From contig NZ_CANTJS010000001.1 in assembly GCF_947654275.1 (NCBI RefSeq), positions 62,001-126,000 on the forward strand: a stretch of 64,000 bases of DNA. The letters are read 5' to 3'. Positions 1 through 64,000 of this stretch are shown piece by piece. Under the pieces are notes generated by a model, which saw only the letters and a program-made list of their open reading frames with translations, was not told where the DNA came from and searched no databases. This DNA is from an uncultured Oscillibacter sp. (GTDB lineage: Bacteria > Bacillota > Clostridia > Oscillospirales > Oscillospiraceae). The translations under genes were made by a program, and so were the position numbers. Numbering within the stretch: position 1 is the first letter of the stretch; each line of letters begins with the position of its first letter.

Positions 1-2
1 AT

Positions 3-770
3 GCGGTCTTTTTGTGGGTAAGCGGTCTTTTTTACCGGGTCCGCCGGAAGATTGAGTGGGAAGACGCTCTTGACGCATATGCCAAGCAGTGCAAAACCCA
101 GGAGGAGGAGCAGGCGCGCGCCGAGGCGGAGCGGAAGAGCAGGGAAGAGGCGGAGCAGAACCGCCGGGAAGGCGACGCGCTTTACCGCCGGGCCATCGCG
201 AACCAGACGGTGGACGAGGAATTGATGTGGCAGGCCGCGGAGCTGGGAAGCCGCCCCGCCTGCCTGTACCTGGGCAGACAGATGATGGAGGCCTGGTCCA
301 CCGGCTCCTTTACCAAGGAGGAGAAGGCGGACATCGCGGAGGTTGCCAAAAACTATTTTCATACGGCCTCCCTGGAGGAGGATTTCAAGGAGTCCAGAGT
401 CGAAGCACAGTTCGGCTATCTGATGTTTCAGGTTCTCACCGAGAGCGGCAGCGCCGCCAAGTGGCAGGGCGTGCTTTCCCAGCTGAGGGAGGTGCGGGAC
501 TCCGGCCTGCTTCCGGAGCGGTTTCACGAGACCTGCACCATGCTGGTTCGCACGGTGGTGGACATGATCGACGCCTCAGCCGCCCAGGCGCCGGCCCCCC
601 GCCGGTCCGCGGAGCCCGTCGTGAAGCGCTGCTACTGCAAATTTTTCAACGCAGGGGCCTGCGGCTGGCGCTCCACCGACGGCTATACCTCCCACTGCAG
701 CTACGTGACAAACCCGGGACAATGCTCCACCGCGCTGATGAACCACGGTCTGGGCTTTGAATTCGAATGA
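3..770 (+). CDS. Hypothetical protein with Cys-rich tail, 5' partial
   Basis: The frame is open to the left edge of the window, so this is probably the C-terminal part of a longer protein. The only in-frame start seen is a TTG at base 12 with no ribosome site. The visible protein starts with a charged, Glu/Arg/Ala-rich stretch of about 50 residues that should form a coiled coil. A helical region follows (AAELGSRPACLYLGRQMMEAW and onwards) that resembles Sel1/TPR-type repeats. The last 40 residues hold a cysteine cluster (RCYCKFF, AGACGW, SHCSYV, PGQCST) that could bind zinc. I do not recognise the family and assign no function. Confidence 0.6.
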   Translation, partial: AVFLWVSGLFYRVRRKIEWEDALDAYAKQCKTQEEEQARAEAERKSREEAEQNRREGDALYRRAIANQTVDEELMWQAAELGSRPACLYLGRQMMEAWSTGSFTKEEKADIAEVAKNYFHTASLEEDFKESRVEAQFGYLMFQVLTESGSAAKWQGVLSQLREVRDSGLLPERFHETCTMLVRTVVDMIDASAAQAPAPRRSAEPVVKRCYCKFFNAGACGWRSTDGYTSHCSYVTNPGQCSTALMNHGLGFEFE

Positions 771-815
771 CAGGCCCCCGGGGTTCGAAAAGCCGCGGTC
801 CCCGCCGTTTGCCCA

Positions 816-852
816 TCCTCACCGGACCCGCGGGTCTCCGGTGAGGATTTTT
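816..852 (+). terminator. Intrinsic terminator
   Basis: An 11-bp perfect stem (TCCTCACCGGA / TCCGGTGAGGA) with a GC-rich loop is followed by a T run. It lies 45 bases after the stop of the first gene and ends its transcript. Confidence 0.8.
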
Positions 853-990
853 CAATGTCTGCACCTGCCGCCCCGTCCCCCCTCCGGCGGGCAGGCGGAA
901 AACTCCAGCAGAAACCCGCCCCACGGCAGACGGCAGATGCTCCGGGAAAGGCGCAGCTCTATGCGTACAGCCCTCCTCCCCCGCCGGTTC

Positions 991-1485
991 TCAGCCCGTC
1001 CCGGCGCAGTCGGCCCGGCCCCCCAGAAGCATGTCCAGACCGTGGAACAGCCCGGGCAGCACCGCTTCCAGGTTCTCCCGGGCGGCTTTGGGGCTCCCCG
1101 GCAGGTTGACAATCAGGGTCCGTCCCCGGATGCCCGCCGCCCCCCGGGACAGCATGGCCCTGGGCGTCACCGCCAGGGACGCCGCCCGCATGGCCTCCGG
1201 AATGCCGGGGGCCAGCCGCTCACAGACGGCCACGGTGGCCTCCGGCGTCACGTCTCTGGGGGAAAAGCCGGTGCCGCCGGCAGTGACCACCAGGGCTGCG
1301 CCGGTGACATCCGCCAGCTCTGTCAAGGCGGCCTGAATCGCCGCCTGCTCATCGGGTACCACCGCCGTCTCCACCACCCGGCACCCCGCCGCCTCCAGCA
1401 GCGCGGCCACCACGGGCCCCGTTCCGTCGGGACGCTCTCCCCGGGCGCTCCGGTCGCTGACCGTCAGCACCGCCGCCGTATACAT
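991..1485 (-). CDS. mog: MogA/MoaB-type molybdopterin adenylyltransferase
   Basis: This 164-residue protein has the MoCF_biosynth fold. Members of the MogA/MoaB family adenylylate molybdopterin before molybdate is inserted. Visible family motifs are TVSDR near the N-terminus, VVTAGGTGFSPRDVTPEA at about 85-102 and NLPGSPKAARENL near 140, the last contributing to the pterin site. Length is normal for a stand-alone MogA/MoaB. It is the last gene of the minus-strand molybdenum operon and follows modC by 22 bases. MogA and MoaB cannot be separated safely by eye, so the symbol is tentative. Confidence 0.85.
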   Translation of the reverse strand: MYTAAVLTVSDRSARGERPDGTGPVVAALLEAAGCRVVETAVVPDEQAAIQAALTELADVTGAALVVTAGGTGFSPRDVTPEATVAVCERLAPGIPEAMRAASLAVTPRAMLSRGAAGIRGRTLIVNLPGSPKAARENLEAVLPGLFHGLDMLLGGRADCAGTG

Positions 1486-1507
1486 ACGCAGTTCCTCCTT
1501 TTTGTTC

Positions 1508-2548
1508 TCATTCCAGCAACAGCAAATCCGCCGGCGAAACCCGCACCCGGAGCAGTCCGGCAGGCGGCGGCGTCCCCTTGGGCAGCTCCATCCACAGCGG
1601 CGGACTGCCGGGGGCCGCCCCCTGGGGCCGCAGAGCCGCCTGGAGGGAATCCAGGTCCTCCGTCACCCGAAGCACCTGACAGAGGAAGACGTTGTCTATC
1701 TCCCCCTCCTCCGCCGGACGGACCCCCCGGAGACCCAGCGACGCCGCTTCCGCCCGCCAGGGGGCGGCGCAGCGGAGGGTCAGCCCCCAGTCCGGGACCT
1801 CCACCGTTCCCGGCATGCCGCCGGGACAGACCGGAACCAGGTTCTTGCAGCCGGAGAGCCGGGCGGCGGCAGCGGTGCCGGGGTTCCTCATCAGGATCTC
1901 CAGGTCCGTCACCGGGGCGGACCGCCCTCCGTCCAGCACGCAGACCTGCCGGCAGTTCCGGCGGGCCTCCCCCAGGTCATGGGTCACCCACACCACCGGG
2001 CCGGGGAACTGCTCCAGGGCCTCCCGCAGCTCCCCCTCCAGCTGCCAGCGCAGGAAGCTGTCCAGGGCGGAAAGGGGCTCGTCCAGCAGAATCGCCTGGG
2101 GCTCCGACGCCAGAATGCGGGCCAGGGCCGTCCGCTGCTGCTGTCCGCCGGAGAGCTGCCGGGGATACAGCTTCCGCTGCTCCTCCAGCCGCAGCCGGGC
2201 CAGCAGCTCCCCCAGCCGCAGCCGCCGCCGGCCCGGCTCCAGTCCCCTCAGGCACACGGCCAGATTTTCCTCCACCGTCATGTGGGGGAACAGGGCGTAC
2301 TGCTGAAAGAGGAGACCCACCCGCCGCTTTTGGGGCGGCAGGTCGATTCCGGCCTCGCTGTCGAAGAGCACCCGGCCATCCAGCTCGATGCGCCCCCGGT
2401 CCGGCCGCTCCACTCCCGCCACGCATTTCAGCGTCAGGCTCTTTCCGCAGCCGGAGGCCCCCAGCAGAGCCAGAGAATCCCCGGCGGACACCTCCACCTC
2501 CAGCCGGAAGCTTCCCAGCCGCTTTTCTATCCGCGCCGTCAGCGCCAT
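1508..2548 (-). CDS. modC: Molybdate ABC transporter ATP-binding protein
   Basis: The protein powers molybdate import by hydrolysing ATP on the cytoplasmic face of the ModB permease. It has Walker A GASGCGKS, the signature LSGGQQQRTALARIL, Walker B AILLDEPLSALD and the His-loop VWVTHD. The C-terminal third looks like a TOBE/Mop oxyanion-binding domain, as in ModC proteins. I start it at the ATG giving MALTARIEKR (346 aa), which overlaps the end of modB by 10 bases. A longer open frame extends upstream but translates an out-of-frame modB sequence and is rejected. Confidence 0.93.
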   Translation of the reverse strand: MALTARIEKRLGSFRLEVEVSAGDSLALLGASGCGKSLTLKCVAGVERPDRGRIELDGRVLFDSEAGIDLPPQKRRVGLLFQQYALFPHMTVEENLAVCLRGLEPGRRRLRLGELLARLRLEEQRKLYPRQLSGGQQQRTALARILASEPQAILLDEPLSALDSFLRWQLEGELREALEQFPGPVVWVTHDLGEARRNCRQVCVLDGGRSAPVTDLEILMRNPGTAAAARLSGCKNLVPVCPGGMPGTVEVPDWGLTLRCAAPWRAEAASLGLRGVRPAEEGEIDNVFLCQVLRVTEDLDSLQAALRPQGAAPGSPPLWMELPKGTPPPAGLLRVRVSPADLLLLE

Positions 2549-3207
2549 GGCCGCCCCTCCTTCCGCTCCAGCAGATTCACCGCCAGCAGCGCCCCGGCGG
2601 AAAGCGCCAGATTCACCAGCACCCAGCGGAGGGCCGGGCCGTCCTGTCCGGTGCGCCAGAGCTGATAGACGGTGGTGGAGATGGTGGCGGTGCGTCCCGG
2701 CGTGTAGCCCGCCAGCATGGACGTGGCCCCATACTCCCCCAGGCCCCTGGCGAAGGTCAGCACCGTCCCCGCCAGGATGCCCTGGCGGCACAGCGGCATC
2801 CGGACCCGCCAGAAGAGCCAGGCGTCGCTGAGCCCCAGGGTCCGCCCCGCCTGGGCCAGCGTCTCGTCGAAGGACTCGAAGGCCCCCCGGACGGTGCGGT
2901 ACATCAGGGGGAACGTCACCGCCGCCGTGGCCAGCACGGCCCCGGGCCAGGTCATCGTCAGCCGGAGGCCGAAGGTGTCCAGCAGCCAGGCCCCCAGGGG
3001 CCGCCGGGGGCCCAGCGCCAGCAGCAGGAGATACCCCACCACCGTGGGGGGCAGCACCAGCGGCAGCGTCAGCACCGCGTCCAGCAGCCCCTTTGCCAGC
3101 CGGGGGAGCCGGGCGGTGTACCAGGCGGCAGCCAGGCCCAGAAAGAATGCCAGCACCGTGGAAATAGCGGCGATGCGGATGGAGTTGTACAGGGGGAACC
3201 AGTCCAT
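2539..3207 (-). CDS. modB: Molybdate ABC transporter permease
   Basis: A 222-residue inner-membrane permease with about five or six hydrophobic segments. The ABC permease EAA-type loop is clear (ETLAQAGRTLGLSDAWLFWRV, then LTFARGLGEYGAT), as is LPLVLPPTVVGYLLL, typical of ModB/CysT proteins. It forms the channel for molybdate with ModC. It overlaps modC by 10 bases, which suggests translational coupling. A repeat-filled gap of 217 bases separates it from modA. Confidence 0.93.
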   Translation of the reverse strand: MDWFPLYNSIRIAAISTVLAFFLGLAAAWYTARLPRLAKGLLDAVLTLPLVLPPTVVGYLLLLALGPRRPLGAWLLDTFGLRLTMTWPGAVLATAAVTFPLMYRTVRGAFESFDETLAQAGRTLGLSDAWLFWRVRMPLCRQGILAGTVLTFARGLGEYGATSMLAGYTPGRTATISTTVYQLWRTGQDGPALRWVLVNLALSAGALLAVNLLERKEGRPWR

Positions 3208-3223
3208 AAGCGCCTCCGCACGT

Positions 3224-3430
3224 CAGGAATAATGAGGAATTAGGAATTAGGAGTTAGGAATTATAGCAATCGTCAAAATTCCCGGCAAACAGGCCGGCCA
3301 GGGGACCGCCCCCTACAGAGGTGTGTAGGGGCCGCCGACAGCAATTTTGAAGGCTGCTATAGTAGTTAGGAATTAGGAATTGTAACGAAAACAGGAACAA
3401 TTCCTAACTCCTCATTTCTCATTCCTAATT
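3224..3430. repeat. TTAGGAA-heptamer hairpin repeat with a nested palindrome
   Basis: The modA-modB gap holds heptamer-like tandem units (attagga/ttaggaa) at 3224-3261 and 3366-3386. Their reverse complement follows at 3399-3429, so the ends can pair. The same unit type occurs at 60063-60140 and 62102-62180. A separate 100-base palindrome is nested inside at 3262-3361. Confidence 0.8.
3262..3361. repeat. MITE-like palindrome with TATAGCA ends
   Basis: The termini TATAGCAATCGTCAAAATT and AATTTTGAAGGCTGCTATA form an imperfect inverted repeat of about 19 bp, bounded by TATA. The interior contains a GC-rich hairpin (CCCCCTACA / TGTAGGGG). No coding potential is seen. It interrupts the heptamer repeat, so it arrived later. 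Confidence 0.7.
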
Positions 3431-4243
3431 GTCAAGGGGTGTGAAGCCTACAGACTCCAGCACGGCCCCGGCACCGGGCGTGCGGAGGAACTCCAGAAAG
3501 GCCCGGGCCTCCCCGGGAAATCTGCTGTTGCTCAGCACGGCGGCGGGGTAGATGACCCGACCGCACATCTCCGCCGTAGCGGTGTCCACCACCGTCAGTC
3601 CGGCGGAACGGGCGTCGGTGGCGTAGATGATCCCGCCGTCCACGAGGCCCTCAGCCACCTGGGTCGTGACCTCCCTGGCGTTGGAGCCGTATGTCAGGAC
3701 CCCGGCGGCGTTCAGGGCGGCTTCGTCCAGACCCCAGAAGGCGAAAATCCTCTGCGTGTACTGCCCCACGGGCACGTCCCCGTTCCCCACGGCCAGCAGG
3801 ATGTCCCCGGCCTCCAGGGCGGCCCTCAGCTCATCAAAGCTGTGAATCCCGGCGGGGTTCCCCTCCGGAACCGTCAGGACCACCTTGTTCTCCAGCAGGT
3901 CGAAGCGGGTTCCCCGGGCCACGAGGTCCAGGCCCTCGGTGTTCACGTCAGGGCCGGCGGCTCTGTCCAGCTGGTCCATCTGCTTCTGTCCGGCGGAGAT
4001 GAAGACGTCGCACTCCGCCCCCTCTTCAATCTGGGTCTTGAGGGTGCCGGAGGAGTCGAACTGAAAGACCAGGCGGACCTTGGGACGCTCCTCCCGGTAA
4101 AGGGCCCCGCATTCCTCCAGCGTCTCCTGAAGAGAGGCGGCGGCGAAGACAATGAGCTCCACATCCTCGGCGCTTCCGCCGCCGGAATTCCCGCCGCAGG
4201 CGGTGAGAAACAGGAACAGAATCAGGGCCAGCGCTCTTTTCAT
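3425..4243 (-). CDS. modA: Molybdate-binding lipoprotein
   Basis: This is the extracellular receptor that captures molybdate (or tungstate) and delivers it to ModBC. The 272-residue protein starts with a lipoprotein signal (MKRALALILFLFLTACGG, lipobox LTAC). The family pattern VFAAASLQETLEE follows, then FDSSGTLKTQIEEGAECDVFISA, which supplies oxyanion-binding Ser/Thr residues. I chose the ATG at 4243 because AGGAG lies just upstream and the signal peptide starts there. Fifty-five bases separate it from the MoeA-like gene. Confidence 0.92.
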   Translation of the reverse strand: MKRALALILFLFLTACGGNSGGGSAEDVELIVFAAASLQETLEECGALYREERPKVRLVFQFDSSGTLKTQIEEGAECDVFISAGQKQMDQLDRAAGPDVNTEGLDLVARGTRFDLLENKVVLTVPEGNPAGIHSFDELRAALEAGDILLAVGNGDVPVGQYTQRIFAFWGLDEAALNAAGVLTYGSNAREVTTQVAEGLVDGGIIYATDARSAGLTVVDTATAEMCGRVIYPAAVLSNSRFPGEARAFLEFLRTPGAGAVLESVGFTPLDN

Positions 4244-4298
4244 CGTTACTCTCCTTCGATACAGCGGCCTGGAGGGACGGCGCAGAGGCCCTTCCCCG

Positions 4299-5318
4299 CT
4301 ATTTTCCAAAGCCGCAGTTGGGATAGGTGCAGGTCTCACAGCCCAGGCACAGTCCCCCCTCGCCCATGGCGGCGATGTCCTCCCGTGTAACGGGGACGCC
4401 GGCGGCAATCCGGGGGAGCACCAGATCAAAGATGGTACGCCCGGCGTACATGACGCAGCCGGGCAGGCCCATCACAGGGGTCCCGTCTTCGTAATACCCC
4501 AGCAGGAACATGGCCCCCGGCAGCACCGGGGCCCCATAGGCGGTGATTTCCGCGCCGCTGCGCTTCACGGCCCCCGGCGTGTTGTCGTCCGGGTCCACGC
4601 TCATGCCGCCGGTGCAGAGAATCAGGTCCACGCCTGCCTCCCGGGCCTCCTGAATGGCGGCGGCGATGTCCTCCGCCCTGTCGCCGGGGGTCCGGCGGAC
4701 CACGGTCCCGATGCCGAATTCCGCCAGCTTTTGTTCCACCGCCGGGGTGAAGGCGTCCTGAATGAGGCCCCCGGCCACCTCGCTGCCGGTGGCGATGACG
4801 GCGGCGGTTTTCAGCTTCCAGGGCAGCAGCTCCAGCAGGGGACGCTCCCCTGCGGCGGCCTCCGCCCGGCGAAGCGTCTCTTCCTCAATCACCAGGGGAA
4901 TCACCCGCATCCCCGCCAGCTTGTCGCCCCTGCGGACTGCCGTGCCGCCATGCCGGGTGGCAATCATGACGTCCCCCAGGGCGTTGACGGCGTTCAGCCG
5001 CCGGCTGTCCACCCGGAAGAGGCCATCCGCGGCGGCGGTAAGCTCAATCTTCCCCTCCTTCACGCCGGAGCGGTTCATACGGGCGTTCCGGCAGAGGGCG
5101 CAGAGGCGTTCCGCCCCGTCGTTTTCGTGGACCATCCCCGGGACCATCTCCCAGACATAGAGGTGTTCCTTGCCCATGGACAGCAGCACGGGAATGTCCT
5201 CCTCCCGGACCACGTGGCCCTTGCGGAAGCGGGCGTCTTTATATGTTCCGGGGATAATCTGCGTCATATCGTGGCAGAGGACATGGCCAACGGCCTCCCG
5301 GGTGCGGATCAGCTTCAT
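4299..5318 (-). CDS. MoeA-like molybdopterin-binding protein with Cys-rich tail
   Basis: A 339-residue protein of the clostridial MoeA-like group, expected to help insert molybdenum into molybdopterin. The central to C-terminal part carries the MoCF-binding domain (VIATGSEVAGG, LILCTGGMSVDPDDNTPGAV, VMGLPGCVMYAGRTIFDLVLP). The C-terminus ends in a four-cysteine motif (CLGCETCTYPNCGFGK) that could bind a metal or Fe-S cluster. I recall similar tails in other clostridial members, so it is probably a family trait. The start overlaps the end of the MOSC gene by 4 bases (ATGA). It is shorter than E. coli MoeA. Confidence 0.85.
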   Translation of the reverse strand: MKLIRTREAVGHVLCHDMTQIIPGTYKDARFRKGHVVREEDIPVLLSMGKEHLYVWEMVPGMVHENDGAERLCALCRNARMNRSGVKEGKIELTAAADGLFRVDSRRLNAVNALGDVMIATRHGGTAVRRGDKLAGMRVIPLVIEEETLRRAEAAAGERPLLELLPWKLKTAAVIATGSEVAGGLIQDAFTPAVEQKLAEFGIGTVVRRTPGDRAEDIAAAIQEAREAGVDLILCTGGMSVDPDDNTPGAVKRSGAEITAYGAPVLPGAMFLLGYYEDGTPVMGLPGCVMYAGRTIFDLVLPRIAAGVPVTREDIAAMGEGGLCLGCETCTYPNCGFGK

Positions 5319-5758
5319 GTCTCCCCCTCCCCCAGAATCTCGATGGGGTCGCCCTTCCGGACGCGCCCCTCCCTGACCACCACAGCGAAAATGCCCTCGG
5401 TGGGCATGACGCACGTGCCTGTGACTTTTTTAATCTCGCAGTCGCTGTGGCACTGCTTGCCAATCTGGGTGACCTCCACCACTGTCTCCCCCAGCCGCAG
5501 CCGGGTCCCCACGGGCAGGCGCTTCAGGTCGACGCCCCGGGTGTTGATGTTCTCGGCAAAGGCCCCCGGCTGGAGGTCCGGCAGGAGGGCGCGCATTTTG
5601 TCCGCGCTCTCCTCCGCCAGCAGGCTGATCTGCCGGTGCCAGTCTCCGGCGTGGGCGTCCCCCTCGATGCCGTGGCGGAGCCGGAGGTGAATCTCCGGAA
5701 CCGCCTTTTTCACAGTGCCCTTTTTCTCGCTGATGTTGACGGATACCACCTGTGCCAC
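5315..5758 (-). CDS. MOSC-domain protein
   Basis: A stand-alone MOSC domain of 147 residues. MOSC domains are associated with molybdenum cofactor sulfuration or cofactor handling. The pattern HGIEGDAHAGDWHRQISLL and the conserved cysteine region QIGKQCHSDCEI are visible. The start is taken as the GTG at 5758, because AGGAG lies 8 bases upstream and homology begins there (VAQVVSVNISEKKG). The open frame continues upstream into moaC sequence, which is not real. It is tightly packed between moaC and the MoeA-like gene. Confidence 0.85.
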   Translation of the reverse strand: MAQVVSVNISEKKGTVKKAVPEIHLRLRHGIEGDAHAGDWHRQISLLAEESADKMRALLPDLQPGAFAENINTRGVDLKRLPVGTRLRLGETVVEVTQIGKQCHSDCEIKKVTGTCVMPTEGIFAVVVREGRVRKGDPIEILGEGET

Positions 5759-5760
5759 CC

Positions 5761-6240
5761 TCACCACTCCTTTTCGTAATCGCCGCTTTTTCCGCCGGTC
5801 TTCCGGCAGAGGCGGACGTCCGTAATCTCCATGTCCTTCTGCACCGCCTTGCACATGTCATAGACGGTCAGGGCGGCGGCGGACACCGCCGTCAGCGCCT
5901 CCATCTCCACACCGGTCTCCCCCCTGCATTTCACCTCCGCCCGGATATGGACGGCGCCCTCCTCCAGAGTGAACCGGAGGTCCACCGCCGTCAGGCGCAG
6001 GGGGTGACACATGGGAATCAGCTCGTGGGTCCGCTTCGCCGCCAGAATCCCCGCCACCTGGGCCACCGCCAGCACGTCCCCCTTGGGGGCCCCGCCGGTG
6101 CGGATGAGCTCCAGGGTCTCCGCCGCCATCCGGACCCGGCCCTCGGCCCGGGCGGTGCGGAAGGTGACGGCCTTTTCCGTCACATCCACCATCCGGGCCC
6201 GGCCCTGTTCGTTGACATGGGTCAGCTCCATCGCCTTCAT
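5761..6240 (-). CDS. moaC: Cyclic pyranopterin monophosphate synthase
   Basis: MoaC converts the MoaA product to cyclic pyranopterin monophosphate, the second half of the first step of molybdenum cofactor synthesis. The 159-residue protein has normal length and conserved segments [47 protein letters not shown] and [14 protein letters not shown]. The start at 6240 overlaps the moaA stop by 4 bases; an ATG three codons later is also possible. Confidence 0.95.
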
Positions 6241-7169
6241 CCTCCAATCTGATTCATCCGCCGGCCCGCCTCACTGCGGCCGGTCTCGTTCATATAGTGC
6301 CGTTCCGGCTTGGCGGCGATGCCCGCTTCAATGGCCAGCCGCAGGGCCTCCCCGGAGAGGCCCCGGAGGGAAATCTCCTGACGGGAGTGCAGGCAGGGCT
6401 TCAGCTTCCCGTCCGCCGTCACCCGGATGCGGTCGCAGGAGGCGCAGAACCGGTGGCTCATAGGCTCGATGAGCCCCACCGTTCCCCGCCCGCCGGGGGA
6501 GCGGTACCGCCGGGCCACGCCGGAGCCCTCCAGGGGACGAAGAAAGGGATGGGACTCCAGCACCGCATCCGCCGGGAGGAATTGGGCGTTCCGCCCCTCT
6601 CCGATGGGCATAAGCTCAATGAACCGGACCTCCACAGGATATCGGCAGGAAAAGTCCAGAAAATCCGGTATCTCGTCGTCGTTAAAGCCCTTCATCAGCA
6701 CAACATTCAGCTTTGTTCCGGTAAATCCGGCCTCCTCCGCCGCCTCCAGACCCCGGAATACGTCCTCCAGACGGCCCACCCGGGTCATGTAGGCATAGCG
6801 CTCCGGCCGGAGGGTGTCCAGACTGATATTCAGGCGGCTGACTCCCGCCTCCCGGAGGGGCTTCGCCAGCCGGGCCAGGGCCGCGCCGTTGGTGGTCAGG
6901 CAGAGCTCCTCCACCTCCGGGATGGCGGCGATCCCCCGGCAGATATCCAGAATGTCCCGGCGGACCAGGGGCTCCCCGCCGGTGAGGCGGACCTTCCGGA
7001 TGCCGCAGGCCGCCGCTGCCCGGGCAATCTCCACCAGCTCCTCCGCGGAGCAGAGGCAGTCCCCTCCGGGCACGTCCTCCGCAGGCATGCAGTACCGGCA
7101 GCGGAGAGAGCAGCGGTCTGTGACGGAAAGGCGGAGATAGGTAATATTCCGATTGTGGCAGTCCAGCAT
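6237..7169 (-). CDS. moaA: GTP 3',8-cyclase (radical SAM)
   Basis: MoaA rearranges GTP in the first step of molybdenum cofactor synthesis. The radical-SAM motif is C20-x3-C24-x2-C27 ([11 protein letters not shown]). The second cluster motif is [18 protein letters not shown] near residue 250. The protein ends with the C-terminal Gly-Gly that MoaA proteins conserve. GGEPL and NISLDTL are also present. The ATG at 7169 has a GAGGAG site 8 bases away and gives 310 residues. It is the first gene of the operon. Confidence 0.96.
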
Positions 7170-7206
7170 GGCGGCGCTCCTCTCCGGCTTTGATGTTCCT
7201 GCCCTG

Positions 7207-7248
7207 ATTATAAGGGAGCGGCCCGAAAAAATAAGTTGTCCTGCCAAC
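7207..7248 (-). promoter_or_regulatory. Moco operon promoter with Crp/Fnr-type operator
   Basis: On the minus strand a perfect -10 (TATAAT, 7212-7207) has no good -35. A 14-bp dyad GTTGTCCTGCCAAC (7235-7248; half-sites GTTGK-N4-MCAAC) has its centre about 41.5 bases upstream of the predicted start near 7200. That is the classic class II activator position for Crp/Fnr proteins. Confidence 0.6.
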
Positions 7249-7264
7249 ATAATTGTGATATACT
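7236..7264 (+). promoter_or_regulatory. Promoter of the Crp/Fnr-family gene
   Basis: TTGTCC (7236-7241), a 17-base spacer and TATACT (7259-7264) with a TG extension. The -35 lies inside the 14-bp dyad at 7235-7248, so a protein bound there would be expected to repress this promoter. Confidence 0.7.
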
Positions 7265-7294
7265 CTGGGAAAACGGGAAAAGGAGGGCGGCACC

Positions 7295-8002
7295 ATGGAG
7301 ACGGAGCAAAATCTTTTGCCGCTGCTGCGGCGCTGTCCGCTGTTTGAGGGACTTTCGGAGGAGGCCCTGCGGGACCGGGTCCTGCCCCGGGGGGCTCTCC
7401 GGCGCTGTTCCAAAAACACAGCACTGATCACCCCCGGGGAGACGGTAGACTGGTTCGCCGTGGCGGCGGCGGGCCGGGTGCAGATCATGCAGCTGTTTGC
7501 CGACGGCACAGGCAGCCTTATGGACGCCCTGGGCCCCGGCCAGGTGCTGGGGGCGGAACTGCTGTGCACCCACAGCCGCCGGGCTCCCTATTACGCCATA
7601 GCCGCCGGAGAGGTTCAGATTCTCCGGTTTCCCGGCAGCTTGCTTCTGGAGGAGGACGGCGGCCTGACGGAGGGGGACCGGGCCGCCGTCTGGCGGGCGC
7701 TGCTGACTCTGCTGGCTCAGGAGAACATGCGCCGGCACTACCGCATCGCCATTCTCTCCCGGCGGGGCCTCCGGGACCGGGTGCTGACTTGGCTGACCAT
7801 GCAGGCCCGGCGGCGGCAGTCCCGCACCTTCCGGGCCCCCTTTTCCCGGGAGGAGCTGGCGGCCTTCCTCTGCGTGAACCGCAGCGCCCTGTCCCACGAG
7901 CTGAGCCGGATGGAGGCGGAGGGGCTGATCCGCTTCCGGAAAAACGAGTTCACCCTCCTCTCCGCCGGAGAGAGTCAGAGCGCCTGGTGCGCCCTGGAGT
8001 AG
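7295..8002 (+). CDS. Crp/Fnr-family transcriptional regulator
   Basis: A 235-residue regulator with an N-terminal cyclic-nucleotide-binding-like beta-barrel (about 10-130), a long dimer helix and a C-terminal winged helix (FSREELAAFLCVNRSALSHELSRMEAEGLI). Cysteines are scattered and do not form a recognisable FNR iron-sulfur motif, so the signal is unknown. It is divergent from the molybdenum operon, which makes that operon its likely target. An AGGAGG-like site lies upstream of the ATG. Confidence 0.88.
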   Translation: METEQNLLPLLRRCPLFEGLSEEALRDRVLPRGALRRCSKNTALITPGETVDWFAVAAAGRVQIMQLFADGTGSLMDALGPGQVLGAELLCTHSRRAPYYAIAAGEVQILRFPGSLLLEEDGGLTEGDRAAVWRALLTLLAQENMRRHYRIAILSRRGLRDRVLTWLTMQARRRQSRTFRAPFSREELAAFLCVNRSALSHELSRMEAEGLIRFRKNEFTLLSAGESQSAWCALE

Positions 8003-8010
8003 GCGGAGGA

Positions 8011-8042
8011 AAAAGCCCCCGCCGGACCGGCGGGGGCTTTTC
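8011..8042 (+). terminator. Intrinsic terminator
   Basis: A strong hairpin (AAAAGCCCCCGCCGG / CCGGCGGGGGCTTTT) directly after the Crp/Fnr gene, ending in T residues. Confidence 0.9.
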
Positions 8043-8125
8043 CGATATCTTTTCGAAATTTTTTCGACGCTTTCGAAACCTTTTCGAGACTTTTCCCGAG
8101 ACCTTTTCGGGGGCCTTTTCAAAAA
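8041..8125. repeat. Degenerate CTTTTCGA tandem repeat
   Basis: Six or seven imperfect units of about 11-12 bases (ccttttcgaga type) run through 8041-8125 in the intergenic region. No gene or start signal was found within it; the rest of 8126-8260 is featureless. Confidence 0.65.
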
Positions 8126-8260
8126 CGATTCACATTTGTGTTCCCCTATGTACCCGCCCGGCAGTCAAGGCCTTGCGGGAAGGCGGCGGGAAACACGACG
8201 GCGGATGGGGCATTTCAGGTTTGACCGTCCGAGCGAACGTCTGTCTCCAGTTTTTCATGG

Positions 8261-9571
8261 TTACCGTTCGCACTTCCAGAAGGCCACGCTGTAGGGGGGC
8301 AGCTCGCTGCCGCCGCCAAAGTCGTGGGTCTCTCCGGTGATCAGGTCCACCGCCCGGCCGCAGCCGGCGTCAAAGTGGGCGGTATAGGGCGCGTCGGAGG
8401 CGTTGACAGCCACCAGCACCCGTTCCGCGTCCGTCCGGCGCTGGAAAACGGTCTGGTGGTTGGTGAGGACAATATCCTTGAAGTCCCCATAGCACAGGGC
8501 TTCACTCTCCCGGTGGGCCCGGACCATGGCGGCAATCCGGTCCGTCAGGTCCGTCCACTCCGGCCTGTCAAGGGCAGGGCGGAGGGCGTCGTCTCCCTGG
8601 GACTTCTCCCCCGGAATCCCCCACTCGCTGCCGTAGTACAGGCAGGGAATGCCCGGCATGCCGAAGAGGAGGCCGTAGAGCAGGGGCAGGTGCCGGGGAT
8701 TGGTCAGAATGCTGGCGGCCCGGGTGACGTCGTGGTTGTCCGCGAAGCACAGGAGATGCTTCCCCTTGTACAGCGTCCACTGCTCCGGGCCGAACTGGCG
8801 CTTGAGGCTGTGTACAATCTCAAAGAGATTCATGGAATTCAGGCTGGAGTAGAGGCCCTTGTAGCACTCGTAGTTCGTGCAGGAGTGAAGGAGTCCGTCT
8901 CCCACCCAGCGGTTGTAGTCCCCGTGGAGGGTCTCCCCCACCAGGAAGAATTCCGGCTTCAGCCCCTCGGTGAACTGCCGCAGGCGGCGGAGAAACTCGG
9001 GGTTCAGGCAGTAGGCCACGTCCAGCCGCAGGCCGTCGATGCCGAACTCCTCCACCCAGAGCCTTACGCAGTCCAGCAGGTAATCCACCACGGCGGGATT
9101 GCGAAGATTCAGCTTCACCAGCTCGAAATGTCCCTCCCAGCCCTCGTACCAAAAGCCGTCGTTATAGTTGGAATTTCCGTCGAAATTGATGTGAAACCAG
9201 TCCTTATAGGGGGAGTCCCATCTTTTTTCCTGAACGTCCCGGAAGGCCCAGAAGCCCCGGCCCACGTGGTTGAACACCCCGTCCAGCACCACCTTGACGC
9301 CGTGGCTGTGGAAGGTCCTGACCACCCTGGCAAGGTCCTCGTTGGTCCCCAGGCGGCAGTCCAGTTTCCGGTAGTCCCGGGTGTCGTAGCCGTGGCGGTC
9401 GCTCTCAAAAACCGGGGTCAGATACAGGGCGCTGACGCCCAGGCGCTCCAGATGCTCCGCCCAGTCCATGAGCTTCAGAATCCGGCTGGTCAAAACGCCG
9501 TCGTTCTCCCGGGGCGCGCCGCAGAGGCCCAGGGGAACCATTTGATAAAATACCGCTTGCTCTGCCCACAT
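8261..9571 (-). CDS. GH13 alpha-amylase family glycosidase
   Basis: A 436-residue cytoplasmic enzyme (no signal peptide) of the GH13 family that probably hydrolyses alpha-1,4-glucan oligomers, such as maltodextrins or cyclodextrins. The four GH13 regions are present: DGVFNH (97-102), GLRLDVAYC with nucleophile D184, GETLH with acid/base E213, and FADNHD with D281. The all-beta C-terminal domain is present (VLVAVNASDAPY). It lacks the N-terminal domain of typical neopullulanases. It stands alone behind its own promoter, so the exact substrate is not known. Confidence 0.9.
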   Translation of the reverse strand: MWAEQAVFYQMVPLGLCGAPRENDGVLTSRILKLMDWAEHLERLGVSALYLTPVFESDRHGYDTRDYRKLDCRLGTNEDLARVVRTFHSHGVKVVLDGVFNHVGRGFWAFRDVQEKRWDSPYKDWFHINFDGNSNYNDGFWYEGWEGHFELVKLNLRNPAVVDYLLDCVRLWVEEFGIDGLRLDVAYCLNPEFLRRLRQFTEGLKPEFFLVGETLHGDYNRWVGDGLLHSCTNYECYKGLYSSLNSMNLFEIVHSLKRQFGPEQWTLYKGKHLLCFADNHDVTRAASILTNPRHLPLLYGLLFGMPGIPCLYYGSEWGIPGEKSQGDDALRPALDRPEWTDLTDRIAAMVRAHRESEALCYGDFKDIVLTNHQTVFQRRTDAERVLVAVNASDAPYTAHFDAGCGRAVDLITGETHDFGGGSELPPYSVAFWKCER

Positions 9572-9605
9572 AATATCTCTTCCTTTCTCGCTTCAGTCTG
9601 CACTC

Positions 9606-9634
9606 AGTATATCACAGTTTCTGCCGGCGGTCGA
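9606..9634 (-). promoter_or_regulatory. Promoter of the GH13 gene
   Basis: On the minus strand TCGACC (9634-9629), a 17-base spacer and TATACT (9611-9606) lie 35 bases before the start codon. Confidence 0.6.
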
Positions 9635-9761
9635 GGGTTTTTGCGGAGCATGCCCCCGTCCGCCGGAAAAGAGGCCACACAGGAAGGCTCCGGCGGCGGC
9701 GAAATGCCGCCGGATGAGACGCGCAGGCGGATACGACCCGTTCCCGGAGCGCCGGGCTCCG

Positions 9762-10583
9762 TCAGAGCCCCAGGCCGTAGACCCGGTTGGCGTTGCTGAA
9801 AAACACCGCATCCCGCCGGGCCTCCGGCAGCAGCCGGTCCGCAAATGCGATATACTCCGCCAGATTGACAATGGGCCAGTCGGTGCCGAAGAGAATCTGA
9901 TCCCAGCGCCCCGCGGCCTTCAGCCAGGTCCGAAGCAGGTCCGCATACCCCGCCTGCTCCCGAAACCAGGCGTCCAGATCCGTCCGGCCCTCCAGCAGCC
10001 CGGAGAGGTCGGCGGAGACGTTGGGGTTCTTCGCCAGCACCGCCGCGGCGGACTCCCAGAAGGGACTGCCGAAATGGCACATGACAAACCGGGCGGAGGG
10101 GTGGTCCGCCGCGATCTCATCCAGCGCCAGGGGGTGGCAGTATTTCAGGTGGGCCTGGGGGAAGGAGGTCAGTCCCATATGGACCGCCACCGGCTTGTCA
10201 TAGTGCCGGGCCAGCTCATAGACGGGCTGGTACAGCGGGGCGGACAGGGGAATCTTGTGATATCCGGGGTACAGCTTCACCCCGCAGCAGCTCTCCCGCC
10301 GCAGGTGGGCCTCCACCCGGTCGGCAATCTCGGAGACGGACAGCTCCATGCCCCCCAGCAGCCTGCTGTCCAGGCCCACGCAGTAGTGAAACAGGTCCGG
10401 CGGATAGTCGTGTTCCTCCAGCTCCAGCCCTCCGTTTCCCATAATCACGCCATGGAGGATGCCAAGCTCCTGATAGACCTGCCGCAGATGGGCCGTGCTG
10501 TTCTCATGGCCCACCTGCCGGGCTCTCTCCCCGGCGTCGGGGCCGGTGAACAGATGCAGATGGGCGTCGATGATGGTTTCCAT
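9762..10583 (-). CDS. Amidohydrolase-type TIM-barrel metal hydrolase
   Basis: A 273-residue protein of the amidohydrolase-2 type (aminocarboxymuconate decarboxylase-like fold). Metal-site motifs are IDAHLHLF (8 residues from the start), the AVHMG histidine, MCHFGSPFW and the late aspartate in ILFGTDWPIVN. Such enzymes hydrolyse or decarboxylate small carboxylic substrates; nothing here shows which. It is monocistronic. The ATG has an AAAGGAAA site. Confidence 0.82.
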   Translation of the reverse strand: METIIDAHLHLFTGPDAGERARQVGHENSTAHLRQVYQELGILHGVIMGNGGLELEEHDYPPDLFHYCVGLDSRLLGGMELSVSEIADRVEAHLRRESCCGVKLYPGYHKIPLSAPLYQPVYELARHYDKPVAVHMGLTSFPQAHLKYCHPLALDEIAADHPSARFVMCHFGSPFWESAAAVLAKNPNVSADLSGLLEGRTDLDAWFREQAGYADLLRTWLKAAGRWDQILFGTDWPIVNLAEYIAFADRLLPEARRDAVFFSNANRVYGLGL

Positions 10584-10618
10584 AGAAGCGTTTCCTTTCC
10601 GCTTTTTTTGTTCCTCTG

Positions 10619-10647
10619 ACTATAGCACAGCGCCGTCCCTTTGGCAA
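10619..10647 (-). promoter_or_regulatory. Promoter of the amidohydrolase gene
   Basis: Minus-strand TTGCCA (10647-10642), 17-base spacer, TATAGT (10624-10619), 36 bases upstream of the start codon. Confidence 0.7.
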
Positions 10648-10685
10648 CATCAGGACCCGTTTTGGAAGTGTCCGCTCACGGGAAA

Positions 10686-10845
10686 ATGGCCTGGTCAGGG
10701 GACCAGTCCCCACTGGGTGTTCTGCTGATAGTGCAGGGGCCCAATCCCACAGGGTGTTCTACCAATAGAAGAAGTGTGGGGCCCGGTCCCCTGACCGGGC
10801 CATCCTTCGGAACCACGCCACTCCCGGAGCCGCGGGAGGAACCGG
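10686..10845. repeat. Composite repeat, module A copy 1
   Basis: A 28-base arm at 10686-10713 (ATGGCCTGGTCAGGGGACC...) pairs with 10776-10803. A further 40 bases (10804-10845) match the reverse complement of 22816-22854. Internal text also matches the right side of the element at 22855-23123. It sits between the amidohydrolase and kinase promoters and codes for nothing recognisable. Confidence 0.8.
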
Positions 10846-10886
10846 CGCAAAATGCCCGTTTGGCCGGACTTCTCTCAAAAATATGT

Positions 10887-10915
10887 TTGCCATACGGACA
10901 TTCTTCTGATAGAAT
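10887..10915 (+). promoter_or_regulatory. Promoter of the hybrid kinase gene
   Basis: TTGCCA (10887-10892), 17-base spacer, TAGAAT (10910-10915). The leader to the ATG is about 140 bases and shows no further structure that I can name. Confidence 0.65.
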
Positions 10916-11063
10916 ATATTGTATATTTTTACCGGAAGCCGCCCGGACACACCCGGCGCTCCCCCTTGCCGGCATGACCGGCGTCTGTTTTTGCGGGTGC
11001 CCTCTGTTCGTCCGGCGCGCTCCGGCTGTTGGAAATACAGATTTTTTTATAAGGAGTCAGTTT

Positions 11064-13295
11064 ATGAATCACCAGGAGCGACCGCATCGTTTAATCGAGC
11101 ACGTCCTGAATCTCCTGAATTTTCTGCGCCGGTCCAACATTGAAATCAACCGCTTCATGGACTCCGGCGGAGACTTCGCCGGGCTGGAGCCGCCGGATGT
11201 CCAGGGCGCGCAGATGGCCTATGAGATCATGCGGTTCATGGACGAGATGCCCGGCGGCGTCCTGATTTACTATGCCGGCGGCGGAGAGGACATCATCTAT
11301 GCCAACCGGGAGCTTCTGCACATTTTCCAGTGCGGAAATCTTCAGGAATTCCGGGAGCTGACAGGCAACTCCTTCCGGGGAATGGTGCATCCGGAGGATC
11401 TGGAGGCTGTGGAGCGCAGCATCTGGGAACAGGTTTCCGCCAGTCAGTACGACCTGGACTATGTGGAGTACCGAATCATCCGCAGGGACGGAGAAATCCG
11501 CTGGATTGAGGACTATGGCCACTTCATCCACAGCGAGGCCGTGGGGGACCTGTTCTATGTCTTCCTCAGCGACGCCACAGAGAAGCTGGCCCGCCGCCAG
11601 ACCGAGCTGGACCTGCTTCTCAGCCAGCGGGAGGCCAGGGAACAGCAGCTTCAGAGCGTCATTGAGGAATACGACAAGGAGCGGTCCTTAATCAACCAGG
11701 AATACCTGCGGCGCCTGAAGGTCATCGAGGGGCTCAGCATCAACTATGAATCCATCTTCTACGTGGACCTGGAAAAGGACCAGATTCTGCCCTACCGACT
11801 GAGCAGCCGGACGGAGCACGCTTTTGAAAAGCGCTTTCAGCCCCGCCGCTTCTCCCTGTACATGGACGACTATATTCAGACCTGGGTCTGCCCCGAGGAC
11901 CGGGAGACCATGGCCGGGGAGCTGACCAGGCAGTCCATCCGGGAGCGGCTGGCGGGCAAGACCACCTATTATATCAACTACCGGGCCCTGAGCGGCGGAG
12001 AACTCCAGTATCTTCAGCTCCGGGTGGTGGACGCGGGGCACACCGGCCCGGCGGGGCAGGTGGTCATCGGCTGCCGCCGGGTGGACGAGGAAATTCAGCA
12101 CGAGATGGAGCAGAAGCAGATGCTGGCGGAGGCCCTCAGCGACGCCAGCACGGCCATTGCCGCCAAAAACGCCTTCCTCTCCAACATCTCCCACGATATG
12201 CGCACCCCGCTGAACGCCATATTCGGCTTCTCCTCCCTGGTCCGGAAAAAGGCCGAAGACCCGGAGGCCGTCCAACACTACGCCGAGAAGCTGGAAACCG
12301 CCAGCCTCCAGCTGCTGGAGATGATCGACAAGGTTCTGGAGCTGTCCTGGAACGGCTCCGGCGACCCTCAGACGGCGGAGTCCATCTGCGACCTCCGGAC
12401 GCTGATGGAGGACATCCACGCCGGATTCCTCCCCAAGGCCGCGGAAAAGGACCTGTCCTTCTCTCTGGACTGCGGATCCCTGACCCAAAGCACGGTCCTC
12501 TGCGACCAGGAAAAGCTGCGGCAGCTGCTGATGTACCTGGTCAACAACGCCATCACCTACACCAACACCGGAGGCAGCGTCTCCCTCACCGCCGCCCAGA
12601 GGAGCGCCGCCGGGGAACACGGCGCTCTGTACCATTTCATTGTGGAGGACAGCGGCATCGGCATCGAGCCGGAATTCCTCGACCATATTTTCGAGCCCTT
12701 CTCCCGGGCGCAGAACACCACCCACAGCGGCGTCCACGGCGTGGGCCTGGGGCTGACCATCGCCAAAAACATTGTGGATATGCTGGGCGGGAGCATTGAC
12801 GTCCGGAGCACCCTGGGCCGGGGCACTGCCTTTACCGTGGCCCTCCGCCTCCCCTTCCGGGACGCCGGACCGGAGACGGCGCCGGTCTCCGCCGTGCCTC
12901 TGGCCGGGAAACGGGTGCTGGTGGCGGAGGACAATCCCATCAATCTGGAAATCGAAATGGAGCTGCTTCAGGACCTGGGGTTTGAGGTGGAGTCCGCCTG
13001 CAACGGCAAGGACGCCGTGGAGTTGCTGCGCCAGGCCCCGCCGGAGCACTACGACCTGGTGCTGATGGACATTCAGATGCCGGTGATGGACGGCTGGAAG
13101 GCCGCGGAGGCCATCCGGGCCCTGCCGGACCCCCTCCGGGCCCAGGTGCCTGTCATCGCCCTGTCCGCCAACGCCTTTGAGAGCGACATCCGCAAGTCCC
13201 TGTCCCACGGCATGGACGCCCACCTCACCAAGCCTCTGGATATCCCCCAGCTGCTGAAAACCGTTCAGCGGGTCCTGCGGGAGCGCCGGAGCTGA
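11064..13295 (+). CDS. Hybrid sensor histidine kinase/response regulator
   Basis: A 743-residue kinase with no membrane segment, so probably a cytoplasmic sensor. A PAS-like domain (about 55-165, HPEDLEAVERSI, RRDGEIRWIED) is followed by a coiled coil and a second sensory region. The HisKA box SNISHDMRTPLNAI has H377. The ATPase domain shows VNNAITYT, EDSGIGIEP and GVGLGLTIAKNIV. A C-terminal receiver has phospho-acceptor D669 in LVLMDIQMPVMDG and the LTKPLD lysine. The ATG at 11064 has AAGGAG 7 bases away; the longer open frame upstream is repeat sequence. No separate output regulator is adjacent. Confidence 0.92.
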   Translation: MNHQERPHRLIEHVLNLLNFLRRSNIEINRFMDSGGDFAGLEPPDVQGAQMAYEIMRFMDEMPGGVLIYYAGGGEDIIYANRELLHIFQCGNLQEFRELTGNSFRGMVHPEDLEAVERSIWEQVSASQYDLDYVEYRIIRRDGEIRWIEDYGHFIHSEAVGDLFYVFLSDATEKLARRQTELDLLLSQREAREQQLQSVIEEYDKERSLINQEYLRRLKVIEGLSINYESIFYVDLEKDQILPYRLSSRTEHAFEKRFQPRRFSLYMDDYIQTWVCPEDRETMAGELTRQSIRERLAGKTTYYINYRALSGGELQYLQLRVVDAGHTGPAGQVVIGCRRVDEEIQHEMEQKQMLAEALSDASTAIAAKNAFLSNISHDMRTPLNAIFGFSSLVRKKAEDPEAVQHYAEKLETASLQLLEMIDKVLELSWNGSGDPQTAESICDLRTLMEDIHAGFLPKAAEKDLSFSLDCGSLTQSTVLCDQEKLRQLLMYLVNNAITYTNTGGSVSLTAAQRSAAGEHGALYHFIVEDSGIGIEPEFLDHIFEPFSRAQNTTHSGVHGVGLGLTIAKNIVDMLGGSIDVRSTLGRGTAFTVALRLPFRDAGPETAPVSAVPLAGKRVLVAEDNPINLEIEMELLQDLGFEVESACNGKDAVELLRQAPPEHYDLVLMDIQMPVMDGWKAAEAIRALPDPLRAQVPVIALSANAFESDIRKSLSHGMDAHLTKPLDIPQLLKTVQRVLRERRS

Positions 13296-13407
13296 CGGAC
13301 CGGCTGCCAAACACAGGGCCGACGGGCGGCGCTGTTCCTCCTGTTCTGCGGGCCGTGCCTCATCACGGCCTCCGGCGGAGCATGGGGACACAGAACCTAT
13401 CCATATA

Positions 13408-13442
13408 CAAAGCCGGCTCCGCGAAAGCGGAGCCGGCTTTTC
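13408..13442. terminator. Bidirectional terminator
   Basis: The hairpin AAAGCCGGCTCCGC / GCGGAGCCGGCTTT with a GAAA loop and A/T runs on both sides can end both the kinase transcript and the convergent M20 gene. Confidence 0.85.
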
Positions 13443-13495
13443 CGTGTTCCGTCATGCCCTCCGTCCCGCCGGGCTCTTTGGCGGCTTCGGACGCC

Positions 13496-14671
13496 TTACG
13501 CCTCCAGCAGCTTCAGGGCGTTATAGGCGAACAGCGCCGCCGTGCGGGGCAGGATGCTGTCATCCAGCCGGAAGGAGGGGTTATGCAGGGGAACGGCCTG
13601 AAACAGGGCGTCGTTCCGGCAGCCCGCGAAGAGGTACACCGAGGGCACCTCCCGGGAGATGTAGCAGAAATCCTCTCCCCCCATGTACTTGTCCGCCTCA
13701 GAGGCCACCGCCCCGCTCCCCAGGAGCTCCGCGGTGTTGGCCCGGACCCGGGCCGTCAGGGACGGCTCATTCTGAACCGGCCAGCAGGCAATCCGGTACA
13801 TCAGTTCATACCTGCCGCCGTAGAGGGAGGTGACGGCTTTGGCGCAGTCCTCGATGAAGGCTTTGGCCTTCTCCGGAATCTCCGGCCGGAAGCTCCGGAC
13901 CGTGCCGCTGAGCTCGCATTCGCCGGGAATCGTGCCCCAGTTGGTGCCGCTCTGGAAGGTACACACCGACAGCACCACCGGATCGGCAGGCACGCAGACC
14001 CGGCTGACAAAGGTCTGAAGCAGCTCATAGACCTGCACGCCCATGTTGATGGCGTCCACGGCGCTCTGGGGCTCGCTGCCGTGGGAGCCCTTGCCGAAGA
14101 GCTTCAGGCGGAAGAAATCCGGGTTGGAGGTCACGGCCCCCTCCTGAATCAGATAGGTCCCGGCGTCATAATCCGGCGTGACGTGGGCGGCCAGAGCCAT
14201 GTCCACCCCCTGGAGCACGCCGGCCTGGACCACCCTCTCCGCGCCGCAGCTCCGCTCCTCGCTGGGCTGGAACAGCAGCTTCACCGTGCCGTGAAGCCGG
14301 TCCCGCAGCCGGGAGAGAATCATCGCCGTCCCCAGCAGCCAGGTCACATGGGCGTCATGGCCGCAGGCGTGCATCTTCCCGGCGCACCGGGAGGCGCAGG
14401 CCAGGCCGGTGGCCTCCTCAATGGGCAGGGCGTCCATATCCGCGCGAATCAGCAGGGTCTTTCCCGGTTGGGCCCCCCGAATGAGACCCACCACGCCGGT
14501 GCCGGCAACGCCGGTCTCCGTCTCTATGTCCAGGGACCTCAGAATTTCCTCCACCTTCCCGGCGGTGCGGAACTCCTCAAAGCCCAATTCCGGGTTCCGG
14601 TGCAGGTCCTCCCAGATTTCCCGGAGCCGGGGGGCGGCGGACTCCGCCATCTGCAAAATCTGTTCTTTCAT
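13496..14671 (-). CDS. M20 family amidohydrolase
   Basis: A 391-residue metal-dependent amidohydrolase of the M20D type, which includes N-acyl-amino-acid, indole-acetyl-amino-acid and N-acetyl-diaminopimelate hydrolases. Metal-site motifs are HRNPELGFEE, RADMDALPIEE, MHACGHDAH (C103, H105) and FQPSEE. The late histidine is in LHNPSF. It is cotranscribed with the upstream NhaC antiporter (27-base gap). With the divergent D-aminoacylase pair this suggests use of acylated amino acids. The substrate is not determined. Confidence 0.88.
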   Translation of the reverse strand: MKEQILQMAESAAPRLREIWEDLHRNPELGFEEFRTAGKVEEILRSLDIETETGVAGTGVVGLIRGAQPGKTLLIRADMDALPIEEATGLACASRCAGKMHACGHDAHVTWLLGTAMILSRLRDRLHGTVKLLFQPSEERSCGAERVVQAGVLQGVDMALAAHVTPDYDAGTYLIQEGAVTSNPDFFRLKLFGKGSHGSEPQSAVDAINMGVQVYELLQTFVSRVCVPADPVVLSVCTFQSGTNWGTIPGECELSGTVRSFRPEIPEKAKAFIEDCAKAVTSLYGGRYELMYRIACWPVQNEPSLTARVRANTAELLGSGAVASEADKYMGGEDFCYISREVPSVYLFAGCRNDALFQAVPLHNPSFRLDDSILPRTAALFAYNALKLLEA

Positions 14672-14698
14672 GACTCTTCTGTCTCTCCTTTTCGCCGC

Positions 14699-16069
14699 TC
14701 AGCGCCTGGCCGATTTGGCCTCATTCTGCTGCCGGATGTACTCTTTTTCCTCGGGGGTCCGCATCAGGCCGAACTGAATGGTAATCACAGCGGCCAGCAG
14801 CAGGAAGTAGCAGTAGAAATTATACTGGACCACCGCCAGCGGATTCAGCGCCGCGTAGAAGCCGGACAGGGTCAGCATACCGCCGGCGTGGGGGGCCAGT
14901 CCGTGGACGCCGCAGGCAAAAATGTCCAGCAGGCTGGCGTTCCGCTTGGGGGCGATGTGGTGCTCGTTGGCAATGTCCTTGGCCAGAGGCGCCGCAATCA
15001 TGATGGCAATGGTATTGTTAATCAGGGCAAAGTCCAGCAGGCCGGACATGAAGCCGATGCAGTACTCCGCGCCCTTCCGGGTGCGGACACGGCGGTGCAG
15101 CACGTCCACCAGCCAGTCGATGCCTCCGTAGACCGTGATGATGCCGATGAGGCCCCGGAGCATAATGGCCACAATGGCGGTGGACATCATGCCGGACATG
15201 CCGGAGCCGATGGCCTGGGCAAAGCCCGCCAGGGTCAGGCTCCCGGTGAAAATGCCCACCAGGCCCGCCAGGAATGTGCCGCTGATCAGGACGATGAACA
15301 CGTCCATGCCGCAGATGGCCGCCGCCAGAACATAGACATAGGGGATAATCTTTACCAGACTGTAGGACAGGTCGCCGCTGATGGGCTGGGCGCCGCTGCT
15401 CATCAGAGAGAAGGCAATCACCGTCACCAGGGCCGCAGGCACGGCAATCAGCAGGTTCATGCGGAATTTATCCTTCATCTCGCAGCCCGCGCCGGTGGTG
15501 GCGGCAATGGTGGTGTCGGAGATGATGGAGAGATTGTCTCCAAAGAGAGCGCCGCTGTAGACGGCGGCAAAGTACAGCGGAATGCTGGACCCGGTGCCCT
15601 CGGCCACCGCCAGGGCAATGGGGGCGATGGCCACCAGCGCGCCGGAGGAGGTGCCGATGGCCGTAGCCACCAGGGCGGTGATGATGAAGATGCCCGGCAG
15701 AATGAACCGGACGGGCACCAGGGACAGGCCCAGGTTCACCACGCTGTCCACCCCGCCCATGGCCTTGGCCACGCCGGAGAACGCGCCGGCCACCAGGAAA
15801 ATCATGCACATCATAATGGTGCCCTCGTCGCCGGCGGCCCGGCAGAACTTGGAGACCTTTTCCGTCAGGGGCATGTACCGGTTCATCAGAAACGCGGCCA
15901 CAATGCCCACCAGAATGGCGGCATGGCGGGGAAACTGGTTCCAGGGCTGCTCTACGGTTCCGGTGATGGTGTAGTAGATTCCGCAGCCCAGATACAGGCC
16001 CAGGAATACAAACATGGGGATAAACGCGGCGAATCCATACTTTTTTACAGTCTGCGTATCGTTTGTCAT
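14699..16069 (-). CDS. NhaC-family Na+/H+ antiporter-like transporter
   Basis: A 456-residue membrane protein with about eleven hydrophobic segments and the NhaC-family signature around ALFGDNLSIISDTTIAATTGAG. Members exchange Na+ for H+ or carry organic acids and amino acids with these ions. In an amino-acid salvage setting an amino-acid or peptide-related substrate is possible but unproven. It is the promoter-proximal gene of a two-gene operon with the M20 hydrolase; AGGAAGAG precedes the ATG. Confidence 0.87.
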   Translation of the reverse strand: MTNDTQTVKKYGFAAFIPMFVFLGLYLGCGIYYTITGTVEQPWNQFPRHAAILVGIVAAFLMNRYMPLTEKVSKFCRAAGDEGTIMMCMIFLVAGAFSGVAKAMGGVDSVVNLGLSLVPVRFILPGIFIITALVATAIGTSSGALVAIAPIALAVAEGTGSSIPLYFAAVYSGALFGDNLSIISDTTIAATTGAGCEMKDKFRMNLLIAVPAALVTVIAFSLMSSGAQPISGDLSYSLVKIIPYVYVLAAAICGMDVFIVLISGTFLAGLVGIFTGSLTLAGFAQAIGSGMSGMMSTAIVAIMLRGLIGIITVYGGIDWLVDVLHRRVRTRKGAEYCIGFMSGLLDFALINNTIAIMIAAPLAKDIANEHHIAPKRNASLLDIFACGVHGLAPHAGGMLTLSGFYAALNPLAVVQYNFYCYFLLLAAVITIQFGLMRTPEEKEYIRQQNEAKSARR

Positions 16070-16328
16070 CGGTTCTCTCTTCCTTTCTCTTCACGGTGCG
16101 GCTGCCGGTTCCTCTCAGCCGGGGTCTTCGGCGGACGTCAAGCTGCCGGACTTGTACAGGCTCCGTGCGCCGCCAAATATTAAAGCAAACCGTGTGCCAT
16201 TTCTCCCCAATGGGTCCCGTTTTTCTCCCTATCAGGCGGGGAAAGCCTTGCGCCGTCTGAATCGGTATGCTGTACCGCCCGGAAAAGGGCAGCATTTTCA
16301 GGAGTCCGCCGGCTCCGGCAGTAACCGG

Positions 16329-16357
16329 ATAATACAGGATTTAATAGGAGAACACAA
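16329..16357 (-). promoter_or_regulatory. Candidate promoter of the NhaC-M20 operon
   Basis: Minus-strand TTGTGT (16357-16352), 17-base spacer, TATTAT (16334-16329). The leader would be about 250 bases. It lies back to back with the strong plus-strand promoter at 16401. Confidence 0.5.
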
Positions 16358-16400
16358 AAGAATTCTCCTGTTGAATCGCCTTTCCGGAGAACGCCGGCCG

Positions 16401-16430
16401 TTGACAAGACCGTCTTTTGGTCTCTATAAT
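16401..16430 (+). promoter_or_regulatory. Consensus sigma-A promoter
   Basis: TTGACA (16401-16406), 18-base spacer, TATAAT (16425-16430): both hexamers are perfect. The next gene starts 520 bases later; the stretch between is filled by three repeat elements. Confidence 0.85.
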
Positions 16431-16501
16431 AAAACAGACTTGTACAGGAAGCCTCGTATCCGACGCTATTTCCGCAGACCCCGGAACCTCCTGCCACAGC
16501 T

Positions 16502-16594
16502 TATAGTCAGCACAAGGAGTTTTTGCCTTACCCGTCAGCGGCTCCGCCGCTGTTTGAAAATCGGTATCTGCCGATTTTCAACTGTGCTGATTAG
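16502..16594. repeat. MITE-like element, module B copy
   Basis: A 92-base palindromic unit starting TATAGTCAGCACA and ending TGTGCTGA. It has two internal hairpins (CAGCGGCTCCGCCGCTG and GAAAATCGGTATCTGCCGAT). Nearly the same unit is at 22988-23079 and 57932-58011. Confidence 0.85.
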
Positions 16595-16756
16595 AGTCTG
16601 TTTTAAAACCGTCAAAACGCCGTCTTGGGGTATCTTATTCCGCCAGGACTGCGTTGATTGGACTTGAAATCCGTCAGGATTCCCGCGTCCAATCGCCTTG
16701 TCTGGCGAAATAATCTGCCCCCATCCGGCATTCCGCTGGTTTTAAAACAGCCTCTA
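16592..16756. repeat. MITE-like element with 19-bp TA-flanked ends
   Basis: The termini TAGAGTCTGTTTTAAAACC (16592-16610) and GGTTTTAAAACAGCCTCTA (16738-16756) are inverted with one mismatch. The interior continues as an imperfect palindrome around GTTGATTGGAC / GTCCAATCG. No ORF. The left end abuts the previous element and the right end shares its TA with the next. Confidence 0.8.
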
Positions 16757-16918
16757 GGCCTTGTTTGAGAATTGGCGGAATGCCCAATGGCGAGAGATTT
16801 TTCCGCCAATCAAGGCAAATTTTCGCAGGCGGGCTGACGCCCGGCAAGGAAATTTAACGCAGAGTGGCGGAAAAAGATCCGCTGTTTGGGCGTTTCGACA
16901 TTTTTCAAACAAGGCCTA
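16755..16918. repeat. MITE-like element with TAGGCCTTGTTTGA ends
   Basis: The termini TAGGCCTTGTTTGA and TCAAACAAGGCCTA extend into an imperfect stem of about 53 bp (ATTTTTCCGCCA / TGGCGGAAAAAGAT). A central hairpin GGCGGGCTGACGCCCG follows. It ends 31 bases before the next start codon, so it forms the untranslated leader of that gene. Confidence 0.85.
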
Positions 16919-16949
16919 TATCAATCTTTTACAGAAAGGGCGAATCAAC

Positions 16950-18038
16950 ATGAACATTGTAGATTTGAAGCACGCTCAGGCGGGTTATGTCAACACGCCC
17001 CTGGAGTACATGCCCGCCCTGACCCGGGAGCTGGGAGGCGGCCCTCTCTACATCAAGCGGGACGACCTCACCGGCCTGGCCCTGGGGGGCAACAAGGCAC
17101 GAAAGCTGAACTACATCGTCCAGTATGCTCTGGACAATGGCTACACCGCCCTGATGACCTTCGGAGGCGTCCAGACCAACCATGGCCGCCTCACCGCCGC
17201 CGCCGCCATCCGCTTCGGGCTGAAGCCCATTCTGGTGCTGAAGGGAGCCAGGCCGGAGCGCCTGTCCGGCAATCTGCTGCTGGACCGTCTCATGGGCAGC
17301 GACATCTACTTTGTGGACAGCAGCGCCCTGGACGCCCTGCCGGAGGAGGAGCGGGAGGCTGCCAAAAGCCGCCACCTGGAGGAATGCGCCGCCCGAATCA
17401 TCGCTGAATATGAGGCCCGGGGGGACAGGGTTCTCTCCATCCCCGTAGGGGGCCAGACCGTCATCGGCTCCGCCGGCTATGTGCAGGCCATTCCGGAGAT
17501 CATGCGCCAGATGGAGGAGCAGAGCATTCAGGCCAGATATCTGGTGGTGGGCTACGGCTCCACCGGCACCTTCGCCGGCCTCTGGGCCGGGGCAAAGTAC
17601 TATCACGCCCCCTTCGAGGTCATCGGCATCCCCATTGAGCCGGACTACCGCCCCAGGGAGGAGACCGCCGCCTTCATCAACGAGCTCAGCGCCTTTTTCG
17701 ACATGGGCTTCACCTGCTCCGCCGGAGACCTCCGTCTGGAGTGCGGCCCGGCGGAAACCCCTTACGGCGGCGTGGGCTACAACGAGCCCGACCCCGTCAC
17801 CCAGCGGCACATCGAGCTGCTGGCCCGGACCGAGGCCATTTTTGCCGACCCCTGCTACACCGGCAAGGTGCTCCACGGCTTCACGGACCTGGCCCGCCGG
17901 GGGATGCTCCCGGGGGGCGCCATTCTGATGCACACCGGCGGCGCGCCGGGGCTCTGGTCTCAGGAGCACCTGGACCCCATGCAGGAGCTGTTCTGGTCCG
18001 ACGAAACGGCGGACCGGGTCCATGTGATGAAGGCATAG
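16950..18038 (+). CDS. PLP-dependent D-cysteine desulfhydrase / ACC deaminase family enzyme
   Basis: A 362-residue fold-type II PLP enzyme. Members release ammonia from D-cysteine, 1-aminocyclopropane-1-carboxylate or related D-amino acids. The PLP lysine is K49 in LGGNKARKL, and GGVQTNHGR and VGYGSTGTFAGL (phosphate loop) are conserved. The ATG at 16950 is where homology begins; the longer open frame runs through repeat sequence. It is 4 bases from the D-aminoacylase gene, so the two are probably co-translated and D-amino acids released there could be its substrates. Confidence 0.87.
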   Translation: MNIVDLKHAQAGYVNTPLEYMPALTRELGGGPLYIKRDDLTGLALGGNKARKLNYIVQYALDNGYTALMTFGGVQTNHGRLTAAAAIRFGLKPILVLKGARPERLSGNLLLDRLMGSDIYFVDSSALDALPEEEREAAKSRHLEECAARIIAEYEARGDRVLSIPVGGQTVIGSAGYVQAIPEIMRQMEEQSIQARYLVVGYGSTGTFAGLWAGAKYYHAPFEVIGIPIEPDYRPREETAAFINELSAFFDMGFTCSAGDLRLECGPAETPYGGVGYNEPDPVTQRHIELLARTEAIFADPCYTGKVLHGFTDLARRGMLPGGAILMHTGGAPGLWSQEHLDPMQELFWSDETADRVHVMKA

Positions 18039-18042
18039 GACC

Positions 18043-19635
18043 ATGGACCGGATTCTGATTCAGAGGGGCACGGTTTACACAGGCCGTCTGGAGGCCCCTT
18101 TTACAGGGGACGTCCTGATATCCGGGGACCGCATCGAGGCGGTGTCGCCCCGCATTGACCCGGAGGGGCTGGACGCTCTGGTGGTGAACGCCGCGGGGAA
18201 GGCCGTGACGCCGGGATTCATCGACCTCCACCGCCACGCGGATCTGGCGGTCTTCTCCCCGGACTTCGGCTCCGTGGAGCTGGCCCAGGGCATCACCACC
18301 GTGGGCATGGGGGTCTGCGGCTTCTCCTTCGCTCCCTATACGGAGCGTTCTAATGGGCTCTATGATTACGTTTTGTCTACTCATGGCCCCTCCTTCGACG
18401 GGGCCCGCTACCCCGTCATGGCCGACTATCTGGAGGCCCTGCGGCATATCGCCCCCGCCGTCAACACCGCCACCCTCCAGGGGCTGGGGGCCATCCGCCT
18501 GGCGGTGAAGGGTTATGACCCCTCCCCCTTTACTCCGGCGGAGCTGGAGCAGGCCCGGGACTATGTGCGCCAGGCCATTGACTGCGGTCTCCGGGGCTTT
18601 TCCACAGGGCTGGTCTATCTGCCGGAGGTCTGCACCACCACCCGGGAGCTGACGGAGCAGCTGGCCCCCTGCCGGGGACGGGGGCTGCTGTACATGCCCC
18701 ACATGCGGGACGAGGCCGCCCGTCTGGCGGAGGCTGTGGAGGAGAGCATCCAGGTGGCCCGCTCGGCGGAAATGGCCCTGGGCATCAGTCACTTCAAGGC
18801 CCTGGGCCCCGCCAGCTGGGGCGGCGTTCTGAGCCGGGCGATTGAGAGGATTGAGGCAGCCCGGGAGGAGGGCATGGACGTCACCGTGGACCTCTACCCC
18901 TATCACGGCACCGCCACCACCCTGGCCTCCATCCTGCCCGCCTCCTTTCTGACGGAGGAATTTTCCTCCATCCTGGCCCGCATCACCGAGCCGGACACGG
19001 TGGACCGGCTCCGGCACTGCTACCGGAACCCCGGGCCCAGGGATGAGCTCATCGACCTGGACTTTCGATGGACCCACGCCATGATCAGCGGCGTCCGCCG
19101 CCCGGAAAACCGGAGATACCTGGGAAAAACCATCCGGGACTGCACCCTGCTGTCAGGCTGTGAAGACGAGTATGCCTTCATCGCGGAGCTGCTGGCCTCG
19201 GAGGAAGGCAGCGTCAGCATGATCGGTCTGAACATCTCGCCGGAGGACGTCGTCCGCATTATGAAGCTCCCCTATTCCATGGTCATCTCCGATTCCCTGT
19301 ATAACCTCACCGACACGCCTCATCCCCGTATTTACGCCTCCTTCCCCCACGTGCTCCGGCACTATGTACAGGAAACCCGTGTCCTGACTATGGAGGAGGC
19401 CGTTCACAAGATGACCCTGCTTCCGGCGGAGCGGATGGGCTTCCGGGACCGGGGCGTTCTCCGTCCCGGCGGCTTTGCCGACCTGCTGGTGTTCGACCCG
19501 GCGCGGATTGGGGACAACGCCGGCTTCGGCCACGGCAAACGCCTCTCCACCGGCATGGAACGGGTCTATGTCAACGGACGGCTGGCCTGGAGGGACGAAC
19601 GCCTCCTCTGCCGGGCGGGCCGCTGTCTGAGCTGA
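18043..19635 (+). CDS. N-acyl-D-amino-acid deacylase (D-aminoacylase family)
   Basis: A 530-residue zinc amidohydrolase expected to remove acyl groups from N-acyl-D-amino acids. The HxH metal site is in GFIDLHRHAD and the family cysteine region is GVCGFS. Later metal residues are in LGISHFKALG and in the VISDSLYNL aspartate. The C-terminal RPGGFADLLVFDP closes the beta sandwich typical of composite-domain amidohydrolases. It follows the PLP enzyme with almost no gap. Confidence 0.87.
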   Translation: MDRILIQRGTVYTGRLEAPFTGDVLISGDRIEAVSPRIDPEGLDALVVNAAGKAVTPGFIDLHRHADLAVFSPDFGSVELAQGITTVGMGVCGFSFAPYTERSNGLYDYVLSTHGPSFDGARYPVMADYLEALRHIAPAVNTATLQGLGAIRLAVKGYDPSPFTPAELEQARDYVRQAIDCGLRGFSTGLVYLPEVCTTTRELTEQLAPCRGRGLLYMPHMRDEAARLAEAVEESIQVARSAEMALGISHFKALGPASWGGVLSRAIERIEAAREEGMDVTVDLYPYHGTATTLASILPASFLTEEFSSILARITEPDTVDRLRHCYRNPGPRDELIDLDFRWTHAMISGVRRPENRRYLGKTIRDCTLLSGCEDEYAFIAELLASEEGSVSMIGLNISPEDVVRIMKLPYSMVISDSLYNLTDTPHPRIYASFPHVLRHYVQETRVLTMEEAVHKMTLLPAERMGFRDRGVLRPGGFADLLVFDPARIGDNAGFGHGKRLSTGMERVYVNGRLAWRDERLLCRAGRCLS

Positions 19636-19807
19636 ATTCCCTTGAGCGCCGCCGCGCACAGGATACGCCGGGGCTCCGTCTGACTCGAAAGCCCTCTGCC
19701 GGTTCTCAAAAGCGTTGTCCGAATCAGAAAACGGGAGGAGCCCTGACGGGTCTCTTTCACCTTGTCGAAAACCGAATTGTCTTCATTCTTCGGAAAGGAT
19801 GAGAGCT

Positions 19808-19840
19808 CGAGAGAAACCCATCAGGGGTTTCTCTCGTTTT
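19808..19840 (+). terminator. Intrinsic terminator
   Basis: The stem CGAGAGAAACCC / GGTTTCTCTCG (one bulged G) is followed by TTTT. It ends the D-aminoacylase operon 170 bases after the stop codon. Confidence 0.8.
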
Positions 19841-19850
19841 CAATAAACAC

Positions 19851-19900
19851 CATTTCAGCGGAGCTGAAATGGAAGCCGGCCGCCCATAGGCGGCCGGCTT
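19851..19900 (-). terminator. Two hairpins after mtlD
   Basis: A perfect 12-bp stem AAGCCGGCCGCC / GGCGGCCGGCTT (19873-19900) is followed on the minus strand by a second hairpin (CATTTCAGC / GCTGAAATG). They lie just after the mtlD stop codon and probably end that transcript. Confidence 0.65.
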
Positions 19901-19913
19901 GCCGTCCGGCGCT

Positions 19914-21071
19914 TCAGCGCCGGGCGATGCCCAAAGCCCGGTACACGTCCAGAATCCGGGTGAACAGGGGGTCTTCGGCCTTCAGCCCGGAGTAGTGGGC
20001 CAGGGCCGCGCCGGCGCCGTCCTCCTGAATCCTCCCCATGAGCTCCGCGCTCTGGGGGTCCCCGGCGCAGTCGAACCGCAGGGCGGCGGCAGCGCCGAAG
20101 ATCAGGTGGTTTACCGGCAGACCATAGGAAGCGGTGGTGGTCAGCGGCTTGATGAGCCGGTCGCCGGGCTCCAGCTTCCGGATGGGCTCCCGGCCCACCC
20201 GCAGCACCTCGTCCTCCAGGAAGGGGTTCTGATAGCGGCCGAAAATCTTGTCCACATAGGCAAAATGGGCCTCGCGGTCAAAGCCGAATTCCCGGATCAG
20301 GCCCTCGCCGCTCTCCTTGATGGCGGCATAGACCGTGTCGCCAATGAAGGGGTCCGCGATGCTCTCCTTGATGGTCCCATAGCCCTTGAGATAGCCCAGG
20401 TAGGCGCAGATGGCATGTCCGCTGTTGAGGGTGAAGAGCTTCCGTTCCAGATAGGCCATGAGATTGTCGGCATAGGTCATGCCGGGAATCTCCATCTGCT
20501 CCCCCTTCCAGGAGGCCCGCTCCACGTCCCACTCGCAGTAACGCTCCACCGCGGCGTCCAGAATGTTCTCAAAGCTGGGCTTGGGGCAGATGCGGTCCAC
20601 GGCGCAGTCGGCAAAGCCGATATTGGCCTCCAGAAAAGCGGTCTCATCCTCATTCAGGTGCTTCAGAACCTCGTTTTTCAGACGGGTGGTGGTCCGCAGG
20701 CCGTTTTCACAGCAGACCACATTCATGGGGGCGGTATTCCCGGCGGCCTTTCTGGCCTGGATGCCGGCGGCAATGGACCCAGCGATAACCGGCAGCACAT
20801 TGGGACCTACGGCGGTGGTAATCAGGTCGCACTGCGCCACCTTTTGGGCAAACTCCGGAGAGGTGGAAATCACGCCGTCCACGTTCTCAATGGCAATCTC
20901 GCCGGGCTCCCGGTCCAGAATGTGGACCGTGTAGGCATGGTCCCGGTTCAGAGCCTCGATGATGGGCTCCACCACGTCGGCAAAGGTGACGTGCCAGCCC
21001 GCCTGAGCCAGCAGGGCCCCGATAAATCCCCGGCCGATATTGCCGGCGCCGATTTGAATTGCCTGTCTCAT
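19914..21071 (-). CDS. mtlD: Mannitol-1-phosphate 5-dehydrogenase
   Basis: This enzyme oxidises mannitol 1-phosphate to fructose 6-phosphate with NAD+. The 385-residue protein has the N-terminal Rossmann motif QIGAGNIGRGFIGALL and the family segments VVCCENGLR, FTLNSGHAICAYLGYLKGY (with the catalytic lysine region) and YADNLMAYLERK. No mannitol PTS gene is in the window. The neighbour pgi uses the same fructose 6-phosphate pool, and glmS follows on the other strand. Confidence 0.93.
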   Translation of the reverse strand: MRQAIQIGAGNIGRGFIGALLAQAGWHVTFADVVEPIIEALNRDHAYTVHILDREPGEIAIENVDGVISTSPEFAQKVAQCDLITTAVGPNVLPVIAGSIAAGIQARKAAGNTAPMNVVCCENGLRTTTRLKNEVLKHLNEDETAFLEANIGFADCAVDRICPKPSFENILDAAVERYCEWDVERASWKGEQMEIPGMTYADNLMAYLERKLFTLNSGHAICAYLGYLKGYGTIKESIADPFIGDTVYAAIKESGEGLIREFGFDREAHFAYVDKIFGRYQNPFLEDEVLRVGREPIRKLEPGDRLIKPLTTTASYGLPVNHLIFGAAAALRFDCAGDPQSAELMGRIQEDGAGAALAHYSGLKAEDPLFTRILDVYRALGIARR

Positions 21072-21229
21072 AAGCTCCTCCTTAAAGAATGGATTGCGAA
21101 TGGATTGCTTCCGCGATTGGAGAGAGGCGCGGCGAAGCCTGAAGGGGGAAAATCCCCCTCAGGGCCGCGCCTCCCCGTTTGCGAAAAGGGGCAGGGCACC
21201 CGCAGCCCCCGGCCTCCTCACGGAGGAAG

Positions 21230-21251
21230 CCGCCAGCCCCGGGGCTGGCGG
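21230..21251. repeat. Perfect 22-bp palindrome after pgi
   Basis: CCGCCAGCCCC directly followed by its reverse complement, with no loop. On the minus strand it lies 33 bases after the pgi stop. The gap 21072-21283 holds no gene. Confidence 0.6.
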
Positions 21252-21283
21252 AAGGGGGTTTCCCTCCTTCCGCAGCATTCCGG

Positions 21284-22618
21284 TTATTTCGCCAGTTTGG
21301 CCTCCAGGGCGGCCTTCTGCTCCTCATAGCCGGGCTTGCCCAGCAGAGCGAACATATTTTTCTTATAGGCCTCCACGCCGGGCTGATCGAAGGGATTCAC
21401 TCCCAGCAGGTAGCCGGACAGGCCGCAGGAATACTCGAAGAAATAAATCAGCTCGCCCAGGGCCCCGGCGGTCTTGCCTCCGGTCTCCACGATGACGTTG
21501 GGCACACCGCCCTCGGTGTGGGCCAGCAGGGTGCCCTCCATGGCCTTGTCCCGGATATAGTCCATGGACTTTCCCGCCAGGAAGTTCAGACCGTCGCCGT
21601 TGACCTCGTCGGAGGGGACGCAGAGCTGATGGGCGGAAGCGCCCAGGCGCACCACGGTCTCGAAGATGTTCCGGGTGCCGGCCTGCATATACTGGCCCAT
21701 GGAGTGCAGGTCGGCGGTGAATTCCACGCTGGCGGGGAAAATGCCCTTGCCGTCCTTGCCCTCGCTCTCACCGAAGAGCTGCTTCCACCACTCCAGCATG
21801 AAGCGGAAGGCGGGATCATAGCAGGCCAGCACCTCAATGGGTTTGCCCGCCTCGTAGAGGGAGTAGCGGAGAGCAGCATATTTCCAGGCGGGACTCTCAT
21901 AGGAGGCCGTGCGGCAGGTCTCCATCATCCGGGCGGCGCCGGCCATCAGCTCCTCGATGGAGATGCCGGCCACGGCAATGGGCAGCAGACCCACGGCGGT
22001 GAGGACGGAATAGCGGCCTCCCACGCCGTCGGGCACCACGAAGCTCTCCCAGCCCTCGGCGTCGGCCAGGGATTTCAGCGCGCCCCGGGCCTTGTCGGTG
22101 GTGGCATAGATGCGGCCCTTGGCGGCCTCTTTGCCGTATTTCTTTTCCAGAGCCTCCCGGAAGAAGCGGAAGGCCACGGCGGGCTCGGTGGTGGTGCCGG
22201 ACTTGGAGATGACATTGACAGAGAAATCATCATCCCCAATCATGTCGAACACCTCCTGCATGGCGTCGGAGGACAGGCCGTTGCCCATGAAGTAGATGTT
22301 GGGGGTATCCTTTTTCTTCAGGTTATAGTTGGGAGAGCCCAGATACTCAATCACGCCCCGGGCGCCCAGATAGGACCCGCCGATTCCGATGACCACCAGC
22401 GCCCTGGAGTCGGCCTGAATCTTGGCTGCGGCGGCCTGGATGCGGGCAAACTCCTCTTTGTCGTAGTTCTCAGGGAGCCGGACCCAGTCGGTGAACTCAT
22501 GGCCAAGGCCGGTGCCCTTCTGGAGCTTCTCCTGAGCCTCGGCCAGTCTGGAGGACAGGGCCTCTTCATAGGACGCGGGCAGGAAGGCGTCCATCTGGAA
22601 GGATTTAACGTTTACCAT
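21284..22618 (-). CDS. pgi: Glucose-6-phosphate isomerase
   Basis: This enzyme interconverts glucose 6-phosphate and fructose 6-phosphate in glycolysis. The 444-residue length matches the short bacterial form in Firmicutes. Visible are [30 protein letters not shown] (phosphate-binding Ser/Thr loop), a catalytic Glu/His region around [11 protein letters not shown], and the late lysine in [21 protein letters not shown]. It has its own promoter upstream. Confidence 0.95.
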
Positions 22619-22684
22619 ATCACATGTTCCTTTCCACTCTATACTGCGGTCTTTGTGGTTCTCACCAAAAACCGATTCTAAACA

Positions 22685-22713
22685 AGTATATCATCTTGTC
22701 AGGTTGACGGCAA
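22685..22713 (-). promoter_or_regulatory. Promoter of pgi
   Basis: Minus-strand TTGCCG (22713-22708), 17-base spacer, TATACT (22690-22685); the leader to the ATG is about 60 bases. Confidence 0.65.
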
Positions 22714-22815
22714 GGCATCCCGGGGGAAAACTTTTCAAAAAATCAAAGTTTTTTTGAATTTTTTTGCCGGCTAGTTCCTGCGAAGGCCCCTCACTGTCCC
22801 CCGGCATTGGGGGCG

Positions 22816-23123
22816 GTTCCTCCCGCAACTCCGGGAGCGGTGTGATTCCGAGGGATGGCCCGGTCAGGGGACCGGGCCCCACACCTCTTCTTTAGTCACC
22901 GCAGTTGAAAAGAAGCATTTGCTTCTTTTCAACAAGTGCGGCGATGATTCGCCGCACAGGCCGCAAAACGGCCTTGCGGTGGACTTCATAGTCAGCACAT
23001 CGGGTTTTTACCTTACCCGTCAGCGGCTCCGCCGCTGTTTGAAAATCGGTATCTGCCGATTTTCAACTGTGCTGACTATATCGGCAGAACACCCTGTGGG
23101 GCCTGGTCCCCTGACCAGGCCAT
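22816..23123. repeat. Composite repeat with 28-bp inverted ends (modules A and B)
   Basis: The left arm 22855-22882 (ATGGCCCGGTCAGGGGACC...) is inverted at 23096-23123. Between them lie three strong hairpins (GTTGAAAAGAAGC with 13 paired bases; GTGCGGCGA/TCGCCGCAC; AGGCCG/CGGCCT) and module B at 22988-23079 with ends ATAGTCAGCACA / TGTGCTGACTAT. The 40 bases before the left arm match 10804-10845 in reverse. No coding region was found in 22714-23196. Confidence 0.85.
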
Positions 23124-23196
23124 TTCCCCGCCAGAGCCCCTCCCCTGCATGGCATTCCCGCTATAAAACGCGGGAACGGACACCCCCTGCATGGCG

Positions 23197-23225
23197 TTGA
23201 CTTTTTTCTCTGTCCTCAGTATAAT
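23197..23225 (+). promoter_or_regulatory. Promoter of glmS
   Basis: TTGACT (23197-23202), 17-base spacer, TATAAT (23220-23225). The predicted start near 23232 is 60-70 bases before the ribozyme cleavage site. Confidence 0.85.
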
Positions 23226-23291
23226 AAACCATCAGCTTTTCATAGGCTGTAAAGCGCAGAGAGAAAGGAGGTTCATGGAACTCAGGATTCC

Positions 23292-23555
23292 ATGCAGAAG
23301 CGCCAGATCTCGGCGTCACGATTCCGGTCCGTTCCGGTCCCTTCCCTAAAGGGCGGGGCCCGGAAAAGCAGGATACGGAGCCTGCGCCGACGAAGACGAG
23401 GAGAAGGGAGCGTCAGGGCTGTCAAGCCCTGCAATCGAAGCATTCGGCGGATGCCCTTCCGCGCCGGCGGGCGCGATACGCGGCCTTAAATATGCGGGCG
23501 ACCGCAAAACAGAGGGGCCGCGGCCGCCAGAAGAAGACAGATCACTGCGCGTTTG
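23292..23555 (+). ncRNA. glmS ribozyme/riboswitch
   Basis: The leader of glmS carries the self-cleaving glucosamine-6-phosphate ribozyme. The cleavage-site segment AGAAGCGCCAGA is at 23296-23307, with the scissile bond between A23299 and G23300. The core GACGAGGAGAAGGGAG and the segment CAATCGAAGCATTCGGCGGA, which leads into TGCCCTTCCG, match the known B. subtilis core arrangement. About 80 extra bases are inserted in the first helix between GCGCCAGATCTCGGCG and CGCCGACGAAGACGAGG. By the known mechanism, glucosamine 6-phosphate triggers cleavage and lowers glmS expression. The 3' boundary is approximate. Confidence 0.92.
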
Positions 23556-23596
23556 TCCTCTTGATCGAATATCGAATTAGGAGGAACTCATTTCAT

Positions 23597-25435
23597 ATGT
23601 GCGGAATCATCGGATTCGTGGGCCGGGAACAGGCGGCCCCTATCCTGCTGGAGGGCCTGCGGCAGATGGAATACCGGGGCTATGACTCTGCCGGTGTGGC
23701 GGTGCGGTCCCGGGAAAAGGGCCTGCAGGTCCGCAAGTCCAAGGGCCGGCTCCAGGTCCTGGCGGACCTGACCCGCGGCGGCGCAGAGCTGGAGGGCTGT
23801 CTGGGCATTGGACACACCCGCTGGGCCACCCACGGCGAGCCCAACGACGTCAACGCCCACCCCCATGTCAGCTCCGACGGGCGGATTGCCCTGGTCCACA
23901 ACGGCATCATCGAAAACTATCTGGAAATCAAGGAGCAGCTTCTGAACCACGGCGTTGTCTTTACCTCCGACACGGATACGGAGGTGGTGGCCCAGCTGCT
24001 GGAATTCCATTACAAGGAGTGCGGCAGCATGCTGGAGGCCGTGGGCCGGGTGCTGCGGCGCATCGAGGGCAGCTATGCCTTCGGCATCATCTGCGCCGAC
24101 TATCCCAACGCCCTCATCGCCGCCCGGAAGGACAGTCCCCTGATCCTGGGCTTCGGTGAAAACGGAAACTTCATCGCCTCGGACGTGACGGCCATCCTCC
24201 GCCACACCCGGGACGTGGTCTACATGAGCGACGGGGAAATCGCCGTCCTGACGGCGGACAGCGCGGATGTGTTCAACCACGAGATGGACCCCGTGGTGAA
24301 GGAGCACAGTCATGTGGACTGGGACGCGGCGGCGGCGGAAAAGGGCGGCTATCCTCACTTCATGTTCAAGGAGATTCTGGAACAGCCCGACGCCATACAG
24401 AAGACCATCGCCCCCCGCATCCGGGAGGGCCGGGTGGTGCCGGACGGCTTCTGCCTCACGGCGGAAGAAGCAAAAAATATCTCTCACATCTACATGATTG
24501 CCTGCGGCTCCGCCTATCATGCGGGCATCGTGGGCAAATACGTCTGGGAACGTCTGCTGCGCCGCCCGGTGGAGGTGGCTCTGGCCTCTGAATTCCGGTA
24601 CAGTCAGCCTCTGGTGGACAGCCGCACCCTGGTCATCGCCATCAGCCAGTCCGGCGAGACTCTGGACACCATGGCCGCCCTGAGAGAGGCCAAGCGGCTG
24701 GGGGGCCGGACTCTGGCGGTGTGCAACGTGGTGGGCAGCTCCATCGCCCGGGAGGCGGACCATGTGCTCTACACCTGGGCCGGGCCGGAAATCGCCGTGG
24801 CCACCAGCAAGGGTTATTCCACTCAGCTGGCGGCCCTGGACCTGATTGGCCTGTATCTGGCGGACCTGCTGGGCACCATCTCCCCCGCCGAATACGGGGA
24901 CATTCTGACGGAGCTCCAGCGCCTGCCGGACAAAATGCGGCAGTATCTCACGGACTACGCCGGCACCCAGTATTTTGCCTCACGCTATTTCAATCATGAC
25001 TCCATTTTCTTCATCGGCCGGAACCTGGACTACGCCATGGGGCTGGAGGGCTCCCTCAAGCTCAAGGAAATCAGCTACATCCATTCGGAGGCCTACGCCT
25101 CCGGCGAGCTCAAGCACGGAACCATCTCCCTGATTGAGCCCGGCACGCTGGTGGTGGCCCTGGGCACCCACGCCGCCCTCTTTGACAAGGCCATGAGCAA
25201 TGTGGTGGAGGTCAAGGCCCGTGGGGCCGAGGTGCTGGCGGTGACCACCGAGCCCCATCGGGAGCGGATGGCCAAAACCGCCGATGCGGTTCTCTCTGTG
25301 CCGGAGACTCATCCCCTGCTTCAGCCGTCCCTGGGCATCGTGCCCCTCCAGCTGTTCGCCTATTACGTGGCCCTGCAAAGAGGCTGTGACATCGACAAGC
25401 CCAGGAACCTGGCAAAGTCGGTGACGGTGGAATAA
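23597..25435 (+). CDS. glmS: Glutamine-fructose-6-phosphate aminotransferase
   Basis: GlmS makes glucosamine 6-phosphate from fructose 6-phosphate and glutamine, the first step to cell-wall amino sugars. The 612-residue protein begins MCGIIGFVG, with Cys2 as the glutaminase nucleophile after Met removal. HTRWATHG and HNGIIENY follow. Two SIS domains come next (IACGSAYHAG, ISQSGETLDT, YIHSEAYASGELKHG), and the C-terminus is KSVTVE. The ATG at 23597 has AGGAGG 12 bases upstream; upstream in-frame sequence is ribozyme. Confidence 0.97.
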   Translation: MCGIIGFVGREQAAPILLEGLRQMEYRGYDSAGVAVRSREKGLQVRKSKGRLQVLADLTRGGAELEGCLGIGHTRWATHGEPNDVNAHPHVSSDGRIALVHNGIIENYLEIKEQLLNHGVVFTSDTDTEVVAQLLEFHYKECGSMLEAVGRVLRRIEGSYAFGIICADYPNALIAARKDSPLILGFGENGNFIASDVTAILRHTRDVVYMSDGEIAVLTADSADVFNHEMDPVVKEHSHVDWDAAAAEKGGYPHFMFKEILEQPDAIQKTIAPRIREGRVVPDGFCLTAEEAKNISHIYMIACGSAYHAGIVGKYVWERLLRRPVEVALASEFRYSQPLVDSRTLVIAISQSGETLDTMAALREAKRLGGRTLAVCNVVGSSIAREADHVLYTWAGPEIAVATSKGYSTQLAALDLIGLYLADLLGTISPAEYGDILTELQRLPDKMRQYLTDYAGTQYFASRYFNHDSIFFIGRNLDYAMGLEGSLKLKEISYIHSEAYASGELKHGTISLIEPGTLVVALGTHAALFDKAMSNVVEVKARGAEVLAVTTEPHRERMAKTADAVLSVPETHPLLQPSLGIVPLQLFAYYVALQRGCDIDKPRNLAKSVTVE

Positions 25436-25446
25436 TTTTGCTGACA

Positions 25447-25484
25447 AAACCGCCGCTGTCCACACGGGACAGCGGCGGTTTTTC
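25447..25484 (+). terminator. glmS terminator
   Basis: The stem AAACCGCCGCTGTC / GACAGCGGCGGTTT followed by TTTCTT, 12 bases after the stop. Confidence 0.92.
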
Positions 25485-25579
25485 TTGCGGCGCCTGTCGA
25501 AAGCTGTTATACTGTAGGGCGCGGCCTCTGTGCCGCGCCGGTTTCTTTGACGGCAAAAAAGGAAGCGGCGCGGAAGCCC

Positions 25580-25607
25580 TTGACAAAGCGGCTCAAATCG
25601 GTATAAT
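25580..25607 (+). promoter_or_regulatory. Promoter of putative antisense RNA, unit 1
   Basis: TTGACA (25580-25585), 16-base spacer, TATAAT (25602-25607): both hexamers perfect. It points towards the 3' end of the small peptide gene on the other strand. Confidence 0.85.
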
Positions 25608-25613
25608 GAAAAC

Positions 25614-25702
25614 AGAAGGGCGCTGCTGTACGGCGGTCGTCCCATGCCAGCTAAACTAAGCTAGCCGTTCGGGAGCCATCCGGACGGCTAGCACGCTTTT
25701 GT
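25614..25702 (+). ncRNA. Putative antisense antitoxin RNA, unit 1
   Basis: The predicted transcript starts near 25614 and runs through the inverted repeat 25660-25692 to the TTTT near 25700. It would be complementary to the 3' untranslated region and last codons of the 28-residue peptide mRNA. The 5' end AACAGAAGGGCGCTG is identical in unit 2. Both ends are inferred from promoter and hairpin positions only. Confidence 0.5.
25660..25692. terminator. Inverted repeat containing the peptide stop codon, unit 1
   Basis: GCTAGCCGT pairs with ACGGCTAGC around a CGGGAGCCATCCGG-type loop. The TAG stop of the small peptide lies in the right arm. In unit 2 the same hairpin is GTTGACCGT / ACGGTCAAC, so both arms changed together. 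It probably ends one or both convergent transcripts. Confidence 0.7.
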
Positions 25703-25774
25703 GGTAAGTATCAGCGCCGCTCCGATGAAAAACACCAGAAACCGCACTACGGTGATGAACCGCTTCTTCCACAT
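25688..25774 (-). CDS. 28-residue hydrophobic peptide, putative type I toxin, unit 1
   Basis: The ATG at 25774 follows GGGGAGGTGGTGCGG, a strong ribosome site. The peptide begins MWKKR, continues with a hydrophobic stretch (RFLVFFIGAALIL) long enough to cross a membrane, and ends LTTKAC before TAG. The positive N-terminus and single membrane segment are as in known type I toxins, but the sequence matches no family I recognise. It has its own promoter (25875-25880/25851-25856) and faces the antisense promoter at 25580. A paralogue of the same length lies at 26043-26129, sharing about 17 of 28 residues, with several codons changed synonymously. Toxicity is inferred. Confidence 0.7.
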   Translation of the reverse strand: MWKKRFITVVRFLVFFIGAALILTTKAC

Positions 25775-25850
25775 CCGCACCACCTCCCCCCGATTGGTAT
25801 TTGCCTGGGAGAAAATGGGCCAACCGCCACTATACAGCAACGCTGATTTG

Positions 25851-25880
25851 ATTCTATCACGCTGTGTCGCTTTTTGTCAA
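25851..25880 (-). promoter_or_regulatory. Promoter of small peptide, unit 1
   Basis: Minus-strand TTGACA (25880-25875), 18-base spacer, TAGAAT (25856-25851). The leader to the ATG is about 70 bases. Confidence 0.75.
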
Positions 25881-25928
25881 TTCCGCCGCTTCCTTTGGTG
25901 TCGAAAAAAGGAACCGGCGCGGAAGCCC

Positions 25929-25956
25929 TTGACAAAACGGCTCAAATCGGTATAAT
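25929..25956 (+). promoter_or_regulatory. Promoter of putative antisense RNA, unit 2
   Basis: TTGACA (25929-25934), 16-base spacer, TATAAT (25951-25956). The flanking bases are almost identical to unit 1 (GGCTCAAATCGG spacer, AACAGAAGGGCGCTG start). Confidence 0.85.
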
Positions 25957-25962
25957 GAAAAC

Positions 25963-26055
25963 AGAAGGGCGCTGTCACAAGACGGTCAGCCCTCCACGCT
26001 AGTCAAACATCAAAGTTGACCGTTCGGGGGACAGCCGGACGGTCAACACGCTTTT
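25963..26055 (+). ncRNA. Putative antisense antitoxin RNA, unit 2
   Basis: The inferred transcript runs from about 25963 through the hairpin 26015-26047 to the TTTT near 26054, antisense to the 3' end of the second peptide gene. The layout is the same as unit 1. Ends are predicted. Confidence 0.5.
26015..26047. terminator. Inverted repeat containing the peptide stop codon, unit 2
   Basis: GTTGACCGT / ACGGTCAAC flank a CGGGGGACAGCCGG loop; the TGA stop of the peptide lies in the right arm. It is the covarying counterpart of 25660-25692. Confidence 0.7.
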
Positions 26056-26129
26056 GTGGTAAGGACGTACAGCGCAATGGCTGTACACACCAGGAACCGA
26101 AAAACCTGGCAAATCCTCTTTTTCCACAT
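26043..26129 (-). CDS. 28-residue hydrophobic peptide, putative type I toxin, unit 2
   Basis: A second peptide of exactly 28 residues with the same start (MWKKR), RFLV core and LTTKAC end. Its middle is different (CTAIALYV). The ribosome site GGGGAGGTGGTGCGG is the same. The last 17 coding bases before the final codon (CTTACCACAAAAGCGTG) are identical to unit 1. Upstream of the ribosome site the sequence no longer matches unit 1, and I see no good promoter in the hairpin-rich stretch 26150-26350. This copy may be silent or driven from elsewhere. Confidence 0.68.
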   Translation of the reverse strand: MWKKRICQVFRFLVCTAIALYVLTTKAC

Positions 26130-26149
26130 CCGCACCACCTCCCCCTCGC

Positions 26150-26351
26150 CGTCGCGTGCTCCATATCACTTGCCCCGGCCTATGGGCCGGGGCTCGCTCA
26201 TTCCGCCGCTCCGGCTCTCCCTCCGCAAACGCTACGCTGGTTTGCGGAGGGGAAAGCAAAAAGAGCCGCCCGCCTTTCGGCGGGCGGAAGCAAAAAGAGG
26301 GGGGGATTCCTCCCCCGGTGAAACAGGACCCGCCCCAATGGGGCGGGTCCT
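26150..26351. repeat. Hairpin-rich intergenic stretch
   Basis: No gene was seen. There are four GC hairpins: CCCCGGCC/GGCCGGGG near 26173-26192, CCTCCGCAAAC/GTTTGCGGAGG near 26221, CCGCCCGCC/GGCGGGCGG near 26263-26287, and AGGACCCGCCCC/GGGGCGGGTCCT at 26325-26351. GCAAAAAGAG occurs twice between them. The last hairpin is the first structure after the SLH gene stop and may act as its terminator. Confidence 0.6.
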
Positions 26352-26387
26352 TTGCCGGATACACGAATCAAATGGAGTCAGGGGAAA

Positions 26388-29300
26388 TCAGCTAACCGGA
26401 TCCGCGTGCTCCGCAATCGCGGTGATGGAGAACGCGCCGGTGATGCCCTCAGCGGTCAGGTCGCCAGCAGTCAGAACGATGTTCCAAACGGCGGCAACTG
26501 CTTCCTCAGCAGGAGTCACAACGATCTTGTAGTAGGTGGGCTGCTCGACCTTCGCCCAAGTGGCTTCCTCAATCAGACCGCTGGCAGTCTCATCAGCCGC
26601 AAGGAGTTCCTCCTCAGTTTTTCCTTCAGCAAGCTTCTTAACGTTGGTAGCCTGGTCGAATTCGTCCTTAGTCTCGAAGGTCACTTTCTTCCAAGCGCCG
26701 CTACCATTATTGAGTGTAGCGTCCCACTGATAGAAATCGGGATTCTCCACAGCCGCAACATAGGTAGCCTCGGCAAAGTTGGTGGAGTCGGTGAAGTCGA
26801 AGTCCTCAGCGGTGGCGTCCTTGCCGTCAGCCAGCTTGTAGAGCTTACCGCCCTCAGCAGCGGTCTTGGCCGCATTGAATGCGGCCTCGTCGTTGAAGGG
26901 ACCGACAGCGGTGTAGGTGTTGACCGCATCAACAGCGGCGCTGCCCTCGGTGACCTTCACCAGACGGCCATTGGCCTTGGTGCACGCAAACACCACGGGA
27001 TCGCCGGCGGCACGGGCGGCAGCCTCAGGTGTCACAGTGACGTCGATCTGCTTGGTATCGAAGTCATAGACACCCTCATGTCCAGCGGCCTCAGTCAGAG
27101 CAATCTTGACAGCGGGATCAGAGGGGGTATCCTTGTGAACAGGGGGATACTCGACGTTGCCGATTGTCAGGTTCTTACCGTCCAGATCGTCCTTCACAGA
27201 AGGATCCAGAGGCTGGCCGGGCGCGGGAACGGGAATGGTCTCGTCAACAATGGGAACATCGGGAACGGTGGTGACACTGTTCGCCATCTCGGTGATGATG
27301 ACCAGGGAGACGTTGCGGAAAGCGTCCTTGGTAGAATCATCGTTGTAGATGAACTGGATGACGGGATACTTGGGGCCTCCGTCCGCCGGGGCGCGCTCAA
27401 CGAAGTCCTTCAGATCGCCCACGGAGTTGATGCCGTTGCGGGTCAGGTCCAGCCACTCGGCGTCAGCCATGCGGACCACGTGGGTCTCGTCACCGATACC
27501 CAGGCTGGCGGACAGGTTGAAGGCGATGTTGGTCTGATTGACAGCATAGTCGGTCAGCTTGACCAGGTGCTTGTCGGCGTTGACAACGGAATACACCTTC
27601 GCCTCGTTGACAGAAGTGGTCTTCTTCACGGAGGTGTGCTCACGCAGGGTGTAGAAGGGCTCGAAGCCTTCGCGGGTGGCGGCGCTGTAGCTGGCGAAAT
27701 CGCCCACGTCCAGTTCCTTGTCGGAATAGATGAATTCCTTATCCTTCAGGCCGTCGGGAGTCATCATGGCCACAGTGTAGCCATAGATCTTCTTGCCGGT
27801 GGAATCGACCTCATAGGAGCCGTCCCAGTCGCGGATGTACAGCAGGTTGGTGCTGATAGCCTGGTTGGACTCGCGCTTGATGACAACAGCCTCGACCTCG
27901 CCGTCGTCATTCAGGCAGAGCTGAGCGGGGTTGTAGTTAGCGGAGTTCCACTTGTAGGTCAGGTCGGCGTTGGACGCGTTCTGGACGCCGCTGAGAACCT
28001 CAATGGAGTCCACTTCGCTGCCGTCGTCGTTGAAGGACACATAGATGAACTTCACGCCCTTGGCAGTGTAAGGCTTCTCGACAGGATTCGCGCCAACCTG
28101 ATAGGCGATGCGGTTGTTGCTGGCCTTGATCTCATAGGGTGCATTGGTGGCGCTATCAGTACCGGTGTACACGTCAGTGACGCCCCGGGTAACGTCCTCG
28201 ACTGTTTCAAGCCCGCTGACCAGCTTCCAGTCGGCGGAGCCGGTGACACCCTTGTTGGTGTACTTCACCAGGTCGCCGGGCTTCATGCTGCTGGTATATT
28301 CAGTATTGGTGCCCAGGTTCAGCTCCAGCAGGTTGCCCTTGATGTCCCAGCCCTCGACAATGGTGACATTGCGGCGGTCGATGGTGCTGGTGAAGTAGCC
28401 CTTAATCACGAAGTAGTCGGAGGTATCGCCCACGTTCTTGGCACGCAGAGCGTTGCCGGCCTTGTCCAGATACAGCTTGACGTCCTCGCGGGTAACCTTG
28501 ATGTCGTCAGCATTGATCTCAACCAGGTCCTTGTTCCACAGAGACACCTTGTAAGCGGTGCCGCCCACGGTGACCTCAACGGCCTGGCGGGTAGCGTTGC
28601 TGTTGCCGTAGGTCTTGACGCGGGTCAGCTTGCCTTCCACGGTCTCGGGGGTGTAGGCGTCGTAGACCTCGAACTCCGTGCCGTTGTCGGTGGTGACGGG
28701 AACCACGGCCACAAGATCGCCGGCCTTCAGGCCCTTCAGGAACTCGTAGTTGGCGTTGTCGCTCTCAACATCCTCGACATCCTCGAAGATAGGCGCCTGG
28801 TTATAGCCGGACTCGGCCTTGGCGGTCTTGTTGTCGGGCTTGATAACGTCCAGAGTCACGGAGTCGGCGCCCACGCGCTTGACCTCCATCAGCTGAGTCT
28901 TGACCACCACGACGTCGGTGATGTAGTCGGCGGTATCCTCGGAGACATAGACCTCCACCACGGTGCCGTTGTCGGTGTAGTCGGCGATGTCGCCGACCTT
29001 CTCGCCGCCGAAGGGAGTGCTGGTCTCGCCGTTGACATGCAGCTCCGTGCTGCCGTCCACCTTATAGCCGTTCAGCCCCAGAGCGCGGACCTTGGTGGCG
29101 TCGCTGACGCCAGTGACATCGTGCTCCATCTGCTCGGTATAGGTGAAGTCAGCCTCGACGGGATAGGTGCCGATGGTGACCTTCTTGTAGCTCCACTCGT
29201 TGGAGGGACGGCCGAAATCGTCCTCGGTGCTGCGCTCCTGCTTCATGCGCAGGTCAACGAAGTGCTCTTCACCGAACTCAACGGTGTACCAGTTGTCCTT

Positions 29301-30041
29301 ATCATAGTTGGAATTGCCGCTGGCCTTCTTGTTATTGATGTGGCTGGCAAATTCCTGGTTGCTGACCTTGTAGTTGCGCTCGGGATTCACGACCACGGAC
29401 TGAGTGCCGTTGACAATGTTCATGCCGCCGGTGTACTCAACCAGGGTGCCCTTCAGGGTGTTCAGAGCCAGCTGGCAGGCCTGCTCACGGTTGACAGACT
29501 CGTTGCCCTTGAAGCTCAGGCGGTCGAACAGGCCGCACTCGTTGCCGATGCGGGCCACGTTCATGGTCCAGCCGGCGCCGGTGAAGCCGCCTTCGTGCTC
29601 ACCCTTGTAGCCCAGAGCGCCCAGCAGCATCTTGGCGAAGGCGTAGCCGCTCAGGGTTCCCTCGGGCTTGAAGGAGCCGTCCTGATAGCCGTTGATGTAG
29701 CCGGAATTCTTGCAGTAGCTGATGACGCCTGCAAAGGTGTGATTCACGGGAACATCGGTGTAGGGTGCGGAGGCGGCAACCAGATTGCTGGCGGCCTCAG
29801 AGCCGATCATCAGGGAGACGATGATCTTGGCGGCGGCGCCGCGGGTCAGCTCCTTCTTGGGCTGGAAGCTGCCGTCGGTGTAGCCGGTGATGATGCCGAT
29901 ACGGTTCAGAACCGCGACGGCTTCCTCGTACTGAATCTCGTCCTTGTCGGTGAGATCCTTGTACTCGGTGGCGCCCGCGCTGACGGTGACCAGGGACATG
30001 GTCATGACCAGTGCAAGCACCAGGGACAGGAATTTCTTCAT
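26388..30041 (-). CDS. SLH-domain cell-surface protein
   Basis: A 1217-residue secreted protein with a signal peptide (MKKFLSLVLALVMTMSLVTVSAGA, cleavage about 24). SLH-type repeats follow. The first is about 27-80 (VLNRIGIITGYTDGSFQPKKELTRGAAAKII). The second is about 93-145 (YINGYQDGSFKPEGTLSGYAFAKMLLGALGY). A weaker third ends near 200 (NREQACQLALNTL). SLH domains bind cell-wall polymers. The remaining 1000 residues are Thr/Val/Asp/Lys-rich, predicted beta, with no catalytic motif I recognise. It may be an S-layer or adhesin-like protein. AAAGGAGGAATG precedes the ATG. Confidence 0.88.
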   Translation of the reverse strand: MKKFLSLVLALVMTMSLVTVSAGATEYKDLTDKDEIQYEEAVAVLNRIGIITGYTDGSFQPKKELTRGAAAKIIVSLMIGSEAASNLVAASAPYTDVPVNHTFAGVISYCKNSGYINGYQDGSFKPEGTLSGYAFAKMLLGALGYKGEHEGGFTGAGWTMNVARIGNECGLFDRLSFKGNESVNREQACQLALNTLKGTLVEYTGGMNIVNGTQSVVVNPERNYKVSNQEFASHINNKKASGNSNYDKDNWYTVEFGEEHFVDLRMKQERSTEDDFGRPSNEWSYKKVTIGTYPVEADFTYTEQMEHDVTGVSDATKVRALGLNGYKVDGSTELHVNGETSTPFGGEKVGDIADYTDNGTVVEVYVSEDTADYITDVVVVKTQLMEVKRVGADSVTLDVIKPDNKTAKAESGYNQAPIFEDVEDVESDNANYEFLKGLKAGDLVAVVPVTTDNGTEFEVYDAYTPETVEGKLTRVKTYGNSNATRQAVEVTVGGTAYKVSLWNKDLVEINADDIKVTREDVKLYLDKAGNALRAKNVGDTSDYFVIKGYFTSTIDRRNVTIVEGWDIKGNLLELNLGTNTEYTSSMKPGDLVKYTNKGVTGSADWKLVSGLETVEDVTRGVTDVYTGTDSATNAPYEIKASNNRIAYQVGANPVEKPYTAKGVKFIYVSFNDDGSEVDSIEVLSGVQNASNADLTYKWNSANYNPAQLCLNDDGEVEAVVIKRESNQAISTNLLYIRDWDGSYEVDSTGKKIYGYTVAMMTPDGLKDKEFIYSDKELDVGDFASYSAATREGFEPFYTLREHTSVKKTTSVNEAKVYSVVNADKHLVKLTDYAVNQTNIAFNLSASLGIGDETHVVRMADAEWLDLTRNGINSVGDLKDFVERAPADGGPKYPVIQFIYNDDSTKDAFRNVSLVIITEMANSVTTVPDVPIVDETIPVPAPGQPLDPSVKDDLDGKNLTIGNVEYPPVHKDTPSDPAVKIALTEAAGHEGVYDFDTKQIDVTVTPEAAARAAGDPVVFACTKANGRLVKVTEGSAAVDAVNTYTAVGPFNDEAAFNAAKTAAEGGKLYKLADGKDATAEDFDFTDSTNFAEATYVAAVENPDFYQWDATLNNGSGAWKKVTFETKDEFDQATNVKKLAEGKTEEELLAADETASGLIEEATWAKVEQPTYYKIVVTPAEEAVAAVWNIVLTAGDLTAEGITGAFSITAIAEHADPVS

Positions 30042-30171
30042 GAAACATTCCTCCTTTTAAATTTGCGGAAGAGTCCGGAACATTCCCCGTTCAGGGCCCA
30101 CGGTATCGGGGGCTAGCCAACCCCGTTGATGGCCCCGGCTCGGGGAACGCCCCAGCGCTTCACGCACCTGC

Positions 30172-30200
30172 AATGTACCCCGAAAACCCTGTGCTGTCCA
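30172..30200 (-). promoter_or_regulatory. Candidate promoter of the SLH gene
   Basis: Minus-strand TGGACA (30200-30195), 17-base spacer, TACATT (30177-30172). It gives a leader of about 125 bases with GC hairpins. Little else is seen in 30042-30317. Confidence 0.45.
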
Positions 30201-30317
30201 GCGTTTCGGGTCCCTTTTAACCCAAGTGAAAACCGCCGTATCATCCGCCGCGCCCATTTGCCGGAGGGAAATAACGGAGCCCAGTTTTTTCCATTTTCTT
30301 CCCCGGACCCGGACAAC

Positions 30318-30345
30318 AAAAAGGAGGGCCCGGCGGCCCTCCTTA
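30318..30345 (-). terminator. Terminator after the recombinase-like gene
   Basis: GGAGGGCC / GGCCCTCC hairpin with a CGGC-type loop followed on the minus strand by a T run. It overlaps the stop codon at 30343. Confidence 0.85.
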
Positions 30346-31653
30346 TTCCGCTTTCCGCTCTCCGGCGAGACCGGGGAGAACATACCGCTGGCCCCTCTGG
30401 ACCAGCTGGCCGGCCTCCACCATGTGCCGCAGCACCAGACCGCACTGCTTGGGCTGGATATGGAGCAGGGCGGCCACGTCCTGACGGTAGGCAAAGCCCT
30501 CCCGCTCCAGATAGGCCCGGACGGTCTCCAGGTGCCGCTCCGGGGGCACCACGGTGCCGGGCAGGTAGTATTTCCCGCCCACCCGAACCAGGCGCTTCCG
30601 CTCCGTCAGGCGGCGGAGGCGGTGATAGGCGGCGGTTTTGGACAGGCCCAGCAGCCGGGACACCTCCCCCCGGGAGACAGCCCCGGCGTTCAGGGCCTGC
30701 TGGAGAATCAGCGCGTCGCCGGAGTCCCGGCCCTCGTTCCGCCGCAGGTCCCGCAGAGCCGTCCGCTCCATGCCGCCCCGAATCAGGGCCGCCCGGGTCA
30801 TCCGGGACAGCCGGGGCAGGTCAATGGGCCGCCGGGAGCGCTCCGTCAGGAGGACGTGGGGGTCATCCGACGGGGCGCGGCTCCGGCGCTCCTCCTCCAG
30901 GAGGCGGCGGACGGTGCTGCTCAGGACCACCTCCCGGTCCGGCAGACGGACCCGGTCCCCCTCCCAGTCAATCTGATCCCAGGTGAGGGCAGTCATCTCC
31001 CGGGCCTGAAGGCCCAGCTGCCAGGCCAGCCACAGAGCCAGGCCCGCCGGGGTTCCCCGCTCCGCCTGGAGGACCTTCCACAGCTTGAATTCATCAATCT
31101 GGTCCGCCGCCGAGACCTTTTTCCCTCGGTTCTTCCGCCGCCTCTCAGCGTCGTCTGCCGCCGGAACGCCGCCAGAAAACCGAATCTGGAGACTGGCCAC
31201 CTCCATGCCGCTGAGCCGGGCCGCCTCCGGCCAATCCAGGGTTTCCAGCTGGCGGAGAATCCAGTCATAGCGCAGGTCCAGCAGCCGCACCCCCGCCAGA
31301 CCGCCCCGGTCCAGGGCCTGCCGGGCCAGCCGGGAGATGGATTCCGGCCGCAGGGGCGTCCGGCTCCGGGCGGAAAGGACCACATAGGGGGACGCCTCGC
31401 TGTGGGCCTCCTGAAGCCGCCAGAGCATCGTCCGCAGCTCCGGGTCCAGGGGGACCGCCCTGTCCGGCAGCTCCAGCCGCCCGTCCAGAAAGGATACCTG
31501 GCTCCAGGTCAGGTTCGCGATCTCCTCCCGGGTCAGGCCCTCCAGCCAGGCCAGCCGGAGCACCACGGCCTCCGGGCCGGTCTGTTCCCGCTCCAGCAGA
31601 CGGCGCAGGGCGGCCTCCTCCAGCCTCTGTGTCTTTTTCCGTTCCTGTCCCAT
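30343..31653 (-). CDS. Tandem degenerate tyrosine-recombinase-like protein with C-terminal HTH
   Basis: A 436-residue protein I do not recognise as a named family. It contains two copies of a region like the tyrosine-recombinase catalytic core. The first is about 32-150 (LAWLEGLTREEIANLTWSQV, then LLDLRYDWIL). The second is about 205-315 (LAWQLGLQAREMTALTWDQI, then ALRDLRRNEG). In both, the first active-site arginine of GLR-x-x-E is replaced (GLT, GLQ) and no nucleophilic tyrosine is evident, so strand transfer is unlikely. The C-terminal 120 residues look like two winged helices (GEVSRLLGLSKTAAYHRLRRLTERKRLV; YRQDVAALLHIQPKQCGLVLRHMVEAGQLV). A DNA-binding regulator is the likeliest role. It lies upstream of the SLH gene on the same strand. 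Confidence 0.6.
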   Translation of the reverse strand: MGQERKKTQRLEEAALRRLLEREQTGPEAVVLRLAWLEGLTREEIANLTWSQVSFLDGRLELPDRAVPLDPELRTMLWRLQEAHSEASPYVVLSARSRTPLRPESISRLARQALDRGGLAGVRLLDLRYDWILRQLETLDWPEAARLSGMEVASLQIRFSGGVPAADDAERRRKNRGKKVSAADQIDEFKLWKVLQAERGTPAGLALWLAWQLGLQAREMTALTWDQIDWEGDRVRLPDREVVLSSTVRRLLEEERRSRAPSDDPHVLLTERSRRPIDLPRLSRMTRAALIRGGMERTALRDLRRNEGRDSGDALILQQALNAGAVSRGEVSRLLGLSKTAAYHRLRRLTERKRLVRVGGKYYLPGTVVPPERHLETVRAYLEREGFAYRQDVAALLHIQPKQCGLVLRHMVEAGQLVQRGQRYVLPGLAGERKAE

Positions 31654-31767
31654 GACGCCGTCCCCCCTTTCCTCCGCGCTTTTGGTTATGAATGCATAGC
31701 AAATCAGGCGAACTCTTTAGAAAAGTTCACCTGCTTCCCATTCGGGCAGCTTTTTAGTTCCTGTTTT

Positions 31768-32112
31768 TTATGTAGCCGCCGCGGTCCGTTCCGGCTTTTC
31801 AGCGGGAGCGGCGGCCTGGATGCCGGTGAGGTCCCAGCAGCCGTGCCGGGTCACCAGCCCGCCGGAGAGACGGCCCTGACAGACGGTAAAAATAGCGTCG
31901 TAGTCCTCCCTGCCTGTCCGGGTGCGCAGCGCGCCTGAGATCAGGTACTTGGGATTGGTCCCCTTCTCCAGCACACTGCCGGTGAAGCGGCTGTGTCTTC
32001 CCAGCAGGCACAGCTCCCCGGAAACCACATGATCCTCTTCCTGGAGCAGCAGGGTTCCGGCGCGGGGCCCCAATTGGCTTTGCAGCACGATGGCATAGCT
32101 GATTTTCTTCAC
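31768..32112 (-). CDS. Small hypothetical protein
   Basis: A 114-residue soluble protein starting at GTG with AGGAG 7 bases upstream. It has beta-rich, Gly-spaced text (LLLQEEDHVVSGELCLLGRHSRFTGSVLEKG) and an Ala/Pro/Glu-rich tail. No family was recognised. Its promoter region contains spaced direct repeats that look like an operator. Confidence 0.6.
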   Translation of the reverse strand: MKKISYAIVLQSQLGPRAGTLLLQEEDHVVSGELCLLGRHSRFTGSVLEKGTNPKYLISGALRTRTGREDYDAIFTVCQGRLSGGLVTRHGCWDLTGIQAAAPAEKPERTAAAT

Positions 32113-32131
32113 AACATCACTCCTGTTCCGA

Positions 32132-32212
32132 ATTATAATGAGACAATTTTCTTGCCTGAAGAGACAATTTTATAAAAAACGTCTAATTTCAGACACTTTT
32201 CATGAAATTGTC
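32132..32212 (-). promoter_or_regulatory. Promoter with spaced GAGACAATTTT operator repeats
   Basis: A minus-strand TATAAT (32137-32132) has a poor -35. Two identical 11-base repeats GAGACAATTTT start at 32140 and 32161, exactly 21 bases apart (two helical turns), covering the spacer and -35. An inverted version GAAATTGTC is at 32204-32212. Confidence 0.6.
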
Positions 32213-32259
32213 AAAATCGCGTGTCCGTTTGACCCCCCTCTCCCGGCCCGGCGCAGAAA

Positions 32260-32345
32260 AACGGACCGCCGTCCATGAAATATGGACGGCGGTCCGTCAG
32301 CCAAAAAAAGCCAAAAAAGCCAAAAAAGGGCGGGAAAATCCCGTC
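32260..32345 (-). terminator. Two terminators after the TetR gene, with GCCAAAAAA repeats
   Basis: On the minus strand the hairpin GGACGGGATTTTCCCGCCC is followed by TTTTTTGG and three GGCTTTTTT-like repeats. A long perfect hairpin (CGGACCGCCGTCCAT/ATGGACGGCGGTCCG) followed by TTTTT comes next. Confidence 0.8.
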
Positions 32346-32375
32346 CTTTTTCGAATTGCCTATGCAGTTCCCCGG

Positions 32376-32969
32376 TCAGCCCAGCATGTCCCCTCCGCAG
32401 CCTCTGGCCCGGAGCGTCTGCCAGACCGCTCCGGCGGCGTGCTGCTCTGCGGCGCTCCGCAGCACCTCCAGCACCGCCCTGGGTTCCACCTCCAAATCAC
32501 CCCGTATCCAGCCCTCCAGCAAAGACAGCAAAATGGTCTCCCAGCACCGGATTCGGGCCGGTTCCCCCTCCGGGTCCGGCGGCGTGCCGCAGCGCTCTCT
32601 GTAATAGGCCTGGGTCCGCTCCAGCATGTCCGCCAGGGGAAGGGCCTCCCGCAGCCCCGCCCTGCCCCGGCTGTCCAGCAGGGCGGTGTAAAAGGGGCGT
32701 TCCTCCTCCATGCGGGCCAGCAGGTCCGCCACGGCCTCCTCCCAGGTCAGGCATTCCCCCTGACGCTCCAGCAGCAGCGTCCGCTCCCTCCGGACGGACC
32801 AGGCAAACAGATCATAAATGTCTTTAAAATGGTAGTAGAACGACTGCCGCCGGAGACCGCTGAGCTCCGTCAGCTCCCGGACCCGCAGCTGATCCAGGGG
32901 CTTGCGGGCCAGCAGAATCCGCATGGCCTCGTCCAGTCCCCGTCTGGTGCGATTCTCTTGTTCCGGCAT
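32376..32969 (-). CDS. TetR/AcrR-family regulator
   Basis: A 197-residue regulator. The N-terminal TetR helix-turn-helix is RVRELTELSGLRRQSFYYHFKDIYDLFAW at about 30-58; the C-terminal all-helical ligand domain resembles DhaS-like proteins. The start at 32969 has AGGAGG upstream; the longer frame lacks a ribosome site. The repeat-bearing promoter of the next gene is a possible target, but this is only position-based. Confidence 0.85.
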   Translation of the reverse strand: MPEQENRTRRGLDEAMRILLARKPLDQLRVRELTELSGLRRQSFYYHFKDIYDLFAWSVRRERTLLLERQGECLTWEEAVADLLARMEEERPFYTALLDSRGRAGLREALPLADMLERTQAYYRERCGTPPDPEGEPARIRCWETILLSLLEGWIRGDLEVEPRAVLEVLRSAAEQHAAGAVWQTLRARGCGGDMLG

Positions 32970-33142
32970 GGCAGTGCTCCTCCTGTCTCTTTCTGGTTCT
33001 CTCACCTTTTTCAGAATCTGTTCCCGTGGAATTAAGAGGTCCAATGGCGCGGGGAAGGGAAAAACGGCCCCGCTCAGGACGGCGGCGCGGCTCCCTGCCC
33101 CCCGCTCCCCCGCGCTTGTGTCGGGAATGTTCAGTCGTTATA

Positions 33143-33171
33143 AGCATACCGCAGTCCCGTCCCTCCGTCAA
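33143..33171 (-). promoter_or_regulatory. Candidate promoter of the TetR gene
   Basis: Minus-strand TTGACG (33171-33166), 17-base spacer, TATGCT (33148-33143). The adjoining 33172-33540 is relatively AT-rich and shows no gene. Confidence 0.55.
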
Positions 33172-33550
33172 GATTCCCCGTTTTTCGCGGGTATGTGATT
33201 TTTGTGTCCCTCATTCTCCGTGAAAATCCGTGCCATGTCATCTTCAGCCATCAAACCGGGCGGCTCCGCCGTCCGCCCGGGCAGACGGCAAACCCCTCCG
33301 TTCGCCGGGCCATCCTCGGCAATCCGCAGATTTTCGGCTCCGCCGGTCCGGTCAACTCAATGAGGATGTTTCAAAATACAGAAAAAACGGGCCATTCTCT
33401 GATTCTTCGCCGCCAGCCGAGCCGTGTTTTCCAATTTTTTCAATTTCCAGGAGCTCTCGACAAATTCAGACAGGAATTTCACTGGATATTGTGTATCATC
33501 CTCTTAGTCCCCTGCTACATTTTGTGTTTCACTGGAAAGGATGATATGAC

Positions 33551-33718
33551 ATGACCGCTATTTCCAAGGAGTATCTGCTGCTGTTCAACACCGTGATTGA
33601 TGCGGAACAAACTCTGGCCCAACTTCACGAAACTCTGATCGAGGCCCAGCGGCAGGCGGAAGAGCTGTTTTTAGAAGGACCCCCTGAAGAAACGCCAACC
33701 GCTCCAAGGAACAGGTGA
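33551..33718 (+). CDS. 55-residue hypothetical coiled-coil protein
   Basis: The ATG at 33551 follows GGAAAGGATGATATGAC. The peptide (MTAISKEYLLLFNTVIDAEQ at its start) is helical with heptad-spaced Leu/Ile (TLAQLHETLIEAQRQAEELF) and a Pro-rich tail. I do not recognise it. It ends inside a 20-bp perfect palindrome. It could be spurious, but coding-like composition and the ribosome site support it. Confidence 0.5.
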   Translation: MTAISKEYLLLFNTVIDAEQTLAQLHETLIEAQRQAEELFLEGPPEETPTAPRNR

Positions 33719-33762
33719 CATATACATCCGGCGGGCCTTTCCGGCCCGCCGGATGTATATGT
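33718..33762. repeat. Perfect 20-bp stem hairpin
   Basis: ACATATACATCCGGCGGGCC and its exact reverse complement are separated by five bases (TTTCC). There is no T run after it. It starts at the stop codon of the 55-residue ORF and may stabilise or end that transcript. Nothing else is seen in 33763-33894. Confidence 0.8.
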
Positions 33763-33894
33763 CCTGATGGGAATTCCGGCCGGGCTTTACTCCGTCCGCC
33801 GGGGGCGGGCCCTGACCTGGCCCCTCTGCCGGAAGCCCGGCGCCTTCTTCCAAATAAAATGCGTCAGCGGACCTTCCCCGGCAGAGAAAAGACG

Positions 33895-33923
33895 TTGACC
33901 TCCAGGAAAAAATGGGGTACAAT
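33895..33923 (+). promoter_or_regulatory. Promoter of the glycosyltransferase operon
   Basis: TTGACC (33895-33900), 17-base spacer, TACAAT (33918-33923); leader about 115 bases. Confidence 0.7.
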
Positions 33924-34044
33924 GGCAGTTATGATGGCAGGCTCCCTCCCGGGCACGGAAGCTCTCCCCGATGGAAACGCCCCCGGGGCCATACGCCGCC
34001 CCCTTTCTTCCCCAGGAGCCGAAAACATACAGGGAGGTTCGTTT

Positions 34045-35061
34045 ATGCCCAGTATTTCCGTGATTGTCCCCGTCTATCAGGCCGAAAAGTTCCTGGAGGC
34101 CTCTGTGGGCAGCGTGCTGGCCCAGACCTTTTCCGACTGGGAACTGCTGCTGGTGGACGACGGCTGCTCCGACGGCTCCCCCGCCCTCTGCGACCGGTTC
34201 GCCGCCGCCGACTCCCGGGTTCGGGTCTTCCACCGCAAAAAGAACGCCGGCGTCAGCGAGGCCCGGAATCTGGGGCTCAACGAAGCCCGGGGGGACTATA
34301 TCGCCTTTCTGGACGCGGACGACGCCTTCGTCCCCCAGGCACTGGAAACCCTCTGGTCTCTCCGGGAGCAGACCGGGGCGGACACCGTGGGCTGCGCCCA
34401 TGTGAACCTGACCCCTGACGGAGGCGAGCAGACGGAACTGCTGCTGCCCGCCGGAACCTATGACGAGGCGGCCATCCGGGAGCGGATTGTCTATCCCCTG
34501 CTGGGGGACCGGCTCCGGGTCCCGGTGTTCAACGGCTTCATCTGGCGTTATCTCTTCTCCGCCAAAATCCTCCGAGCCGCCAAAATCACCTTTGAGGGGG
34601 CCTATCTGGAGGACGAACTCTTCTTGATGGAGTACTTCTGCAATGCCAGAAAGCTGGCGGTGACGGAGGACCCCCTCTACCGCTATCTTTTGAACCTCAG
34701 CTCCGCCACCCACCGTTACATGAAGGATTTTCTGAAGGTCTTCGGACGCTTCATGGAGCGGAAGGAGGCCCTGGTCAAGCGCTACGGCCTGGAGTCCGCC
34801 CGGCCCCTGTGGCGGGAGGAATCCAACTGGGCGGGACTGCTGATTGCCATTGGCAACGAGTACGCCCGGGACCGTCAGGTGCCCGTCCGCCAGCGGCAGA
34901 AGGCCGTTCAGGAGCTCTGCCGCCGGCCCGACATGGCCCAGGCCATTGCCAAAATCGCCCCTGCGGGCCTGAATCCCAACAAACAGATGGTGGCCAATCT
35001 GGTTCGGGGGAAGCACTTCTTCACCCTGACCCAGCTCTACCGCCTGAAAAACCGAATCTGA
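34045..35061 (+). CDS. Family 2 glycosyltransferase
   Basis: A 338-residue GT-A fold enzyme that transfers a sugar from a nucleotide donor to a surface glycan. Visible are SVIVPVYQAEKFLEASVGSVLAQT, LLVDDGCSDGS and the metal-binding FLDADDAF, followed by a C-terminal helical part. The ATG at 34045 has AGGGAGG. The O-antigen-ligase-like gene follows after 25 bases, so both probably serve one polysaccharide. Confidence 0.88.
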   Translation: MPSISVIVPVYQAEKFLEASVGSVLAQTFSDWELLLVDDGCSDGSPALCDRFAAADSRVRVFHRKKNAGVSEARNLGLNEARGDYIAFLDADDAFVPQALETLWSLREQTGADTVGCAHVNLTPDGGEQTELLLPAGTYDEAAIRERIVYPLLGDRLRVPVFNGFIWRYLFSAKILRAAKITFEGAYLEDELFLMEYFCNARKLAVTEDPLYRYLLNLSSATHRYMKDFLKVFGRFMERKEALVKRYGLESARPLWREESNWAGLLIAIGNEYARDRQVPVRQRQKAVQELCRRPDMAQAIAKIAPAGLNPNKQMVANLVRGKHFFTLTQLYRLKNRI

Positions 35062-35086
35062 ACACTGAAAGAAACGAGGTTCCCCT

Positions 35087-36607
35087 ATGACCCTGCTTCG
35101 TGAAAGCGCCCTCTGCCGCCTCTGGCTCCTTCTCCTGGCCTCCTTTCAGGACAGCGCCCTCTGCCGTCTTCTCTCCACCGCCGGCGGCTGGTGCGGCCGG
35201 CAGATTGACGAAAGCCGCGTCCTCCGTCCCCTGTGCCGGGAGGGCACAGCGGCCCGGGTCTGGCCGGACAGCCTGCTCTGCCGCCTGCTGAGCTTTCTGG
35301 CGGACCTGCCCGCCCGCCTGCTCCGCTGGGTTTACCGGCTGCTGCAGGCCAGTTTTGAGGACAGTTTTTTTGCCCGTCTGGCCTTCACCCTGGGGGACGA
35401 GACCGCCGCCGCCCAATCCTGGCTGATCCTGCTGCTGTGGGTGATTCCCTTCAGCCGCTGGAACAACGCCTATACCCTCATGGCCTTCGGGTTTCTCCTG
35501 CTGCTGTTCCACGCCGGCGCCATGCACCGGACGGACTTCCGGCTGAATGTGAAGGCTCTGGGCTTTTATCCCCTGGTCCTCTTCGGCTCCATATTCCTGG
35601 CGGTGGTTTTCTCCCGGAGCCGGAGCCTCTCCACCCGCTTCCTGGTCTATCACATGTCCGCCGCCCTCTGCGTGCTGGTCACCGTCAGCGCCGTCCGGCA
35701 CATGGAGGATTTAAAGCGCCTGGCCGCCGGAGCGGCGGGCTGCGTGCTGGTCTCCTCGCTGTACGGCGTGGCCCAGCGCCTCCAGGGCATTGAGGTCAAC
35801 GCCTCCTATGTGGACCTGGATCTGGCTCTCAACGAGACCATGCCAGGGCGGGTGATGTCCTTCTTCGACAATCCCAACACCTTTGCCGAGGTGCTTTTGC
35901 TGCTGCTGCCCCTGGTGCTGGCCCTGGCGCTGTGCTCCAAGAGCCTGCCGGCCCGTCTCGCAGCCCTGGGCGTCTTCGTCCTGGGGACGGGGGCCCTGCT
36001 GATGACCTATTCCCGGGCCAGCTGGGTGGGCTTCGCCGTGGCCATGGTTGTAATGCTCTTTCTGTGGAAGCCCAGGCTGCTGCCCCTGTTTTTCCTGCTG
36101 TGCTGTCTGGCAGTTCCCTTCCTGCCCGTTTCCATCTGGAACCGCATCCTCACCATCGGCAATCCCGCGGACTCCTCCACCGCCAGCCGCTTCCCCCTGT
36201 ACGAGGCGGCCCTGCGTGTCATTGCGAAGGTCCCCGTCTCCGGCGCGGGCCTGGGCACCGCCGCGGTTCAGCGCTATATCCGCCTCCACAACCTCTACAG
36301 GGGCAATTCCCCCTTCGTCCATGCCCACAACTTCTACCTTCAGGTCTGGATTGAGGCGGGCCTGCTGGGCATCGCCAGCTTCCTGGCCTCCATGCTGTGG
36401 AACATCAAGCGGGCGGCCCACGCCGCGCGCCACTGCGGCGATTCCGCCGCCCGGACCCTCACCTGCGCCGCCGCCGCCGCGCTCTGCGGCAGCATGGTCT
36501 GCGGCCTGGCGGACTACCTGTGGAACTATCCCCGGGTCATGTGTATCTTCTGGTTTGTCTTCGCCGTGGCGCTCTGCGGCGTCAGACTCTGCGGCGAAAC
36601 GCGGTAA
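35087..36607 (+). CDS. O-antigen ligase/polymerase-like membrane protein
   Basis: A 506-residue polytopic protein of the Wzy/WaaL type, likely polymerising or ligating an exported glycan. About ten hydrophobic segments are seen. The family region FDNPNTFAEVLLLLLPLVLA precedes MTYSRASWVGFAVA and PFVHAHNFYLQVWIEAGLLG. The first 100 residues are unusual. They contain repeated short units (ESALCRLW, DSALCRLLS, DSLLCRLLS, DSFFARLAF) before the first membrane segment. Confidence 0.85.
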   Translation: MTLLRESALCRLWLLLLASFQDSALCRLLSTAGGWCGRQIDESRVLRPLCREGTAARVWPDSLLCRLLSFLADLPARLLRWVYRLLQASFEDSFFARLAFTLGDETAAAQSWLILLLWVIPFSRWNNAYTLMAFGFLLLLFHAGAMHRTDFRLNVKALGFYPLVLFGSIFLAVVFSRSRSLSTRFLVYHMSAALCVLVTVSAVRHMEDLKRLAAGAAGCVLVSSLYGVAQRLQGIEVNASYVDLDLALNETMPGRVMSFFDNPNTFAEVLLLLLPLVLALALCSKSLPARLAALGVFVLGTGALLMTYSRASWVGFAVAMVVMLFLWKPRLLPLFFLLCCLAVPFLPVSIWNRILTIGNPADSSTASRFPLYEAALRVIAKVPVSGAGLGTAAVQRYIRLHNLYRGNSPFVHAHNFYLQVWIEAGLLGIASFLASMLWNIKRAAHAARHCGDSAARTLTCAAAAALCGSMVCGLADYLWNYPRVMCIFWFVFAVALCGVRLCGETR

Positions 36608-36635
36608 TATGGTTTTTCTTTCCCTCAGCGCTCAC

Positions 36636-36672
36636 GCGCCGGCCGGCCCGCAGCTGCCAGCCGGCGCTTTTT
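36636..36672 (+). terminator. Intrinsic terminator
   Basis: The GCGCCGGC / GCCGGCGC stem is followed by TTTTTT, 30 bases after the ligase-like gene. Confidence 0.75.
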
Positions 36673-36826
36673 TCCGTTTTGAGGACAGGGGCGGCCCTGT
36701 TCGTCCTATTCGCTTCTTTTACAGGCTTTGAAGCCTATGTGTTCGTAAAAACTCCTTGCCCGCAGATTTCCGCCGAAGCCTTCCGCCGGCAGGCCGTTTC
36801 TTAAAAGAAGCAGGCGGGTTCCTCTC

Positions 36827-36855
36827 TTGTCCTTTTCTCCAAAATATGCTATACT
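36827..36855 (+). promoter_or_regulatory. Promoter of dgt
   Basis: TTGTCC (36827-36832), 17-base spacer, TATACT (36850-36855); leader about 35 bases. Confidence 0.75.
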
Positions 36856-36896
36856 ATCTGAAAATCCGGCACAAGCCGCAGGGAGGAGAACCGCAT

Positions 36897-38339
36897 ATGG
36901 AATGGAACACACTGTTATCAACAGAGAAAACGGGCCCTGAAGAGGCGGAACCCACTCAATTCGCCCAATATCCCATCAACGAATTTGAAAAGGACTATCA
37001 CAAAATTGTGTCCAGCGCTGCCTTCCGCCGGCTTCAGGACAAGACGCAGGTCTTCCCCCTGGACAAGAGCGACTTTGTCCGCACCCGTCTCACCCACTCC
37101 ATCGAGGTCTCCACGGTGGCCCGGCAGCTGGGCATCATGATTTCCAAAAACAACACCCCCTACAAGCCCGCGGACATCGACGGGGACGCCGCCGAGGGCA
37201 TCGCCTCCGTTCTGCTCTGCGCCGGTCTGCTCCACGATCTGGGCAACCCGCCCTTCGGGCACTTTGGCGAGGTGGTCATTGGAGACTGGTTCAAGGAGCA
37301 TCTGGACCTGATTGACTATAAGGGCCGGCCTCTGCGGTCCTGGCTGACCCCTCAGATGGCCTCCGACCTGGAGCACTTCGAGGGCAACGCCCAGGCCCTG
37401 CGCATCCTGCTGAAGGCCGGGCACCGCTCCGAGATCAATCTCTCCAAGGCCATCATCAGCACCCTGGTGAAATATCCCACGGACTCCCTTTCCTTCCGCG
37501 GCGGCGACCCGGATATCCGGAAGCACAAGCTGGGCTTCTACGCCGCCGAGCAGGAGGCCTTCCGCAGCGTCTCGGAGACGGTGGGCACAGTCACTGCCTC
37601 CGGGGACTTCTGCCGCCATCCTCTGACCTATGTGCTGGAGGCCGCCGATGATATCGCCTATGCCACCGCGGACCTGGAGGACGCCTTTAAAAAGGGCCTG
37701 TTCACCCTGGACGCCTTTACGGAGTTCTTTAAGAGCTTCTACACTGAGGAGGACCTGGCGATTCACAACAGCCCGGCCTACTATTCCAACGAACTCATTC
37801 TGCTGCTCCAGTCCCTCCGGGGGAGTGAGCACAGCGCGAGAGGCGACAGCAGCGCCTTCAAGCAGTGGCTGAACCGGGTCCGCCGCTGGCTGATGTACGT
37901 AACCGTTTATCGCTTCTCCTTCAAATACCGGTCCATTATGGCCGGAACCTATGGGGACGACCTGTTTGCGGAGACCTTTCACAGCCTGACCATTCGGATT
38001 TTGAAAAAGGCCATGGCGGAATTCGCCTACGACGCCCCCGGCATCCTGAAGCTGGAGCTGTCCGCCCAGACCATCCTCTCCTTCCTGCTGGGCAGGTTCG
38101 TGGGCGCGGCGCTGTACTACGGTTCTCAGGATGAGGATTACCTCCCTTCCAAGGCCGACCGGAAATACCTCATGATTTTCTCCGACAACTACAAGCAGGA
38201 CTATGAAAACGCCAAAACCGGAGACGAGGCCCGGGATCTCTACCTCCGCCTCCTGATGGTCACCGACTATATCAGCGGCATGACGGACTCCTACGCCCGC
38301 ACCCTGTACCGGGAGCTCAGCGGCATCGAGGCCGTCTGA
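36897..38339 (+). CDS. dgt: Deoxyguanosinetriphosphate triphosphohydrolase
   Basis: This HD-domain enzyme cleaves dGTP to deoxyguanosine and triphosphate. The 480-residue protein shows RRLQDKTQVFPL, RTRLTHSIEVSTVARQLG, the HD motif LLHDLGNPPFGHFGE and the later YVLEAADDIAYATADLEDA. The ATG at 36897 has GGGAGGAG 8 bases upstream. It is monocistronic. Confidence 0.93.
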   Translation: MEWNTLLSTEKTGPEEAEPTQFAQYPINEFEKDYHKIVSSAAFRRLQDKTQVFPLDKSDFVRTRLTHSIEVSTVARQLGIMISKNNTPYKPADIDGDAAEGIASVLLCAGLLHDLGNPPFGHFGEVVIGDWFKEHLDLIDYKGRPLRSWLTPQMASDLEHFEGNAQALRILLKAGHRSEINLSKAIISTLVKYPTDSLSFRGGDPDIRKHKLGFYAAEQEAFRSVSETVGTVTASGDFCRHPLTYVLEAADDIAYATADLEDAFKKGLFTLDAFTEFFKSFYTEEDLAIHNSPAYYSNELILLLQSLRGSEHSARGDSSAFKQWLNRVRRWLMYVTVYRFSFKYRSIMAGTYGDDLFAETFHSLTIRILKKAMAEFAYDAPGILKLELSAQTILSFLLGRFVGAALYYGSQDEDYLPSKADRKYLMIFSDNYKQDYENAKTGDEARDLYLRLLMVTDYISGMTDSYARTLYRELSGIEAV

Positions 38340-38373
38340 AAACCGGCCGGCATTTTCTTCCGAACATCACAGC

Positions 38374-38406
38374 AAATCGTACGAATTTTCATGATTCGTA
38401 CGATTT
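38374..38406. promoter_or_regulatory. 13-bp perfect inverted repeat (operator or terminator)
   Basis: AAATCGTACGAAT and ATTCGTACGATTT are separated by TTTCATG and followed by TTTCAT. It may end dgt or bind a regulator of the downstream sugar transporter; a weak TTGCTA-15-TATAAT promoter lies further on near 38432-38458. Confidence 0.55.
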
Positions 38407-38562
38407 TCATATAAACCGGACTTTTTGCTCTATTGCTAAACAGAATGACTAACTATAATGGAATTTACCGGGAGGCCTTTGTGAATTATTCCAATGGGCT
38501 GTCCGGCAGAGGTGCAGCCTGGCGCTACACCCGCATTTTTTAAGAAGAGGAGATAGAAAACG

Positions 38563-39876
38563 ATGAAAAGACTTCTTGCAGCTCTGCTTGCCGTCATGAT
38601 GGTGCTCTCCCTGGCCGCCTGCGGCGGCGGAAACAGCGGCGGGCAGACCAGCGAGCCCCCCGCCTCCTCCGGCGGCGATCCGGCCCCTGCCGAAGGCAGC
38701 GGAGAGAAAATTGACATCAGCGTCATCGCCGCTCAGTACGGCCAGAAAACCAGCGACTGGTGGGCCAACTTCCAGAAGGAATTCAACGAAGCCAATCAAA
38801 ACATCAACCTGAATGTGGAGGTTGTCTCCTGGAATGACATCTACACCGTGGTCAATACGCGGATCTCCAACGGCGCCGCCCCGGACATCCTGAATATCGA
38901 CGTGTTCGCCGACTATCAGGCCGAAGGGCTGCTGCTGCCCGCCGAGGACTACGTCTCTGCCGAGACCTATGCCAAGTTCTATCCCGCCTTCCTGGATCAG
39001 TCCGTGGTGGACGGCACCGTGTGGGCCGTGCCCGATCTGGCTTCCGCCCGCGCTCTGTATTACAACGTGGACATTCTGGAAGCTGCCGAGGTGGAGGTTC
39101 CCACCACCTGGGCCGAGCTGGAGGCCGCCTGCCAGAAGCTCCAGGCCTATGATTCCAGCATTTATCCCTGGGGCATCGACATGACCACCGACGAAGGCCA
39201 GGCCGCCTTTGCCTATTACATCTGGAACAACGGCGGCGACTTTACCGACGCCGACGGCAACTGGACTCTGAACAGCCCCGAAAATGTGGAGGCCATTGAG
39301 TTTGCCATTGGCCTGGTTAACTCCAAGCTGACCAACTCCGACCCCGCCAACGAGACCCGCTACACCCTTCAGGACCTCTTCGGCGCCGGCCAGCTGGCCA
39401 TGATGATTGGCCCCAACTCCATTCCCACCTATATCGCCGTTGACAAAGAACCCGAAGACGTCATCAACTACGGCACCGCTCCCATCCCCACCAACGAAGG
39501 CAAGCCCTCCGTTTCCGCCGGCGTTATGGACCGGTTCATGTGCTTCGACAACGGCCACTCTGACGAGAAGATCGAGGCCATCAAAACCTTCTTCGACTTC
39601 TTCTATGAGGATCAGCGTTACTCCGACTGGGTCCTGATGGAGGACTTCCTGCCCGCCACCTCCACCGGCGGCGAGATCGTGGCCGCCGCCGACGAGCGGA
39701 TGGCCGCCTGGGTCGACATTGTGGGCTCCTGCAAGTTCTATCCCACCGCCAAGGCCGAGTGGGCCAACGTGAAGCAGGGCGTCATCAATGTGGAGCAGCA
39801 GGCTCTGATGGGCGGCAATGTTCAGGAGCTGCTGGATGAGCTCCAGGCCGAGATTGAGGCCGAGGCTGCCGGCTGA
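38563..39876 (+). CDS. Sugar ABC transporter substrate-binding lipoprotein
   Basis: A 437-residue family 1 extracellular binding protein. The lipoprotein signal is MKRLLAALLAVMMVLSLAAC followed by a Gly/Ser/Pro linker to about residue 45. The binding fold shows INLNVEVVSWNDIYTVVNTRISNGAAPDIL and later GTVWAVPDLASARALYYNVDIL. Two permeases follow. The sugar is unknown, and no ATPase is encoded nearby, so a shared MsmK-type ATPase is expected. Confidence 0.92.
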   Translation: MKRLLAALLAVMMVLSLAACGGGNSGGQTSEPPASSGGDPAPAEGSGEKIDISVIAAQYGQKTSDWWANFQKEFNEANQNINLNVEVVSWNDIYTVVNTRISNGAAPDILNIDVFADYQAEGLLLPAEDYVSAETYAKFYPAFLDQSVVDGTVWAVPDLASARALYYNVDILEAAEVEVPTTWAELEAACQKLQAYDSSIYPWGIDMTTDEGQAAFAYYIWNNGGDFTDADGNWTLNSPENVEAIEFAIGLVNSKLTNSDPANETRYTLQDLFGAGQLAMMIGPNSIPTYIAVDKEPEDVINYGTAPIPTNEGKPSVSAGVMDRFMCFDNGHSDEKIEAIKTFFDFFYEDQRYSDWVLMEDFLPATSTGGEIVAAADERMAAWVDIVGSCKFYPTAKAEWANVKQGVINVEQQALMGGNVQELLDELQAEIEAEAAG

Positions 39877-40047
39877 CGCCTCCAATCGCTTCACCGTTCA
39901 CCGACATGCCACCGCGGGGCCGGGCCGACACGGCCCGGCCCCGCCGGCTTTCTTCCGGCCATTTTCAAAGCGCGGCCCCTTCCTCTCCGCCGGGCTTTGA
40001 AAGCGGTCGGAAGGTCCACCATTCTCACAATTTAGGGAGGTGTCCCC

Positions 40048-41001
40048 GTGATCACAAAGACCCAACACGTCCCCCTGAAGGCATCGCCTCAGCCTCCGCT
40101 GAAACGGTCTTCCGGCGGGAAAAAGCTCTTTCGTAAAATCGAGCCCTATATCTGGATTGCTCCCAGCATCATCCTCATGGCGGTCTTCATTCTGATTCCC
40201 ATCTGTTCCGTGTTCCAGATGTCCCTGAACAAGGTCAGCAAAACGGGCAAAATTCAGGGGTTCAACAACTTCGCCAACTTCACCAAGGTGCTGAACAGCT
40301 CCGCCTTCGGCATCGTCCTGAAAAACACCATTGTATGGACCATCGCCGTGGTGGTGATTTCCACTGTTCTGGGCTTCATGCTGGCCCTGATCCTGAACAA
40401 CCAGTTCCGGGGACGGAAGATTGCCCGGGCCATTGTGGTCTTCCCCTGGGCCACCACGCTGGTCATCCAGGCCAGCGCCTGGAACTTCATCATCAACAAG
40501 GACTACGGCACGCTGAACACCCTGCTGCTGAAGCTGGGCCTGATTCAGCAGTCCGTCAACTGGACGCCTACACCGGGAACCTATTTCGCCTGGGAAATCG
40601 CCTGCGGCATTTTTGTCACCATCCCCTTTGTCACCTTCTGCGTCCTCTCCGGACTCCAGAGCATCGACACCTCCTACTACGAGGCCGCCACCGTGGACGG
40701 GGCCACCTATTTCCAGAAGCTCTTCAAAATCACCCTGCCCCTGGTAAAGTCCTCCCTGACGGTGTCCACGGTGCTGAACATCATCTATGTATTCAACTCC
40801 TTCCCCATCATCTGGACCATGACCAAGGGCGACCCGGCCAACCACACCGACACCCTGGTCACCTACCTCTACAAGCTGGCCTTCTACAACAACAAGCAGG
40901 GCGAGGCCGCCGCCGTGTCGGTCATCGGCTTCATCATTCTGCTGATCTGCGCCAGCACCTACATGATCTACACCCTTCGGAAAGGAGATGACGACCTGTG
41001 A
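40048..41001 (+). CDS. Sugar ABC transporter permease (MalF/UgpA type)
   Basis: A 317-residue permease with six main hydrophobic segments and the EAA loop YYEAATVDGATYFQKLFKITLPLV. The GTG start has AGGGAGG 7 bases upstream. It overlaps the next permease gene by 4 bases. Confidence 0.92.
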   Translation: MITKTQHVPLKASPQPPLKRSSGGKKLFRKIEPYIWIAPSIILMAVFILIPICSVFQMSLNKVSKTGKIQGFNNFANFTKVLNSSAFGIVLKNTIVWTIAVVVISTVLGFMLALILNNQFRGRKIARAIVVFPWATTLVIQASAWNFIINKDYGTLNTLLLKLGLIQQSVNWTPTPGTYFAWEIACGIFVTIPFVTFCVLSGLQSIDTSYYEAATVDGATYFQKLFKITLPLVKSSLTVSTVLNIIYVFNSFPIIWTMTKGDPANHTDTLVTYLYKLAFYNNKQGEAAAVSVIGFIILLICASTYMIYTLRKGDDDL

Positions 41002-41864
41002 GCCAGCCCGCCAACTCTGTAAAAAAGCCGCTCTCCGCCAAGAAAGTCATTCTCCGGGTGCTGCTGTACCTCGTCGTTCTGGACGTCTGCATCATCACCC
41101 TGTACCCCTATTTCGCCATGCTCTGCACCGCCCTGAAGGGCCGGGCGGAGATTTTCACCGCCGACGGCACCATCCTGCCGGCGACGGCCCTGTGGTCCAA
41201 CTTCATTGACATCTGGAGCCGGGCCACTATGGGCCGGTACATGCTGAACTCCTTCCTGATTGCCGGCGGGTCCACCGTCATCGCCATGCTCTGCGGCATC
41301 CCCGCCGCCTACGCTCTGGCCCGGATGCGCTTCCGGGGACAGACCGCCTTTTTGGGCTTTGTCATTGTCTCCCAGATGTTTGCCCCGGTGGTGCTGCTCA
41401 TCGGTATTTACAAGGTCATGCTGTCCATGCACCTGACAGACAGCATCTGGGGCCTGATCTTCATCAACGCGGCCTTCAACCAGGCCTTCACCGTCTGGCT
41501 CCTCCGGGGCACCTTTATGGGCATCTCCGCCGAGATGGAGCAGGCCGCCACCATCGACGGCTGCACCCGGGTCCAGTCCATGCTGCGGGTGCTGCTGCCT
41601 GTGGCCGCCCCCGGCATCGTCACCACGCTGATCTTCATCTTCATCAACGCCTGGAACGAGTACACCGTGGCCCTGTGCCTGATTTCCACCGACACTCGCA
41701 AACCATTAACGGTAGGCATCAACATCTTCAACGGATACAACATCATCGAGTGGCAGTACCTGTTTGCCGCCTCTATCTTCGCCATTATCCCGGTAGTCAT
41801 CCTCTTTATGTGCATCGAGAAGAACCTGGTCAGCGGCCTCGCCTCCGGCGGCGTGAAGGGCTGA
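40998..41864 (+). CDS. Sugar ABC transporter permease (MalG/UgpE type)
   Basis: A 288-residue permease, partner of the preceding one. The EAA loop is MEQAATIDGCTRVQSMLRVLLPV; the GTG start overlaps the previous stop (GTGA). The operon ends with a strong terminator. Confidence 0.92.
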   Translation: MSQPANSVKKPLSAKKVILRVLLYLVVLDVCIITLYPYFAMLCTALKGRAEIFTADGTILPATALWSNFIDIWSRATMGRYMLNSFLIAGGSTVIAMLCGIPAAYALARMRFRGQTAFLGFVIVSQMFAPVVLLIGIYKVMLSMHLTDSIWGLIFINAAFNQAFTVWLLRGTFMGISAEMEQAATIDGCTRVQSMLRVLLPVAAPGIVTTLIFIFINAWNEYTVALCLISTDTRKPLTVGINIFNGYNIIEWQYLFAASIFAIIPVVILFMCIEKNLVSGLASGGVKG

Positions 41865-41883
41865 CCCGCATTCCGGCAGTTCC

Positions 41884-41918
41884 AAAAAACAGACGGCCTC
41901 CGGGCCGTCTGTTTTTTG
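41884..41918 (+). terminator. Terminator of the sugar ABC operon
   Basis: AAACAGACGGCC / GGCCGTCTGTTTTTTG hairpin with T run. Confidence 0.92.
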
Positions 41919-41993
41919 TCCGGGACGCCTCGGGTGTACGACTGATATGGGGCGTCTCATTCACATTTTTTCAGAGTCCGGCGAAAAGGCGGC

Positions 41994-42025
41994 AAAACGG
42001 ACGGCCACAGGCCGTCCGTTTTTCC
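41994..42025. terminator. Terminator, probably of metA
   Basis: AAAACGGACGGCC / GGCCGTCCGTTTTT hairpin, with A and T runs on both sides. It lies between the convergent sugar operon and metA. Confidence 0.85.
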
Positions 42026-42041
42026 ATTTTCCGGGAAACCG

Positions 42042-42989
42042 TCAATGCCACAGCTCGTCGGTCCGGACGCCCCGGCGGATGCCGCCGATGTCATAGGGCG
42101 TGGTCTGATACACGAAGTAGTTCAGCCAGTTGCCGTAGAGCAGGTTGGCGCAGGAGCGCCAGCGGACCATAGGCTCCCGGCCGGGATCGTCCTGGGGGAA
42201 GTAGTGCCGGGGAATCTGGATATCCACCCCCGCCTCCAAATCCCGGAGATACTCCTTTTTCAGCGTATCCTGGCTGTATTCCGCGTGACCCATCAAAAAC
42301 ACCTGCCGCCCCTGGGCGGTCTTGACGGCGTAGACCCCCGCCTCCGGCGAGCTGGCCAGAATCTTCAGGTCCCGCACCGCCTCAATGTCCCCCCGGAGCA
42401 CGGTGGTATTCCGGGAGTGAGGCACCCAGAACTGATCGTCAAAGCCCCGGAAAAGCATGAAGTTGGGGGACTCCACCCTGTGCCGGAACACACCGAAGAG
42501 CTTTTGGGGCAGGAGGCGCTTGGGGATGCCGTAGTGATAGTACAGCCCCGCCTGCGCGCCCCAGCAGATGTGAAGGGTGGAGTGGACATTGCTCTTGCTC
42601 CACTCCATAATCTCGCAGAGCTCCGGCCAGTAGTCCACTTCCTCAAAGGGCAGGTGTTCCACCGGCGCGCCGGTGATGACCAGTCCGTCAAAGGTCTGGT
42701 TTTTCACCTCTTGAAAGGTCTTGTAAAAGGCCAGCATGTGCCGTTGGGAGGTATTCCGGGAGACGTGACCGGCGGGGGCAATCAGCTCCAGTTCAATCTG
42801 AAGCGGCGTATTCCCCAGAACCCGCGCCAGCTGGGTTTCCGTCTCCACCTTGGTGGGCATCAGGTTCAGAAGGAGAATCCGCAGGGGCCGGATGTCCTGG
42901 GTGACGGCCCGGGTCTCCGTCATGACGAAAATGTTCTCCTGCCGCAGAATTTGGGTAGCGGGAAGCTGGTTTGGAATCTTGATGGGCAT
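42042..42989 (-). CDS. metAA: Homoserine O-acetyltransferase (MetA type)
   Basis: This enzyme activates homoserine for methionine synthesis. The 315-residue protein has catalytic C142 (HICWGAQ), H235 and E237 (MGHAEYS). Position 111 is Glu (GAPVE), which in characterised MetA proteins goes with acetyl-CoA rather than succinyl-CoA, so acetylation is predicted. This agrees with the adjacent O-acetylhomoserine sulfhydrylase. It lies 2 bases after metY in the T-box operon. Confidence 0.94.
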
Positions 42990-42991
42990 GG

Positions 42992-44278
42992 TCAGTCCAC
43001 CGCTTCCAGGGCCTGCCGGATATCCTCAATCAGGTCCTCCCCGCTCTCCAGGCCGCAGGACATGCGGACCAGTCCGGCGGGAACGCCGGCGGCGGCCAGC
43101 TGTTCGTCCGTCATCTGCCTGTGGGTGGTGCCGGCGGGGTTCAGGCAGCAGGTCCGGGCGTCCGCCACATGGGTTTCGATGGCCGCCAGCCGCAGGCGGC
43201 TCATGAAGACGCCGGCCGCCTCCCGGCCTCCCTTCAGCTCAAAGGACACCACGCCGCAGGAGCCATTGGGCAGGTACTTCTCCGCCAGGGCGTGGTATTT
43301 GTCCCCGGGCAGGCCGCAGTAGTTCACATGGGTCACCTTGGGGTGGGCCGCCAGGAACTCCGCCACGGCCTGGCCGTTCTCACAGTGGCGCTTCATCCGG
43401 ACATGAAGGCTCTCCAGACCCAGGTTCAGGTAAAAGGCGCTCTGAGGCGAGGGCGTGGAGCCGAAGTCCCGCATGAGCTGGGCGGTGCACTTGGTGATGA
43501 AGGCCCCTTCCTTCCCGAACTTTTCGGCGTAGGTGATGCCGTGATAGCTCTCGTCCGGGGTGCACAGGCCGGGGAAGCGGTCCGCGTGGGCCATCCAGTC
43601 GAACTTCCCGGCGTCCACGATGGCTCCGCCCACGGCCACGCCGTGTCCGTCCATATACTTGGTGGTGGAATGGGTCACGATGTCCGCGCCCCAGTCGAAG
43701 GGACGGCAGTTGATGGGTGTGGCAAAGGTGTTGTCCACCACCAGCGGCACGCCGTGGGCATGGGCGGCGGCGGCGAATTTCTCGATGTCCAGCACCGTCA
43801 GGGCAGGGTTGGCAATGGTCTCACCGAAGACGGCTTTGGTGTTGGGCCGGAATGCGGCGTCCAGCTCCTCCGCCGTGCAGTCCGGGGAGACAAAGGTGAC
43901 CTCCACGCCCATTTTCGCCATGGTGACAGAGATAAGATTGAAGGTGCCGCCATAGATGGAGGAGGAGGAAACAACGTGGTCGCCGCAGGAGGCGATATTA
44001 AACAGGGCGAAGAAGTTGGCCGCCTGACCGGAGGAGGTCAGCATGGCGGCGGTTCCGCCCTCCAGCGCGGCGATTTTCGCCGCCACGTGGTCGCAGGTGG
44101 GATTCTGGAGACGGGAGTAGAAATAACCGTCGGCCTCCAGGTCAAACAGCTTCCCCATGTCCTCGCTGGTGGCATACTTGAAGGTGGTGGACTGGATAAT
44201 GGGAATCTGTCTGGGTTCGCCGCTGCCGGGGGTGTAGCCCCCCTGGACACAGATGGTTTCGGGACGATAGCTGCTCAT
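42992..44278 (-). CDS. metY: O-acetylhomoserine aminocarboxypropyltransferase
   Basis: A 428-residue PLP enzyme of the Cys/Met family that makes homocysteine from O-acetylhomoserine and sulfide. The PLP lysine is in [26 protein letters not shown] and [14 protein letters not shown] are typical. AAAGGAG precedes the ATG. Transcription is controlled by the T-box upstream. Confidence 0.93.
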
Positions 44279-44570
44279 AGTTGTGTGCTCCTTTCAGGTT
44301 TGGGACGAAAAGAAAAAAGCCTCCGTCCCAAAGGAATTCCTTTGAGACGAAAGCCAATGCTTCCGCGGTACCACTCAAATTGCGCCGGCCTCACGGCCCG
44401 ACGCCCCTCACAGGGTCCAACAACCCCTTTGCCTTAACGCGGCGCACGTGACGCCCTACCTGTCGAACGTCCAGCTCAGGAGCCATAAGACCTGGGGACC
44501 ATTCCTGCCGCCTCGCACCACCCGGCAGCTCTCTGAAGGTCCGTATCCCCGTCCCTCTCCATCATCGCTT
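44279..44570 (-). promoter_or_regulatory. Methionine T-box leader
   Basis: On the minus strand the leader has a stem I with AGAGAGCTGCCGGGTGGTGC, the T-box core AGTGGTACCGCGG (44375-44363) and a terminator hairpin. The terminator is built on CGTCTCAAAGG / CCTTTGGGACG and followed by a T run (44355-44313). Uncharged tRNA-Met would stabilise the antiterminator and allow metY-metA transcription. Two ATG triplets (in CAGGAATGGTC and GTCTTATGGCT) lie on the 3' side of stem I, both compatible with a Met specifier. Confidence 0.9.
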
Positions 44571-44577
44571 TTAGGGT

Positions 44578-44606
44578 ATTATAAGAAATGCCGGCCCATT
44601 TGTCAA
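44578..44606 (-). promoter_or_regulatory. Promoter of the metY-metA operon
   Basis: Minus-strand TTGACA (44606-44601), 17-base spacer, TATAAT (44583-44578): fully consensus. The stretch 44607-44857 between the divergent promoters shows no gene. Confidence 0.88.
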
Positions 44607-44857
44607 CTGTGATTTTTTGGCAGGGGTGTCCATCTGCGCATTTAACAGCGGGGATGCCATGTAGGGGAGGGGCTCTGTCCCCTTCCGTTTTTCCTCCATG
44701 CCTTCGGCGGACGGGACAGGCGCCTGCATAAAATCTCCGAAAAGGACACTCCCTTTTTGGCAAATGTGTCCGGCCGCGCCCTTCGATGGAAGCGGATTCC
44801 GCAGCAGGACCGGCGTGAGGCCTGTCCTGTTTCCGCTCCGAAAAACGCCTGAGCCGG

Positions 44858-44886
44858 TTGACAGATGTAAGCCTTTCTGCTATACT
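44858..44886 (+). promoter_or_regulatory. Promoter of the blaI-like operon
   Basis: TTGACA (44858-44863), 17-base spacer, TATACT (44881-44886). The adjoining GATGTAAG and CTACAGGAGTAA resemble BlaI TACA/TGTA half-sites, so autorepression is likely. Confidence 0.75.
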
Positions 44887-44938
44887 ATGGACTACAGGAG
44901 TAAACCAACCGAGGAGACCGGACGAAAGGAGTACGGAC

Positions 44939-45322
44939 ATGGAGGAACAGAGGGTATCTCTCTCCGCCGGGGAATGGCGGGTGATGGAGGTTTTATGGAC
45001 GGGGCCGCAGACGCTGATGGAGCTGGTGCGGGCGCTGGGGGAGGACCCCGGCTGGGCCAAGAGCACCGTCACCACCATGGTGCGGCGGATGGAGCAGAAA
45101 GGGCTGATCGCCTACACCACGGAGGGCCGGACCAAGGTCTTCCGGGCGACGCTGGCCCGTGAGGACGCGGCGGCGGCGGAAACGGACTCCCTGCTGAAGC
45201 GGGCCTATCACGGCAGCGTGGGACTGCTGGTCAGCGCTCTGGTGGAGCGAAACGACCTGAGCAAATCGGACATCGACGGTTTATACGCCATTCTGCGCCG
45301 GGCGGAGGAGGAAGAGCAATGA
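44939..45322 (+). CDS. BlaI/MecI/CopY-family repressor
   Basis: A 127-residue winged-helix repressor (LSAGEWRVMEVLW, WAKSTVTTMVRRMEQKGLIAYTTEGRTKVF) with a helical dimerisation end. The ATG at 44939 has AAAGGAG; the open frame upstream overlaps the promoter and is discarded. It overlaps the M56 gene by 4 bases, the usual BlaI-BlaR arrangement. Confidence 0.9.
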   Translation: MEEQRVSLSAGEWRVMEVLWTGPQTLMELVRALGEDPGWAKSTVTTMVRRMEQKGLIAYTTEGRTKVFRATLAREDAAAAETDSLLKRAYHGSVGLLVSALVERNDLSKSDIDGLYAILRRAEEEEQ

Positions 45323-48027
45323 AAACGATTTTACTGTCGTCCTCGATTCTGATTTTGCTGCTGGCGGCTCTGGGACCCGTTCTGCGGGGAAAGATCAGCC
45401 CACGGGTCCAGTATGCCCTGTGGCTGCTGGTGGCTCTGCGGCTGCTGGTGCCGGTGAATCCGGTGCGCAGCGCCCTCAGCGCCTCGGCCCTGCTGGACCG
45501 GGCGGAGGAACCCCAGCTGCTGGAGCGCATCGCCCAAACGCCGGTGCCCACCCGCTCCTATGAAAACGCCTATCGTCAGGTGGAAGAGGAATACCGCCGG
45601 CGGGGCGCGGACCTCTCCGCTCTCACCGCCGCCGAACAGGCCAATCTGGAGGCCCAGGCCCGGACCCTGACGGAGGAAATACCCCTGTCGGACCTGGCGG
45701 CCCGGTGGGCAATCCCCCTTTGGCTGGGGGGCGCGGCCCTTATGGCCCTGTGGTTCCTGGCCGTAAATCTCCGGTTCCGGCGGAGGCTCAAGAAAAACGC
45801 CAAGCCTGTGGACTCGGGTATGATAGGCGTCCGGTGCCCCCTGCCGGTCTATGTGTCGAGGGAGCTGGCCTCCCCCTGTCTTTCCGGCCTGTTCCGGCCC
45901 GCCGTCTATGTCACCCCCGCCGCCCTGGAGAGCCCGGACCGGCTGCGGCACATCCTGGCCCACGAAGGGACCCATTACCGTCATGGGGACCACTGGTGGG
46001 CGGTGCTGCGGTGCCTGTGCCTGTGCCTCTACTGGTTCGACCCCCTGGTATGGTGGGCGGCGGCCCTCAGCCGGAGAGACTGCGAGCTGGCCTGTGACGA
46101 GGGGGCCATCCGGCGGCTGGGCGAGGGGGAGCGCCTGGCCTACGGCAAAACCCTGGTGGACATGATTGCCGCCGGGCGGACGCCTCTGCTGCAAACCGCC
46201 ACCACCATGAGCGGCAGCAAGCGCCGCATCCGCCAGCGGGTGACGCTGATTGCCCGAAAACCCCGGACCGTGGCCGCCGCCGCGGCGGCCCTGGCGCTGA
46301 TTCTGGCTCTGGCGGTGGGCTGTGCCTTCACCGCGCCGCCGGAGGAGGAACCGACGAATCCGGAAGCACCGGAGGAGTCCGGCCTCAGTGAGCAGCTGTT
46401 CACGCTGCCGGAGGAGCTGGCGAAAAACGTGGAGATCATCCCTGACGACGGCAGGCCCTCTCTGGCCAAATACGCCCTGAAGCTGTCCGAAGAAGAAAAG
46501 CAATGGGGCGGCTGGCTGCTGACAGTCTACGAGCTGGACCAGGGGGGCTTTGAGGAGTGCTTCGTGGACAACTTGGACGGCAGCGGCTGGTACTGCGGAG
46601 CCAAAATAGGCGATTTGTACTATGCCACCCTGTTCCCCACCGACGTGAACTTCCCCGTGGAACGGCAGGAGGACTATCACGAGGCCCAGAGCGCCCTGAT
46701 GAACTGGGTGTGGGAGACCATCCAAGACCAGGAGGGCGCAGAGGACTTCGACTGCGAGGCCTATCTGAACCAGCCCTATTTCCACAGCGGCTGCAACTAT
46801 ATGGACGTGACCTACTGGCCCTACAAGCCGGTGAACGGGTCCACCGGCGTGGCCTGGACCCTGCGGATGGTCCAGCCGGTGACCCAGGGCGAGGGCGGCA
46901 TCTGGGGCGTGGAGCGGATTTTCTACGGGGATGGAGAGAGCCACCCCGTCCGGCCCAACGTGGACAGCCTGGATCCCGGCGAATACCTGGAGGACCGCTC
47001 TGCGGACAACTACTACCGGCGGCTCCAGACAGCGGTAGACAACGGCTATGAACCCTGGGCCCTGGACCCCATCCAGGTACTGCTGCGCTTCGTCCGGGAG
47101 ACCTTCGCCCATGAGAACGTGACGGCGGACTGCTTCTCCCTGGGGGGCGTCACCGAGGTAACCCTGGGCTCCGGGCCGGAGGAAACGCCCGGCGAGCCGG
47201 TGCCGGCATACTGGCAGGGCCTGGACGAGACCGCCCTCGCCCTGGGGCGGCTGGCGGAGCGCATCACGGAAACGCCCTACCCGGTGTTCACCTACGCGCC
47301 CATGAACGGGGAGCCGGTCCGCTGCACCGCCGACCTGGACCGCTGGAACGGACACAACCGGGTCATGGGCTTCCCCCTCTCCTTCCTCTTCCTGCCGGCG
47401 GAGGAGCCCGCCGCCCTGCCCAGGACCGCGTCCCTGACTCTGGAGTCGGCGGATGGGACCGCCGCCATCCAGATGTGGCGGGGCAGAGACCTGCTGCGGA
47501 TTTATGAAAACGGTGAAACAGTCTGGTACGAGGCCCCTCCCACCGACCCGGAGGGCGCCTTTCAGGAAAATCTCTTTGACTACTGGCGGATGTGGTTCGA
47601 CGAAGCGGAGGCGGAGGCCCTGACGGCGGACATCGTCATCCCGGACCGGGGCCAGAGCCGCGGCGAGATTGCCCAGGAATGGGTGGATGCCAACGAGGGG
47701 ACCATGCTGCGGGTCTCCCCCGGCAGCAAGTATGCCTGCACCTATGTGAAAAACACCGCCCGGGAGGACCCCATGGACTGGCTGGAGCCGGAGGACCTGG
47801 ACAGCTTCTTCCCCGCCAATACCAGGGGCCTGGAGCGCTTCGCCTTCCAGTATCAGACGGTCTTTGTCCCGGAGAACGACCGGGCCCTGCACTGGCTCAT
47901 GGCAGGGAACACCGGAGAATACGAGGGGGACGGCGCGCCGGAGGGGGCCTTCTCCTATGGCCGCTGTGGCTATATGTACCGGACGGAGGAGGGCTGGCGC
48001 TGCGACGGCACAGGCACCGGCTGGTAG
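45319..48027 (+). CDS. BlaR1/MecR1-type M56 antirepressor with novel C-terminal region
   Basis: A 902-residue membrane sensor. The N-terminal part has several membrane segments and the M56 zinc-protease motif HEGTH (H215, E216, H219) with E256 in RRDCELACDEG. In this family the protease inactivates the partner repressor after a signal. After a further membrane segment (about 318-334, ending VGCAF) comes a region of about 560 residues, presumably extracellular. It lacks the penicillin-binding SxxK/SxN/KTG set seen in BlaR1, so beta-lactam sensing is not indicated. The ligand is unknown. Confidence 0.85.
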   Translation: MKTILLSSSILILLLAALGPVLRGKISPRVQYALWLLVALRLLVPVNPVRSALSASALLDRAEEPQLLERIAQTPVPTRSYENAYRQVEEEYRRRGADLSALTAAEQANLEAQARTLTEEIPLSDLAARWAIPLWLGGAALMALWFLAVNLRFRRRLKKNAKPVDSGMIGVRCPLPVYVSRELASPCLSGLFRPAVYVTPAALESPDRLRHILAHEGTHYRHGDHWWAVLRCLCLCLYWFDPLVWWAAALSRRDCELACDEGAIRRLGEGERLAYGKTLVDMIAAGRTPLLQTATTMSGSKRRIRQRVTLIARKPRTVAAAAAALALILALAVGCAFTAPPEEEPTNPEAPEESGLSEQLFTLPEELAKNVEIIPDDGRPSLAKYALKLSEEEKQWGGWLLTVYELDQGGFEECFVDNLDGSGWYCGAKIGDLYYATLFPTDVNFPVERQEDYHEAQSALMNWVWETIQDQEGAEDFDCEAYLNQPYFHSGCNYMDVTYWPYKPVNGSTGVAWTLRMVQPVTQGEGGIWGVERIFYGDGESHPVRPNVDSLDPGEYLEDRSADNYYRRLQTAVDNGYEPWALDPIQVLLRFVRETFAHENVTADCFSLGGVTEVTLGSGPEETPGEPVPAYWQGLDETALALGRLAERITETPYPVFTYAPMNGEPVRCTADLDRWNGHNRVMGFPLSFLFLPAEEPAALPRTASLTLESADGTAAIQMWRGRDLLRIYENGETVWYEAPPTDPEGAFQENLFDYWRMWFDEAEAEALTADIVIPDRGQSRGEIAQEWVDANEGTMLRVSPGSKYACTYVKNTAREDPMDWLEPEDLDSFFPANTRGLERFAFQYQTVFVPENDRALHWLMAGNTGEYEGDGAPEGAFSYGRCGYMYRTEEGWRCDGTGTGW

Positions 48028-48054
48028 ACACAAACTTTTGATATAGGTCCGCTC

Positions 48055-48084
48055 AACGGCTCCGCTTGCCAGCGGAGCCGTTTT
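48055..48084 (+). terminator. Intrinsic terminator
   Basis: AACGGCTCCGC / GCGGAGCCGTT hairpin followed by TT. Confidence 0.85.
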
Positions 48085-48217
48085 GTGATAAAATGGCGTA
48101 TTATGGTTGGAAGCAAATTCAGAATTCCGCTCAAAATAATCCGGGCAGGCGCTTTGGGAGCGGTCCCGCCCGGAGAGAGAACAGAATCCGAACAGCCGTG
48201 AACAGGAGGTACTCATT

Positions 48218-49138
48218 TTGACCAATCTCAGCAAAAAAGACCGGAAACAGGCCAAACAGCGGGAAAAGAAAAACTTTCGCCAGGCCATGGAAAAGGAGCT
48301 GCGGGAACACAGGAGTTCCTTCGTTGTGTTCTACACGCTGCGCCTTCTGGTCATCGTCATCTTCGTCCGTCAGATTGTAATAGGCGGCTATGAAAGCGCC
48401 TTCTACTGCGCCCTGGCCTATCTGCTGCTCTATGTCCCCAGCTGGATTCAGGTGAAATTTCACATCGAGCTCCCCCCCGCCCTGGAAATCACCGTCCTCT
48501 GCTTCATCTACGCGGCGGAGGTCCTGGGGGAGGTTAACGCCTTCTATGTGGTGGTGCCCCACTGGGACACCATGCTCCACACCCTCAACGGCTTCCTGGC
48601 CGCCGCCGTGGGCTTCGCCATGGTGGTGCTGCTCAACGACGACGAGCGGCTGACCTTCGACCTCTCTCCCTTTTTCCTGGCTTTAATGGCTTTCTGTTTC
48701 TCCATGACCGTGGGGGTGCTGTGGGAGTTCTTCGAGTTTGGTATGGACTGGTTTTTCCACACCGACATGCAGCGGGACACGGTGATCCAGGCCATTCACT
48801 CCGCCACTCTGGACGCCACCCGGTCCAACAGGGTGGTCAGCGTCACCGGCATTCAGGACGTGCTTGTCAACGGCGAGTCCCTGGGGCTGGGGGGCTATCT
48901 GGACATCGGTCTCATTGACACCATGAAGGACCTGTTCGTCAACTTCATCGGGGCTGTGGTCTTCTCCGTCACCGGCTTTTTCTACGCCAAGAGCAAAGGA
49001 CTGCGCCGGACGGCGGCCCAGGGCTTCGTTCCCAGCAGGAAAACGGCGGACACGGACTATCTCCGGCAGGCCCGGGAGGAAAACGAGGCCACCGGCCATC
49101 CGGAGACCCACCAGATGGAGGACCGGGAGGAGCCATGA
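48218..49138 (+). CDS. Putative polytopic membrane protein
   Basis: A 306-residue protein starting at TTG, with AGGAGGT 7 bases upstream. The N-terminal 30 residues are very basic (KKDRKQAKQREKKNFRQ). About six hydrophobic segments follow, with polar residues in the PHWDTMLHTLNGFLAAAVGF and GVLWEFFEFGMDWFF stretches, then a charged tail. It resembles conserved uncharacterised membrane proteins of Firmicutes. A link to the following metal GTPases is possible by position only. Confidence 0.7.
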   Translation: MTNLSKKDRKQAKQREKKNFRQAMEKELREHRSSFVVFYTLRLLVIVIFVRQIVIGGYESAFYCALAYLLLYVPSWIQVKFHIELPPALEITVLCFIYAAEVLGEVNAFYVVVPHWDTMLHTLNGFLAAAVGFAMVVLLNDDERLTFDLSPFFLALMAFCFSMTVGVLWEFFEFGMDWFFHTDMQRDTVIQAIHSATLDATRSNRVVSVTGIQDVLVNGESLGLGGYLDIGLIDTMKDLFVNFIGAVVFSVTGFFYAKSKGLRRTAAQGFVPSRKTADTDYLRQAREENEATGHPETHQMEDREEP

Positions 49139-49184
49139 GCCCGCCCCGTTTTCCGCTCCATGTGTAAAATTTTTGTAAGCATTG

Positions 49185-49212
49185 TTGCATTTTTCAAATT
49201 CAGTGGTATGAT
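49185..49212 (+). promoter_or_regulatory. Promoter of the G3E GTPase pair
   Basis: TTGCAT (49185-49190), 16-base spacer, TATGAT (49207-49212). The flanking TGTAAGCATTGTTGCAT has partial symmetry and might hold a metal-regulator site, but it is not a clear Zur box. Confidence 0.55.
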
Positions 49213-49248
49213 ATGGGCAAATAAACTGATGACAAAGGACTTGATACC

Positions 49249-50328
49249 ATGACTAAAATTGACATTATCTCCGGCTTCCTGGGGGCGGGCAAGACCACCC
49301 TCATCAAAAAGCTGCTGGCGGAAGCCTACCAGGGAGAGCAGCTGGTTCTGATTGAAAACGAGTTCGGCGAAATCAGCATCGACAGCGGCTTTCTGAAGGA
49401 CTCCGGCGTCCAGATTTCCGAGATGTCCTCCGGCTGCATCTGCTGTTCTCTGGTAGGGGACTTCAATCAGGCCCTCAAGGACGTAAAAGCCCGGTTCCAG
49501 CCGGACCGCATTCTCATTGAGCCCTCCGGCGTGGGCAAGCTGTCCGACGTGATTGTGGCGGTGGAGAACACCGCGGCGGAAACCGGGGACATGAAGCTCA
49601 ACAGCTTCGTCACCGTGGCCGACGCCGGCAAGGTCAAGGTCTACATGAAAAACTTCGGTGAATTCTATAACAATCAGATTGAATCCGCCGGAACCATTGT
49701 CCTCTCCCGGACCCAGAAGCTGAGTCAGGAAAAGCTGGAGGCGGCGGCCGCTCTGCTGCGGGAGAAGAATCCTGGCGCCGCCATCCTGACGACCCCCTGG
49801 GACCAGCTGGACGGCAAGACCATTCTCTCCGCCATTGAACAGGTCTCCCTGGCGGACGAGCTGCTGGAGAGCATGCGGGCGGAGCACGCTGCCGGAGAGG
49901 CGGAGCATGAGCACCACCACGACCATGGGGAGTGCGGGGAGCACGGGCACCACCACGACCATGGGGAGTGCGGGGAGCATGAGCACCACCACGACCATGG
50001 CCACGAGTGCGATGACCCCGGCTGCTCCTGCCACCACCATCACCACCACCATGCCGACGAGGTCTTTGCCTCCTGGGGCCGGGAGACTCCCAAGACCTTC
50101 ACCCGGGCGGATATCGAGAAGATTCTCGCCGCCCTGGACTCCGGGGAATACGGCAGCATTCTCCGCGCCAAGGGCATCGTCAATGGCCAGGACGGCGCGT
50201 GGATTGAGTTTGACTATGTGCCTGAGGAACACGAAATCCGGGCAGGACATCCCGACTATACCGGCCGCCTCTGCGTCATCGGCGCTGAGCTGAAGGAAGA
50301 CAAGCTGGCAGACCTATTCGGCCTGTAA
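49249..50328 (+). CDS. CobW/G3E-family GTPase, His-rich metallochaperone
   Basis: A 359-residue GTPase of the CobW/ZNG1 group, proteins that deliver metal (often zinc) using GTP. Walker A is GFLGAGKTT. The metal motif C63-x-C65-C66 (GCICC) is intact. Residues about 215-270 form a His/Glu/Cys-rich loop with three 12-residue repeats (HHHDHGECGEHG), followed by CSCHHHHHHH. The CobW C-terminal domain follows (FTRADIEKILAAL onwards). Zinc is likely but not proven. It is co-transcribed with a second, modified G3E protein. Confidence 0.9.
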   Translation: MTKIDIISGFLGAGKTTLIKKLLAEAYQGEQLVLIENEFGEISIDSGFLKDSGVQISEMSSGCICCSLVGDFNQALKDVKARFQPDRILIEPSGVGKLSDVIVAVENTAAETGDMKLNSFVTVADAGKVKVYMKNFGEFYNNQIESAGTIVLSRTQKLSQEKLEAAAALLREKNPGAAILTTPWDQLDGKTILSAIEQVSLADELLESMRAEHAAGEAEHEHHHDHGECGEHGHHHDHGECGEHEHHHDHGHECDDPGCSCHHHHHHHADEVFASWGRETPKTFTRADIEKILAALDSGEYGSILRAKGIVNGQDGAWIEFDYVPEEHEIRAGHPDYTGRLCVIGAELKEDKLADLFGL

Positions 50329-50353
50329 GTCTGTAAAGGAAGTTTGCTTTATA

Positions 50354-51283
50354 ATGGATATTCCTGTTTATCTGGTTGCCGGATTTCTGGATTCCGGCAA
50401 GACCAATTTTATCAACGGCGTCCTGGAGGACGGTTTTGCCCGGGAGGACAAAACGCTGCTTCTCCGCTGCGAGGAGGGCGAGGAGGAATATAACCCCAGG
50501 GCGCTGGACAATGTCACTGTGGTGGACATTGAGGACGAGGCGGACCTGACCTGTTCCCGGATGAAGGAGCTGGAAAAGAAATACCGCCCCAGGCAGGTGC
50601 TGATTGAGTACAACGGCATGTGGCAGATGGAACGGCTCTACCGGGAGGTCCTGCCTGCCAACTGGGTGCTCTACCAGATTATGACCTTTGTGGAGGCCGG
50701 GACCTTTGAGCTGTATGTGAAGAACATGGGCCAGCTGATGATGGAGAAAATCACCAACGCGGACCTGCTGGTGTTCAACCGGGCCACGCCGGAGCTCCGG
50801 GAATCTCTGCGGAAGCGGAATCTGCGGATGGTGAACCGCCGGGCGGACATCTATTTTGAAAATGTAGACGGCAGCAGCGAGGACTATCTCACCGGGGACG
50901 AGTGCCCCTTCGACCTGACTCAGGACGTTGTGGACATCCCCGACGAGGATTTCGGCGTGTGGTACGTGGACGTTATGGACCACCCGGAGCGCTGGGCGGG
51001 GAAGCTGGTTCACATGAAGCTCATCATGTGCCACTCAAAAAAGTACCCCGGCATCCACTGCCCCGGCCGCTTCGCCATGGTCTGCTGCGAGAACGACATC
51101 CAGTTCCTGGGCCTGATCGCCAAGGGCATCGGCCTGAAGGACTACAGCAACCGGGACTGGATCGAGGTCACTGTCCGCATGGCGGTGGAGAACCACGACG
51201 CCTATCAGGGCAAGGGCCCGGTGATGCACGTCATGAGCATTGGTCCCTGCGGGAAGCCCGCCCAGGAGGTTGTCAATTTCTAA
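50354..51283 (+). CDS. G3E-type GTPase fused to a TIGR03943-like C-terminal domain
   Basis: A 309-residue protein. The N-terminal 180 residues are G3E-like (Walker A GFLDSGKTN; VLIEYNGMWQME) but lack the CxCC metal motif of its neighbour. The C-terminal 120 residues (WAGKLVHMKLIMCHSKKYPG, GRFAMVCCENDIQFLGLIAKG, RDWIEVTVRMAV) resemble the soluble domain of YcgQ/TIGR03943 metal-uptake proteins, including the MVCC motif. This suggests a two-part metal-handling protein; the membrane part of a YcgQR system is not fused here. Confidence 0.7.
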   Translation: MDIPVYLVAGFLDSGKTNFINGVLEDGFAREDKTLLLRCEEGEEEYNPRALDNVTVVDIEDEADLTCSRMKELEKKYRPRQVLIEYNGMWQMERLYREVLPANWVLYQIMTFVEAGTFELYVKNMGQLMMEKITNADLLVFNRATPELRESLRKRNLRMVNRRADIYFENVDGSSEDYLTGDECPFDLTQDVVDIPDEDFGVWYVDVMDHPERWAGKLVHMKLIMCHSKKYPGIHCPGRFAMVCCENDIQFLGLIAKGIGLKDYSNRDWIEVTVRMAVENHDAYQGKGPVMHVMSIGPCGKPAQEVVNF

Positions 51284-51304
51284 TACGCTTTGTACTAAAA
51301 CCAG

Positions 51305-51343
51305 AAAAAACGCCCCTTCGTTGTAAGACGGAGGGGCGTTTTG
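51305..51343 (+). terminator. Intrinsic terminator
   Basis: AAAACGCCCC / GGGGCGTTTT hairpin between the convergent GTPase and XRE genes; it can work on both strands. Confidence 0.88.
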
Positions 51344-51353
51344 TCCGACTGGG

Positions 51354-52250
51354 TCAATCTCTGTAGATATAGTTTCCGTAATCATCGTAAAGGCTGGGAC
51401 GGGGCGATATGGGATTTCCGCTGTCCTCAAGGGTCATCAGATAGAGGTCCAGCACATAACTGGGCGTCTCCTGGCAGGCGGGTGACACAATCCCGGTGTA
51501 GATGGTGCCGCCGTTAAGCCACTCGTACTGCCACGCCTCTTCCGGCAGCTCCACGCCGGAAGCCGCCACCACGGCGTTTTCCGCGTCTCCAAAATTCCAG
51601 ACCATCAGACCGTCTATCCCCGGCTCCACCCGGACCCGGCCCCCTATGGGACGGTAGCGGTCCGGAAAGAGCGCGTCCCGCCGCCAGACGGTCATGCACC
51701 ATTCTCCTCTTCTGTCGGCACAGAGGAGTGCCAGACAGTCCCCCAGCTCTGTCCGCTCCCGCACCGTCAGAGTCTCAGCGTCAAATCTGGGGCTTCGGTC
51801 CTCAAAATACTCCGCCGACATCCGGGCCAGGGCCTCCTCGTCCTCGAAGTGAGCCGAGGAGGCATAGTGGGCGTCCCGCTCCGCCTGCTCCCGCTGGGTC
51901 CGGAGGGACACGCCGGCGCCCCAGACGGCCAGAGCCGTCACTGCCGCCATGGCCAGCCAAGCCAGCCGCTTCCAAGTGTGCTCCCGCTTCATGCTCTCCA
52001 TAATCTGTCCTCCCGCCGCTTTCGGCAATTCCTCCCGCGTTAGTTCCTTCCCGCTCAGCAGCTCGCTGACCGACAGGCCAAGAGCTTCGGCAAGGGGCTC
52101 CAGGCTGTCCAGCCCCGGCATGCCCCGCCCGGTCTCCCAGCGGCTCACCGCCTTGTCCGTCACATGGAGCCGCTCCGCCAGCTCCGCCTGACTGAGGGCC
52201 AGGTCCCGCCGCCGGGCGGCGATCAGCTCGCCGGTTGCTTTTGCGTCCAT
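51354..52250 (-). CDS. XRE-family regulator with membrane anchor
   Basis: A 298-residue protein. The N-terminal helix-turn-helix (ELIAARRRDLALSQAELAERLHVTDKAVSRWETGRGMP) covers about residues 8-60. A single membrane segment (about 95-112, LAWLAMAAVTALAVWGAG) and an outside domain of about 180 residues of unknown fold follow. Such proteins may sense an external signal. The start at 52250 has AGGAGG; the longer frame overlaps the promoter. Confidence 0.8.
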   Translation of the reverse strand: MDAKATGELIAARRRDLALSQAELAERLHVTDKAVSRWETGRGMPGLDSLEPLAEALGLSVSELLSGKELTREELPKAAGGQIMESMKREHTWKRLAWLAMAAVTALAVWGAGVSLRTQREQAERDAHYASSAHFEDEEALARMSAEYFEDRSPRFDAETLTVRERTELGDCLALLCADRRGEWCMTVWRRDALFPDRYRPIGGRVRVEPGIDGLMVWNFGDAENAVVAASGVELPEEAWQYEWLNGGTIYTGIVSPACQETPSYVLDLYLMTLEDSGNPISPRPSLYDDYGNYIYRD

Positions 52251-52325
52251 AGAGACCACCTCCTGTTCCGCTCCCCGGGAAGGAAACCCCGCCGCAGAGG
52301 GAGCCGTTTGTTTTCCGGTGGCATC

Positions 52326-52354
52326 AGTATCCCACAAAACCGGGGAAATGTCAC
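52326..52354 (-). promoter_or_regulatory. Promoter of the XRE gene
   Basis: Minus-strand GTGACA (52354-52349), 17-base spacer, GATACT (52331-52326). The dyad CTATGA-A-TCATAG (52356-52368) lies between this promoter and the divergent one, a likely autoregulatory operator. Confidence 0.6.
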
Positions 52355-52383
52355 CCTATGAATCATAGAGCCGCCGGTTTTTC

Positions 52384-52411
52384 TTGATTTTTCAGAGAAA
52401 CGTCCTATAAT
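52384..52411 (+). promoter_or_regulatory. Promoter of the LtaS-like gene
   Basis: TTGATT (52384-52389), 16-base spacer, TATAAT (52406-52411). Transcription would begin near 52418, only about 8 bases before the first ATG. Confidence 0.7.
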
Positions 52412-52425
52412 AGAGGATATCGCCT

Positions 52426-54321
52426 ATGAAAGGATCTGCCGATTTGAAAGAACGCTATGTCAAGCTTAAGAAGCTCACTCTGCGCCAGACGTTTCTGGCG
52501 GCAGTGCTGCTGGCGGGAGCCGTCACGCTGCTGGTGCTCTGGTGCCAGCCCAACGCCTTCCGGGGAATGCTCTCCGGCCTGCTCCGCCAGCCCCTGCTGA
52601 TTGTCCTCAACGCCCTGCCCATTGGACTGCTGATTCTGGCGGGGACCTGCCTGTTCCGAAACGTATTTTACAGCGCCGCCCTGGTAAACCTGCTGGCGGG
52701 GACCCTGTCCATCGCCAACCGGGTCAAAATCGAGGTCCGGGACGAACCGGTGTTCCCCCGGGACTTCGCCCTGCTGAAGGAGGTGGGCAGCGCCCTGGGA
52801 ACTTATGACATCTCCTATCCCATGGTACAGATCACCGCCCTTCTTCTGGCCACCCTGATTCTGCTTCTGCTGGGCCGTCTGATTGGCTGCCGTCCTATCC
52901 CCCACCTGCGGGAACGCACGGGGCGGCTGCTGGGGGCCGCCGCCAGCCTGGCGGTGCTGGCGGGACTGATTCTGACCGTTTACGCGTCCGACGGCCTGTA
53001 TAATTCCTTTCAGGTGTCCAATCCCTACTATATTCCCTCGGTGTTCAACGAGCTGGGGTTTCCCTACAGCTTCTGCCATCAGTTCACCACCTATCCCATC
53101 GACCGGCCCGCCGGGTTCAGCAAGACGGAGGCCGCCCGCTGGGACGCCGCCGCCGCTCAGCCCGGCCAGGGTGCGCCGGTCAGCGTGGTGATGGTCATGA
53201 ACGAGGCCTTCTCCGACATCACCGATCAGCCGGTGTTCACCTACGGTCCGGAGGACGACCCCCTGCCCAATCTTCACGCCCTGCGGCGGGACCCCCACGC
53301 CATCAGCGGCCATATTGTGGTGCCCGGCTTCGCCGGGGGCACCGCCAACACGGAGTTCGACGTGCTGACGGGTATGCAGACCAACGCCCTGTCCGCCTCC
53401 GCCACCTCCGCCTTCCGGGTGGTAAACCGGGATTTGGACAGTCTTTTCCGGGTGTTTGCCGGAGAGGGGTATGAGACGTCCTTCTTTCACCCCGGCGACA
53501 ACTGGTTTTACAACCGGGAAAATGTCTACCGCTGGCTGGGGGCGGAGGAAACCCTGTTTGCCAATCAAATGGAGAACCTGGAGTACAAGGGCCGCTGGGT
53601 CACCGACAGCTATCTGGCGGACCTGATTGAAGAGGACTTCCAGTTGGCGGAGGGGACGCCCCTCTTCCATTTCACCACCACCATTCAAAACCACATGTCC
53701 TACACCGCCGACAAATACGGTCCGGACTACGTTTTTCCGCCTCTGGAGACTGCGGCGGAGCTGTCCGAGGAGGCGGAAACCCTTCTGCGGGTCTATGTGG
53801 AGGGGGCCCGGGACGCCGACGCCATGCTAGGCCGCCTCCGGAGCTATTTTGAGGCGCAGGAGGAACCGGTGGTGCTGGTTTTCTTCGGAGACCACCTGCC
53901 CTATCTGGGGGACCGCCAGCTGGCCTACCGGGAGCTGGGACTGGACGTGGGCCCGGCGGAGGAGGGGGGCGAGATGTCCCTGTCCTCCTACGAAACCCCC
54001 TATGTCATCTGGGCCAACGACGCGGCGGCGGAGGCCCTGGACTGGGCCCGGACCGTCCGGAGACTGGACCTGCCGGAGAACGGGACACTCTCCGCCAGCT
54101 TCCTGGGGGCCCTGGTGCTGGAGCTGACGGGCCGGGGCGAGGAAACGGCCTGGTTCGCCTTTCTCAACCAGCTCCGCCGGGAACTGCCGGTGGTGCAGAA
54201 AACGGCCTGCCTCCTCCCTGACGGCAGTGACGCCGGAGCGCTGAACGAGACGCAGACAGAGCTGCTTCAAAAATGGCGGCAGTGGAGCTATTACAAGCTC
54301 TGCTATAAGGAGATCGAATGA
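52426..54321 (+). CDS. LTA synthase-family sulfatase-fold phosphotransferase
   Basis: A 631-residue membrane enzyme with five N-terminal membrane segments (about 20-190) and an extracellular sulfatase-like domain. Metal and catalytic regions are VMVMNEAFSDIT, GFAGGTANTEFDVLTGM (with the nucleophilic Thr) and FFGDHLPYLGD. LtaS-type enzymes transfer glycerol phosphate from phosphatidylglycerol to a growing polymer. The ATG at 52426 is nearly leaderless. A TTG at 52444 has AAAGGA 9 bases upstream and may be the true start. The next gene overlaps by 4 bases. Confidence 0.87.
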   Translation: MKGSADLKERYVKLKKLTLRQTFLAAVLLAGAVTLLVLWCQPNAFRGMLSGLLRQPLLIVLNALPIGLLILAGTCLFRNVFYSAALVNLLAGTLSIANRVKIEVRDEPVFPRDFALLKEVGSALGTYDISYPMVQITALLLATLILLLLGRLIGCRPIPHLRERTGRLLGAAASLAVLAGLILTVYASDGLYNSFQVSNPYYIPSVFNELGFPYSFCHQFTTYPIDRPAGFSKTEAARWDAAAAQPGQGAPVSVVMVMNEAFSDITDQPVFTYGPEDDPLPNLHALRRDPHAISGHIVVPGFAGGTANTEFDVLTGMQTNALSASATSAFRVVNRDLDSLFRVFAGEGYETSFFHPGDNWFYNRENVYRWLGAEETLFANQMENLEYKGRWVTDSYLADLIEEDFQLAEGTPLFHFTTTIQNHMSYTADKYGPDYVFPPLETAAELSEEAETLLRVYVEGARDADAMLGRLRSYFEAQEEPVVLVFFGDHLPYLGDRQLAYRELGLDVGPAEEGGEMSLSSYETPYVIWANDAAAEALDWARTVRRLDLPENGTLSASFLGALVLELTGRGEETAWFAFLNQLRRELPVVQKTACLLPDGSDAGALNETQTELLQKWRQWSYYKLCYKEIE

Positions 54322-54830
54322 GGACCCAGAGCCGCCGGATGGCCTTTTGCGGCGTGCTGGTCAGTCTGGCTGCGGTTCTGCTGATTCTGTCCACCCCCTC
54401 CGCCGTTCTCTGCTCCCCCATTCTGGCCATGGTGGTGCTGCTGCCGGTGCGGCTGGAATACGGGACCCGGACCGCCGCCACCGCCTACGCCGCCGCGGCC
54501 CTTCTGGCCCTGCCTCTGGCGGTAAATCTGGAAGCGGCCCTGGTGTACCTGTTCTTCGGCTGGTATCCCATGCTCCGGCCCAGGATTGCCGCCCTGCCCT
54601 CCCAGCTTCTCCGGCTGGCGGTCCGGCTGGCCGTCTGCAATACCGCCATGCTCCTGCTCTACGGTCTGGTCTGGCGGCTGCTGGGCCTTCCGGCGGAGTC
54701 CGGCGGGCCTCTGTGGACCGCCCTGCTGCTGGTCCTGGGCAGTCTGGTATTCCTGCTGACGGACCGGGTGCTTGAGCGGATGGAACGGCTGTGGCGTCTC
54801 CGTCTGCGGAAGCGGTTCTTCCAGGCGTGA
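54318..54830 (+). CDS. Small membrane protein, ECF S-component-like
   Basis: A 170-residue very hydrophobic protein with about five membrane segments and a basic C-terminus (RLWRLRLRKRFFQA). Its layout is like vitamin-transporter S components or YybS-type proteins, but no substrate motif is clear. ATGA overlap with the LtaS-like gene. Its last 40 bases are repeated at 55096 as part of a local duplication. Confidence 0.6.
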   Translation: MRTQSRRMAFCGVLVSLAAVLLILSTPSAVLCSPILAMVVLLPVRLEYGTRTAATAYAAAALLALPLAVNLEAALVYLFFGWYPMLRPRIAALPSQLLRLAVRLAVCNTAMLLLYGLVWRLLGLPAESGGPLWTALLLVLGSLVFLLTDRVLERMERLWRLRLRKRFFQA

Positions 54831-54956
54831 CCGCCGCGGCGGAACGTGCTCCATCGGGGAACTCTTTGCGGGGCCGCTTGGGCGGCCCATCTCCCCGGAA
54901 ATACCGGAGCCTCCATTGCAAAATAGTAAACAGCAAAAAAATGAGGTGACCTTTCT

Positions 54957-55229
54957 ATGAAAACCGGATTGGTATTGGAGGGCGGAGCCCTGCGGACCAT
55001 CTTTTCCGCCGGGGTGTGCGACGCCTTTTTGGACGGCGGCCTGCCCCTGCCGGATTACACCGTAGGCGTCTCCGCCGGCATTGCCTACGGCGAGAGCTGT
55101 GGCGGCTCCGCCTGCGGAAGCGGTTCTTCCGGGCGTAACCGGTACGCAGGCAGGAGCCGCCGCCTTCGGCGGCCTGTCCCCCGGAAATACCGGGGTCTGA
55201 AAGACGGGACGGCCGGGCCGCCGTGCTGA
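54957..55229 (+). pseudogene. Truncated duplicate of the patatin gene
   Basis: The first 45 codons repeat the beginning of the intact gene at 55289 almost exactly, including the ribosome site AATGAGGTGACC and the GVSAG serine. After GIAYG the frame runs into a copy of the end of the previous gene and stops after 90 residues. The catalytic aspartate and the rest of the domain are missing. It can be translated but should be inactive. Confidence 0.85.
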
Positions 55230-55288
55230 ACCGTCCCTGTTCCGAACTGTGAGAAAAGCAAACAGCAAAAAAATGAGGTGACCTTTTT

Positions 55289-56146
55289 ATGAAAACCGGA
55301 TTGGTGTTGGAGGGCGGAGCCCTGCGGACCATCTTTTCCGCCGGGGTGTGCGACGCCTTTTTGGACGGCGGCCTGCCCCTGCCGGATTACACCGTAGGCG
55401 TCTCCGCCGGCATTGCCTATGGCGTCAGCTATCTGTCCCGGCAGAGCCGGCGGAATCTCCAGCTGATTACTCACTACGCCGGGGACCGCCGCTACATGGG
55501 CTGGCGGAACCTGGCAAATCCCAAAAACCGCAGCTATTTCGGGCTGAAATTCGCCTATGAGACCATTCCCAACGAGCTCATTCCCTTTGACTATGACACC
55601 TTCGAGGCCTATCCCGGCACCGTGGAGGCGGTGGTGACCAACCTGAACACCGGCCGTGCGGAATACCTGCCGGTTCCCCGGCGGGACTCCCCCAACCTGC
55701 TGCTGGAGGCCACCTGCGCCATCCCCCTGATGTTCCCCATCATCCGGGTGGACGGCCAGCCCTATCTGGACGGCGGCTGCGCCGACGCCATCCCCTGGAA
55801 ACGGGCCTTTGAGGCGGGCTGCGACCGGGTGGCGGTGGTGCTGACCCGGGAACGGGACTATCACAAACGGGGAGACGGCTCCCTCCGGGCCCTGGGCCGG
55901 GCCTTCCGGAAATACCCCGCCTTTATGGACACGCTTCGGGGCCGGTCGGAGCGGTACAACGCCTGCCGGGAAGAGCTGTTCGCCCTGGAACGGGAGGGCA
56001 AAGTCCTGGTCATCGCCCCGGAGGACACCCTGGGCTGTTCCCGTACGGAGAAAAACCTGGACATTCTCCGCGCGCTGTGGCAGGAGGGCTATTTTGCCGG
56101 ACGGCGGTCCCTGGGGGACCTCCGGCGCTTCTGGACAGAGGCGTAA
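55289..56146 (+). CDS. Patatin-like phospholipase
   Basis: A 285-residue patatin-domain acyl hydrolase. The oxyanion loop is EGGALR (8-13), the nucleophile S39 in GVSAG and the catalytic Asp in YLDGGCAD. It resembles the YjjU/RssA group. Substrate lipids are unknown and there is no signal peptide. It follows the duplicated fragment. Confidence 0.9.
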   Translation: MKTGLVLEGGALRTIFSAGVCDAFLDGGLPLPDYTVGVSAGIAYGVSYLSRQSRRNLQLITHYAGDRRYMGWRNLANPKNRSYFGLKFAYETIPNELIPFDYDTFEAYPGTVEAVVTNLNTGRAEYLPVPRRDSPNLLLEATCAIPLMFPIIRVDGQPYLDGGCADAIPWKRAFEAGCDRVAVVLTRERDYHKRGDGSLRALGRAFRKYPAFMDTLRGRSERYNACREELFALEREGKVLVIAPEDTLGCSRTEKNLDILRALWQEGYFAGRRSLGDLRRFWTEA

Positions 56147-56155
56147 GTCAAAAAA

Positions 56156-56196
56156 ACAAAAAACCGTGAGGACGTTTCCTTCGTCCTCACGGTTTT
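56156..56196. terminator. Bidirectional terminator
   Basis: AAACCGTGAGGACG / CGTCCTCACGGTTTT with A/T flanks, between the convergent patatin and DUF4015-type genes. Confidence 0.9.
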
Positions 56197-56209
56197 GTCT
56201 GATTGGCAC

Positions 56210-57262
56210 TCAGGCCTCCGGCGGGGCGGGCAGCACAAGCCGCGGACCCTTCAAATCCGGGTCGTCCGCCGCCAGCTCCGGCACAAACAGGGTATCCTCG
56301 CCGGCGGTCTTCACGGCTTCAGCCAGGACCTCCGCCCGGTCCGGCTCTGTCACGGCATAAACGCGGTCCACCAGCGGGGCCAGGTCCGCCAGCTTCTGGC
56401 CGGAAACCGGGTCATAGCCCGCGGTGATGACGGTCTCCGGCAGCTCCAGGGAGAGGGTCACGCCCTCATAAGGCTCCAGAGCCGCCTTGAGCTCTGTCAG
56501 CAGCAGCCTGAGATTGTCCTCCAGGGGGCCGTCTCCGTTGTAGTCAATCTTGTTGATCTTCCCCTCTGTGGGATAGCTCAGGTCCGTCAACAGAATCTCG
56601 TCAAAGCCCAGCGCCGCGATTTCGCCCACCAGGCCGCAGAGATACTCCCGGGCGGCGGGCTTGGTGGGGTCCAGCCACTGGCTGTTGTTCCCGTCGTAGA
56701 AGATATAGCCGCCGGTATTCCGCAGGGCCAGGTTCCGAACGTTGGAATTGGCCGTCCGGGGGTCGTGGAGGCAGGAGAACCGGGCTACAGCGGCCACGTC
56801 CTCCCGTCCGGTGAGGGCGGCCAGAGCGGCGGCGGTGTCCGCCTGGGTCCGCACCCCGCCGGAAACCCCGTGCGCCGCGTCAAAGTACAGGCTCCCGGCG
56901 GTATCCTTCAGCGTCACACAGACGGCGTCGCAGGCCTGTCCCTGTGCCGCCTCCCAGAGCTCCATGGTCAGCGGCGCCGCGGAGAGGGACAGCGTCAGAG
57001 AGGAGGGCGGAGCCTCCGGCTCCTGAATCACCAGCTCCACCTGCGGCGGCTCCTCCGGCGGCGTGCCGGCGTCCGGGGCGGCGATGTCCTCCTGCCAGGG
57101 CAGGTCCAGCCGGTAGCGGCCGTCGTCGCCATAGACAAGGTTCTGCTGAATATAGATTACGGCGGCGGCAGCCAGAATCACCAGAACCAGAAATACCGCC
57201 AGAATGATTTTCAGCTTGGGCTCCCGGCCCCGGTAGCTGCTGTAGCCTTTGGCTCCCGCCAT
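56210..57262 (-). CDS. Putative DUF4015-type glycoside hydrolase, membrane-anchored
   Basis: A 350-residue protein with a basic N-terminus and one membrane segment (about 18-38, IILAVFLVLVILAAAAVIYI). An acidic/Pro linker and a TIM-barrel-like domain follow. The text ARFSCLHDP, GGYIFYDGNNSQWLDPTKPAAREYLCG and GFDEILLTDLSYPTEG is typical of the DUF4015 (putative glycoside hydrolase) family. Enzymatic activity is not established for this family. It lies 39 bases after rpiB. Confidence 0.8.
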   Translation of the reverse strand: MAGAKGYSSYRGREPKLKIILAVFLVLVILAAAAVIYIQQNLVYGDDGRYRLDLPWQEDIAAPDAGTPPEEPPQVELVIQEPEAPPSSLTLSLSAAPLTMELWEAAQGQACDAVCVTLKDTAGSLYFDAAHGVSGGVRTQADTAAALAALTGREDVAAVARFSCLHDPRTANSNVRNLALRNTGGYIFYDGNNSQWLDPTKPAAREYLCGLVGEIAALGFDEILLTDLSYPTEGKINKIDYNGDGPLEDNLRLLLTELKAALEPYEGVTLSLELPETVITAGYDPVSGQKLADLAPLVDRVYAVTEPDRAEVLAEAVKTAGEDTLFVPELAADDPDLKGPRLVLPAPPEA

Positions 57263-57301
57263 CTCCGCACCTCTTTTCTATAAAACCGCGCCTCTCCGGG
57301 T

Positions 57302-57739
57302 TCAGCCCTCCAGGGCCATCATCTTATCCACCCGCCGGGCGTGGCGTCCGCCCTCAAACTCGGTGGAGAGGAAAACCTCCACCATCCGCTCCGCCATGTT
57401 GGGCCCGGTGAAGCCCGCGCCAATGGCCATCATGTTGGCGTCGTTGTGCCGGCGGGTCATCTCCGCCTGAAGGCAGTCGGCGCAGTGGGCGCAGCGGACG
57501 CCCCTGACCTTGTTGGCCGCGATGGAGATGCCGATGCCGGTGGTGCAGATGACGATGCCCCTCTCACAGCTGCCCTCCGCCACGGCCCGGGCGGCGGCAG
57601 CGCCGAAATCGGGATAGTCGCAGCTCTCCGTAGAGAAGCAGCCAAAGTCCTCATAGGTATGGCCCAGACGCTCCAGAACCTGAATGACGTGCTGTTTCAG
57701 GGCATAGCCGCCGTGGTCGCAGCCTAACGCAATTTTCAT
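57302..57739 (-). CDS. rpiB: Ribose-5-phosphate isomerase B
   Basis: A 145-residue RpiB/LacAB-type isomerase interconverting ribose 5-phosphate and ribulose 5-phosphate. Visible are GCDHGGYALK, YPDFGAAAARAV, the catalytic-Cys region GIVICTTGIGISIAANK and RRHNDANMMAIGAG. The start at 57739 is where homology begins; AGGAAATCC precedes it. Confidence 0.93.
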   Translation of the reverse strand: MKIALGCDHGGYALKQHVIQVLERLGHTYEDFGCFSTESCDYPDFGAAAARAVAEGSCERGIVICTTGIGISIAANKVRGVRCAHCADCLQAEMTRRHNDANMMAIGAGFTGPNMAERMVEVFLSTEFEGGRHARRVDKMMALEG

Positions 57740-57866
57740 GGTGGATTTCCTCCCAGTCTTCTCAGATTTGATATGTTTTATGTCAGGCCGCCCGACACCC
57801 CCGACATGCCGGAGGGCCCGCGTCCAAAACCCGCGGGGCTTTCTTTCTCTCCGGCTTTCCGCCTCT

Positions 57867-57895
57867 ATTGTACTCCAGACGAAGAAAAAAATCAA
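57867..57895 (-). promoter_or_regulatory. Promoter of rpiB
   Basis: Minus-strand TTGATT (57895-57890), 17-base spacer, TACAAT (57872-57867); leader about 120 bases. Confidence 0.65.
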
Positions 57896-57931
57896 TATGA
57901 ACCCTCAGCGGGGAGCGCCCATCTGCGTATT

Positions 57932-58054
57932 TTATAGCCAGTTTTACCCGTCAGCGGCTCTGTTGCTGCTTGAAGATCGGTATCTGCCGATTTTCAACTG
58001 TGCTGATTATACCGGCAGAACACCATGTGGGGCCTGGTCCCCTGACCAGGCCAT
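57932..58054. repeat. Composite repeat, module B plus right arm of module A
   Basis: Module B (57932-58011) matches 22988-23079 with a small deletion near its left end. It is followed by CGGCAGAACACC and the 28-base arm at 58027-58054, which matches 23096-23123 nearly base for base. The left arm of module A is missing. No gene lies in 57896-58098. Confidence 0.85.
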
Positions 58055-58098
58055 TTCCCCGGGAGGGCCGGCAAGGGAGGCGCTCCGGGGGGCCCGGC

Positions 58099-58917
58099 TC
58101 AGAGCTCATGCCACACCGGCATCCGCTTCTCAAAGGTGCAGAAGCGCCGGAAACCGCACTGGCGCAGCAGCTCCTGCCGCTCCCGAATGGCGCAGCCCAC
58201 GAACTCCGTCGTGTGGGCGTCGCTGCCCAGTGTGACGATTTCGCCGCCCAATTCCCGGTACATCCGCAGCCACTTGCCGTCGGGCAGGGGGGTGTTGCCC
58301 CGGTTGGTGTTCACCTCAATGCCGCAGCCGTTTTGGATGAGGATGCGGAAAATCTCTCCGATCTCCGCCTCATAGCCGTCAAAGCTCATGTGAAAGCCCT
58401 GATTCTCGTTGAGATAGCGCAGCGGCAGGGTCAGGTGTCCCAGCACGTCGAAGCCGCCCCACTCCGCGTTCCGCCGGACCAGCTCCAGATAGTCCCGGAT
58501 GCCCCGGTGGGCCTCCGCCTCATCCTTCGGATGAAAGAAATAGAGGTCGATCATCTGAAAGGCCGGAGACAGGATGTGCGTGGACCCGATGATGAAATCC
58601 AGCTCCGGGGCCTCCGACAGAAGTGCCTCCGTCCGGGACAGGTCCAGGCAGGCCTCACCCAGCTCAATGCCTAGCCGGACCCGGATGCGGTCCCCCAGGG
58701 CGGCCCGGGCCGCCTGATACTCCCGGAACAGGGCGTCCCAGTCATAGCTGAGAATGGGGTCCCGGCCATTCCAGGCCACAGGCTCCACATGGTCGGTAAA
58801 GCAGATTTCCCGGAGTCCCGCCGCCAGGGCGGCCTCCGCCATGTCCGTCATGGACACAGAGGCGTCGGGAGAGATGCGGGAATGGGTATGGCAGTCAGCC
58901 AGATACACGGGCCTCAC
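58099..58917 (-). CDS. PHP-domain phosphatase (HisJ-like)
   Basis: A 272-residue PHP metallophosphatase of the histidinol-phosphatase type. Metal motifs are DCHTHS, FTDHVEP, GIELGE, GSTHIL, GHLTLP and GSDAH. No other his gene is in the window. The gene overlaps dnaJ by 4 bases at the end of the heat-shock operon, so its substrate may be something else. Confidence 0.87.
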
Positions 58918-60047
58918 CTCTTTTTCTTGTTCTTGCCGAAGAAGCCCTTCCGTTCCTGATAGTTGTCGTCCCCCATGGTTTCAGCGAACTTTTTCAGGGC
59001 CTCCTTCTGCTCGTGGTTCAGGTTCCGGGGCGTCTCGATGTAGACGGTGACATACTGGTCTCCCCGGCCCCGGCCATTGAGGGAGGGAATGCCCTTCCCC
59101 TTGAGCCGGAAGGTGGAGCCGCTCTGAGTGCCCTCCGGCAGGTCGTATTTCACCTTGCCGTCGATGGTGGGAATCTCCAGCTCCGCCCCCAGCACCGCCT
59201 GGGCAAAGGTGATGGGCGCCTCGCAGAGGACAGAGGTGCCCTCCCGCCGGAACAGCTCGTGGGGCCGGACGGTAATGGTAATCAGCAGGTCGCCGGCGGG
59301 ACCGCCGTTTTTGCCGGCGCTGCCCTGACCCCGGATGGAAATGGTCTGGCCGTTGTCGATGCCCGCAGGCACGCTGGCCTGGATGGTCTTCCGCTTCCGG
59401 ACGAAGCCCGAGCCCCGGCAGTCCTTGCAGGGCTGGCGGATAATCCGGCCCTTGCCGCCGCAGTCGGGGCAGGCGGAGGAGGTGGCAAACACGCCCATGG
59501 GGGTCTGCCGGCGCACCTGAACCGTGCCGGTGCCCCGGCACTTGGAGCAGGTCTCCGGCGCGGTGCCGGAGGCGCAGCCGCTGCCCTGGCAGGTGGGGCA
59601 GGCCTCCGAACGCTCGATGGTGACGGCCTTCTCACAGCCGAAGGCGGCTTCCTCAAAGTCAATGGTCAGGGAAATGCGGATGCTCTCCCCCCGCTGGGGG
59701 GCGTTGGGGTTGCTCCGCCGGCCGCCGCCGAAGCCGCCGCCGAAAAAGCTGCCGAAGATATCTCCCAGGTCTCCGAAGTCAAAGCCGCCGTCAAACCCGC
59801 CGCCGCCTCCGAAGCTCGGGTCCACCCCGGCGTGGCCGAACTGGTCATACCGGGCCTTTTTATCCGAGTCGGACAGAACCTCATAGGCCTCGTTGACCTC
59901 CTTGAACCGGGCCTCCGCCTCCTTGTCGCCGGGATGGAGGTCCGGGTGGGTCTCCTTGGCCTTTCTGCGGTAGGCCTTTTTAATTTCGTCCTCAGAAGCG
60001 CCCTTGGAAAGGCCAAGGACCTCGTAATAGTCTCGTTTATCAGCCAT
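58914..60047 (-). CDS. dnaJ: Chaperone DnaJ
   Basis: This co-chaperone stimulates the DnaK ATPase. The 377-residue type I DnaJ has a J domain with HPD (34-36), a Gly/Phe-rich linker, and four zinc motifs ([32 protein letters not shown]). A C-terminal substrate-binding region follows. It is separated from dnaK by a gap with a long hairpin and a TTAGGAA repeat. Confidence 0.97.
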
Positions 60048-60062
60048 ATTGCCTCCTGAACA

Positions 60063-60140
60063 GTTAGGAATTAGGACTTAGGACTTAGGAATTGCCGGTC
60101 CCGGGAGAATTCCTAATTCCTCATTCCTAATTTCTAATTC
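60063..60140. repeat. TTAGGAA-heptamer hairpin between dnaK and dnaJ
   Basis: The left arm 60063-60093 is four imperfect heptamers (ttaggaa/ttaggac). The right arm 60108-60140 is the reverse complement type (aattcctaattcctcattcc). The arms are separated by a short GC loop. Same family as 3224-3430 and 62102-62180. Confidence 0.85.
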
Positions 60141-60152
60141 ATTCCACAGCGC

Positions 60153-60198
60153 CATTCAATGGGGCGGGGAATGTTTCCGTTCCCCGTCCCATTGAATG
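60153..60198 (-). terminator. Long hairpin after dnaK
   Basis: CATTCAATGGGGCGGGGA and TCCCCGTCCCATTGAATG pair over 18 bp with one mismatch, around a 10-base loop, 11 bases after the dnaK stop. There is no T run, so it may be a leaky terminator or an mRNA-stabilising or processing stem. Confidence 0.7.
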
Positions 60199-60209
60199 TA
60201 TCTCTTCAC

Positions 60210-62045
60210 TTATTTGTTCTGATCGTCGTCGTCCACAACCTTGTAGTCCGCGTCGTAATACTGTCCCTGCTGGGCGGCTCCGGCGTCGGGGCCGGGCTGT
60301 GCGCCCTGGGGATTGGCCTGCTGATAGAGCTTTTCGCTGACAGCGAAGAACGCCTGCTGAAGGGCCTCGGTGTCCGCCTTGATGGCGGCGGCATCCTGCC
60401 CCTTCAGGGTCTCCTTCAGCTTGTCTACGCAGGACTGAACCTTGGCCCGGTCGTCGGCGGGAATCTTGTCGCCCATCTCCGCCAGGGTCTTCTCACTCTG
60501 ATAGACCATCTGGTCCGCCTGGTTCCGGGTCTCCACTTCCTCTTTCAGCTTCTTGTCCTGGGCGGCATACTGCTCGGCTTCCTTCACGGCTCTGTCGATG
60601 TCCTCCTTGCTCATGTTGGAGGAGGAGGTGATGGTAATGTGCTGCTCCTGGCCGGTGCCCAGGTCCTTGGCGGAAACCTCTACGATGCCGTTGGCGTCAA
60701 TGTTGAAGGTAACCTCAATCTGCGGCACGCCCCGGCGGGCCGGCGCAATGCCGTCCAGGTGGAAGCGGCCCAGGGACTTGTTGGCGGCTGCCATCTCCCG
60801 TTCGCCCTGGAGGACGTTGACCTCCACGCTGGTCTGGTTGTCGGCGGCGGTGGAGAAGACCTGGCTCTTTTTCACGGGGATGGTGGTATTGCGGTCAATG
60901 AGCTTGGTGCACACGCCGCCGTAGGTCTCGATGCCCAGGGACAGGGGGGTCACGTCCAGCAGCAGCAGGTCCTTCACGTCGCCGGTGAGAACGCCGGCCT
61001 GAAGGGCCGCGCCCATGGCCACGCACTCGTCGGGGTTGATGCCCTTGAAGGGGTCGGAGCCGGTGAAGCTCTTCACGGCGTCCTGGACGGCGGGGATGCG
61101 GCTGGAGCCGCCCACCAGCAGAACCTTGGAGAGATCGGAGGGCTTGAGGCCCGCGTCGCTCATGGCCTGGCGCACGGGACCCATGGTGGCGTCCACCAGA
61201 TGGGCGGTAAGCTCGTTGAACTTGGCCCGGGAGAGGGTCATGTCCAGGTGCTTGGGGCCGTTGGCGTCCGCGGTGATATAGGGCAGGTTGATATTGGAGG
61301 TGGTGACGCCGGAGAGCTCAATCTTGGCCTTTTCGGCGGCCTCCTTCAGCCGCTGCATGGCTACCTTGTCGCCGGAGAGGTCCACGCCGTCGGTGCGCTT
61401 GAACTCGGCCACCAACCATTTCATGACGCACTCGTCGAAGTCGTCGCCGCCCAGACGGTTGTTGCCGGCGGTGGCCAGAACCTGGATGAAGCCGTCGTCA
61501 ATGTCCAGAATGGACACATCGAAGGTGCCGCCGCCCAGGTCATAGACCATGATCTTCTGAGCCTGCTCCTTATCCACGCCATAGGCCAGAGCCGCGGCGG
61601 TGGGCTCGTTGACGATGCGCTTCACGTCCAGCCCGGCGATTTTTCCCGCGTCCTTCGTGGCCTGGCGCTGGGAGTCGGTGAAGTAGGCGGGGACGGTGAT
61701 GACCGCCTCGGTGACGGGACCGCCCAGATAGCTCTCGGCGTCCGCCTTGAGCTTCTGGAGAATCATGGCGCTGATCTCCTGGGGGGTGTAGTTTTTGCCG
61801 TCGATGGCGGTTTTGTGGTCGGAGCCCATTTCCCGTTTGATGGAGGAAATGGTCCGGTCCGGATTGGTAATGGCCTGGCGCTTGGCCACCTGGCCTACCA
61901 TCCGCTCGCCGGTCTTGGAGAAGGCCACCACAGAGGGCGTGGTACGGTTGCCCTCGGCGTTGGCGATGACCACTGCCTCGCCGCCTTCCATCACGGCCAC
62001 GCAGGAGTTGGTGGTTCCCAAATCAATACCGATTACTTTAGACAT
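60210..62045 (-). CDS. dnaK: Chaperone DnaK (Hsp70)
   Basis: ATP-dependent protein-folding chaperone. The 611-residue protein has the ATPase signatures [35 protein letters not shown] and [14 protein letters not shown]. The substrate-binding domain starts at [17 protein letters not shown], and the disordered tail is Gln/Gly-rich and ends VVDDDDQNK. Length is normal for Firmicutes. Confidence 0.98.
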
Positions 62046-62101
62046 AATGATTGCCTCCTATATTCGTATAAATAATGATTGATTTTGCAGGATATTCTGT
62101 C

Positions 62102-62180
62102 AATTAGGAATTAGAAGTTAGGAATCAGGAATTGTATCGCCCTGAATAATTCCTCATTCCTAATTCCTCATTCCCAATTT
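62102..62180. repeat. TTAGGAA-heptamer hairpin between grpE and dnaK
   Basis: Heptamer-like units (attaggaattagaagttaggaa) at 62102-62133 face inverted units (attcctcattcctaattcct) at 62149-62178 and touch the grpE stop codon. Confidence 0.85.
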
Positions 62181-62775
62181 AGTTTGCGACCTGTACGATG
62201 GCGTGGCGGATCACCTTATCCCCCAGCAGAAAGCCCGCCTGGAAAACCTGGGCCACCTCGTTTTCACCGAACTGCTCATCATCAATATGCATGACGGCGT
62301 TGTGCCGCTCCGGGTCAAAGGGCTGGCCCTGGGCCTCAATCTCCGTGACGCCCAGCTTTTTCAGAATCTCCTTGTACTGGGCGAAAATCATCTCCAGACC
62401 CTTTTTATGGGCGTCGTCCTCGCCGCCGGGGGCGGAGGCGGCCCGCTCCAGGTTGTCGTAAACCGCCAGGAACTCCCGGATGGTGTCCGCTTTGGCGTCC
62501 TGATAGAGGGAGTCCTTTTCCTTGGCTGTGCGCTTGCGGTAGTTGTCGTACTCCGCGGCCAGGCGTGTAAACTGGTCCTTCACCGTCTCCAGCTGCTGCA
62601 CGGCCTGTTCCATCTGCTCCACCTGCTCCCGGGTAAAGGTGACGCCCTTTTCCTTCTTCTTTTTGGCCTTGTTCTTTTCAGGGGCGGGCTCCGCCTCCTC
62701 CCGGCAAACCTCCGGCTCCTGCGGAGCTGCTGTCTGCTCCGCCTCCAGCTCCTTGTTTTTTTCCTGCTCGCTCAT
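62179..62775 (-). CDS. grpE: Nucleotide exchange factor GrpE
   Basis: Releases ADP from DnaK. The 198-residue protein has a charged, disordered N-terminus, a long helix (EQMEQAVQQLETVKDQFTRLAAEYDNYRKRTAKEK) and the beta wing ending in GFLLGDKVIRHAIVQVAN. Its start overlaps the hrcA stop by 4 bases. Confidence 0.96.
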   Translation of the reverse strand: MSEQEKNKELEAEQTAAPQEPEVCREEAEPAPEKNKAKKKKEKGVTFTREQVEQMEQAVQQLETVKDQFTRLAAEYDNYRKRTAKEKDSLYQDAKADTIREFLAVYDNLERAASAPGGEDDAHKKGLEMIFAQYKEILKKLGVTEIEAQGQPFDPERHNAVMHIDDEQFGENEVAQVFQAGFLLGDKVIRHAIVQVAN

Positions 62776-63836
62776 TCCCGTTCCTCCTTTGGGAGTAATT
62801 CCTTTTTTTCAAACAGCCGCGTCAGCCCTTCGGCAAAGCTGGAGAGCCGGGCGGCCACTGCCGCGTAATCCATTCTCGTGGGGCCTACCACGCCGATGAG
62901 GCCCCGCATATTCTCACCGATATCATAGCTTGCCACCACGACGCTGGCATCTTTCAAGGCGTCGCTGACATTCTCCGGACCAATGAGAATCTCCATCTGC
63001 CGGTTCTCCGGCATGGGCAGGTTTTCCTTGCTGTCGGCCAGGAAGCTCATCAGCTCGTGGGCCTTGTCGGCGTCCCGGAACTCCGGGAGCTTCAAAAGCC
63101 GGCTGGCTCCGGCGGTGAAGATTTCCCGCTGTCCTGCCTCCTCCAGCACGTCCGCCCCATAGGCCACCACCTGGGACAACAGCAGAAACAGCTGGGGGCC
63201 GATCTGGTCCGACACCGACATCAGGCGCTGACTCATCTCCTGCAGGCTGACGCCGGTAAAATGGCTGTTCAGCAGACTCACCAGACCCGGCAGCTGATCC
63301 GGCGGCACCTTCAGCTGCATCCGCAGCAGCTGGCTCTTCACCCGGCTGTCGCTGGTCATCAGCACTGCGATGCAGCTGTTCTCGTCCACCGGCAGCAGCT
63401 CAAAGCGGCGGGCGGTGACGCCGCCTTTTCTTGCGGCGCTGACATAGGCGGGATAACGCATCAGGGCGGAGACCGCCCGGCCCGCCTGGCCCAGAAACCG
63501 GTCCAGCTCCTCCATTTTCAGCTGGAGGGACTGGCGGATATGCTCCGTCTCCGCCAGGGAAAGCCGCTGCTCCTCCATCAGCTCGTTGACGTACAGCCGG
63601 TATCCCTTGGGGGAGGGCATCCGTCCGGCGGAGGTGTGGGGCTGCTCCAGATAGCCCTGTTCCGTCAAATCCGAAAGCTCATTGCGGATGGTGGCGGAGC
63701 TGACGCTGCCGCCCATCTCGGCGGCGATGGCCTTGGAGCCCACCGGCTCAGCGGTGCGGATGTAGTCCTCAATGACCACCTTCAGTATCTGCCGTTTTCG
63801 CTCCGTCAGTTCCACCAGCCGCGCCCCATTCATCAT
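62772..63836 (-). CDS. hrcA: Heat-inducible repressor HrcA
   Basis: Repressor of class I heat-shock genes, acting at CIRCE. The 354-residue protein has an N-terminal winged helix (LTERKRQILKVVIEDYIRTAEPVGSKAIA, SSATIRNELSDLTEQGYLEQPHTSAGRMPS) and the HrcA domain (GPENVSDALKDASVVVASYD, IGVVGPTRMDYAAVAARL). An in-frame GTG at 63851 lies inside CIRCE with no spacing to AAGGAG, so I place the start at ATG 63836; the ATG at 63833 is equally possible. Confidence 0.94.
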   Translation of the reverse strand: MMNGARLVELTERKRQILKVVIEDYIRTAEPVGSKAIAAEMGGSVSSATIRNELSDLTEQGYLEQPHTSAGRMPSPKGYRLYVNELMEEQRLSLAETEHIRQSLQLKMEELDRFLGQAGRAVSALMRYPAYVSAARKGGVTARRFELLPVDENSCIAVLMTSDSRVKSQLLRMQLKVPPDQLPGLVSLLNSHFTGVSLQEMSQRLMSVSDQIGPQLFLLLSQVVAYGADVLEEAGQREIFTAGASRLLKLPEFRDADKAHELMSFLADSKENLPMPENRQMEILIGPENVSDALKDASVVVASYDIGENMRGLIGVVGPTRMDYAAVAARLSSFAEGLTRLFEKKELLPKEERE

Positions 63837-63844
63837 CAGATAAT

Positions 63845-63871
63845 TTAGCACTCCTTTTCCCAGAGTGCTAA
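63845..63871. promoter_or_regulatory. CIRCE operator
   Basis: Perfect TTAGCACTC-N9-GAGTGCTAA, the HrcA binding site, at the predicted transcription start of the hrcA operon. Confidence 0.98.
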
Positions 63872-63875
63872 ACCG

Positions 63876-63904
63876 AGTTTACCACCGCCTCAAAATATTG
63901 TCAA
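63876..63904 (-). promoter_or_regulatory. Promoter of the hrcA-grpE-dnaK-dnaJ operon
   Basis: Minus-strand TTGACA (63904-63899), 17-base spacer, TAAACT (63881-63876). CIRCE begins right after it. Confidence 0.85.
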
Positions 63905-63929
63905 TGGATGGATATAAACATTTTGTAAA

Positions 63930-63964
63930 CAAACGGCTGGCGCTTTTTAAGCGCCAGCCGTTTG
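63930..63964. terminator. Terminator upstream of the heat-shock operon
   Basis: CAAACGGCTGGCGCT / AGCGCCAGCCGTTTG, a 15-bp perfect stem with a TTTTA loop. It presumably ends a gene outside the window; nothing else is seen up to the window end. Confidence 0.75.
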
Positions 63965-64000
63965 TAAGCATTTTGCCCCCGGTAAAATGCTGTTGATGGA

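Follow-up and report, generated by a model that had tools for sequence, protein, structure and literature searches.

A tandem pair of 28-residue peptide units in an uncultured Oscillibacter points to a large, probable type I toxin-antitoxin family of gut Clostridia with predicted leader-tail pairing in its mRNA

The window, a stretch of 64,000 nucleotides from the genome of an uncultured Oscillibacter sp., contains two minus-strand ORFs that each encode a peptide of 28 residues. The ORF of unit 1 (25688..25774, MWKKRFITVVRFLVFFIGAALILTTKAC, stop codon TAG) was identified by reading the frame and from homologues; the ORF of unit 2 (26043..26129, MWKKRICQVFRFLVCTAIALYVLTTKAC, stop codon TGA) was identified by reading the frame. 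The ribosome-binding site of unit 1, GGGGGGAGGTGGTGCGG, is located at 25775..25791 on the minus strand and is conserved in an alignment of 73 units; that of unit 2, taken from the sequence, is located at 26130..26145 on the same strand. The same 16-base stretch precedes both ORFs, and the repeats are 349-355 bases apart. The initial annotation of this DNA had described two minus-strand peptides of exactly 28 residues behind an identical ribosome site, in units of about 350 bases, and this description holds (ORFs 25774-25688 and 26129-26043). Its claim that a perfect TTGACA-16-TATAAT promoter converges on each peptide gene was borne out by a promoter scan, which placed these antisense promoters, of sigma-70 type, on the plus strand at 25580..25607 for unit 1 and at 25929..25956 for unit 2. 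Seven promoter-like sites were found in 3 kb, compared to a mean of 0.6 in shuffled sequence.

From promoter and terminator, the antisense RNA of unit 1 is predicted to be about 90 nt long (25614..25703, plus strand). Its 5' leader, placed at 25614..25645 on the plus strand from the position of the -10 element, is the complement of the mRNA tail arm. The stop codon of the peptide ORF sits within a hairpin. In unit 1 this hairpin (25660..25692) resembles, on the plus strand, the terminator at the end of an antisense RNA and is followed by ACGCTTTTGT. In unit 2 the corresponding hairpin was read at 26015..26047 as a candidate antisense terminator, and the antisense RNA would span 25963..26058 on the plus strand, again judging from promoter and terminator. 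A pattern for the stop-codon hairpin, derived from the homologues and both window units, had two matches in the window and none in 100 shuffles.

The sense promoter of unit 1, TTGACA-18-TAGAAT with a TG before the -10 (11/12 matches), was found by the promoter scan at 25851..25880 on the minus strand. Folding and alignment place the leader arm that is predicted to pair with the mRNA tail at 25815..25844, also on the minus strand, and an inverted copy of the unit 1 leader is present in the region of the window units. At the place where the sense promoter and leader of unit 2 are expected (26146..26210, minus strand), neither is recognisable, and a 9-bp palindrome is seen there by eye. The best match to a sense promoter in the scan upstream of unit 2 was 7/12, and no leader copy was found upstream of it (score 17; shuffled median 20). 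The search for a sense-mRNA terminator beyond the antisense promoter yielded none for unit 1 and a weak 6-bp candidate for unit 2. The initial annotation had proposed a tandem pair of putative type I toxin-antitoxin units. Of the two, unit 1 alone looks complete from its sequence, and as unit 2 has no recognisable sense promoter and leader, the pair would comprise one complete unit and one that is probably silent or a source of antisense RNA only.

The two window ORFs differ by about 10 synonymous and 20 nonsynonymous changes. The synonymous differences from which the initial annotation argued for selection on the peptide are therefore real, but they are fewer than the nonsynonymous ones. Selection itself was upheld across the family, where dN/dS ranged from 0.45 to 0.53 by pair set, indicating purifying selection on the peptide ORF.

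A tblastn search of 300 genomes of the family gave matches at E<=1 in 43, the window's own genome included. Twelve of the matching places were fetched, and 11 real homologues were read in five other genomes, with one to four copies each. Each is 28 aa long and ends in Ala-Cys. One candidate, L045, was rejected as a homologue on reading of the fetched locus, and the remaining tblastn places, which were left unread, are mostly partial matches within longer frames. With the DNA pattern of the hairpin, matching stretches numbered at least 118 in named genomes, whereas IMG/VR contigs contributed 44; among the matches listed (80 of the at least 118), most are from Oscillospiraceae or its genera, and a few from others, e.g., Acutalibacter and Anaerotruncus. 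Carriers with a species-level title include Flavonifractor sp. An306 (L106) and Colidextribacter sp. OB.20 (L142). A scan that took in loci L046 onward and the window assembled a family of 163 distinct units (127 genome loci, 34 viral contigs from IMG/VR, and 2 in the window). Because the DNA pattern demands GCGTGY followed by T and purines, the Ala-Cys-then-stop ending and the purine/pyrimidine pattern of the hairpin are fixed by construction in these 163 units; the Ala-Cys ending is, however, also universal in the 11 homologues found by peptide, independently of the pattern. Homologues with a conserved frame and similar length, a search for which had been proposed across Clostridia, were recovered in both sets.

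A peptide was called in 137 of the 163 units; the other 26 gave none by the peptide rule. The length is 27-33 aa in 118 of the 137 peptides, most commonly 28 or 31, and 104 end in KAC (47 PKAC, 27 TKAC, 18 IKAC), the ending by which we refer to the units. A 17-residue window at a Kyte-Doolittle score of at least 1.6 is present in 116 of the 118 peptides that are 26-33 aa long and have the expected ending, in agreement with the membrane-type character originally assigned to the peptide, and the median charge of the N-terminal 12 residues in these 118 is +3.

For two to four representative KAC peptides per database, Pfam, NCBIfam, PHROGs, and PADLOC returned no family at cut-off, and the PDB returned no match for representative peptides. 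An Rfam search of positions 25400-26400 of the window at E<=5 listed only matches below the gathering score; an Rfam search of 20 chosen loci gave two tRNAs and nothing else. No peptide match was obtained by tblastn at E<=1 in PLSDB plasmids or INPHARED phages. A peptide profile searched against 394 genomes of the order matched at E<=0.5 in 194, mostly over short stretches inside long frames; among the 29 profile loci fetched, L048, L049, and L074 carry the hairpin pattern, and in L046 and L047, the top two profile matches outside the window's genome, the strict pattern is absent. Among the papers listed in literature searches (at most 20 per listing), judged by titles and abstract starts and with T1TAdb records outside the scope, none describes the peptide family. 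The initial annotation had recognised no described toxin family in these peptides, and the searches agree; from sequence comparison, the KAC peptides constitute a new, so far unnamed peptide family.

Promoters and terminators were counted in 131 units. The antisense promoter matches the consensus at 10 or more of 12 positions in all 131 and is perfect in 117, with 1 of 131 shuffled controls reaching 10. The sense promoter reaches at least 10/12 in 113 units, with 4 of 131 controls doing so. Whether a convergent promoter is always present had been raised as a check; at this threshold it is in these 131, and by eye it is kept in 10 of the 11 tblastn homologues, though the eleventh, L035, has lost its -10 element. 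In that locus (G030:C102) the antisense TATAAT is gone, and extra sequence lies between the leader and the ribosome site. Past the antisense promoter, 90 of the 131 units have an intrinsic terminator of the sense mRNA, compared to 15 in shuffles, and its stem-loop spans the antisense -35 element in 76. In the other 41 units, window unit 1 among them, this terminator was not found, so the mRNA may not always carry the tail. The T-run that lies 3' of the stop-codon hairpin on the antisense strand is the complement of the conserved Thr/Pro-Lys codons. A further antisense-strand terminator was found just upstream of the sense -35 element in 82 of the 131 units (19 in shuffles); a longer antisense RNA spanning the whole unit may thus exist.

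The sense leader, GGCGCTGTTACATAA..GGCGGTTAGCC, recurs in inverted orientation downstream of the ORF, where it forms the start of the antisense RNA. The leader and its inverted copy were compared in 132 units (the 136 with the expected ending, minus four short of flank), and the median local score was 37, compared to 20 for shuffled sequence. With the leader repeated inverted downstream of the ORF, the tail of a full-length mRNA can pair with its own leader. We folded the mRNAs of the 103 units with both promoters at 10/12 or better and a leader of 20-130 nt. The median number of expected leader-tail pairs was 26, against 5.4 with shuffled tails, and at least eight such pairs were expected in 102 of the 103 mRNAs but in only 33 of 103 controls. 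For window unit 1 the values are 21.5 with its own tail and 0.37 with a shuffled one. In a set of 92 non-redundant units, the own tail was better than the mean of the tails from the five closest relatives in 77 when relatives were chosen by ORF, and in 75 when they were chosen by tail. These leader-tail results are independent of the DNA search pattern.

An alignment (A2) of 73 units, from which 19 of the 92 had been left out by hand (divergent ones and second copies), was used to assess conservation of the pairing. The leader-tail helices are 84, 93, and 98% paired. The whole structure is 92.4% paired, with 23 of 38 pairs changed on both sides, although the units share ancestry and these counts are not independent events; its covariation is 0.269, compared to 0.177 in shuffled alignments (reached in 0/500) and at most 0.109 when the structure was slid along the alignment. 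RNAalifold recovered the two inner leader-tail helices unaided. The inner pairs of the stop hairpin at columns 303 and 304 are often unpaired.

If leader identity or copying at the DNA level alone maintained the repeats, G-U and A-C departures from pairing would be equally common. In the 73 units, the inner leader-tail helices contain 128 G-U and 14 A-C cells; the outermost leader helix has no G-U bias (35 G-U, 46 A-C), and all leader-tail helices together contain 163 and 60. When all 92 units were aligned, the inner 17 pairs had 171 G-U and 18 A-C cells, and all 25 pairs had 219 and 85. Counted over every position of the pairwise leader alignments (92 units), the bias is weaker, with 203 G-U-type and 90 A-C-type departures. 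The prevalence of G-U over A-C in the inner helices places the pairing in the sense mRNA, and the inner leader-tail pairing is most likely under selection there, with the reservation that the sequences share ancestry. As far as comparison of sequences can tell, the 5' and 3' ends of the mRNA appear to be joined by folding.

A further helix in the RNAalifold output joins the region of the start codon to the C-terminal codons. This start-codon helix is 97% paired, and its covariation is 0.275, compared to 0.147 in shuffles (0/500) and at most 0.073 when slid; two weaker measures do not stand clear of the shuffles (double-change pairs 42/500, pair types 11/500). The helix connects MW...TTKAC with MG...APKAC peptides, so the peptide ends owe some of their conservation to the RNA. 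The W/G pair of the start-codon helix (GC 34, UA 31) possibly reflects one or few events. We had expected the Shine-Dalgarno sequence to open on removal of the tail, and this was not found in the 103 folded mRNAs: the predicted accessibility is about 0.2 either way, and folding alone is therefore no proof that the tail controls ribosome access.

The initial annotation had likened the units to txpA/RatA and bsrG/SR4 of Bacillus subtilis, in which, as in the KAC units, a small membrane-type peptide is combined with an antisense RNA over the 3' end of the mRNA. This layout fits the family, given the convergent promoter at 10/12 or better in 131 of 131 units and the predicted 3' overlap. In excerpts of PMC4147584 the overlap is given as about 75 nt in txpA and about 120 nt in bsrG; in the KAC units it is a prediction that depends on the mRNA passing the antisense start, beyond which window unit 1 has no terminator that we could find. 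Three differences, drawn from the KAC side alone, are that the KAC stop codon lies in the antisense terminator hairpin, that the 5' part of the antisense RNA repeats the leader, and that the mRNA terminator often encloses the antisense -35. The KAC profile is unrelated to the BsrG peptide, the one toxin with which it was compared (hhalign, one column, E 0.76). For bsrG, a figure legend in PMC6562991 names a helix P1 formed by 5'-3' complementarity, and in our leader-tail duplex test the bsrG sequence of the SPBc2 record gave z values of -3.1 and -5.0 for two tail lengths. As bsrG of SPBc2 is also leader-tail complementary, this clamp may predate the KAC family.

In hok/sok, the full-length mRNA is closed by pairing of its 5' and 3' ends. 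Closure of this kind is a likeness of hok/sok and aapA/IsoA to the KAC units, in which the conserved 5'-3' pairing in the sense mRNA is found; unlike in those systems, the KAC antisense RNA covers the tail and includes a leader copy. Hairpins that mask the Shine-Dalgarno sequence, another likeness, are noted for aapA3 in the excerpted text of PMC6733600. The Fst system of par_pAD1, as outlined in excerpts of PMC4147584, has convergent genes, a short peptide, and repeated elements; its direct repeats give complementary RNAs, whereas the KAC repeats are inverted. Type I systems of C. difficile (CD2517.1-RCd8, CD2907.1-RCd9, and others) are described in excerpts of PMC6563280 as convergent genes for small membrane proteins, some of them in prophages, with toxins of 34-59 aa and a charged C-terminus; the leader-tail design of the KAC units is not described for these systems in the same excerpts.

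On the strength of layout and comparative evidence (frame conservation, both promoters, the hairpins, and leader-tail and start-codon pairing in the sense RNA), we consider it likely that the KAC units are type I toxin-antitoxin modules, and a TxpA/BsrG layout with a hok-like 5'-3' clamp is, with good probability, the best reading of them. The toxin mRNA would encode a membrane peptide of about 27-33 codons and extend past the antisense promoter; the modelled mRNA, cut just beyond that promoter, has a median length of 305 nt in the homologues. With the leader paired to its own tail, the start codon to the last codons, and the Shine-Dalgarno region mostly paired in the prediction, the full-length mRNA would be closed. 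The strong convergent promoter would produce an antisense RNA of about 90-100 nt that is complementary to the tail and the stop-codon hairpin, and its binding to the tail would lead to duplex cleavage by RNase III, keep the mRNA shut, or both. Over its first ~30 nt the antisense RNA nearly duplicates the leader, which would put the two in competition for the same tail. If the antisense RNA ran short, or if the mRNA were trimmed at its 3' end, the leader would be released and the peptide could be made. Transcription, toxicity, the role of RNase III, and release by trimming are the parts of this model that we infer, and the label "toxin" for the peptide is to be read in the same way.

Other readings were weighed against the type I module. 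A benign or signalling peptide under antisense control, rather than a toxin, is conceivable since short membrane peptides can have other roles, but we judge it unlikely: the near-consensus antisense promoter, perfect in 117 of 131 units, fits a product that must stay off, as do the multi-layer closure of the mRNA and the hydrophobic, N-terminally basic peptide. Control as in Fst/par, in which the stop-codon hairpin terminates transcription from both sides, the mRNA included, and the RNAs meet via leader elements, would account for the convergent genes around the hairpin, the leader element repeated at both ends, and the failure to find another terminator near window unit 1. We regard it as very unlikely, however, because the inverted repeats make the two leaders alike and not complementary, the T-run of the hairpin is placed for antisense transcription, 90 of 131 units have another terminator past the antisense promoter, and the leader pairs with the tail.

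The units could also be a MITE-like mobile repeat, with the two promoter-leader ends as its terminal inverted repeats and an incidental ORF. Promoter and leader do form near-mirror copies, the repeats are multi-copy (at least 11 matches in some genomes) with scattered contexts, a close relative has no unit at the corresponding site, and near-identical copies occur: the tandem pairs of L171 and L187 have the same peptide, and two places in G568 score alike. Against this, many copies are diverged (e.g., four G030 peptides in one genome), dN/dS of the ORF is near 0.5, and the inner-helix differences between leaders are biased to G-U in the sense RNA, unlike what copying of a repeat at the DNA level would give; this explanation thus seems highly improbable. 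Still less credence goes to a regulatory leader peptide or attenuator, in which translation of the short ORF governs the stop-codon hairpin and hence a downstream gene. Aligned units have the stop codon within the hairpin, a feature for which the search pattern itself selected, and the C-terminus of the peptide is nearly fixed; yet no constant downstream gene exists, the 172 ORFs flanking 86 units falling into 149 clusters in mixed orientations with no fixed neighbour, the convergent promoter is better conserved than the sense promoter, and it is the antisense strand that carries the T-run of the hairpin.

A covariance model of the 3' module, trained on KAC units, had matches in 91 of 300 genomes of the family and 47 of 341 of the class (E<=1e-3), and in 6 of 249 phylum-level genomes (E<=1e-4), the window's genome being counted in each; candidates scored per genome, among the matches listed, were 11 for the family, 9 for the class, and 13 for the phylum. 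We fetched 80 of the places, mostly lower-scoring ones, and a peptide was called in 68. The leader-tail z was below -2 in 70 of the 80, compared to 90 of 92 in the KAC set. Of the 68 peptide-bearing units, 63 scored better with their own tail than the mean over the five tails most similar to it, and the sense promoter reached 10/12 in 36. Among the peptides on this RNA chassis are KAx relatives (MWKYLIKVFVSIIIFFIIVTTKAI), which hhalign aligns to the KAC profile at E 2e-5, and MVTYSDLF...KKK peptides unrelated to the KAC profile, one of which matches a PHROG holin (6.6e-4); further ones are the MPITITLHIFGYTVTIRIKGRNRHPGR types and short ...ITIKK types. Several of these peptide types matched no named family above cut-off.

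We compared antisense leaders between types, using 31 of the 92 KAC leaders. Within the window's family, these scored 29.6 against other KAC leaders, 28.5 against the NRHPGR type, and 25.0 against the MVT type; against KAx units outside the family the score was 16.6 (shuffled 12.4). The type labels are crude in this comparison, two NRHPGR-type peptides having fallen in the MVT group, and the matches compared had been picked by a model trained on KAC units. The idea that the chassis follows the host lineage and not the peptide was dropped as not uniform: MVT leaders inside and outside the family score 25.1 against each other, and MVT and KAC leaders inside it 25.0.

In the window's own genome, no third copy was found by peptide search or by promoter pattern with up to three mismatches. 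The covariance model gave a third, weaker match there (L257, G000:C56:13152-13287, E 1.6e-8), which has an antisense promoter, leader, and hairpin but no ORF by the peptide rule. It adjoins a small ORF that reads like a ribbon-helix-helix protein and is possibly a decayed unit of the NRHPGR type.

The RNA chassis is probably shared with other, partly unrelated peptides in Clostridia, to judge from these matches. A bolder reading, to which we assign somewhat less than an even chance, is that one chassis serves as the exchangeable controller of several unrelated toxic peptides, with a cis and a trans leader of near-identical sequence competing for a single tail. Its parts would be the leader, the stop-codon hairpin, the leader-complementary tail, the leader-mimic antisense RNA, and the mRNA terminator round the antisense promoter, and its peptides the KAC/KAx, the holin- or BsrG-like MVTY...KKK, the amphipathic M(P/R)ITxHI...NRHPGR, and the ...ITIKK mini-peptides, all held as tentatively as the reading itself. 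Type I modules are hard to find because their peptides are below annotation size and diverge fast; the conserved RNA, through its covariance model, brings such genes within reach of searches in gut Clostridia genomes and IMG/VR contigs, where they would otherwise stay hidden. A further use of the leader-mimic design is as a concrete test, accessible to mutation, of a cis clamp and a trans antisense RNA that share one target.

Same-strand repeats of units were found at nine loci (L144, L156, L158, L171, L179, L187, L189, L191, and the window). The spacing is 330-383 bases in seven of the nine, the window included, which makes tandem pairs a recurrent arrangement. A mechanical ORF of at least 90 aa covers 11 of 86 units. 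Some units (L199, L210, and L216 from IMG/VR; L078, L235, L091, L119, and L186) lie beside ORFs read as phage tail proteins or a lysin-type amidase; these neighbour readings suggest that prophages carry units close to their late region.

In the closest of 51 genomes of the same genus (97% at a gene read as glmS), no KAC unit is present at the same intergenic site. There the site runs to a gene read as an S-layer-type protein and carries a different array of convergent small-peptide genes. This locus (L238, G682), the counterpart of window positions 25435-26388, has an unrelated convergent array with a TTG-started MSITTSFLVSLAAGVVCYYLCKWLDRHTKGS, a repeated hairpin of the CCCCCGGAGAG...CTCTCCGGGGG type and, by eye, a TATAAT promoter directed against it. 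Pfam gave nothing above cut-off for the array peptide. Type I cassettes may be exchanged for one another at this site. The flank shared by the window (25500-25520) and L238 ends in a promoter-like CTGTCGAAA..TGTTATACTGTAG, which precedes an MSITTS ORF in the relative and the KAC units in the window.
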